This document shows, one piece after another, positions 1 to 33,264 of a DNA stretch of 33,264 nucleotides. The stretch comes from Micrococcales bacterium (lineage in GTDB: Bacteria; Actinomycetota; Actinomycetes; S36-B12; GCA-2699445): contig PAAU01000035.1 of the NCBI GenBank assembly GCA_002699445.1, positions 1-33,264 on the forward strand, read 5' to 3'. The translations under genes were made by a program, and so were the position numbers. Under the pieces are notes generated by a model. That model searched no databases and was not told the DNA's origin. It saw nothing but the letters and a program-made list of their open reading frames with translations. Each line of letters opens with the position of its first letter. Within the stretch, counting starts at the first letter, position 1.

Positions 1-692
1 CGGTATTGGATGCCCAAGGGGCTATGACTACGCAGCGGGTGCGGGTGGATACGCCCTACCCATGCCCGCCGGCCCGGTTCTTGAGTGAGGTCGACAATCT
101 ATGCACCGAGTTACCCCGCTCGCAGCGAGTATCAGTCGGCTTCCCAGGGATGCTGCGTGAGGGCAAAGTGCTTCACGTCCCATCACTATCGCGCCTCGAA
201 TACGGCGGACCTCAGGATCCCGGCCTAGCAGCCCGTTGGCACGGTTATCCCCTATCTGACAAGTTGGCAGAACTTTTCAGCGTTCCCACCAAAGTCGTCA
301 ACGATGCCGACATGCAGGGATGCGCGGTAGCCAAGGGTGAGGGTTTCGAGTTCGTAATGACCCTGGGAACCGGGGTCGGGACGGCCCTGTTCAACGAAGG
401 TTTGCTGCTTCCTCACCTGGAGTTATCCCACGGTGCCTTTCGCAAAAAACTGTCAACGGACCTTGCCCTGGGCAATGCGGCACGGAAGAGAATCGGAAAA
501 AAGAAGTGGCGCAAGCGAGTCGTCGAGGCCATCAACTGGTTCGATCAAATGTTGTTTTACGACACGATCTATATTGGCGGCGGTAACGCGAAGCATCTAG
601 ACGACGAAGCGTTACCAGACAACGCGCAAATCGTTCCCAACTCAGCCGGCATTACGGGTGGCGTTCGAGTCTGGGAACTTAGCACCGAGTAG
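1..692 (+). CDS. ROK family protein, polyphosphate-glucokinase-like (5' truncated)
   Basis: This is probably a sugar kinase of the ROK/PpgK type, phosphorylating glucose or a related sugar with ATP or polyphosphate in the cytoplasm. The reading frame is open to the first base, and the residues just before the first possible start (VLDAQG) fit the end of the ROK phosphate-1 motif. The real start therefore lies upstream of the window. Visible landmarks are GFPGML (about residue 46), the sugar-binding VVNDADMQG (catalytic Asp in NDAD), the phosphate-2 loop LGTGVGTALF, HLELSHGAF, and the adenosine-motif-like YIGGGNAKHL near the C-terminus. The CxCGxxGCxE zinc motif of classical ROK kinases is absent, as in PpgK. 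The lysine/arginine-rich stretch around residues 145-170 also matches the PpgK layout. Specificity for polyphosphate is not shown by the sequence. It converges on the next gene across a shared terminator. Confidence 0.8.
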   Translation, partial: VLDAQGAMTTQRVRVDTPYPCPPARFLSEVDNLCTELPRSQRVSVGFPGMLREGKVLHVPSLSRLEYGGPQDPGLAARWHGYPLSDKLAELFSVPTKVVNDADMQGCAVAKGEGFEFVMTLGTGVGTALFNEGLLLPHLELSHGAFRKKLSTDLALGNAARKRIGKKKWRKRVVEAINWFDQMLFYDTIYIGGGNAKHLDDEALPDNAQIVPNSAGITGGVRVWELSTE

Positions 693-704
693 TTTTTTGG
701 AAGA

Positions 705-750
705 AAAAAGACCGGGGTCCTGGACTGTACTTCAGGACCCCGGTCTTTTT
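705..750. terminator. Bidirectional intrinsic terminator between convergent genes
   Basis: A perfect 18-bp inverted repeat (705-722 with 733-750, AAAAAGACCGGGGTCCTG and its complement) has a 10-nt loop. The stem ends in an A-tract on the left and a T-tract on the right, so it can terminate transcription from both sides. It lies 13 nt after the ROK stop codon and 9 nt after the end of the minus-strand secreted protein gene. Confidence 0.93.
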
Positions 751-758
751 ATGTTTGA

Positions 759-1358
759 TCAGCGGAAGGCTACGTGGACGTGGTCGTAATGCCGCGTTGT
801 GCAGCTACCACTGTGCATGCCCTTGCGCCAGTTATTGAACTTCTTCTTTCCGCTACCGTAAGCCCAGTAGGAGTTCTGCCAAATGATGTAGCGAACTCCA
901 TGCTTCCCCGCGTTATTCATCATGTAGCGCGCCACCTGGTCGCCGGTTTTATTTCCAGCGGAACAGCTACCGCTCAGGTTAACCATGATGTCTAGCGCCT
1001 TATTGGCCGCCGGATGATGGCCATTATAGGAACTAATCAGCTTAACTTTTTTGAAGCGAGAGGCGGCACAGCGTCCGCCCAATTTCGCGTCTTTGGTGTA
1101 TCCAAAACGATTTTCATTGAATCGTCTGGTCTGCTTGCATCCCTTTTGGATGGGCGTGGAAGACTTTGCCTTTTTCTTGGCAGACTTAGCCTTCTTCTTC
1201 TTTGATGACTTGGCTTTACCAGCTTCGGCCTTTACGGCGCTTACAGCACCTGGGGTGTTGCTCGGTCCTGCCACTGACGTTGTCGGCGCCGCGGTCACTC
1301 CTGCCAACAGAGCGCCAGAAACCAGCATGCTGCCGGCTAGTGCTCGTGTTGCTCTCAT
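759..1358 (-). CDS. Secreted protein with M15/VldE (ARB-07466)-like C-terminal domain
   Basis: An exported protein of 199 residues. Residues 1-30 form a signal peptide (MRATRALAGSMLVSGALLAG, then an Ala-rich cleavage region). A very lysine-rich linker follows (about 45-70). The C-terminal domain (about 75-199) carries the signature of the actinobacterial ARB-07466/VldE-like domain: the HHPAANKALDIMV segment, NAGKHGVRYIIWQNSYW, and the C-terminal RHYDHVHVAF. The His and Asp residues of HxxxxxALD and HxDHVH resemble metal ligands of M15-type peptidases acting on peptidoglycan. That activity is inferred, not shown. AAAGGA lies about 10 nt before the ATG. The basic linker could hold the protein on the anionic wall. 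The leader carries paired direct repeats (see separate entries). Confidence 0.8.
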   Translation of the reverse strand: MRATRALAGSMLVSGALLAGVTAAPTTSVAGPSNTPGAVSAVKAEAGKAKSSKKKKAKSAKKKAKSSTPIQKGCKQTRRFNENRFGYTKDAKLGGRCAASRFKKVKLISSYNGHHPAANKALDIMVNLSGSCSAGNKTGDQVARYMMNNAGKHGVRYIIWQNSYWAYGSGKKKFNNWRKGMHSGSCTTRHYDHVHVAFR

Positions 1359-1455
1359 GACGTGTCACATCCTTTGCTCGTACGTATATTTTTCAGATGC
1401 CGCTTTTCCGGCACCCGAGTCAGGTTGTGCCCTTTGAGACGTGAAATCAACGCTA

Positions 1456-1475
1456 TTGAGACATAAATGAGATAC
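1456..1475. promoter_or_regulatory. Direct repeat TTGAGAC-N4-ATGAGAT (11-bp period)
   Basis: TTGAGAC (1456-1462), four bases, then ATGAGAT (1467-1473) followed by AC. The half-sites are spaced by one helical turn, which is the arrangement bound by OmpR/PhoP-type response regulators. The identity of any regulator is unknown. It lies about 100 nt upstream of the secreted protein start. Confidence 0.4.
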
Positions 1476-1647
1476 GTCACCCATCCGATTTCTGGACTCG
1501 GAGCGCAAATCACGCAGCGTGAACACTCGCTGTATCGAGATTTGCCGCAAGACAGGCGTATTTGAGGCCTACCGCCCTGGACAACTACTGAGTGATAGTC
1601 CATCGAGCCTGAATCCATACCCTTCAACATGTCCGTTATTCGTTGTT

Positions 1648-1667
1648 TTGAGACGATTTTGAGATAC
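1648..1667. promoter_or_regulatory. Second direct repeat TTGAGAC-N4-TTGAGAT (11-bp period)
   Basis: TTGAGAC (1648-1654), four bases, then TTGAGAT (1659-1665) and AC. It has the same half-sites, order and spacing as the site at 1456-1475, 192 bp away in the same leader. Two such matches in one leader are hard to put down to chance. Confidence 0.4.
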
Positions 1668-1825
1668 AAAAAGTCACTTGCCTTCTGTTTTGACAGATTC
1701 CAAATGTGCGTCACCTAGGCAGGAGAGCAGCGAAAGTAGTCACCGCGCACGGAGCCTACGGCGCTGCGAATAACCGCCACGAGATGACAGGTGTGGATAC
1801 CGGCGGACCGCCGTCGAAAAAGTAG

Positions 1826-2212
1826 AGGAACGAGTCGACCTATAAGCCGGATTCTGTGCCGGTTTCCCGGCGGCGACCATCCATCTGCGACCGTCGTTGC
1901 CGACGACCTGGTGCAGCCTACCCGCGAACTCGGGCGGGCCGCCCTCGAACGCTCGCGCAGTCAATGCTGTGCATCAACCTCTTGGCCTTGCTCCGGGTGG
2001 GGTTTACCGAGCCAATCGGGTCGCCCCGACTGCTGGTGGTCTCTTACACCACCGTTTCACCCTTACCACCCAGTAATGAGTGGCGGTCTACTCTCTGTTG
2101 CACTGTCCCGCGGATCTCTCCGGATGGGCGTTACCCATCACCTTGCCCTTCGGAGTCCGGACTTTCCTCGACATCTGGACGATGCCGCGGCCGCCCGGCC
2201 GACTCGTTCGCC
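1826..2212 (-). ncRNA. rnpB: RNase P RNA, bacterial type A
   Basis: This is the catalytic RNA of RNase P, which matures tRNA 5' ends. On the minus strand the universal elements appear in order: GAGGAAAGTCCGGACTCC, ACAGTGCAACAGAGAG, GGTAAGGGTGAAACGGTG, CACCCGGAGCAAGGCCAAG, GGGTAGGCTGC, and the 3' core AGAATCCGGCTTATAGG. Helix P1 is visible as ACGAGTCGGCC near the 5' end pairing with GGTCGACTCGT at the 3' end (1830-1840), which sets the boundaries to within a few bases. The length of about 387 nt is usual for actinobacteria. No clear T-tract terminator follows. The plus-strand frames over this region are artefacts. Confidence 0.96.
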
Positions 2213-2269
2213 ACCAGAATACGCACATATGCCAGAGCGCCGTTGTGCTAATCAGCTAGGCAAGGCCTA

Positions 2270-2995
2270 CTAGGAAACACCCCGGACGAGTAGGCAGCCA
2301 CACTCTTCACAATTTTCCAGCTCGTCTAACGGCTTACTCTCAAGATCAGCCGCAGTCCCGGGAGGCAGCGATAAGCGACAGCCGAGGCATTGACCCCTCT
2401 CTAAGACAGCCGCCGCCACGCCCGTTGCATTCCGAGAGCTGCGGTAACGCGCGAGGACTTCGGCTGATATCCCGTCAACTATTTCCCGAATCTGTGACTC
2501 TACAAGCGCTTGCTGCCGTCCCAATCCGGAGAGCTCCGCGTCACGATCCTGTTCGGCCGATACAAGACGGGCTTCGGTATCTGTAAGTTCACCTTCGAGC
2601 GATGCTATCTGCCTTTCGGCGGTTTCCTGATTTTCCAGTAGTTCCAACTCGGCATCTTCCATGGACTGAATTCGACGTTCCAGCGCTTGGGACTCGTGCG
2701 CCAACTCCCGCTGCACTTTAGCGTTGACTCCCGACCCGAGCATCTGCTCATCGTGCCGTTTCCGCTCTTGCAGTCGTCTTACATCCTCCTCGGCACGCTT
2801 GATAGCGCGAGCCAAATCTTCAGACTCCGTTCGCGCACGAACCAAATCTGCCCGCAGATTCTGACTGCGTCGCTCTAAGTCTTCGGCTAGTTGCACAGCT
2901 CGGGAGGATCTAATGCGTTCGGCGACTTGCACCACCTCAGTCTCCAACTCTTGTAAGCGGAGCAGTTGGATCTGCTGATCGTGAGGGAGTTTCAT
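2270..2995 (-). CDS. Coiled-coil protein with C-terminal C4 zinc ribbon (CT398/zf-RING_7 type)
   Basis: A cytoplasmic protein of 241 residues. Nearly all of residues 10-180 is heptad-rich, charged coiled coil. The C-terminus carries a zinc ribbon with two knuckles, CLGC and CEEC, spaced by about 24 residues. This is the architecture of PF02591 proteins, commonly found next to Nif3-like genes in actinobacteria; the molecular function is not established. The start was set at the ATG at 2995, because GGGAGG lies 6 nt upstream and this ATG overlaps the stop of the Nif3-like gene (ATGA). An upstream in-frame start would add 10 residues inside that gene. The overlap implies translational coupling. 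rnpB lies about 60 nt downstream. Confidence 0.88.
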   Translation of the reverse strand: MKLPHDQQIQLLRLQELETEVVQVAERIRSSRAVQLAEDLERRSQNLRADLVRARTESEDLARAIKRAEEDVRRLQERKRHDEQMLGSGVNAKVQRELAHESQALERRIQSMEDAELELLENQETAERQIASLEGELTDTEARLVSAEQDRDAELSGLGRQQALVESQIREIVDGISAEVLARYRSSRNATGVAAAVLERGQCLGCRLSLPPGTAADLESKPLDELENCEECGCLLVRGVS

Positions 2996-4152
2996 GCGAG
3001 ACCTCCCGGAACTGAAAATGTCCACGGATCAGTATTATGCCGAGAAACTTGCACTTCGATCTGCCCTCCGGCCGCTAACACTTGCTCGTGCAAGACGGCG
3101 GCGGCACGATCTAACCACAACCATTCTCCAGCCCAATGGGCGATATCCAGTAGGGCTACGTCGTGATCAGCTCGAAACTCCGTCGCCGGGTGATGGCGCA
3201 AATCGCTGGTGACATAAGCATCGGCGTTGCTAGCTGCCACGTCGTCCAACAGGGAATCACCAGCCCCGCCGCAAACAGCCACCTGATGAATGAGACGGTC
3301 AGGATCGCCGGCCACGCGCACCCCGTGAGCGGTGGCGGGCAGCGCTTCCGAGAGGCTTTTTGCAAGATCGCTCAAACGGATTTCGCTAACGGCTCCGAGA
3401 CGCCCCAGTCCGCGTGATCCAGGAATCCCCGCTTCCTCCACCACGGTGAAAGCTGGCTCCTCATACGGATGGACCGTGCGAAGCGCATGTACGACTGCAG
3501 CCATCCTGCCCCGGGGAACTACCATTTCAACCCGGCGTTGCTGCACCCGTTCGAGTGCGCCTATCTTTCCGACGGCAGGCTCTGCACCGGGTAGCGGTCG
3601 AAACTGGCCCGTGCCGTCAGTCCAATAGGCACCGAAATCGTAATGTGCTGTCTTACCCGCCCCGGCCGCGGCCATTGCCGCAATCAAAGCATCGGTTTGC
3701 TCCGCTGAAACGTGAACTACGATGCGCGCCATGGCGGTGTCAGGAAGCGCCCGCAACGGTATGCGCTCAGACCGCATACCGACCGCATCTGCTAATGCGT
3801 CATTAACGCCACCCAAGGCTGCATCCGCATTCGTATGCATGGTGAGCAGAGCGCAAGAGTTTTTCACAAGCTGGTGCAGCGCTCGCCCCTTGGCATCCGT
3901 CGCTGCCACGGAATGGACCCCACGAAGCAGTAAGGGATGGTGCGCGACCAACAGATCGGCATCACTCGCCACAGCTTCAGCGACTATCTCTGGCAGGGGA
4001 TCTACCGCGAAGAGCACCCGCTGTACCGGTTGATCGGGATCGCCAGTCACCAATCCGATTCGATCCCAATCCTCTGCTGTGCTCGGATCAAAACTTTCAT
4101 CCAGCAGTGACACGACTTCCGCGAGCATCGGGGATCCATTGGTAGCGGGCAC
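2992..4152 (-). CDS. Nif3-like dinuclear metal centre hexameric protein
   Basis: A 386-residue member of the NIF3/YbgI family (PF01784), which forms a toroidal hexamer with two metals per subunit. Cyclohydrolase-like roles have been proposed, but the physiological reaction is unclear. Visible landmarks: DWDRIGLVTG (about 28-37), the metal-binding HHPLL (H71, H72), HTNAD (H106, D110), and the C-terminal LDIAHWAGEW with the last His/Glu ligands. The central part (about 130-240), including the VVPRG and HPYEEPAF segments, is the PII/CutA-like insert seen in longer family members. The start is GTG; an ATG eight codons later is an alternative, and neither has a strong ribosome binding site. The gene is coupled by ATGA overlap to the zinc-ribbon gene and divergent from the DUF2786 gene. 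Confidence 0.92.
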   Translation of the reverse strand: MPATNGSPMLAEVVSLLDESFDPSTAEDWDRIGLVTGDPDQPVQRVLFAVDPLPEIVAEAVASDADLLVAHHPLLLRGVHSVAATDAKGRALHQLVKNSCALLTMHTNADAALGGVNDALADAVGMRSERIPLRALPDTAMARIVVHVSAEQTDALIAAMAAAGAGKTAHYDFGAYWTDGTGQFRPLPGAEPAVGKIGALERVQQRRVEMVVPRGRMAAVVHALRTVHPYEEPAFTVVEEAGIPGSRGLGRLGAVSEIRLSDLAKSLSEALPATAHGVRVAGDPDRLIHQVAVCGGAGDSLLDDVAASNADAYVTSDLRHHPATEFRADHDVALLDIAHWAGEWLWLDRAAAVLHEQVLAAGGQIEVQVSRHNTDPWTFSVPGGLA

Positions 4153-4153
4153 G

Positions 4154-4179
4154 TTGGCAGCCTAGCGCCAAACTGCCAA
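4154..4179. promoter_or_regulatory. TTGGCAG / CTGCCAA inverted repeat in divergent promoter region
   Basis: TTGGCAG (4154-4160) and CTGCCAA (4173-4179) form a perfect 7-bp inverted repeat. A third half-site (GCGCCAA, 4165-4171) lies between them. It sits directly upstream of the Nif3-like GTG start, in the 86-bp gap shared with the divergent DUF2786 gene. Operator function is inferred from form and place only. Confidence 0.3.
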
Positions 4180-4226
4180 GATGCGAGAGGCGTCCGGCCA
4201 GTGGCCCACACCTGCTCCATCTCGGG

Positions 4227-4232
4227 GATAAT
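4227..4232 (+). promoter_or_regulatory. Candidate -10 element for a leaderless DUF2786 transcript
   Basis: GATAAT (4227-4232) ends six bases before the GTG start at 4239, so transcription would begin at or next to the start codon. Leaderless genes are common in actinobacteria. No good -35 box is visible. Confidence 0.4.
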
Positions 4233-4238
4233 GAAGGT

Positions 4239-5027
4239 GTGATCGAACGTATTGCCAAGCTGCTCGCAAAAGCCGAGCGGGCTACTACTGCAGCTGAAGC
4301 GCAGGCGTACTTCGATAAGGCTCAGTCGCTGGCAACGGCGCACTCGATCAGTCTGGCCAAGGCGCGCTTAGTCACTTCCGAGGTCCGTATCGCGCCTATT
4401 AACAAACGCATAGTCATTGGTGAGCCACGTCGACACGCTAATCGACATCTCATTAATCTCATGCATGCAGTAGCGACTACTAATGATCTTCAAATGGATA
4501 TCGCCCGAAATTCTACTTTCTGCATTTTGTTTGGATTCCCATCCGATATTGCCACGGCCGAAATGCTGTGGAGCAAGATCAGCACCCAAATGGTGCGTCT
4601 CGGCGAAGATTTCTTGTCTTCAGATACGTGGCGCGGCGATGTTCGAATAGTTCGACAAGGCCGTCACACGCGCAGAGCGCCTCTCACGAAACAAACTGCA
4701 CGAGCCCAGTACTATGAAGCATTTATCGAGACGGTCCGAGGACGCTTACAACTAGCTCGAGATCATGAGATTCATCTCCAGTCCGAGAAGGACGGACCTG
4801 ATGGCTCTGCTGGTACTCCCAGTACCGACATCGCTCTACTGGAAAAGGCAGAAGCGGTTGCTGACTATTATGGCGAGGTGTCGGATGCTCGTGGTTCATG
4901 GCGTGGCGACAGTCGAGTGCAGGGAATGTCAGCGGCCGCCCATAAAGCAGGGCACCGGGATGGCCAAAGAGTCCAGATCACGAGTAATGGTGGCTTGTCT
5001 GGGTCGCGAGCCAAACTCGGCCGATGA
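4239..5027 (+). CDS. DUF2786 domain-containing protein
   Basis: A 262-residue cytoplasmic protein of unknown function. Residues 1-40 (IAKLLAKAERATTAAEAQ, then FDKAQSLATAHSI) are the DUF2786 motif. The middle (about 70-190) contains the associated alpha/beta region with LFGFPSDIATAEMLW and a basic segment, ending in the conserved YYEAF block. The C-terminus is Gly/Arg-rich. The GTG start gives the usual N-terminus of the family and fits leaderless transcription from the GATAAT box. The stop overlaps the ATG of the next gene (ATGA), so the two are coupled. This pair recurs in actinobacteria from family knowledge, but its joint role is not known. Confidence 0.88.
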   Translation: MIERIAKLLAKAERATTAAEAQAYFDKAQSLATAHSISLAKARLVTSEVRIAPINKRIVIGEPRRHANRHLINLMHAVATTNDLQMDIARNSTFCILFGFPSDIATAEMLWSKISTQMVRLGEDFLSSDTWRGDVRIVRQGRHTRRAPLTKQTARAQYYEAFIETVRGRLQLARDHEIHLQSEKDGPDGSAGTPSTDIALLEKAEAVADYYGEVSDARGSWRGDSRVQGMSAAAHKAGHRDGQRVQITSNGGLSGSRAKLGR

Positions 5028-5500
5028 CTCGCGATTCTCATCGGGCCGCGGTCTACGCCGCCGAAGATCAACTCAGCCGACTACTGGCATCCGGAGGAGT
5101 GATCGATTTCCACGGATCCACTCTGGATATCGCGCCTGAGCAGACGTTTCAAGAGATTGCTGAAATTCAGGAGTACCTCGACGCTATTCGATGGACATCC
5201 TGGGGACACGGTGACCTCATTGCGGCCCGCGTGTGCGCCAGTCGAGCCACGACTACCGCCGAATGGCGCGCACCAAACCTCATTCGAGTCCCCGTTAAAC
5301 AAGGATGGGCCATGCGGGAAAGTGTGGTCTTGCATGAGTACAGTCACCACGTCCAGTTTCACCGCACCGGAGCGACCAGCCACGATGAGGATTTTTGCCA
5401 GACGCTCCTCGGACTGGTCGAGTACGCGATGTCGCCCGCCGTGGCGCTGCTACTCCGAGCAGGACTCACCGATAACGGCGCTCTTAACTCTTTTCGCTAA
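5024..5500 (+). CDS. TIGR04338-type putative zinc metallohydrolase
   Basis: A 158-residue protein with a classic HExxH zinc-protease motif, HEYSHH (H104, E105, H108), in the segment VVLHEYSHHVQFH. It is followed by a conserved DEDFCQTLL that may supply the third ligand. Length and layout match the TIGR04338 actinobacterial family of predicted metallohydrolases. No signal peptide is present, so it acts in the cytoplasm. The substrate is unknown. The start ATG overlaps the DUF2786 stop by ATGA, implying translational coupling and a shared process. Confidence 0.85.
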   Translation: MTRDSHRAAVYAAEDQLSRLLASGGVIDFHGSTLDIAPEQTFQEIAEIQEYLDAIRWTSWGHGDLIAARVCASRATTTAEWRAPNLIRVPVKQGWAMRESVVLHEYSHHVQFHRTGATSHDEDFCQTLLGLVEYAMSPAVALLLRAGLTDNGALNSFR

Positions 5501-5537
5501 CACAGCGATCTGACTGCCGGCGTTCACCTGCTGCACG

Positions 5538-5554
5538 ATAGCGATGGTCGCTAT
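5538..5554. promoter_or_regulatory. Perfect palindrome ATAGCGA-TGG-TCGCTAT
   Basis: A 7-bp inverted repeat with a 3-nt centre, followed one base later by a third half-copy (TAGCGA). It lies 38 nt after the metallohydrolase stop and about 90 nt before the ABM membrane gene. No T-tract follows, so an operator is more likely than a terminator. Function is inferred. Confidence 0.3.
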
Positions 5555-5643
5555 ATAGCGAGAAACGCAACGTCTGGAACGATTCATCCACGTAAGATCC
5601 GGGTGCACCCCCCATAACGACCGACTCATATTTGGAGGCGCTA

Positions 5644-6282
5644 ATGTCAGCCGTTGCACTTGTCACTACTCGTTACGTAGACGAAGGTCACGACGAGGAA
5701 TATCAAGCCTGGGCATCCAAGATGGAGTCTGTTCTGGGGTCGGTTCCTGGTTTTGTCGGGGCAGAACAAATCCCGGCCTCCGCTGGTGGGCAGGATTTTT
5801 GGACTCAGGTGATCCGATTCACGGACAAAGAGTCATCACTGAGCTGGAATAACTCTTCCGAACTGGCGCAATTGGTCGCTGAGGTAGATCAATTTAGTCA
5901 CGACTCGGAAGTCTCGGCCGTGCGAACCGGTAAGTCGGACTGGTTGAACTTCGGGTTCAACACTCAACCGGGTCCAGGAGCACCGATCAAATGGAAGCAA
6001 CTCATCGCAGGCATCATGGCGCTGTACCCCACGGTTGTGATCGCCCATGAAATTGTGTCGGCATTCATTTCGGTGCCGTTCGCTATCTCAACGCTGCTCA
6101 CTAACGCCATATCAATGTCCCTAGTCATGCTTCTATGGCTACCTGGGCTATCGAAAGTACTGGGTTTTTGGCTTCTCCCCACTCAACCGTTGCCACCGGC
6201 GAAGAACCTAGGAGTTGCAGCTCTCTTGCTCATAATTATTGGTTCACTGGCAGCAATTTTCTTACGACTTTTTCATGGCTAA
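5644..6282 (+). CDS. Antibiotic biosynthesis monooxygenase (ABM) domain membrane protein
   Basis: A 212-residue protein. Residues 1-95 form an ABM-type ferredoxin-like domain (ALVTTRYVDEGHDEEYQAW, GFVGAEQI, DFWTQVIRF, LSWNNSSEL). Residues about 120-212 hold two to three hydrophobic helices, starting at KWKQLIAGIMALYPTVVIAH and ending in a strong segment near the C-terminus. This ABM-plus-membrane layout is common in bacteria, but its substrate is unknown. The start was moved to the ATG at 5644: GGAGG lies 6 nt upstream, and the earlier TTG (5632) lies inside that ribosome binding site. It is probably a single-gene unit. Confidence 0.8.
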   Translation: MSAVALVTTRYVDEGHDEEYQAWASKMESVLGSVPGFVGAEQIPASAGGQDFWTQVIRFTDKESSLSWNNSSELAQLVAEVDQFSHDSEVSAVRTGKSDWLNFGFNTQPGPGAPIKWKQLIAGIMALYPTVVIAHEIVSAFISVPFAISTLLTNAISMSLVMLLWLPGLSKVLGFWLLPTQPLPPAKNLGVAALLLIIIGSLAAIFLRLFHG

Positions 6283-6331
6283 CTAGCCGCGGCGTTGTAC
6301 GTAAGTTTCCAACGAATGCGGCAGAACCATA

Positions 6332-6355
6332 CCCGCCCTTGAGAGGTACGGCGGG
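6332..6355 (+). terminator. Possible hairpin terminator after the ABM gene
   Basis: CCCGCC (6332-6337) pairs with GGCGGG (6350-6355) across a 12-nt loop, 50 nt after the stop codon. No T-tract follows, so termination is uncertain. Confidence 0.3.
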
Positions 6356-6433
6356 CTGCAGTCATTTACTTGCTCACCACACTTCCTGCTGCCGGATTCA
6401 ATAGGCTCACAATCCAAAGGGAAGTAGCAAACT

Positions 6434-7387
6434 ATGTTTCGAGTGGGCGTTGACTTGGGTGGCACAAAAATCCAATCGGTTCTTCTCAACAAGGACAATC
6501 GAGTATTGGCTAATGACCGTAGGCTCACGCCACACGACAGCGGCCCACCTGGCGTAGCACAAGCGATCGCTGGATCAGTGACACAGGTAATCAAGAAGTC
6601 CAAGGTCGCCACGGCGGATGTAGTTGGTGTCGGAGTCGGGTCACCTGGACAAATCGACAAGCGAGCTGGCACTGTCAGTCATGCTGGAAACCTGCCCGAT
6701 TGGGATCAAACTTTTCCGCTGGGGATAGAGCTCGCCGCTCAAATAGACAAGCCAGTTGATCTGGGCAATGACGTCCAGCTAGCCGTTCGCGCTGAGTCTG
6801 AACTGGGCGCTGGGGCCAATCTCAACTCCTTCATCGGCGTCTTTCTTGGTACCGGCATTGGCGGTGGTGTCATTATCAATCGTAAGGAATGGTTGGGACG
6901 AGGCGCCGCGGGCGAAATCGGACATATGATCGTCAACCAAGATGGTCCAAGTTGCCCGTGCGGTCGATTCGGTTGCCTGGAAGCATACGCAGGTCGCGCT
7001 GCAATGGAGGCTCAAGCAAGAGCCTGGCAAGACACAGGACAGAAAACGATTTTGTTCGACATTATGAAACGTAAGAAACGAGAACGGCTCACTAGTGGGG
7101 TCTGGGCGAAGGCCCTGAAGAAACATGATCCAATGGCAACTCGCCTCATCGATCGCGCGGTGACGGCGCTCAGCGTAGGGATCGCTTCCGCCGTCAATCT
7201 TCTCGATCCCGATGGGGTAGTCGTGGGAGGCGGCTTGGGGATTCGCCTGGGCCAACCGTTTCTCGATCGAGTGGTACAAGAGACGACCCCCCTCATGATC
7301 TCTCGAGAACGACCGCCACAGTTCGCAGTTGCGAGTTTGGGTGATCTCGGTGGCGCCATCGGTGCCGGACTTCTACCGCTGGACTGA
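6434..7387 (+). CDS. ROK family sugar kinase (glucokinase-like)
   Basis: A complete 317-residue ROK kinase. It has the N-terminal phosphate loop VGVDLGGTKIQSVLL, the substrate site GNDVQLAVRAE, and the second phosphate loop FLGTGIGGGVI. The signature GRGAAGEIGHM is followed by the zinc motif CPCGRFGCLEAYAG, and an adenosine motif follows as VVVGGGLG. These match the glucokinase/NagC-like kinase group, and the absence of an N-terminal helix-turn-helix argues for an enzyme rather than a repressor. It would phosphorylate a hexose with ATP; the exact sugar is not readable. GGGAAG lies about 9 nt before the ATG. It differs clearly from the PpgK-like ROK gene at the window start, which lacks the zinc motif. 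Confidence 0.92.
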   Translation: MFRVGVDLGGTKIQSVLLNKDNRVLANDRRLTPHDSGPPGVAQAIAGSVTQVIKKSKVATADVVGVGVGSPGQIDKRAGTVSHAGNLPDWDQTFPLGIELAAQIDKPVDLGNDVQLAVRAESELGAGANLNSFIGVFLGTGIGGGVIINRKEWLGRGAAGEIGHMIVNQDGPSCPCGRFGCLEAYAGRAAMEAQARAWQDTGQKTILFDIMKRKKRERLTSGVWAKALKKHDPMATRLIDRAVTALSVGIASAVNLLDPDGVVVGGGLGIRLGQPFLDRVVQETTPLMISRERPPQFAVASLGDLGGAIGAGLLPLD

Positions 7388-7581
7388 GCCCGAAAGCCAG
7401 AGTTCAACGACACCTGCCACTACACGTCCGCCACCATCATTTTCAAAAAAGGAATCGTCTTGGGCAATAGACTCGCATTGTGAACCACCTCGAAGACTCG
7501 CCGTCTGCAAATGACACCCAGGGGGCTCGAGTGGCCGCCGATAATTTCCACTACTCACACGGTCCCGCGCTGTAATTACTT

Positions 7582-8628
7582 ATGCCTATTCCTCAACTGA
7601 TGGCCGCCGTAGAACTGATGGGGCATGGCGACCTGGATCAACTGCGTTACAACGAAGCCGTACCGGTACCCCAGGTTGGTGCACATGATGTCCTCATCGA
7701 AGTTGGCGGCTCCTCGGTAAACAACACCGATATCAACACTCGTACTGCCTGGTACAGCCGCGATGAAGCAGATACGGGGTGGTCCGGAGCCGCCATGCAC
7801 TTTCCTCGTATACAAGGGGCGGATTGTTGCGGTCGCATTGTGGCTGTGGGGAGCCAAGTCGGTTCACAACGTATCGGTGAGCGGGTCCTGGTCCGGACCA
7901 TGCAAGAACCGCTCCAGATGGATGAACATCTGGAGCCAGTAACCCTGGGCTCAGAGATTGACGGCGGCTTCGCTCAGTTCGTCTGTGTTCGATCTACGGA
8001 GGCCTACGCGGTGAACAGCTCATTATCGGACTCAGCTCTCGCTACTTTTCCTTGTGCCTATTCCACTGCTGAAGGGTTGCTGCAGCGAGCAAAAGTTTTG
8101 TCCGACAGAGTCCTCGTCACGGGGGCATCCGGTGGTGTGGGATCTGCGGTAGTGCAGCTAGCGGCACTGAGAGGTGCCACAGTGATAGCCGCTGCCCGGG
8201 ACCAGCATCACCGCGCACTTATGGAGCTCGGTGCGGCTGAGACCGTTGATCGCGACAGCGAGGTGGTAACGGTCTTGGGGGAAAACTCTGTTGATGTGGT
8301 GATCGACGTGGTTGGAGGTCCTCAATTTAGCGATTTGCTTCGAATCCTTCGCCCCCGTGGCCGCTATGCAACTTCTGGTGCGGTCGCTGGCCCGCGTGTG
8401 CAGTTGGATCTGCGGGACCTCTACCTCAAGGATCTCACCTTGTTTGGATGCACGTTTAATTCGCCTTCGATATTTACCCAGTTGATTGGCTACATTGAAA
8501 GCGAACGTTTACGGCCCACAGTCGCTCGTACTTATTCACTAGACGACATTCGGGCAGCTCAGGAGAAATTTCTGGCGAAAGATTTTGTTGGCAAAATTGC
8601 CGTAGTGCCGCCGCCGACCGATACCTGA
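7582..8628 (+). CDS. MDR-superfamily alcohol dehydrogenase/quinone-oxidoreductase-like protein
   Basis: A 348-residue medium-chain dehydrogenase/reductase. The N-terminal GroES-like domain (about 1-150) includes GAHDVLIEVGGSSVNNTDIN and the IQGADCCGRIVAVG turn. The Rossmann domain (about 150-290) has the cofactor loop VLVTGASGGVGSAVVQLA. The usual catalytic-zinc Cys of zinc alcohol dehydrogenases is replaced by Asn-Asn in SVNNTD, so a zinc-independent, quinone-oxidoreductase-like reaction is more likely. The start at 7582 lacks a ribosome binding site; TGTAAT ends six bases before it, so it may be leaderless. An ATG six codons later is an alternative. Confidence 0.88.
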   Translation: MPIPQLMAAVELMGHGDLDQLRYNEAVPVPQVGAHDVLIEVGGSSVNNTDINTRTAWYSRDEADTGWSGAAMHFPRIQGADCCGRIVAVGSQVGSQRIGERVLVRTMQEPLQMDEHLEPVTLGSEIDGGFAQFVCVRSTEAYAVNSSLSDSALATFPCAYSTAEGLLQRAKVLSDRVLVTGASGGVGSAVVQLAALRGATVIAAARDQHHRALMELGAAETVDRDSEVVTVLGENSVDVVIDVVGGPQFSDLLRILRPRGRYATSGAVAGPRVQLDLRDLYLKDLTLFGCTFNSPSIFTQLIGYIESERLRPTVARTYSLDDIRAAQEKFLAKDFVGKIAVVPPPTDT

Positions 8629-8758
8629 GAGCGGTCACGACACTATGACCCAAAGTTTCTGCTCAGAGGAGGATCAGTCACACCTGTCTCACTAGGCAAG
8701 AAGCGCGCTGCTGTAACCGATACCGTTGCGTCTCATCTACACCTTGGGATTGATTCAT

Positions 8759-9061
8759 ATGTATAGCGTCATCAGTTACTGGACCACATCTGCGGACTAC
8801 ACCGAAGAAATGAAACAGGCGGTGCAAGAGACGATTGTCCCTTCACTCATGAATCTCGGTGCGCAACAGGTGTACTGCGTGCAATCCGATGCCGAATCTG
8901 TCCAAGCAGTGGTCACAATTTTTTCCAGTGAGGCCGCGGCCACCGCGGCTCGACTCGCGCAGGAAGAACTCCGCACCGAGGCGTCTACCACGATGCCCGT
9001 GACATTCCAGTCTGAGATCCGCGGAGCCGTATTTGCAGCTGGACAAACTGAACAGAACTGA
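8759..9061 (+). CDS. Small ABM-like hypothetical protein
   Basis: A 100-residue protein, MYSVISYWTTSADYTEEMKQ at the N-terminus. Its alternating strand-helix pattern (VISYW, then an amphipathic helix, VQAVVTIF, a second helix, then a final strand region) fits a dimeric alpha/beta-barrel like ABM or stress-responsive domains. I see no catalytic signature. The start was set at the ATG at 8759, since the upstream TTG adds an unlikely hydrophobic stub. The ribosome binding site is weak (GGGA about 9 nt upstream). Function unknown. Confidence 0.55.
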   Translation: MYSVISYWTTSADYTEEMKQAVQETIVPSLMNLGAQQVYCVQSDAESVQAVVTIFSSEAAATAARLAQEELRTEASTTMPVTFQSEIRGAVFAAGQTEQN

Positions 9062-9256
9062 GTCAGTTGCACAGAAACCTGCGATACGCACTAACAATGC
9101 GGGTAACGAGCTGGCCTGGACAGGGCTCAAGGTAGGAGGGAGATATAGCAACCTGCGACAAGGCTTTTATGGGAATGCGCTACAACCCAAAAATGTGTTG
9201 GTCGTTAGAGTGCGTTGGACGTACGGCCGTTATTTAACTAGGGAGCCCTAACCGTT

Positions 9257-9742
9257 ATGTCGCTTTGGTTCACTTGGCTGGCAGTATTTTCCGCGGTTTC
9301 GTACGGGATATTGGCGGGCGTCTTCTTGGCCTTTTCGGATTTCATCATGCGTTCGCTAAGTCAGATTTCTGGCAGTGGTGGGGTGGAAGCGATGCAGGTA
9401 ATCAATCGTGAAGTATTTCGTATTGTCTTCATGGTGCTGTTCATCGGCATGGCTCCGATCTCTCTAGTGCTCGTAGTACATGAACTGATGTGGGGTGGGT
9501 CTGAGGCACTGCTGCTAGTCGCCGCCGGCGCCGTTTATGTGGTGGGTTGTTTCGGGGTGACCGTCACTCGAAATGTTCCGTTAAATCAGGCCCTGGATGA
9601 TATGGAAACCGACAGCGCGTCGACCGTGGACTACTGGACGGAGACTTACGTTCCCCGATGGACTTTCTGGAATAGTGTGCGGACCTGTGCATGCGCTCTA
9701 GCCTCGGCATTGACCGTACTTGGTCTCGCTTGGCCGTTATAG
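9257..9742 (+). CDS. DUF1772 (anthrone oxygenase-like) membrane protein
   Basis: A 161-residue integral membrane protein with four hydrophobic segments (about 5-28, 52-75, 85-105 and 140-160). It shows the DUF1772 hallmarks: AMQVINREVFRIVF after the first loop, VTRNVPLNQALD before the last helix, and a W..(T)FWNSVRT block. The family includes fungal anthrone oxygenases and many bacterial proteins of unknown role, so no substrate is claimed. GGGAG lies about 11 nt before the ATG. Confidence 0.82.
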   Translation: MSLWFTWLAVFSAVSYGILAGVFLAFSDFIMRSLSQISGSGGVEAMQVINREVFRIVFMVLFIGMAPISLVLVVHELMWGGSEALLLVAAGAVYVVGCFGVTVTRNVPLNQALDDMETDSASTVDYWTETYVPRWTFWNSVRTCACALASALTVLGLAWPL

Positions 9743-9854
9743 CGAGTCCACCGGGCCAAACTCTCTAACCCAAGCATCATTGCCGAGCCACTGTCCCGGG
9801 CCACCTGCTAACTTGAACGAAATACCGGAGCAGAGCGACAGATAAGGGCCAGCT

Positions 9855-10589
9855 ATGACCGAGGCCCATACCTTTGTCTTTCTTCTGATTCCGACACTGG
9901 CGGGTATCGCCTCTGCGTTGTTCGGACTTGCATGGAAGCCGTCGGGTCAGGTCCGCAGCGGAGTCCAACACTTTGCTGCCGGAATCGTCTTCGCGGCCGT
10001 TGCCAGCGAGGTGATCCCAGAGATCCTTCGGCGCGACTTCATCATTGCCTTTGCTATCGGATTTCCTCTCGGAGTTTTAACGGTTGTGTCACTGCGTCAG
10101 ATGGACCGCCTACTGCAACGGCGGCGAGCGGCTGCCGGGACTGAACAGGCCACGGGTGCCATCGGAATAGTGGCGCCGGTGGCCGTCGACCTCGCCGTCG
10201 ACGGATTACTTGTCGGAGTGGGTTTCATCTCCGGCACCGGTATGGGCAGACTGCTAGCGATTGCCTTGACCATGGAGATGATGTTCCTGGGTTTGAGCGT
10301 CTCCCAAATGCTCACAAAACATGGATATTCGAGGCGCCGGGCGGCGGGGATCACCGTTGCGCTTGCATTCGTTCCTATAACCGTCGGGCTCCTCACGGTG
10401 ACATTCCTTGGAGGATTATCCGGAGCCGCCTTGGTTGTCCTCCTGGCATTTGGAAGCGCGGCACTGCTATATCTGGTGACCGAAGACCTCCTTCTGGAAG
10501 CACACGAGACTAATCCCAACGATTCCGTATGGGTGACAGCGCTCTTCTTCATGGGTTTCATGGCCGTCATCCTGGTGGAGGGCTTCTAG
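9855..10589 (+). CDS. ZIP-like divalent metal transporter family protein
   Basis: A 244-residue, roughly eight-helix membrane protein. HFAAGIVFAAVASEVIPEIL near residue 40 matches the ZIP helix-2 signature. VAVDLAVDGLLVGVGF (TM4) and LTMEMMFLGLS (TM5) sit where canonical ZIPs carry HNxPEG and HExPHE. Here the metal ligands would be Asp/Asp and Glu rather than His. This suggests a divergent ZIP member with altered metal preference or coupling. A charged cytosolic loop (about 83-98, RRRAAAGTE) separates TM3 and TM4 as in ZIPs. Transport direction and metal are unknown. Confidence 0.72.
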   Translation: MTEAHTFVFLLIPTLAGIASALFGLAWKPSGQVRSGVQHFAAGIVFAAVASEVIPEILRRDFIIAFAIGFPLGVLTVVSLRQMDRLLQRRRAAAGTEQATGAIGIVAPVAVDLAVDGLLVGVGFISGTGMGRLLAIALTMEMMFLGLSVSQMLTKHGYSRRRAAGITVALAFVPITVGLLTVTFLGGLSGAALVVLLAFGSAALLYLVTEDLLLEAHETNPNDSVWVTALFFMGFMAVILVEGF

Positions 10590-10981
10590 GATGTACCTGA
10601 CGACTCCTGGCGCTCATTCGACCCTCAGCAACAGCGCCACTATCAGCGAAAAGGTCCGTTAAGCAGGCGGCCTCGATGGGCTTCATCAGCCATTCCGGGC
10701 AGCCGTTATGCGAGAGGTTGCAGAGGAGAGGCACGGAACAGAAGGGCATGTCATGCCTCGGCTGCTGGTGATTCCTTGTGGTCGTGCGGTGCGACTTCTG
10801 GTTTTGTGCCCCTGCTAGCGCGGAAAGGGGCGTGATGCAGGCGAAGCTAAGTGTGGGGTGGCGATTGGGTGTTTTTTCCTCAAGGGATCCTCAAGGTTTC
10901 GTCTTTGTAGTGGCCAGCGGAGAGTATGGGCTGGTTATGTGGGTAACTGTGCGGCCTTTCGTGTGGACTCAGGGTGGTGTG
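10590..10981. other. Gene-poor stretch at the start of the accessory island
   Basis: No supported gene. A frame reads upstream from the beta-helix gene to 10778, but the extension has no ribosome binding site or recognisable sequence. A 60-codon minus-strand frame (10567-10749) has no known motif. From 10945 onward the sequence is shared with the inverted paralog at 23410-23598, so the conserved block includes the promoter-proximal leader. Confidence 0.5.
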
Positions 10982-11133
10982 ATGCAGCGCAGATCGTTCA
11001 CGATGTTGACTGCCGGTGTGGTGGTGGGCCTGATGGCCCCGGTGGGTGGCATAGCCACCGCATCGGAAACGACACCCACCGGTGACAGTATTTCTGTCGC
11101 ACGTAGTGGTTTGTCGTTGACCGTGACAGCACC
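10945..11133 (+). repeat. 189-bp duplicated block, copy 1 (leader plus signal-peptide region)
   Basis: This block aligns without gaps to the minus strand of 23410-23598. I count about 11 differences in 189 positions by eye (about 94% identity). It covers the 5' leader, start codon, signal peptide and first mature residues of the beta-helix gene. The pair forms an inverted repeat 12.3 kb apart. Confidence 0.9.
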
Positions 11134-12679
11134 CCGAGAAGCCGATGCTGGTGAGGTCGTGACCATCACCGGCCGCGTGAAACACAATCGAGTGCAACGC
11201 AGTCGAAAATCCCGAGTGAAGGCCAAACTAAAGCTGCAGCACCACACACCCAAGAGCACCAAAGCCAGGAAAGCAAACAGCAAAGCTCGTTGGATCACGA
11301 TCGGTAAAACAACAACGACCCGCAAAGGCACCTACAGTACGTCGCTGACAATGCCGGAAATCACCGGAAAGCTAAAACTACGGGCGATAGCAAAGACCCG
11401 ACGTCCCCGCGCACGGGCACACAAGCGTTTCCACATCCGCATCACCCCCACCACCACTCCCCCCGCGGTAACGACTCCACCCGCTACCACGACTCCTGTT
11501 GCACCCGAAGTACCCAGCCAGCAACTCAACCCCGGCACACCCACCGACGGCACGCCCACCGACAGCACACCCACACCACCACCGCCGTGCACAGTTACTG
11601 ACATAAATACCGGCGAGCAGACCTCCGGATCCACGGCAGCACAACAAACTATCGACGCCGCAACTGCTGACGCCACACTGAATATCACCGGAATCTGCAA
11701 TGAATCAGATATCACCATCAACAAGAACCTGACATTGACCGGTGACGGAACCATTGACGCCCGACAGCAAGGCCGCGTCCTAATCAACCATGGTGCCGAC
11801 TTGATTATCAGTGGTGACCTCACTCTCACCGGCGGCCTAGCTCCAAGCGACAACATCATGGGGTCCCCTCACTTGTTCGGCGGCGGCATCTACAACCAGG
11901 GTGGAACGGTGCAACTCGCAGGCAGCGTTCGAATCAGTAACAACGAAGCGGGGGCTGATGCACCAAACGGCTATGGTGGCGGGATTTTTAACGACGGCAG
12001 TATTAGCGCAGCGACATTGATCCTCAACGGCGGCAGTATCACCAACAACATCGCCAGCGAAGGTGGCGGCATCTACAACTACGGAGGGACGGTGGAACTT
12101 AACGACGGCAGCATCACCAACAACACCGCCGAAATCATTGGTGGCGGTGTTGTTAACGACGGCAGTGATAGCACAGCCAGTGGCACAGCGACATTGACCC
12201 TCACCGGCGGCAGCATCACCAACAACACCGCCGAGCAGCGTGGTGGCGGCATCTCCAACCACGGAGGGATGGTGGAACTCAACGGCGGCAGCATCACCAA
12301 CAACACCGCGGAGGGAGTTGGTGGCGGCATGCACAACAGCAGCGCCGGGACGGTAGAACTGAACGGCGGTACTATCACCGGCAACACCTCCGCAAACGGT
12401 GGCGGCATCTTCAACTTCGGGACGGTGACCCTCGACGGCGATGCGACAATCACCGGCAACACCGCCGCAAACGGTGGCGGCATCTTCAACAACAGCGGAA
12501 CAGTCACCCTCAACGGCAACGCCACTATCACCGGCAACACCGCGCAAGACAATGGTGGCGGTATCTACAACAGCGGAACGTTGGAGGTGAACGGTAGCTC
12601 CGTCACCTTTGGTGACGTAGCGGCTGTGTCTGACAACGCAGCGCCGGCGAATCCGAATATCCGTTTCCCGTCGCCCTAG
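10982..12679 (+). CDS. Secreted beta-helix repeat surface protein (POMP-like GGGIYN repeats)
   Basis: A 565-residue exported protein. Residues 1-30 are a signal peptide (MQRRSFTMLTAGVVVGLMAP, ending IATASE). Residues about 40-160 form an Ig-like, very basic domain (LSLTVTAPREADAGEVVTI ... ARWITIGKTTTT ... GKLKLRAIAKTRRPRARAH). A Thr/Pro hinge follows (about 160-210). The rest is a right-handed beta-helix with about eight coils, each with GGGI(Y/F)N and GGSITNNTA or GNATITGNTA, resembling polymorphic-membrane-protein repeats. There is no LPxTG or membrane anchor. The ATG at 10982 is preceded by AGGGTGG; the long upstream extension is unlikely to be coding. An adhesion or surface-display role is inferred. 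A UUCG hairpin lies 17 nt after the stop. Confidence 0.85.
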   Translation: MQRRSFTMLTAGVVVGLMAPVGGIATASETTPTGDSISVARSGLSLTVTAPREADAGEVVTITGRVKHNRVQRSRKSRVKAKLKLQHHTPKSTKARKANSKARWITIGKTTTTRKGTYSTSLTMPEITGKLKLRAIAKTRRPRARAHKRFHIRITPTTTPPAVTTPPATTTPVAPEVPSQQLNPGTPTDGTPTDSTPTPPPPCTVTDINTGEQTSGSTAAQQTIDAATADATLNITGICNESDITINKNLTLTGDGTIDARQQGRVLINHGADLIISGDLTLTGGLAPSDNIMGSPHLFGGGIYNQGGTVQLAGSVRISNNEAGADAPNGYGGGIFNDGSISAATLILNGGSITNNIASEGGGIYNYGGTVELNDGSITNNTAEIIGGGVVNDGSDSTASGTATLTLTGGSITNNTAEQRGGGISNHGGMVELNGGSITNNTAEGVGGGMHNSSAGTVELNGGTITGNTSANGGGIFNFGTVTLDGDATITGNTAANGGGIFNNSGTVTLNGNATITGNTAQDNGGGIYNSGTLEVNGSSVTFGDVAAVSDNAAPANPNIRFPSP

Positions 12680-12695
12680 ACAGCGCACATAACCG

Positions 12696-12727
12696 GTGGC
12701 GCATTCATCTTCGGATGGCCCCGGCAC
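12696..12727 (+). repeat. UUCG-capped hairpin repeat, copy A (degenerate)
   Basis: The inner stem CATC-TTCG-GATG is intact. The outer stem (GTGGC/GGCAC) is partly paired, with mismatches. It is preceded by CCCTAGACAGCGCACA as in copy B and lies 17 nt after the beta-helix gene stop, so it may end that transcript. Confidence 0.7.
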
Positions 12728-12803
12728 AGTCACATCCGGGGATCTGGTGGCGACGGACTAGTCTTCCCCGGACGGTTAATCTTCTTTTACCTCCCCCGAC
12801 CAC

Positions 12804-13100
12804 TCATCGATCATCCTCAAGTTCTCGAAACTTCACATGCCGTCGCGGCTGGACCATCATGGGCTCCACGGCATCATGCCAAGTCTTATAGTGCTGCGTT
12901 CTTTTGTGGGCTGCGGCCGCATCGGCATCCAGATAAGCCTCAATCATGACAAAGCGAGTGGAATCATCGGACTGTTGGAGCAGCTGGAAATCGATATGTC
13001 CCGGCTCTTGCTTGCTGAGTCGTGCATCTTCTATCGATTCGCGGATGAAGTTAGCGACATCCGCTTCATGGACATGTACGTAGACATGGGTGAGATCCAT
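12804..13100 (-). CDS. LsrG-like ABM domain protein
   Basis: A 98-residue cytoplasmic protein of the antibiotic biosynthesis monooxygenase superfamily. It is closest in pattern to LsrG/YgiN-type proteins, with EPGHIDFQLLQ, RFVMIEAYLDADAAAAHKRT, HYKTWHD and the C-terminal MMVQPRRHVKF. LsrG isomerises phospho-AI-2, while other members are quinol monooxygenases; the sequence alone does not choose between them. There is no lsr operon here. No convincing ribosome binding site is visible before the ATG at 13100. It sits between the intact beta-helix gene and a decayed copy of that gene's 3' end, so it may have been trapped by the duplication. Confidence 0.82.
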   Translation of the reverse strand: MDLTHVYVHVHEADVANFIRESIEDARLSKQEPGHIDFQLLQQSDDSTRFVMIEAYLDADAAAAHKRTQHYKTWHDAVEPMMVQPRRHVKFRELEDDR

Positions 13101-13289
13101 GTCGTAACCGTAGCTGAACTACACCCGCCCAACTCTGATTTGTACGTATTGGCTGCCTCGGCTGACGCCGCCGCCCACGAATCACAAAAAGGTAGGAGCA
13201 GGATGCAAAAGTCCTGCCGAAATATCTAGGATTTGCGAATATAGCGGCTGTGACGTCGGGGACCATTTGCCTTATTGAGTGTCGATGGT

Positions 13290-13336
13290 TCGCCAGCCAA
13301 CCGGGGAGTTGGGGTTTCCCTTTCCCGTAGCCCTAG
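13290..13336 (+). pseudogene. Remnant of the beta-helix gene 3' end
   Basis: The end of the intact gene (codons for APANPNIRFPSP and stop) has a degenerate match here that runs on through the shared downstream string CCTAGACAGCGCACA into hairpin copy B. Indels destroy the frame. The match is short, so the call rests mainly on collinearity with the following hairpin. Confidence 0.5.
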
Positions 13337-13352
13337 ACAGCGCACACAACCG

Positions 13353-13386
13353 GTGGCCGAGTTCATCTTCGGACGGACCCCGCCTC
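13353..13386 (+). repeat. UUCG-capped hairpin repeat, copy B
   Basis: GTGGCCGAGTTCATC, loop TTCG, then GACGGACCCCGCCTC. Eleven of fifteen positions can still pair. The loop, the preceding TAGACAGCGCACACAACCG and the position after a beta-helix gene end match copy A. Confidence 0.7.
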
Positions 13387-13515
13387 AGTCATGTCTGGTG
13401 CTTCATGCCTTTGATCGATCGGCACACCAGCCGCAAAACCTGACATGACGCCGGTCACATCGCCACCGTCGCCGCTGGTAGGCAGCTTCTCAGTACGCTT
13501 CCGCCGGTCGTATCG
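13363..13515 (-). pseudogene. C-terminal fragment of the small ORF family (copy 1)
   Basis: The minus-strand frame reads PRYDRRKRTEKLPTSGDGG, then DVTGVMSG and a tail, and stops inside hairpin B. The 78-nt core (13438-13515) matches 14763-14840 and, with a 2-nt gap, 16265-16340. No N-terminal half is attached here, so it is a fragment. Confidence 0.55.
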
Positions 13516-13592
13516 GGGCGGGATTCGGTCTGGTTTGTGATTGTGAGCTGTTTAGGCCGGTTTCGTCATGTCTTTGGCTTTACGGTGGGTCT

Positions 13593-14714
13593 ATGTTTCG
13601 TCTCTTGTTTGTTGCGTTGTGTGTTGTTGCTGCCGCTTTGGTGTTGCCGTCGGCCAGTAATGCCGACCCTTTTCCTCCCCCCGTCGGGGAGCCTTCGAGG
13701 TACACGACGTGGGGTAAGGGGGATAAGCAATGTGAACCGTGGCATGTGCCGCACACGAACTGCAAAAAGATTAGACATCGAGGATTAGAGTTTCGGGGCG
13801 GCAAAGCTCACAGAGTGAATGTGACAAAAGCAGATCTGCGTAACTCCAGTTTCGTTTGTTCAAAGATGCGTAACGCAAAAGGCGGTGCCACGGTCTGGAA
13901 AAACTCGGATTTCCGCGGCGCATCGATACCGGGCTTTAAAGCCCGCAAGAGTAATTTGTCGAACACAGATTTTTCGCCAACAAACTGCAACAAGAAGCCA
14001 AACAAGAAGCGGGCTCTGCGGGCGCAACCCCCATGTATGCCCGATTGCACCTCAGCGAATCTGAAAGGTGCGGACCTGAGATCTGCGGACCTGAGCGGCT
14101 CGAACCTGACCGGCGCGGATCTGAGCAAAGCGAACCTGACAGGTGCAAACGTGAGCGGCTCGAACCTGACCGGCGCGACCTTGAGCGGCGCCAACCTGAC
14201 AGGTGCAAACGTGAGCGGTTCGATCCTGAAGGACGCGCGGCTAAATCAGACGGTGCTATTCAACGCGAATCTGTCATTTTCGGGGACCCTGAGCGATAGG
14301 CAACTTGACGATGTGTTGTTCTTTCAAACAAAAATGCCTGACACGACCATCCGAAGCGACAATTTCATTCCAAAACCCAACGGTAATTTCAAAATCCTGG
14401 AAGATACGAACCTGAGGGGTGTAGACCTGAGCGGCGTAAAACTGATAGGTGCGCGCATCTCAGACTCGGACCTGACCGGCGCGAACCTGTCCGGTGCGGA
14501 CCTGTCCGGTGCAGACCTGTCCAGTACGAACCTGAGGGGTGTAGACCTGAGCGGCGCAAACCTGCGTAACGCGGACCTACGCTGGGCGAACCTGGTCCGC
14601 CCGGACCTGAGAAATGCGAACCTGACCAACGCGAAAATGCCTGAGAACACGGATGAATTGACCACCTGCAATACGACGATGTCGAATGGAACCATCGATA
14701 ACACCGACTGCTGA
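13593..14714 (+). CDS. Secreted pentapeptide-repeat protein
   Basis: A 373-residue exported protein. Residues 1-24 are a signal peptide (MFRLLFVALCVVAAALVLP, cleavage near SNA-DP). A cysteine-containing N-terminal region (about 25-140) includes CEPWHVPHTNC and an NVTKADLRNSSF start of repeats. Two blocks of A(D/N)LSxA pentapeptides follow (about 152-230 and 285-350), which should fold as right-handed quadrilateral beta-helices, separated by a non-repeat insert (SDRQLDDVLFFQTKMPD). A cysteine pair lies near the end. Cytosolic members include gyrase-protecting DNA mimics, but export rules that out here; function is unknown. GGTGGG lies before the ATG. It is flanked on both sides by same-orientation copies of the 78-nt repeat. 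Confidence 0.85.
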   Translation: MFRLLFVALCVVAAALVLPSASNADPFPPPVGEPSRYTTWGKGDKQCEPWHVPHTNCKKIRHRGLEFRGGKAHRVNVTKADLRNSSFVCSKMRNAKGGATVWKNSDFRGASIPGFKARKSNLSNTDFSPTNCNKKPNKKRALRAQPPCMPDCTSANLKGADLRSADLSGSNLTGADLSKANLTGANVSGSNLTGATLSGANLTGANVSGSILKDARLNQTVLFNANLSFSGTLSDRQLDDVLFFQTKMPDTTIRSDNFIPKPNGNFKILEDTNLRGVDLSGVKLIGARISDSDLTGANLSGADLSGADLSSTNLRGVDLSGANLRNADLRWANLVRPDLRNANLTNAKMPENTDELTTCNTTMSNGTIDNTDC

Positions 14715-14738
14715 CCTGCCGTAGTCACGTCTGGTGCT

Positions 14739-14954
14739 TCATGCCGTTGATCGATCCACAAGACCTGACTTGACGCCGGTCACACCGCTACCGCCGCCGT
14801 TGTTAGACAGCTTCTCAGCACTCTTCCCACAGTCGTATCGGGGCAAATTCAGCTCATCAGCCGATAACACCAGTAACCCGACCGCCGCATCGATACGTAC
14901 ACCATCGGGTTAGGTGTAACTGTCGATGAGGTCATCCAGGTGATGCGACTCCAT
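14739..14954 (-). pseudogene. Small ORF family member with internal stop (copy 2)
   Basis: On the minus strand the frame begins at the ATG at 14954 with MESHHLDDLIDSYT, hits TAA at codon 15, then continues PDGVRIDAAVGLLVLSADEL and runs in the same frame through PRYDCGKSAEKLS to GVTGVKSG and a stop. The first half matches the product at 21919-22206 (LDELIESFTEPDGVRIDPAV), and the second half matches the fragments at 13363-13515 and 16265-16340. It therefore shows how the two halves join. Hairpin copy C lies about 90 nt upstream, as hairpin D does before the 21919 ORF. Confidence 0.65.
14763..14840 (-). repeat. 78-nt repeat core, copy 2
   Basis: Minus-strand CGATACGAC...GTCAAGTCAGGT, the same length as 13438-13515 and in the same orientation. 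Together they flank the pentapeptide gene as direct repeats about 1.3 kb apart. Confidence 0.8.
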
Positions 14955-15043
14955 GCCCACTAGTAGACGTCACGAGCAGCCGAACCGGTAGACCGAATGG
15001 TCAATCTGTGGACAAACGAAAGCACCAGACTCTAGGCGTGGCT

Positions 15044-15077
15044 GTGGCGGGTCCCATCCGAAGATGAACCCCGCCAC
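15044..15077 (-). repeat. UUCG-capped hairpin repeat, copy C
   Basis: On the minus strand GTGGCGGGGTTCATC-TTCG-GATGGGACCCGCCAC pairs at 14 of 15 positions, two of them as G-U. The homology with copy D continues on both sides (ACAGCCACGCC, then CCACAGATTGA and CTACTAGT) into the small ORF start. Confidence 0.85.
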
Positions 15078-15221
15078 CGGTCGTATTGGGTCAGAACTAG
15101 AACCTGCTGCGTACCTTCGCATTTAGGTATTGATAATTCGGATGTTGATATGGGGCCGTGTCGCGCTGATGCTTTCCCACGTTCTCCTGAGACGCCAACT
15201 CGACTCTGCCAGGCTTGCTGT

Positions 15222-16037
15222 GTGGGCGTTTGGAAGCAGATTATCGAGACCATTCCCTGGTGGTCGATACCAATTTTTTGCTTCATCCTGATTAGTGGCC
15301 TCTCGATGCTCGCCCGAGGGCTTGCTCAAAGGAGTAGCCAAGAACAGCGGCTGAAAGAGATCGCGGATTACAGCCAGAAACTGACCTCCGCGACCGCAAC
15401 CGGCCTTTTTGTCCTGATCGGTTTCTGCATAACGATGAGTTGGTCGACCTTCAACGCGGGCCAATCAGCAATCGACTCGCAGTTCTCGGGTGCAGACAGG
15501 ATTCTTGTGGCATTGGACACCTCCAACCTTTCGGAGCAGGACCGGAAAGACTTCTCCAACAACTTGGCCGAATATCTGGATAAAGCTTCGACTGAGGACA
15601 TCGAGTCGTTGCGGGCTGGTCAAATCCGTCCGCTTCCATCCGATGATTTCATTTATAGTTTGGAATTGGCTGTGATCGCGCTGACCGACGAATCCAAAAG
15701 AATGGGAGAAGTAACCAAACAGCTTTTGGTCACATCGTTGTTGGACATAGTGTCCGGGCGTGCCGAGTTGCAGTCGGTTTCCAATCGAGTACTTCCCGCT
15801 GGCTTGCTGGGGTTGGTTTTTCTGGCCGCGATGTTTGTCGCGATGGTGATGGGCGCAAGTATGTCTAGAGTGAGGCGGCCCTATTTGCTCATCGGGTGGG
15901 CGCTCGTCATGTCCCTGGCGCTTTCGGTGCTGATTTGGCTGTCGCAGCCCTTTTACGCCCCCCTTGAGATTGATGTCAAGTCGCTATCAGAGCTTGCGGA
16001 CGTAGCTCGTGAGCCGAAAAAATATGTAGATGATTGA
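15222..16037 (+). CDS. DUF4239 (bestrophin-like) membrane protein
   Basis: A membrane protein of about 271 residues. TM1 is near the N-terminus (IPIFCFILISGLSMLA). TM2 sits in the DUF4239 core (SATATGLFVLIGFCITMSW, then NAGQSAIDSQFSGADRILV). A soluble helical segment follows, then two C-terminal helices (LPAGLLGLVFLAAMFVAMV and IGWALVMSLALSVLIWL). This order is usual for the family; ion-channel-like function is suggested by distant bestrophin similarity only. The first possible ATG is at 15150, but the residues before GTG 15222 are Pro/Cys/Arg-rich, and AGG lies 9 nt before the GTG, so GTG is preferred with modest certainty. A short ORF follows with a TTGA overlap. Confidence 0.7.
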   Translation: MGVWKQIIETIPWWSIPIFCFILISGLSMLARGLAQRSSQEQRLKEIADYSQKLTSATATGLFVLIGFCITMSWSTFNAGQSAIDSQFSGADRILVALDTSNLSEQDRKDFSNNLAEYLDKASTEDIESLRAGQIRPLPSDDFIYSLELAVIALTDESKRMGEVTKQLLVTSLLDIVSGRAELQSVSNRVLPAGLLGLVFLAAMFVAMVMGASMSRVRRPYLLIGWALVMSLALSVLIWLSQPFYAPLEIDVKSLSELADVAREPKKYVDD

Positions 16038-16288
16038 CGAATAAGCACGACTGGGCTGGTGAGACGCGCGAGGGCTGGCCCGGACTCCGCGGCCCCGATG
16101 GTCGTTGGGTCCCTGCTGCTGCCGACACAGACGCCAGCCCCCTGTGGCTACTCATCTATAACCATGTTGTTCAAGGCGCAGCCCGAGACCTTCTCATGCG
16201 CCAAGTCATCGAAGCCGAAGAGATTATTGGGGGCCGTACGGTTGACCCGCGGGGGACCGACTTCCGATACGACCGGGAAGCGTACTGA
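16034..16288 (+). CDS. Short hypothetical protein coupled to the DUF4239 gene
   Basis: An 84-residue frame from a TTG overlapping the previous stop (TTGA). The sequence includes GWPGLRGPDGRWVPAAADTD and HVVQGAARDLLMRQVIEAEE, which looks protein-like but matches no family I know. Its last eight codons (RYDREAY and stop) lie inside the 76-nt repeat fragment at 16265, so the natural C-terminus may have been replaced. No ribosome binding site is visible beyond coupling. Confidence 0.4.
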   Translation: MTNKHDWAGETREGWPGLRGPDGRWVPAAADTDASPLWLLIYNHVVQGAARDLLMRQVIEAEEIIGGRTVDPRGTDFRYDREAY

Positions 16289-16340
16289 GAAGCTGCCTAC
16301 CAGCGGCGATGGTGGCGGTGTGACCTGCGTTATGTCAGGT
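16265..16340 (+). repeat. 78-nt repeat core, copy 3 (inverted, 2-nt deletion)
   Basis: CGATACGACCGGGAAGCG ... GTTATGTCAGGT aligns to the minus-strand cores at 13438-13515 and 14763-14840. A 2-nt deletion after GACCGG shifts the frame of the small ORF family. Nothing similar to the family's N-terminal half is attached. Confidence 0.75.
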
Positions 16341-16863
16341 CTCGTCATCCCGGCGATTACTGCTGTGAGCTTGCCTGAAGCCGCATCGTCACAGCCGTCT
16401 CCTGCTTTTTGTCGGCCAGTCGAGAATGGATAACACCAGTCAGATCAGCCCGTGCCTCGCAGTGTGCATGGCAGGTTGGAGTCTTGTTGGGCTTTCCAGG
16501 TCCGGGTCCACTTAGCCCTCCCCGGCATTGTTGACGCCACAGGGTGTCGGACAGCCGCCGCCGCCGAAGCCGCCGCCGCCGGCGCCGCCCGGGTACGGAG
16601 CGTCACCTAAACCACTGCCCCCGCCACCGGCTGGCCCAGCGCCGCCTGCGATCACTAGGGTCTTAGTAAGGACCTTGTATCGGAGTCAGACGGAGCTGGC
16701 CCGGGGTCGTCACAAATCGTTTTTCCGTAACGGTCAGTACTTTCACGACAGTTGCTAGCTGGACCGACGGTTATGATGTGAGGATGGACTGGAGTCAAAG
16801 TGTCGCTTGGTCGGGGGCGTCACATACGGTGTCGCAGGACCATGTGACACGCGGTCCATAATC
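16341..16863. other. Stretch without a supported gene; proline-codon tract
   Basis: No supported gene. From 16549 to about 16650 the plus strand carries a CCG/GCC-rich tract that could encode a Pro-rich segment (PPPPKPPPPAPPGYG), ending in an unremarkable tail at 16758. There is no start with a ribosome binding site. It may be the remnant of a Pro-rich linker. An inverted repeat GGACC/GGTCC precedes the Lon-like gene. Confidence 0.4.
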
Positions 16864-18756
16864 ATGTTGCGGTCAGGTGCCTTCGACAAACCCATTCGCT
16901 GCGCAAGTGCAATTGTTCTGGTGATCGTGTCGGCACTTGTTGCCACATCCTGTGGCAACACGAGTGATGACGTTCGCACCGTCGAGGTGAACGCGCTTTG
17001 GTATGGCGTTAACCAGGAATCTGGTGAGTCTCAGGGCGGAGTTACGCCTGTTCTTATCCGGTTCTCGGCCCGAAGTAATGAACTCGACATTGATGTAGCG
17101 GACCAGAAGTCGTCAGGTGCGGGTTCACAGTGGGTTGCAGCATCATGGTTGGGCGCGACCACGAGCTTGCTGGACCACACAGTTGATCCGGCTACGGTCC
17201 GACTGATGTTTGAAATTTCAGAATCTATCGACGGGCCATCTGCAGGTGCGCTTATGGCCGTTGGGGTCGCAGCAGCGTTGCGTGGAGACTCGATTCACCC
17301 AAGGATGGCGATGACGGGAACCATTGAAGTGGATGGTTCCATTGGCGGTGTGGGTGGACTGCCTCAGAAAGTAAAAGGCGCTGCTTCCGCCGGTGTAGAG
17401 ACCGTTCTCATTCCCAGCGGACAACGAACGGTCCAGGCGTCAGGTTCTGGCGACTTAGTCGACTTGGTCGACATGGGCACGGAGCTTGGCGTTACTGTTC
17501 GTGAGGTTGACGATATTGCTCAGGCGTATCAGGTCATGACGGGTAAGGAATTGGATGGGGCGGATCTTGCCCCGGTTTCCGATCCGCTCACGGATAGTTT
17601 TGAGAAGAAACTGCAGGTGCTGACTCGAAACCGGTTAAAGGCTCTTGAAACCACGATGAAGATACTCGATGACCGCCAACCACGTGCGGCAGATCCCGCC
17701 TCCAACTGGTTTCAACGAGCCATCGATGCCCAGGAAGAAGCTAAGCGTGCCGCAGCGTCCGGAGACTCAACAGTTGCCTACGAATCAGCCATGACCGCCA
17801 GTCTGGTGGCGCAGCAGGCGTTGTCGACGATGGCTGTCAAGGATGCCATTCGCGCACAAGGCACGGCGTCGGTACGTGACCAGATATTGAGTAGGGCGCA
17901 ACGGCTGGATGATCGTGCGCGCAAAACGACGCGTGATCTAGCGAGTAGTTCCGAATTCTCGGAACCTGCGAGGGCTTTGGCCTTCGGCGACGCCCTCGCT
18001 TGGATCACGACCGGTGGTCTTGTTGCTTTCCTCACGGCCAATAGTTTGGAAGCGTCATCTGCGAAGCCAGCTCTGCTGAAAGAGGCTGGTGCGGCCCTTG
18101 CGCGCAGCGAGATATATTTCGAGTCGTCTCGAGATGCTTTGGTGTTGTTGAATGAATTGCGTGACGGTAGGAAACCTGCTGAAACAAACCATGTCGCGGT
18201 CGCGGATCTGATGTGGGAAGCCGGCAGTGCATCACTTGCCTACCTTGACGACGTCGTCCTCAACCGCATTTCGGGGGACACACCCTTATCGACCTCAAAG
18301 CGCAGCAATTTTTTGGAATCTCCCGATTCCGATTATGTATATGTGACTCAGTCAGAGGCTTATCTAGAGAAACTCGTCGAAGGACTTAATGCTTCTGCTG
18401 CAGCGACGGTGAAGTCTGCTGTCGCGCTGGAACGTTATGTCTACACCGCCTACTTGATTGCCAAGTACGAAACTCTGCAGTCATCCCTGGACATAGATGG
18501 TTACGTGAGCGGACCCGGTAACAGCGCACAACTTGATGAGTATGTGACGCTCGCCCAGGAGCATCTCGACGAGTTGATGTCCGAGACTGCAGCGGTGGGT
18601 ATTGACACATCGTATTTGTACCTGCTCGCCGAGTGGGGCACGTCCCGACACAGCCGGGGTAAGGCCAGCGGTAACGCACTTGATGAAACATATGCACTCG
18701 CATTCCTTTGGCGCGCATTCGTGATCGGCCAGATTCATCGTCTCGTATCGGGCTAA
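16864..18756 (+). CDS. Lon-type (S16) serine protease domain lipoprotein without ATPase
   Basis: A 630-residue predicted lipoprotein. Residues 1-30 form a signal peptide with lipobox VATSC (Cys30). Residues about 40-235 are a Lon proteolytic domain with the catalytic Ser in DGPSAGALM (S126) and Lys in GGLPQKVKGA (K169). The 43-residue spacing equals that of E. coli Lon S679 and K722. FEISESIDG, MTGTIEVDGSIGGVGG and VETVLIPSGQ are also typical. No AAA+ module is present. The remaining 390 residues are mostly alpha-helical (Ala/Glu/Leu-rich) with one hydrophobic stretch (ALAWITTGGLVAFLT). It would act outside the membrane on unfolded or specific substrates without ATP; the substrate is unknown. 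The ATG at 16864 was chosen because it gives a proper signal peptide; a TTG at 16807 is less likely. Confidence 0.85.
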   Translation: MLRSGAFDKPIRCASAIVLVIVSALVATSCGNTSDDVRTVEVNALWYGVNQESGESQGGVTPVLIRFSARSNELDIDVADQKSSGAGSQWVAASWLGATTSLLDHTVDPATVRLMFEISESIDGPSAGALMAVGVAAALRGDSIHPRMAMTGTIEVDGSIGGVGGLPQKVKGAASAGVETVLIPSGQRTVQASGSGDLVDLVDMGTELGVTVREVDDIAQAYQVMTGKELDGADLAPVSDPLTDSFEKKLQVLTRNRLKALETTMKILDDRQPRAADPASNWFQRAIDAQEEAKRAAASGDSTVAYESAMTASLVAQQALSTMAVKDAIRAQGTASVRDQILSRAQRLDDRARKTTRDLASSSEFSEPARALAFGDALAWITTGGLVAFLTANSLEASSAKPALLKEAGAALARSEIYFESSRDALVLLNELRDGRKPAETNHVAVADLMWEAGSASLAYLDDVVLNRISGDTPLSTSKRSNFLESPDSDYVYVTQSEAYLEKLVEGLNASAAATVKSAVALERYVYTAYLIAKYETLQSSLDIDGYVSGPGNSAQLDEYVTLAQEHLDELMSETAAVGIDTSYLYLLAEWGTSRHSRGKASGNALDETYALAFLWRAFVIGQIHRLVSG

Positions 18757-18823
18757 GGCAGAAGGAGCGTCCGTTAGGTCGCGATCCGATGTCCGATAGA
18801 AGCGAACTCGGAGAGGACAGAGG

Positions 18824-19778
18824 ATGAGAGCAACCGTCGCACCATCGCCCCATTTGTCGTAATGATGACTCTCGGATTGATTCTGGGTGCGTGTTCGGCA
18901 AGCGAAGACTCCTCCGAAACTGCAGCGATAGACACTAACGACAAATCCGCGGTGGCAGAGACTGACGATTGGTGGTGAATTGCCGGATCATGCGATGCGT
19001 CAGCTATCGCTCCGGTTCCTCAGTCGGATGACTTTATTTTTGCCGTAGATGAGGACGATACGCTGCGCCGCTGGACCGCTCCTAGCGATTACCCCCCACC
19101 TAGCGGTCGGGCGGCCGGTGAAGTTGAAGCTTGGGTTGATTTGTCAAGCGAAGTTGAGTCCAGCGGCGAACTTTCGGTACCGCACGTGATCTATTGCCCG
19201 CTCTGCAGTCTGCAGACGGTATTGACCAAGCCCTCAGCCCACTGTTCGAAACATTGATTTCCGGGAGTGCCTCTGGCATTGCACCCAAGGAGGGCGGATT
19301 CAATATCGAGGGGCTGGCGACGGATGGAAAGAGTCTCCTCATCGGACTCCGTTCGCCCGTGGCAAATGGCAAGGCATGGATTCTTCGTCTCGCGAATCCT
19401 GCGGCAATCGTTGCTGACGTTGACGAGAAGCCTCAGATAACTGTGAAAGCGCAGGTTGACCTTGGTGACGGTCGAGGAATTCGCGCAATGACGGAATCTG
19501 ACGATGGTTGGATTATCGTGGGTGGCCCTATTAATGATCCGCCGCCCAGCTTTGGACTTTTCCAGTGCGACAAGGGTCCGACTGCGAAAAGTATTGACTT
19601 CACCTTTGCGGGCGGCACCCGTCCCGAAGGTATCGCGTCCCAGGATTCCAACGTACTCATGGTCAGCGATGATGGCTCCGTGCTGCGCAATGGGGTCGAA
19701 TGTAAATCCGAAAGTCCTGCCAATCAATACTTTCGGGCCACCTCAGTTCCGGAGAATCAGTTAGTGGTGACTGACTGA
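18824..19778 (+). pseudogene. DUF3616 lipoprotein pseudogene
   Basis: The remains of an exported DUF3616 protein. ATG at 18824 follows an AGG-rich ribosome binding site, but the frame shifts after four codons. The shifted frame reads RRTIAPFVVMMTLGLILGAC, an N-region and lipobox, to an in-frame TGA at 18976-18978. The same frame then continues with DDFIFAVDEDDTLRRW, the first DUF3616 strand, to about 19170. A further shift enters the frame from about 19176 (FGTARDLLPALQSADG, then GIAPKEGGFNIEGLATDGKS, LLIGLRSP and GKAWILRLANP) to 19778. The middle block expected for the family (the IEGA ... SHGRNKDG region) is missing, so a deletion probably accompanies this shift. At least three lesions make function very unlikely. 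Confidence 0.78.
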
Positions 19779-20038
19779 TTGGCACGGTCACCTCGACTCA
19801 CATCCGCTAGGACAGCAACTGTGGTTTTAGATGGGCCCATTCACCAAACAGAGGACGGCCGAGCTCAGGCCACAGAATCGGCTTTGGAGACTATTTCGCT
19901 GGATCGATTGCGTGCGGATTTTTGGGGCTGTTATATCCGGATGACGACCTCTCGTGCAATGGTGACGGCAGTTTCCCCGGTAACCGTGAAGCGTCCCTTG
20001 GTTGCTGAGCATCTGGGGGCGTGTTGCCGTTGCAGTAG
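19779..20038. other. Gap between the DUF3616 pseudogene and the pentapeptide gene
   Basis: No gene seen. A segment around 19925-19965 weakly resembles 21410-21452 on the far side of the pentapeptide gene (both contain CGACC, CCTCTCG and a GTGACGG run). It might be a decayed flanking repeat, but this is uncertain. Confidence 0.25.
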
Positions 20039-21262
20039 CTACTTAGCGGAAGGGCACGTGGAGCCATTACCCTTTGTGCCGTCTGGCCAGCGAGTGCTGT
20101 CGTTGCAGGTGGCGTCGGACAGGTTGGCATCGCTCAGCTCGGCGTAGCGCAGGTTGGCATCGCGTAGGTCGGCGCCGGATAGGTCGGCGCCGCTCAGGTT
20201 GGCATCGCGTAGGTCGGCGTCGGATAGGTCTGTATCGCGCAGGGTGGTGCCGCGCAGGTTGGCGTCGAGCAGGTCAGCGTCATTAAGGTTGGCGGAGCTC
20301 AGGTCAGCATCGCGGAGGTTGGCGTCACGCATGCCGGCCCCGCTGAGGTTGGCTTCTTTAAGGTTGGCGGAGCTCAGGTCAGCGTTGCGCAGGTCGGCGC
20401 CGCTCAGGTCGGAATCGCGCAGGTCGGCCCCGCTGAGGTTGGCTTCTTTAAGGTTGGCGGAGCTCAGGTCAGCGCGGGATAGGTTAGCCGAGCTTAGGTC
20501 AGCGGACCTCAGGTCAACACGTTTAAGGGCGGCGCCGCTCTTATCGCAGCCGGACCAGTCCAATTTTGGCGCCGCTGATGCATCGCACTTAGTAGGGCAT
20601 CTGTTGTTGGGTCCAAGTTGGACCGGCTGGCTATTGGTCCACGTCGTCTCAGCGCTACAGCGACTGTCGGTCAAGACAGCATCGCGCACTAAGCCCTGGC
20701 GTTTCAGCTCGTCCAAACTCGGGCATGAAACTGGCCCCGGACATGACCCTGTTGTTCCTGATTTTACGCGCTGCGCTACGTAAGGGTCGCGATATAGATC
20801 GGCGTCCGAGAGGTTGGCGCCGGACAGGTTGGCGCCGGACAAGTTGGCACCAAGTAGTTTCGCGCCGGACAGATCCGCGTCGGATAGGTTGGCGCCGGAC
20901 AGGTCGACGCCCCATAGATAAGACCAGCGCAGGTTAGCTCCGGACAGGTCCGCGTCAGACATGTTCGTGCCAGTTAGGTTCGCCAAACGATTCGCCTTGT
21001 TAGTCAGGTTGACGCCGCGCAGATTAGCCCCGGACAGATCGGCGCCGCGCAGGTACTCGCCACGCTTATCGCAGCCAGACCAATCCACTCCTGGCGCCGG
21101 CGGCGCATCACACTCCTCAGTAACCGCCCCTGCTTCGCGTTCAACATCCTGGCCCGAGTCAGAAGATCCGCAAGCGCCCGCAATACCCACCACCAAGGCA
21201 AGCGCAGACGGTAACAATAGGCGTTTCAAGCGCCCTTGCGACTGCCCATACTGATAGCGCAC
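20039..21262 (-). CDS. Pentapeptide-repeat lipoprotein
   Basis: A 407-residue predicted lipoprotein. Residues 1-32 are a signal peptide (RLKRLLLPSALALVVGIAGAC) with lipobox IAGAC. Two pentapeptide cassettes follow, each opened by the same module: CDAPPAPGVDWSGCDKRG (about 51-68) and CDASAAPKLDWSGCDKSG. The first cassette covers about 70-150 and the second about 240-380, both of A(D/N)LSxA or A(D/N)LRxA units. A cysteine-containing insert lies between them. The duplicated DWSGCDK modules indicate internal duplication. The start is GTG at 21262, preceded by GAGAGG 5 nt away. It differs in anchor and N-terminus from the secreted pentapeptide protein at 13593. Plus-strand frames over the repeats are artefacts. 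Confidence 0.86.
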   Translation of the reverse strand: MRYQYGQSQGRLKRLLLPSALALVVGIAGACGSSDSGQDVEREAGAVTEECDAPPAPGVDWSGCDKRGEYLRGADLSGANLRGVNLTNKANRLANLTGTNMSDADLSGANLRWSYLWGVDLSGANLSDADLSGAKLLGANLSGANLSGANLSDADLYRDPYVAQRVKSGTTGSCPGPVSCPSLDELKRQGLVRDAVLTDSRCSAETTWTNSQPVQLGPNNRCPTKCDASAAPKLDWSGCDKSGAALKRVDLRSADLSSANLSRADLSSANLKEANLSGADLRDSDLSGADLRNADLSSANLKEANLSGAGMRDANLRDADLSSANLNDADLLDANLRGTTLRDTDLSDADLRDANLSGADLSGADLRDANLRYAELSDANLSDATCNDSTRWPDGTKGNGSTCPSAK

Positions 21263-21620
21263 AGTTCCTCTCCACTGCCCCCAATATTGACCCTACCTTC
21301 ATAGCGTTAGCTCTTGCCGAGTGAAGTCTCGGTGGATAAGCCAGGTGGTGTAACAGAAAATCGGCAGTCGTTGGGGAGTACTTCGGTGCAGCGTTTGTGC
21401 GTGGATTACCCATGACTGCTGTATCCCGACGACCGCCTCTCGCCGAATAGTGACGGTGCGCAGCGTGGGTGAGCAATCGAGTGCTGTGCCGACAGTTCCA
21501 GGACACAGGCCAAGGACAATGGGAAACGGAGGCTGCTCGGCGTGCGCTCCCTGTGGCATCGATCCCTCGAAGCCGCTCATCCTGTGCTTCCTGCAGAGAC
21601 ATGGAGCGCTGTAGTGCGCC
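21263..21620. other. Gene-free stretch upstream of the pentapeptide lipoprotein
   Basis: It contains the promoter and GAGAGG ribosome binding site of the minus-strand lipoprotein near 21265-21275. No frame with a recognisable product or start signal was found. The right part leads into the beta-helix remnant at 21615. Confidence 0.4.
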
Positions 21621-21773
21621 ATCATCGGGGACCTCACCATCACCCGCGGCAAAGCCGACGGTTTCTTCTTCTCGGACGATCGTGGCGGCGGCATCTACAA
21701 CGACGGCGGGATTCTAGACGGTAACCTGTCGCTGGTTAGATCCAATAACCCCGACCAGATCGTCGGGGGCTAA
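21615..21773 (+). pseudogene. Remnant of a beta-helix repeat gene
   Basis: The frame reads IIGDLTITRGKADG, then DDRGGGIYNDGGILDG, and stops at 21771-21773. This matches the first helical coils of the intact protein (ISGDLTLTGG ... GGGIYNQGGTVQLAG), but there is no start, signal peptide or further repeats. It is followed after 24 nt by hairpin copy D, as the intact gene is by copy A. Confidence 0.75.
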
Positions 21774-21797
21774 TGCGCTAAACAGCACACACCACCA

Positions 21798-21831
21798 GTG
21801 GCGGGGTTCATCTTCGGATGGGCCCCGCCAC
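21798..21831 (+). repeat. UUCG-capped hairpin repeat, copy D (perfect)
   Basis: GTGGCGGGGTTCATC (21798-21812), loop TTCG, GATGGGCCCCGCCAC (21817-21831): all 15 positions pair, two as G-U. The G-U pairs form only when this strand is transcribed, which assigns an RNA strand. No T-tract follows. Confidence 0.9.
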
Positions 21832-21918
21832 AGCCACGCCCAGAGCCGGTCCGGCGGTTGCCCACAGATTGAACATTCGATCTACCGATGCGGCTTCTCG
21901 CAGCGTCTACTAGTCGGC

Positions 21919-22206
21919 ATGGAACAGCATTACCTGGATGAACTCATCGAGAGTTTCACCGAACCCGATGGTGTGCGTATCGATCCGGCGGTCGGGTTGC
22001 TGGTGCTGTCTGCGGACGAACTGCGTTATTTGGCGGGCAGGTTCGTAGTGGACGCGAACCTGCTGGATTCCTGCTCACATAGCAATCCAGGCCAACCGAC
22101 GGCTCCCGCCGCAGCGACGACAGGTCAGGCCGCTGCCTCTGCGTACTCCTCTTCAATTATCGCGAGGGCTGCGTCGTCGGCACACCTGGCTGGGACCGGA
22201 CTTTAA
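21919..22206 (+). CDS. Small hypothetical protein (repeat-associated ORF family, copy D)
   Basis: A 95-residue frame starting MEQHYLDELIESFTEPDG and continuing VRIDPAVGLLVLSADELRYLAG. The first 40 residues match the broken copy at 14739-14954, and conservation continues upstream through hairpin D. Synonymous-looking differences between the copies (for example CTGTCTGCGGAC against TTATCGGCTGAT for the same residues) suggest the frame was once selected. The C-terminal part is Ala/Ser/Thr-rich and unrelated to the C-terminal fragments elsewhere, so this copy may itself be recombined. No ribosome binding site is obvious. Function unknown. Confidence 0.45.
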   Translation: MEQHYLDELIESFTEPDGVRIDPAVGLLVLSADELRYLAGRFVVDANLLDSCSHSNPGQPTAPAAATTGQAAASAYSSSIIARAASSAHLAGTGL

Positions 22207-22240
22207 TCGGGCTTCTTCAGCGCTCATTGGAACGGTTGGA

Positions 22241-23023
22241 ATGCCAAATGAGGCAATCGCTAGTAGGGCCAAAAGTCAGGAGTGGTGCGGTAGGCTTCCG
22301 AATCGTGGGTCTGCCGACCCGGAAACGGACGATGTTGTGGCTGACGAGCTTTCGCGCAAGGACCTACTTAAGTCGGTGGCACTACTGGGAGGAGTGGGAG
22401 CCGTTACCGCCTGCACACCATCTAAAGATGGACAAGTGGACTCCGGGGTTCTGGGTACAGCATCAGATGCAGCTGGTATCGGCGATCCCGTAGTCAGCGC
22501 CGGTGATCTGTTCGACGTCCGCAATGCCTCTGGAATCCGCGCGGGGGTTCATGGTCCCCAGACGGAACGCCTGCAGACGTCACAACGTTCTTTCAAGGTT
22601 GAAGATGCTTACCGGGACCCCGGGCATTGGTTTTTTTACTATGACTCTGATGGGATAGTGCTGGCAACCCGTAACTACATCACGAAAAATAGTGGGAAAT
22701 CCGTGTGCTATTCCCTGGCCGGGTTCCGCACGGTACAAGGACCGCAGTTGACTACGAGCCTTGGTCAGGTCACGTTCGCCGCCACTGACGAACCCGGGGA
22801 AGTACGATGCCACGTCATGACGACCAGCAGTTATCGGGCGGCATCGCAAACCTCGCAGGACACCCAGCAGTCCAGCCCTTTTTTCGTCTCTGCTCAAGAA
22901 CTGCGCATCAAAGACAAGTCCACCCTTGATGCCAAACTGGTTGACACCATTAACTCCGTGATTGACCGCTCCGCCAATCAATTGGGTCTCAACGAAGAGA
23001 ACCTGCACCGTCTAGCGGACTAG
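22241..23023 (+). CDS. Predicted lipoprotein of unknown function
   Basis: A 260-residue protein. A charged N-terminal region of about 38 residues is followed by LSRKDLLKSVALLGGVGAV and TAC, a Tat-like signal (SRKDLLK, with RK in place of RR) ending in a lipobox. The mature part includes DAYRDPGHWFFYYDSDGIVL, YSLAGFRTVQGP and DEPGEVRCHVMTTSSY, a beta-rich pattern that matches no family I recognise. Two cysteines (in SVCYSL and VRCHV) could pair. The ATG at 22241 has a weak GGTTGGA ribosome binding site; a start closer to the signal peptide is possible. Confidence 0.65.
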   Translation: MPNEAIASRAKSQEWCGRLPNRGSADPETDDVVADELSRKDLLKSVALLGGVGAVTACTPSKDGQVDSGVLGTASDAAGIGDPVVSAGDLFDVRNASGIRAGVHGPQTERLQTSQRSFKVEDAYRDPGHWFFYYDSDGIVLATRNYITKNSGKSVCYSLAGFRTVQGPQLTTSLGQVTFAATDEPGEVRCHVMTTSSYRAASQTSQDTQQSSPFFVSAQELRIKDKSTLDAKLVDTINSVIDRSANQLGLNEENLHRLAD

Positions 23024-23025
23024 AT

Positions 23026-23561
23026 CTACATCCAGAATCCGTAACACTGCATCGAGGCAGTCGCACCCCGCAACCCGCGACCCTTGCCCAACCGTGTAAA
23101 TACTTCCCCCCACTTTTTATGTACCGCGGTGTTGTCGCTGATGGTCGCATTGTCTTTGAGGCTCACCGTCCCGCCGTCGTTGAAGATGCCGCTACCGAAG
23201 TCTATGTTTCCGCTGGTGATGTTGAGTGTGTCGTCAGCATTTGCCATCGCAACAGCACCGGTAATGGTGTCACCGTTGTTGCAGTCCACTGGTGTGGGTG
23301 GATCAACGGGAACTTCCGGGGTGCGGGGTTGGGTTGCGGCGCAGGTGCGGGTGCTGCCGGTTCCGCCGGAGCTGCTGGAGCTGGTGCTGGTGCAGGAGTC
23401 GTGGTGGCAGGTGCTGTCACGGTCAACGACAAACCGCCACGTGCGACAGAAATACTGTCACCGGTGGGTGTCGTTTCCGATGCGGTGGCTATGCCACCCG
23501 CGGGGACCATCAGGCCCACCACCACACCGGCAGCCAACATCGTGAAAGAACCGCGCCGCAT
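23026..23561 (-). pseudogene. Frameshifted, truncated paralog of the beta-helix surface protein
   Basis: From the ATG at 23561 the frame encodes MRRGSFTMLAAGVVVGLMVP and GDSISVARGGLSLTVTAPA, nearly identical to the intact protein's signal peptide. A Pro/Ala linker (APAPAPAAPAEPAAPAPAPQ) replaces the basic Ig-like domain. Near 23320 the frame shifts: the helical part (DCNNGDTITGAVAMANADD, SGIFNDGGTVSLKDNATISD) is in another frame and is cut off after one coil, ending at 23026. One frameshift and loss of most repeats make a functional product unlikely. It lies tail to tail with the lipoprotein at 22241-23023. Confidence 0.85.
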
Positions 23562-23598
23562 CACACCACCCTGCGTCCACACGAAAGGCCGCACAGTT
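23410..23598 (-). repeat. 189-bp duplicated block, copy 2
   Basis: The minus strand matches 10945-11133 without gaps and with about 11 differences by my count. The homology ends at AACTGTGCGG on the upstream side and at GTGACAGCACC downstream. The paralogs then diverge where the intact gene carries the basic Ig-like domain. Confidence 0.9.
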
Positions 23599-23936
23599 CC
23601 AGGGCTGGTGAAGCTGCTCGACGGAGGCGGCCACGTCGCCCCCGTTTCCGGCTAGCAATTATGTTGTCAGTGCGGTTGGTTTTTCTGGCTTCACCAATTA
23701 ACGCATCACAAGCTCAGCAAGTAATAAGTGATCGTTCAATTGTAGACAGATCTTTTTTGAGTGATTAACGATTGTTCTGCATTTACCTTCTTGACCGATT
23801 ACGAGGTTCCGGGGCATCACGCTAACCAAAGTAAAGATCGCTACTATCAAAATACGTTTCGAGTTGGTCTTGGCTGACAACGTTGAACTGACAAGGAAGC
23901 GCAGCGCGCACCTGTCGCGGCGATTGGTAGGCAGAT
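23599..23936. other. AT-richer gap at the right edge of the island
   Basis: No gene seen. Base composition becomes AT-richer than the island. The last bases (TTGGTAGGCAGAT) hold a modest ribosome binding site (AGG) for the transporter gene, and its promoter must lie in this stretch. Confidence 0.45.
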
Positions 23937-25364
23937 ATGGACCACCACTCATCTTCGACACATGCCGATCGAACTCTCAACGTACCGCTGCTTGCAGTAA
24001 TGACCATCGTGATTCTTTATGGAATCGAAAATGCAGCGAGCATGGCTCAAATTGGCTGGGGATCAATAACAGCGTATGTGACTGCTGCGCTGTTTATTCT
24101 CATCCCAATCGGAGTAATCTCTGCCGAGTTAGCAAGCGGATGGCCTCACGATGGGGGGCTGTACCTCTGGGTGAGGGAAGCGTTTGGCCCGAAGTTCGGA
24201 TTCTTCGCTCTTTTTCAGCAATGGGTTGCGTGGGTCTTCACTATTCCTACCGTATTTACCTTTGTTGCAGTCACCGCTACATACGCTTTCGACTCGAGCC
24301 TGCAAGACAATCAGATTTATGCCGGCCTGACGGTTGTAGGGATCACTGTTATTGCGACCGGACTGAACTTCTTTGGCGTAAGGAAGTCGGGAATCGTTAG
24401 TGTGTTGAGCATTGTTTTCCTCGCAGTTATTCCCACTGTCACAATTTTGACGCTTGCGATTCGAGCGGTCATCCAAGGTCAAGTACAAGGAAACTTTGAG
24501 ACTAGTGATTTGTGGCTCTTTGGTGATTCTTCAGCATTTAAGTGGATTATCGCGGGTGTTAACTCATTTTTAGGACTCGAGATGAGTGCGTACTTCCTGA
24601 AACGGCTTCGGGATCCACAGCGTCAGTATCCGCTCGTTTTGATACTGGCTGGAATTCTGACGTTTACTTTCCTAACCCTCTTAACACTAGCGGTATTTCT
24701 GTTGAGCCCAAGCGGTTCAGTCAGCCTGACTGCCGGGATCATGGAGACAATCACTGCGTTATTTGATGCGCAGAATATCTCCTATCTTGTACCTGTTCTT
24801 GCAGCCCTCATCGCTTTAGGGGGATTGCTGAAGTCGAGCACAATAGTTATTGGACCGGCTGTCGGTCTACTTGCCAGTGCTCGTCACGGACATCTTCCGT
24901 CGAGGTTGGCAAGGGTGAACAAACACGGGGCTCCTGTAGCGATTTTAGTTATGCAAGGAGTCATCATTTTGATTGCTACGCTCGCGTTTGTCGTGCTCAA
25001 AAACGTCCAGACAACCTTTTTCCTGTTGTTGATCCTCTCGGTAATTCCCTACATGATCGCGTATCTCTTTATGTTCGCAGCTGCGGTTAGGCTGCGCTAC
25101 ACGCAACCAGATGTGCCTAGATCCTTCCGAGTGCCGGGTGGCAAGATTGGAATTTGGATCATCTCAATCATTGGTGTTGCGGCTTGCATCCTGGTTCTAG
25201 TGGATGGACTAAGTCCTCGATCTCTCCCCTCGGATGGTCGAGGGCTGACGGTAGTCTTAATACCGATAATCACTATCATTTTATGTATCGCCCCATTTGT
25301 CATAGATCGTCGAAATTCCCGGACCGATCCAATCGACCCGGAGTTTATTGACGAGGAACCCTAG
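23937..25364 (+). CDS. APC family amino acid permease (GadC/glutamate-GABA antiporter-like)
   Basis: A 475-residue membrane protein with about 12 helices. The N-terminal part shows the features of the APC glutamate:GABA antiporter group: VILYGIENAASMAQIGWGSI, SAELASGWPHDGGLYLWV and REAFGPKFGF. A conserved LGLEMSAYFLKRLRDPQR follows TM6, and the charged C-terminus is cytosolic. It would carry an amino acid by exchange or proton symport; the substrate is not readable. It stands 178 bp upstream of the Pls-like synthetase in the same direction, so substrate supply or exchange for that pathway is plausible. Codon use is less GC-rich than its neighbours. Confidence 0.87.
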   Translation: MDHHSSSTHADRTLNVPLLAVMTIVILYGIENAASMAQIGWGSITAYVTAALFILIPIGVISAELASGWPHDGGLYLWVREAFGPKFGFFALFQQWVAWVFTIPTVFTFVAVTATYAFDSSLQDNQIYAGLTVVGITVIATGLNFFGVRKSGIVSVLSIVFLAVIPTVTILTLAIRAVIQGQVQGNFETSDLWLFGDSSAFKWIIAGVNSFLGLEMSAYFLKRLRDPQRQYPLVLILAGILTFTFLTLLTLAVFLLSPSGSVSLTAGIMETITALFDAQNISYLVPVLAALIALGGLLKSSTIVIGPAVGLLASARHGHLPSRLARVNKHGAPVAILVMQGVIILIATLAFVVLKNVQTTFFLLLILSVIPYMIAYLFMFAAAVRLRYTQPDVPRSFRVPGGKIGIWIISIIGVAACILVLVDGLSPRSLPSDGRGLTVVLIPIITIILCIAPFVIDRRNSRTDPIDPEFIDEEP

Positions 25365-25542
25365 GCCTAGTCGGAGTCATTGCAACTGGCTTCAGCTCAC
25401 ATTTGTTGAATCTGGCTCATTGAGTGGCTAGAGCTTTAATAAGCACATGCGAACACGCTAAATGGATATGAAAATACTAATATGAGGTGAGCGTCGAAGC
25501 GGGCGAGGCATCTGCCTTACGCCTGCGGAGAGGGGCGTCCTT
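25365..25542 (+). promoter_or_regulatory. Intergenic region with candidate promoter of the synthetase operon
   Basis: An AT-rich stretch with TACTAATATGAGG around 25474-25486 could hold a -10 box, but no convincing -35 is seen. GAGGGG lies 7 nt before the synthetase ATG and is its ribosome binding site. Confidence 0.3.
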
Positions 25543-28500
25543 ATGGACACCTTGAGCGACCTAGATGGTCATTTGGCGAGTGATACGGTTCCAAATGGAA
25601 CGCTGATCGAAGTCCTTCATGCAACAGTCGAAAGATTCAAAGAACGGCCTGCCATTGAAGGAGTTAATGAGCTCATCAGCTACGGAGAGCTGTGGAATCG
25701 CGCGAGAGATGTAGCGGACGAACTGCGATCTATTGGAGTAGGACCGGGCGAACGAGTAGGGGTCCGGGTCGCCAGCGGCACAACCGAGCTGTACATCGCG
25801 ATACTCGGGGTGCTGATGTCGGGGGCGGCATACGTCCCAGTTGATGTTGACGATCCGGAAAGTCGGGCTACCCAAGTTTTCGGAGAAGGAGACGTCTGCG
25901 CAATTCTCGAGGGGTCGGTTTCGGTTAATACCTCCCGCATGGAGATGGGACTATCGCTGCGGAATATTCGTGACGCACGCGCAACTCATGCGGATTTATC
26001 GCCCATCGACGATGCCTGGATTATCTTCACCTCTGGATCCACCGGAGTGCCAAAGGGAGTCGCCGCATCTCACCGGAGTGCTGTCGCATTTATTGCCGGC
26101 GAGGCGGCCCTTTGGAGTGTTGGTGAGGATGACAGAGTCCTAGCGGGTCTTTCGGTGGGCTTCGATGCCAGTTGCGAGGAAATGTGGTTGGCGTGGGCTA
26201 ACGGTGCCTGTCTCGTGCCCGCACCCAGAAACATTGTTCGTTCGGGCGTGGATCTTGGACCGTGGTTGGCAAGCCACAAGATAACCGTGGTCTCGACAGT
26301 GCCGACGCTGGCGGCGATGTGGGCTGATGATGCGTTGAGCGGCGTCCGTTTGATGATTTTTGGGGGAGAGGCCTGCCCCGAACAGTTGGGGTGGCGTATC
26401 GCGGCTGAGCGCGATGTGTGGAACACCTACGGGCCTACCGAGGCAACCGTGGTATCGACTGCAGGTCGGATCCTTCCCGATGAACCCATCACGATTGGTT
26501 GGCCACTCGAGGGTTGGGAGTGCGCGGTTATCGATGAAAACGGTGAACCCGTGCCGGTTGGTGAAGAGGGTGAACTGGTCATTGCTGGAGTAGGTCTAGC
26601 TCGTTATCTTCGCAGTGACTTGGACGAGGAGAAATATGCCCCATTACCTAGTCTGGGTTGGGAGCGGGCATATCGCTCTGGTGACATGGTTCGCGAGACT
26701 CCTTCCGGCTTTGCCTTTGCGGGGCGTACCGATGACCAAGTAAAAATCGGTGGTCGGAGAATCGAGCTGGGCGAGATTGAAGGGGTCTTAACGTCGTGCT
26801 CCGGTGTAGCGGCAGCCGCCGTCGTGGTGCAAAAAACCAAGGGCGGTAACTCGATGCTGATCGGTTATGTAACTGGTGATGTTGATATTGATGAGATCCG
26901 CCGAGATATCTCCGAACGGCTTCCGGCCTCGCTTGTGCCATTGCTGTGTCACCTGCCGGAACTCCCACTAAAGAGTTCGGGTAAGGCCGATAAGGCAGCG
27001 CTCCCGTGGCCGCTGCCTTCTGTGGCAGGAGATGACGCCGATTGGGATCCGATTCAACGTTGGGTTGCTGATCAAATAGCCGACCAACTCGGCCCGGTGC
27101 CAATGACACCAGAAAGTGACTTTTTCGAGATCGGCGGAACATCTGTCACGGCGGCAAAATTAGTATCGGTTCTGCGCCAAAAGTATCCCTCGGTAGCGGT
27201 TGCCGACGTATACCACTACCCCAAGATTGCCGACCTTGCCGACCGAGTTGAAGAACTCGCCGGCCCGGCTGAAGAACGAAGGAAGATCCCGGTTAGGCAC
27301 GCTAAGCGGTGGGCCGCAATAAGAACTTTCGGCATTTTGCTGCTGTTACTTTTCACGGTGCCGCAATGGGTCGTTATCGTCTTGGCCTACAACGAAGGAT
27401 TCGGTGGTGAGGATGGATATGGCCCTGGGTTCGTAGAAAACGCTTTAGGTCCGGCCGTCTCGGGTACATGGGTATGGGCTTGGATATCCATAACTGTCCT
27501 CTGGGTACTAATCGCGAATGCTCCACTTCGATCGATGGTCTACTTGCTAGTTCGTCGTCTCATGATGCGCAACGTCAAGCCGGGAAGATACCCGAAACAT
27601 GGTTGGATGAGTGCGAAAATTTGGTTTTTGCAGAAACTCGTAGTAACTCTCAACGTGAATCAAATCGCCGGTACGCCCTGGACTAACCGGCTTGCTCGAT
27701 GGAGCGGCGCAAAAGTTGCAGATGATGCCCGTTTAGTGGAGTTACCACCAATAACAGGTCTTATGACGGTCGGTTCCAAAGCCACTATCGAGGAAGAGGT
27801 CGATACCACTGGTTGGGTAATAGATGGTGAGGAACTGGTCATCGCGGAGTACATCATCGGTGCCGGCGCACGAGTTGGGACTCGGGCGCTTCTGATGCCA
27901 GGCTGCAATATCGGTGAGGGTGCAGAGATCTTGCCGGGTAGTGTCGTTGACCGTGAGATCCCAGCGGGGGAGCTGTGGGGTGGTTCCCCCATCGCGTCAT
28001 TGGGTGCCGCGGGCGAAACCTGGCCTGAAGAAGATCCAGAGCGAGAAGCCGCGACGATGCCCGGGAAGTTCATGTACGTAGTGGGCTTAGTCCTCTTGAG
28101 CCTACTGCCCTTGCTCGCTGCCTTACCTGGTTTGTTCTTGTTGATAAAACTTAATCAACCAGATCAAATGCATCCCGCCGGTCTATTCCTGTATTGGTTG
28201 GTTTGGGCCATCCCGATATCGCTGCTGTGGATTGTGATGTACAACCTCTTGATCGCGGCAACTCTGCGCATATGTATGCGCCTAATCAAGCCGGGGTTCC
28301 ATTCCGACTACGGGGGCGCCGCATGGGCGTACTGGTTTACACGTCAGGTCATGGTGGAAGCCCACATGTTTTTACGGTCTATCTTCTCGAGTATTTACAC
28401 AGCCAGTTGGCTTCGACTTCTGGGCTTAAAGGTAGGTAAAGGAACAGAAGTTTCGATCACTAGTGGTCTGAATTCGTACGTAAGTTTCGAAGATGGCAGT

Positions 28501-29445
28501 TTCGTAGCGGATGATGTTTTGTTTGCTACCGTTCGCCACAATCGAGGTTGGATGCACGTTCAAGGCATCAGTGTTGGTAGTAGGACCTTCCTGGGCAACA
28601 GCGTCATCGTCAAGGGTGGAACCGAACTCGGTGATGACAGTCTGGTTGGAGTATTGTCCAGCGCCCCACAAAAGCCGCCCGATGGTTCATCTTGGCTTGG
28701 GATGCCTCCCTTAGAGCTACCTCGGGTGCGAGAAAATGTCGATGTTTCCCGAACCATGGACCCTCCCACGAGGCTAAAAGTGGGTCGATCCATAGTTGAT
28801 GGGATTCGGATCTTGTTACCTGAAGTGATCTCGGTGATGCTTGCGACACTCGTGATATTTGCCGCGGATAGCATCGCCGACTCCACGGGTAGTACTTGGT
28901 GGATGGTTGTCGCGCTGCCATTTATCTTGTTGGGGGTGGGCCTACTTTCTTTGGTGGTCATGGTCATCTTGAAATGGGTACTGATGTTCCGTTATCGACC
29001 CGGCGGTCACCCGCTGTGGTCGTTCTTCTGTTGGCGAGACGAAATCATCAATGTGACTGGCGAAGTCGTTGCGGGTCTCTGGATGTTCCGATACGCGTTG
29101 GGAACTCCGATCATGCCCTGGTACTTCCGAGCGATGGGATCGAAGGTTGGTAAGAATCTGTGGTGCGACATGATCAATGCCACGGAATTCGATGTTATTA
29201 CTCTCGGCGACAACGTGAACCTAAATGCGGGTTCGTGTCTTGAAACTCATCTATTCCACGATCGCGTCATGAAAATCGGACCAACATACATCGGTGACGG
29301 TGCAACCCTTGGACCAAACTGCGCCGTTCTACCCGACACGGTTGTCGGTGAGGGTTGTCGAATCGGTGGTCGCTCAGTAGTGATGCGAGGTGAGACTCTG
29401 CCTCCTAATACTTCATGGCAGGGTGCCCCTGTGGTGTCTGCATGA
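25543..29445 (+). CDS. Pls-like membrane nonribosomal peptide synthetase (A-PCP-6TM-LbH)
   Basis: A 1,300-residue single-module NRPS of the epsilon-poly-lysine synthase (Pls) type. The adenylation domain (about 30-500) has the core motif IIFTSGSTGVPKG (about 160-172), FDAS (207-210), YGPTE (296-300) and the A10 lysine K481. The carrier domain has its phosphopantetheine serine in GGTS (S534). Three repeats follow, each of two TM helices and a soluble domain: TM near 590-615 and 643-662, 842-870 and 880-908, 1086-1108 and 1119-1150. The soluble parts carry hexapeptide-like left-handed helix stretches (GDGATLGPNCAVLPDTVVGE near the end). There is no condensation or thioesterase domain. By the Pls model, the C-terminal repeats condense the tethered amino acid with free amino acid into an isopeptide homopolymer. 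Hand-read pocket residues suggest a basic amino acid. Confidence 0.93.
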   Translation: MDTLSDLDGHLASDTVPNGTLIEVLHATVERFKERPAIEGVNELISYGELWNRARDVADELRSIGVGPGERVGVRVASGTTELYIAILGVLMSGAAYVPVDVDDPESRATQVFGEGDVCAILEGSVSVNTSRMEMGLSLRNIRDARATHADLSPIDDAWIIFTSGSTGVPKGVAASHRSAVAFIAGEAALWSVGEDDRVLAGLSVGFDASCEEMWLAWANGACLVPAPRNIVRSGVDLGPWLASHKITVVSTVPTLAAMWADDALSGVRLMIFGGEACPEQLGWRIAAERDVWNTYGPTEATVVSTAGRILPDEPITIGWPLEGWECAVIDENGEPVPVGEEGELVIAGVGLARYLRSDLDEEKYAPLPSLGWERAYRSGDMVRETPSGFAFAGRTDDQVKIGGRRIELGEIEGVLTSCSGVAAAAVVVQKTKGGNSMLIGYVTGDVDIDEIRRDISERLPASLVPLLCHLPELPLKSSGKADKAALPWPLPSVAGDDADWDPIQRWVADQIADQLGPVPMTPESDFFEIGGTSVTAAKLVSVLRQKYPSVAVADVYHYPKIADLADRVEELAGPAEERRKIPVRHAKRWAAIRTFGILLLLLFTVPQWVVIVLAYNEGFGGEDGYGPGFVENALGPAVSGTWVWAWISITVLWVLIANAPLRSMVYLLVRRLMMRNVKPGRYPKHGWMSAKIWFLQKLVVTLNVNQIAGTPWTNRLARWSGAKVADDARLVELPPITGLMTVGSKATIEEEVDTTGWVIDGEELVIAEYIIGAGARVGTRALLMPGCNIGEGAEILPGSVVDREIPAGELWGGSPIASLGAAGETWPEEDPEREAATMPGKFMYVVGLVLLSLLPLLAALPGLFLLIKLNQPDQMHPAGLFLYWLVWAIPISLLWIVMYNLLIAATLRICMRLIKPGFHSDYGGAAWAYWFTRQVMVEAHMFLRSIFSSIYTASWLRLLGLKVGKGTEVSITSGLNSYVSFEDGSFVADDVLFATVRHNRGWMHVQGISVGSRTFLGNSVIVKGGTELGDDSLVGVLSSAPQKPPDGSSWLGMPPLELPRVRENVDVSRTMDPPTRLKVGRSIVDGIRILLPEVISVMLATLVIFAADSIADSTGSTWWMVVALPFILLGVGLLSLVVMVILKWVLMFRYRPGGHPLWSFFCWRDEIINVTGEVVAGLWMFRYALGTPIMPWYFRAMGSKVGKNLWCDMINATEFDVITLGDNVNLNAGSCLETHLFHDRVMKIGPTYIGDGATLGPNCAVLPDTVVGEGCRIGGRSVVMRGETLPPNTSWQGAPVVSA

Positions 29446-30029
29446 TCGGACTTCCGGAAGAGCGAACGTCGCTACTCATAGGGGATCCACAGGTTATATC
29501 GGTGCACCAGACTATGCCGCTAGTCGCACACGATAATCCCGATGAGTTGGGTCAGTTGCCGAAGGTTTACTTGGTCAGCGCAGATGTGACAAAACTCAAC
29601 TCGGATCAACTCCGTGCAGCAACTCGAATCGCCTGCAAAGAAAAAGGCGCAATGGGCGGTTCACGCGAGCACCAGACTTCCCGGTCTTATCGGTTCCCCT
29701 TTGCGTTATTTGCTGTCCACTCCGATTCCGTTGGTATCGATATCGAATTTGTGGACCCTTACGACCCCGTTTTTGCCGAATCCATTTGCACCCCAGCAGA
29801 ATGGTCCAAGAGTCAGACTCGTCCCGAAACGTCTCTCGAAGTTGCCGATGTTTGGTCCTCGAAGGAGGCGTTGGCGAAAGCTCTCGGTGACGCGGTGAAA
29901 TACGATCCGAGGCGATTGCCGAGCTTGGCGCTGACCCCAGACAGTGCAACGGGTGCATGGCACACTGCGAGGATAGACGTACCCTTCGGATACACCGGAT
30001 GGGTTGTGTGGAAACATGAGAATGCGTAA
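29442..30029 (+). CDS. Sfp-type 4'-phosphopantetheinyl transferase
   Basis: A 195-residue enzyme that attaches the 4'-phosphopantetheine arm of CoA to carrier-protein serines. It carries the superfamily signatures VGIDIEFVDPYD (Mg-binding Asp/Glu) and VADVWSSKEALAKALG, with an SREHQTSRSYRFPFAL segment before them. The start was set at the ATG overlapping the synthetase stop (ATGA), which implies coupling to it. Its likely target is S534 of that synthetase, so the operon brings its own activation. The N-terminal part is shorter than in Sfp. Confidence 0.9.
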   Translation: MIGLPEERTSLLIGDPQVISVHQTMPLVAHDNPDELGQLPKVYLVSADVTKLNSDQLRAATRIACKEKGAMGGSREHQTSRSYRFPFALFAVHSDSVGIDIEFVDPYDPVFAESICTPAEWSKSQTRPETSLEVADVWSSKEALAKALGDAVKYDPRRLPSLALTPDSATGAWHTARIDVPFGYTGWVVWKHENA

Positions 30030-31497
30030 GCGCCGTAGCGATCTGCTTGTTACCGTAGCGATTTGCTCGGCCGTAGTGGTTGTTGGTTGTTCCTCGAACT
30101 CGGGCTCTAGGTCGGCGCCGGGGGTGGCCGTTTCTGGATCGGCATCGACCTCGGTAAGTTCGGCTGAAGCTATCGATTTGGATCCGACACCTCCCAAGAG
30201 ATCAGCAGCCAAGGGCTTGTCCAAAGTTCGCAAATGCTCCGATCAAAAACGAACGGAGTGCGCAACGCTTCGGGTGCCGTTGAACTACGCAAATGCCGGT
30301 GGTAAGAAGCTTTCGCTTCCGGTGCGCTGGTCGACTCGCGCTGGTACGAATGCCCCTACACTGCTGTACCTCAATGGTGGGCCTGGGCTAGGTAACAACA
30401 GACAGTTTCTGAAGAGCACGCTCAACAAATTGCCAAAAGTGGCAAAAAACTATCGAGTCGCGGTTATCGAGACACGAGGTACTGGTGACACCGCACTCGA
30501 TTGCCCGAAATTGCAGGCCGATCCGGACGCGGTCGAAGACGTCATGCCAATGCGTCCTAATCAGATCGAAGGGTGTGGGAAACGGATTGGGGAGAAGCGA
30601 AAGTTCTATACAACAGAGCAGACCATTGCTGATCTGGACCGTTACCGTCGCGCTTTGAGAATTTCCTCTTGGGCGGTCATGGGCTTCTCCTACGGGACAT
30701 TTGAAGCACAACGTTACGCGATCGCATATCCAGCAAGAACCGACACGCTTACTCTAGACGGGGTGGTGCGGCAGGATGGGGGAGACGCCTTTTATACCCC
30801 GGCATTGCACGAGACCGGTCGAGTGCTACGTGAAGTCTGCGCCGAAAAAAACTGCGGCTACGATCCCGCAGCGGATCTGAATAAAATCGTTGTCGAGGGT
30901 ATGGATGGTGTCGCTATCTTCAACGCGCTTTTGTTTGCAACATTGAAGCAGCCCTATGTTTACGGGTTAATCAAGGCGATACACAAGGCGGCCAACGGAA
31001 ATAAGCGGCCGTTACGACAACAGATTAAGATCTATCCGGCAGATCCGACGTCAGCTTCGGAATACAGTGTGGGGCTGTTTCTCGCCACAATGTGCACAGA
31101 CATGCGATTTCCATACGGAACATCCAAAGCGCCGCTCAAGAGTCGCCCCGCCGCGATTCGGGAGGGGGTCAATGAGATCAATCCCGCGGCACTGTATCCA
31201 TTCGACCGGACCACTGCTCGAGGGCAGGGACAGATTTCCAACTGCCGACATTGGCCAAGGACTCGCCCGGGTCGATTCACCAACGCAAAGTTCCCGGACA
31301 TGCCTACGCTGGTAATCAACGGTGATTGGGATCTTGCGACTCCCGTATCAGACGCTCGCGCGCAAGCCGCCCGAATTCCGAATTCCCAGATGGTGGTGGT
31401 CCCACGATGGGGTCACGAGACCATTGCCAATCCGTATGGAGCTTCTCAGATCTCTGGTTTTCTTTTGCGGGAAAAGCCGAGCGTGGTAGATCAGTGA
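30016..31497 (+). CDS. Alpha/beta-hydrolase lipoprotein (TAP-like peptidase family)
   Basis: A 493-residue predicted lipoprotein. Residues 1-21 form a signal peptide with lipobox VVVGC. The hydrolase fold shows an oxyanion region LYLNGGPGLGNN, nucleophile elbow GFSYGTFEA (catalytic Ser), catalytic Asp in NGDWDLATPV, and catalytic His in RWGHETI. The C-terminal TAP-like domain (about 390-470) matches the tripeptidyl-aminopeptidase/SlpD-SlpE group of actinobacteria. It overlaps the transferase gene by 14 bp and is probably in the same operon. A role in trimming or degrading the synthetase product outside the cell is an inference. The ATG at 30022 is an alternative start. Confidence 0.85.
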   Translation: MRMRKRRSDLLVTVAICSAVVVVGCSSNSGSRSAPGVAVSGSASTSVSSAEAIDLDPTPPKRSAAKGLSKVRKCSDQKRTECATLRVPLNYANAGGKKLSLPVRWSTRAGTNAPTLLYLNGGPGLGNNRQFLKSTLNKLPKVAKNYRVAVIETRGTGDTALDCPKLQADPDAVEDVMPMRPNQIEGCGKRIGEKRKFYTTEQTIADLDRYRRALRISSWAVMGFSYGTFEAQRYAIAYPARTDTLTLDGVVRQDGGDAFYTPALHETGRVLREVCAEKNCGYDPAADLNKIVVEGMDGVAIFNALLFATLKQPYVYGLIKAIHKAANGNKRPLRQQIKIYPADPTSASEYSVGLFLATMCTDMRFPYGTSKAPLKSRPAAIREGVNEINPAALYPFDRTTARGQGQISNCRHWPRTRPGRFTNAKFPDMPTLVINGDWDLATPVSDARAQAARIPNSQMVVVPRWGHETIANPYGASQISGFLLREKPSVVDQ

Positions 31498-31500
31498 TTG

Positions 31501-31536
31501 GTTACGTCTGCTGGGACTTGTCTCGGCAGACCTAAC
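31501..31536. terminator. Imperfect hairpin between convergent genes
   Basis: GTTA-c-GTCTGC-t-GGGA, loop CTTG, TCTC-g-GCAGAC-c-TAAC: 14 pairs (one G-U) with three symmetric mismatches. It starts 3 nt after the hydrolase stop and lies 25 nt beyond the end of the convergent protease gene. No T-tract is present, so it may end transcripts less sharply. Confidence 0.45.
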
Positions 31537-31560
31537 AAGAACACGCGTTGGAACCCCGGC

Positions 31561-33264
31561 TTAGCCGTTGGCTCGCTTAGTCGTGATGGCCGGACTGGGC
31601 AGCGAGTTGCCGAACACCCCAACGTTGAGCGAACCGAGTCCGGTCGCTCGATCGTAGCCTTTTCCGGCAGAGCAGCATCCTTGATCGTAAGGGTCGTTGT
31701 TGCCTTTGCGGATGTCATGGATCTGCGACGAACTGGAACCTAAGTCGTACAGCAGTGGCGACAACAGTCCCAGGGTAGGTCGTCCTTGAGCGATTTCGTT
31801 GCCACCGATAGTCGCGACGCTGGCCGCCAAGAGCGGTGTTGCCGCACTGGTGCCGCTCACTATTGTGGGCAGCCCAGAGTCACCCGTCCATAGCGGCCAA
31901 CCGGGACCGAGACTAGCGTGAGCGGAAATGTCGGGTACGGATCGCGTCTTACCGGAAATCCCGGCCTTGCGTTGCCACCACGGCTTAGCGACTAGAACGG
32001 ACTTACCGCCCCCGCCGGCGGTTGGTTGTGGCCCGATCGGTGGCTGCAAGCCTTCATCATTCCAGGCGTATTCCTTCTTTCGGGAGTTGTCTTTATTGAG
32101 GACAATCCGGGAGCCACCGACTGCGATGAAACTCGACAGCGACGAGGGCAACCCGACGGCCTTTTGCTTGTCTCCCGTAAAGTTCGTGCAACCGCTGGAT
32201 CCGTAATCTCCAGAGGCTGCAAAAACCGAAACTCCGGCCAGAGCCAATCGATTGGCCACAGAATCAGCCATTTGGAAACCAGTCGCCAAGTACGGCGAAG
32301 TTTCGCCAAGAATTAACTCACAGATGGCATAGGAGAGTGACACTGCGTTGGGCAGTTCACCCCGGTATGCAGCGGCATATGCCAGGAATGTTCGAGGGTC
32401 CGCGGTGAACGGAGCCTGTTCGATGATGTCAACCGAGCTTCCAACAGGTAAAACTGATTGCGCAACCTGAACATCCAAGTCACCCTCATCGCCATCGGGT
32501 AGCGCCCCCAGAAGGCCGGGTACGGAACTTCGCGTGAAGGACATCTTTGGAAGTTTGAAACACTCGCGAGAGAATTCCAGATTCTCTTCTGAGTAGCCCG
32601 AACCCCATGCGATGATCGCGAGTTTAGTTTGGCGACCTACTCGCTTTTTCCTGGGCAACTCATCGATTCCATAAGCAGTGTTCAGCTGGTTGTAGGCGTA
32701 TGACGTCTCTGCAAAACCCAGCTTCGTACCGGGAACGGTGATTGGAGCATTCTTGAGGCAACCTTTGGGTGTTCCCAGATTTCTGCCCGCGAATGACTTA
32801 GGACCTTCGGACTGTTTTGAGACTGGGATCTCAGCACCAGAAAGTTCGGTGAAATCCGCGAGAACATCAAGCGGCACCCATTCACCCTTGCGAACAAATT
32901 TTCGAATGCTCGCAGGCGGTTCACTTGGCCAGCCAATCTGCAGAGTTGTCCCGTCCAATAAGAACTCACCCTGGAACTCGACACCGAGCCAGGACGACAT
33001 GACGTCGGCTGGACCCGAGATTGCGCCGAAGATCCCTGTTGGATCCATCTTGAGATCTAGTCCAGCAGAACTAACTTCTGCACGAACGGCATTGATGTCT
33101 TTGCGACTTGCCCCATATCGTTTCCGAATTTGTTTCCGACTTGGAAAGACCCGATAGGTTTTGGATCCTGGGGTCGAAACCTTCCTCAGATCACGGTCAG
33201 CTGCTTTCTCATCACGGCGAAATCCGAAATGAATTGAGACGTTTCGTTCTGCTTCTGCGATCAA
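31561..33264 (-). CDS. Sedolisin (S53) family serine-carboxyl peptidase, 5' truncated
   Basis: The visible part is 567 residues, and the gene start lies beyond the window. The N-terminal piece (about 1-145) is a pro-kumamolisin activation domain (VSIHFGFRRDEKAADRDL, PSRKQIRKRYG). The catalytic domain shows the Glu/Asp pair in DGDEGDLDVQ (E260, D264, spacing four), the oxyanion Asp in SGDYGSSG (D353), and the serine in GTSAATPLL (S473). The C-terminal calcium site is HDIRKGNND ... AGKGYDRATGLGS. All key residues are present, so an active exported protease is expected. The signal peptide is not visible. It converges on the synthetase operon. S53 enzymes usually work at low pH. Confidence 0.92.
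   Translation of the reverse strand: MIAEAERNVSIHFGFRRDEKAADRDLRKVSTPGSKTYRVFPSRKQIRKRYGASRKDINAVRAEVSSAGLDLKMDPTGIFGAISGPADVMSSWLGVEFQGEFLLDGTTLQIGWPSEPPASIRKFVRKGEWVPLDVLADFTELSGAEIPVSKQSEGPKSFAGRNLGTPKGCLKNAPITVPGTKLGFAETSYAYNQLNTAYGIDELPRKKRVGRQTKLAIIAWGSGYSEENLEFSRECFKLPKMSFTRSSVPGLLGALPDGDEGDLDVQVAQSVLPVGSSVDIIEQAPFTADPRTFLAYAAAYRGELPNAVSLSYAICELILGETSPYLATGFQMADSVANRLALAGVSVFAASGDYGSSGCTNFTGDKQKAVGLPSSLSSFIAVGGSRIVLNKDNSRKKEYAWNDEGLQPPIGPQPTAGGGGKSVLVAKPWWQRKAGISGKTRSVPDISAHASLGPGWPLWTGDSGLPTIVSGTSAATPLLAASVATIGGNEIAQGRPTLGLLSPLLYDLGSSSSQIHDIRKGNNDPYDQGCCSAGKGYDRATGLGSLNVGVFGNSLPSPAITTKRANG

Follow-up and report, generated by a model that had tools for sequence, protein, structure and literature searches.

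Can a Lon-type protease domain act outside the cytoplasm without an ATPase, and if so, what takes the place of the motor? The question is raised by a gene at positions 16864-18756 (+ strand) of a 33,264-nucleotide stretch of DNA (contig PAAU01000035.1, assembly GCA_002699445.1; the window hereafter) from a Micrococcales bacterium. The reading frame runs uninterrupted from an ATG at 16864 to the stop at 18756 (630 codons plus stop) and, judging from the frame itself, a Pfam Lon_C match (E 5e-12) and long relatives at 28-35% identity, encodes a putative exported lipoprotein of 630 residues in which a Lon-type (S16) protease domain is followed by a helical C-terminal domain. A sequence-only reading had described it as an extracytoplasmic Lon domain without ATPase, and we confirm that observation, taken as a whole, as real and far beyond chance.

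Read from ATG 16864, the N-terminus is MLRSGAFDKPIRCASAIVLVIVSALVATSC, in which a basic n-region and a hydrophobic core lead up to VATSC, a lipobox-like sequence; a longer start at TTG 16807 is possible and would merely extend the N-terminus ahead of the signal, and since ATG 16864 gives a normal lipoprotein signal peptide we favour it over the TTG. The predicted signal peptide comprises residues 1-29 (16864-16950), with a hydrophobic stretch at residues 14-27 that AlphaFold models as a helix, and the lipobox (16939-16953) ends in the candidate lipid-attachment residue Cys30 (codon 16951-16953). VATSC fits the broad lipobox pattern, with Ala (less usual) rather than Leu at position -3, and the cysteine is invariant in all 13 sequences of an order-level alignment and present in 42 of the 53 in a wider one. 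Among 62 scorable relatives, 61 carry a hydrophobic signal ahead of the Lon domain and about 48 a lipobox cysteine (47 by scoring and one, L091, by eye), while the signals of relatives without a lipobox look type I or anchor-like and are commoner outside Actinomycetota; single family members may be held by a non-cleavable anchor. By its signal and lipobox the window protein classes as a bacterial lipoprotein with predicted lipidation, and a location outside the cytoplasm is supported by sequence and model. Both the lipobox and the extracytoplasmic placement of the sequence-only reading thus stand, and neither of the findings that it had named as speaking against them, a cytoplasmic location or a non-cleavable signal, emerged for the window protein.

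The Lon portion appears complete. Pfam Lon_C matches residues 123-187 (46.2 bits versus a cut-off of 21.1) and all 53 relatives at E up to 0.01, yet this model spans merely the core of the protease fold, which AlphaFold extends to about residues 38-226 (16975-17541). The model of the window protein (pLDDT 88, pTM 0.88, from a 53-sequence alignment) finds E. coli Lon proteolytic domains as its best PDB matches in Foldseek (E 3e-9, TM 0.71 by target length, about 205 columns). A sequence search of the PDB likewise returned Lon domains (best E 7e-9), along with interleukin-8 matches that we take as chance, and NCBIfam gave just partial matches to Lon models, far under their cut-offs. The predicted catalytic Ser126 (17239-17241) lies in IDGPSAG, an A-type signature, and the predicted Lys169 (17368-17370) follows 43 residues later. 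Because Ser126 was part of the pattern used to scan genomes, its invariance in the scanned set is uninformative, but Ser126, Thr151, Gly152 and Lys169 are also invariant in the 13 order-level sequences, which were gathered by BLAST independently of the motif, and Lys169, Thr151 and Gly152, all outside the pattern, are invariant in all 65 family rows. No AAA+ module was matched in the window protein by Pfam or NCBIfam, the N-terminus being taken up by signal and Lon fold and the C-terminus by helices, and no PDZ domain was matched by Pfam in the window protein or found in any of the 53 relatives. The intact dyad with its spacing of 43 and the absence of an ATPase are therefore as first described, and the protein qualifies, by sequence and model, as a member of peptidase family S16 and a putative protease.

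A Lon fold that is kept as an exported binding scaffold while its chemistry is lost would be an alternative to a protease. A paralogue, L045 (G045:C379:57-701, - strand), speaks for it, as its catalytic Ser and Lys are both replaced; this possible pseudoprotease runs off the end of its contig, and the genome it comes from is 7% contaminated. While L045 suggests that non-proteolytic members may exist, every other row keeps Ser, Lys and Thr151/Gly152, and in most sister pairs dN is lower for the Lon domain than for the helical one, so that we regard an inactive window protein as very improbable.

Which Lon proteases does it resemble? A quick maximum-likelihood tree built from 133 Lon domains placed each group on a single branch, with support of 93 for the helical-domain Lon family to which the window protein belongs (65 rows), 99 for YlbL, 98 for LonA, 99 for LonB and a weak 48 for an exported archaeal family. 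Profile comparison with the helical-domain Lon family ranked the archaeal family first (E 1e-28), ahead of YlbL (5e-21), LonA (2e-17) and LonB (4e-14), and the exported archaeal Lon-like family is thus, at the sequence level, the nearest S16 group tested by profile. LonA (E. coli Lon) shares the P-domain fold, the GPSAG signature and the Ser-Lys spacing, which was 43 in the LonA and archaeal LonB copies that we extracted, but is cytoplasmic and has N-terminal and AAA+ domains, both missing from the window protein, which carries an export signal instead. LonC, whose P domain forms a hexamer, degrades unfolded substrates without ATP (PMC3391209); MtaLonC offers the likeness of a Lon P domain active without ATP (PMC3391209), but is described as soluble and cytoplasmic (PMC9569914), has an inactive AAA-like N-terminal part and is only weakly similar to the window protein (E 0.0045). 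A 253-residue haloarchaeal 'S16 family serine protease' on a Salinibaculum plasmid (L196, NZ_CP129994.1, 2776-3534) could accommodate neither a large helical domain nor an AAA+ module.

A further likeness is to YlbL and SepM, established cases of ATPase-less Lon domains that work outside the membrane and have specific targets (PMC6051672, PMC11197336). Like these extracytoplasmic, membrane-held proteins (PMC6051672, PMC11197336), the window protein is predicted from its sequence to combine a Ser/Lys Lon dyad with the lack of an AAA+ module. YlbL and SepM, however, have a transmembrane anchor, a PDZ domain, a C-terminal protease and a Ser-Lys spacing of 45, whereas the window protein has a predicted lipid anchor, no PDZ domain, an N-terminal protease, a spacing of 43 and a C-terminal helical domain. 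Among YlbL-like copies the spacing is 45 in 21 of 22 and 46 in the other, and the published YlbL dyad S234/K279 agrees with 45 (PMC6051672). The SepM model NF041438 reaches 38 bits on the window protein versus a cut-off of 200, and YlbL and the helical-domain Lon family occupy separate branches in the quick tree (99 versus 93). The source genome also encodes a YlbL-like PDZ-Lon gene. The sequence-only reading had implied that an exported ATPase-less Lon is unusual: the feature itself holds, but it is less unusual than implied, as YlbL and SepM are established and a YlbL-like gene sits in the same genome. There are precedents for extracytoplasmic Lon proteases without an ATPase, and it is the combination of lipid anchor, N-terminal Lon domain and helical C-terminus that is a new architecture; together with the A-type site and the spacing of 43, it was absent from Pfam, NCBIfam and the open papers searched.

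That architecture is partly mirrored in archaea. Of 59 genomes around one Micrarchaeota genome, nearly all encode exported Lon-like proteins, and these proteins (L113 and relatives) share with the window protein a signal, N-terminal strands, an N-terminal Lon domain and a helical-looking region behind it, but end in a transmembrane helix, whereas the window protein and most of its relatives lack a hydrophobic tail. This archaeal family may resemble the COG1750 group. N-terminal profiles of the two families align over 169 columns (E 6.8e-29), and C-terminal profiles compared alone gave no match; the full-length comparison runs into the C-terminal regions and scores 209.9 versus 204-207.6 in shuffled, reversed and rotated controls, and this slight excess is a hint of a helical region shared by bacteria and archaea.

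The sequence-only reading had pointed to a 390-residue C-terminal region of unknown family and proposed structure prediction for it. The last 390 or so residues are indeed entirely helical and match no curated family, and the domain (residues 244-629; 17593-18750), modelled alone, folds confidently (pLDDT 90.8, pTM 0.90). Foldseek matched it to no fold in the PDB (the best E was 0.42, and the matches listed had probabilities below 0.2) and to none among viral structure models; no Pfam or NCBIfam family was found for it in the window protein, and Pfam matches across 53 members were single and scattered. We left aside a weak sequence match to AF_1782 (2oo2; E 0.011). Going by the model, we provisionally consider the domain a new fold, as judged against the PDB and viral models and by Foldseek, for which long helical bundles are difficult. 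Comparison of profiles of its two halves detected no internal repeat.

The helical domain is present in nearly all full-length relatives. Small or aromatic residues make up most of its conserved positions (G300, A305-Y306, G333, A377, W616), with a family motif R-A-G-x-A-N-x-x-Y at about 452-460, and these positions include no invariant polar cluster, which fits a binding or scaffold domain better than a second enzyme. Across eight sister pairs, the Lon and the helical domain alike have a dN well under dS, and by this sequence measure both are under purifying selection. Two Planctomycetota-type copies are broken inside the helical domain, L069 by a frame change (10890-10910) and L080 by an in-frame stop (10894-10897), and the rest of the copy is still recognisable (E about 1e-43); fission into separate protease and helical-domain genes is ruled out here, as the break falls within the helical domain.

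We consider it fairly likely that the window protein is a surface-tethered Ser/Lys protease that works without ATP on unfolded proteins or peptides, which the helical domain selects or gates. Sec would export the protein, and lipid on Cys30 would hold it on the outside of the cytoplasmic membrane. ATP is absent there, in keeping with the lack of an AAA+ module. The Lon domain, probably arranged as a six-membered ring as in other Lon P domains, would cut peptides, or polypeptides that are unfolded or flexible. As there is no ATPase for unfolding, choosing substrates and admitting them most likely falls to the helical domain, as a cap, docking surface or gate, in a position analogous to that of a PDZ or AAA+ domain; PDZ may play such a role in YlbL and SepM. 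An ATPase-less Lon domain need not, however, be a general protease, since purified YlbL lacking its membrane segment is inactive in vitro (PMC6051672), and further points against this explanation are that no conserved neighbour hints at a substrate and that the lipobox has Ala at -3.

The protein could instead resemble SepM: its targets would be few, perhaps a single exported peptide or membrane protein, and their cleavage would feed a sensor, with the helical domain as receptor for that one partner. SepM and YlbL are themselves specific (PMC11197336, PMC6051672), and some gene neighbourhoods suit such a role. In five loci the protease gene adjoins a gene for a large membrane protein whose ATPase domain is of the histidine-kinase type; that gene lies downstream at L070, L085, L095 and L106, where the two genes overlap or abut, and upstream and divergent at L050 (HATPase_c in the two cases tested). 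Small lipoproteins that are related to one another are encoded ahead of the protease in 7 loci. The kinase-like protein is a possible sensor partner, but four of the five cases are closely related sister loci, and most loci, that of the window included, have no such neighbour. Patchy presence and paralogues, described below, would also suit a specialised role. We give specific processing a minority chance, worth keeping in view but well behind a tethered protease for unfolded or peptide substrates.

Gene order varies across the family, with no conserved neighbour or operon partner, and among 141 flanking proteins scanned the commonest family, HATPase_c, occurred 4 times. This also bears on the idea, raised in the sequence-only reading, that the enzyme processes or quality-controls nearby repeat proteins of pentapeptide or beta-helix-like type. 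Two exported pentapeptide-repeat proteins do lie within 4 kb in the window (13593-14711, + strand, and 20042-21262, - strand, the second with a lipobox, GACGSS), and a same-order relative, L057, has a pentapeptide lipoprotein as its next gene. Yet the source genome holds about eight pentapeptide genes, most of them elsewhere, which makes the nearby pair weak evidence of a link, and the co-occurrence survey that had been suggested returned one pentapeptide protein among the 141 neighbours and no beta-helix family among the 25 commonest neighbour families listed. The proposed link is not borne out, and a role dedicated to these proteins seems highly unlikely. Directly downstream in the window (18824-19781, + strand) lies what looks like a DUF3616-type lipoprotein gene (Pfam DUF3616 E 1e-11 on 19194-19775), with lipoprotein start and body in different frames and stops between, pointing to a broken gene or assembly errors. 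Further on (23937-31497) comes a series of genes for an amino acid permease, a 1300-residue Pls/PosA-type single-module NRPS (TIGR02353, 519.9 bits versus a cut-off of 423.1), a phosphopantetheinyl transferase and an exported alpha/beta hydrolase, which may form a small locus for a peptide or an amino-acid polymer.

How widely is this architecture distributed? By sequence the window protein belongs to a real family of about 65 relatives in seven bacterial phyla, drawn from 75 loci in a scan of named genomes: Actinomycetota, Planctomycetota, Armatimonadota, Verrucomicrobiota, Lentisphaerota, Myxococcota and Chloroflexota. In the order-level neighbourhood (99 genomes) about ten have long relatives, some holding two or three copies, while a same-genus genome that is 98% complete has no member and strong matches occur in just 8 of 297 genomes of the phylum Actinomycetota, source genome included, indicating patchy presence. 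Two protease copies can stand side by side, as at L034 (10057-13953) and at G185:C2:232726-236501, in tandem in one of these genomes and divergently in the other, which suggests paralogous pairs or hetero-oligomers. Plasmid and phage collections yielded no member, the Rhodococcoides copy as query retrieving only partial Lon-domain matches. Cultured Actinomycetota isolates with a member include Cellulomonas chitinilytica, Rhodococcoides fascians, Amnibacterium setariae and Actinotalea soli; several member records titled Bifidobacterium breve are MAGs whose species label is doubtful. We found no description of the helical-domain Lon family in the largely open-access literature searched.

A wider reading, which we offer tentatively and hold to be somewhat doubtful, is that bacteria and archaea have in common an ancient exported Lon class, in which substrate selection has passed from the AAA+ motor to a helical domain of new fold and of which the bacterial branch is an unnamed S16 subfamily spanning seven phyla. 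Research on Lon has dealt mostly with ATP-driven intracellular enzymes, while the helical-domain Lon family is, by its sequence signs, extracellular and ATP-free. It is widespread and apparently uncharacterised, and its large helical domain is unmatched by curated families or solved structures. The family makes it testable how a Lon domain would choose and admit substrates without a motor, and carriers in culture, in Rhodococcoides fascians, Cellulomonas, Actinotalea and Amnibacterium, bring such tests within reach.
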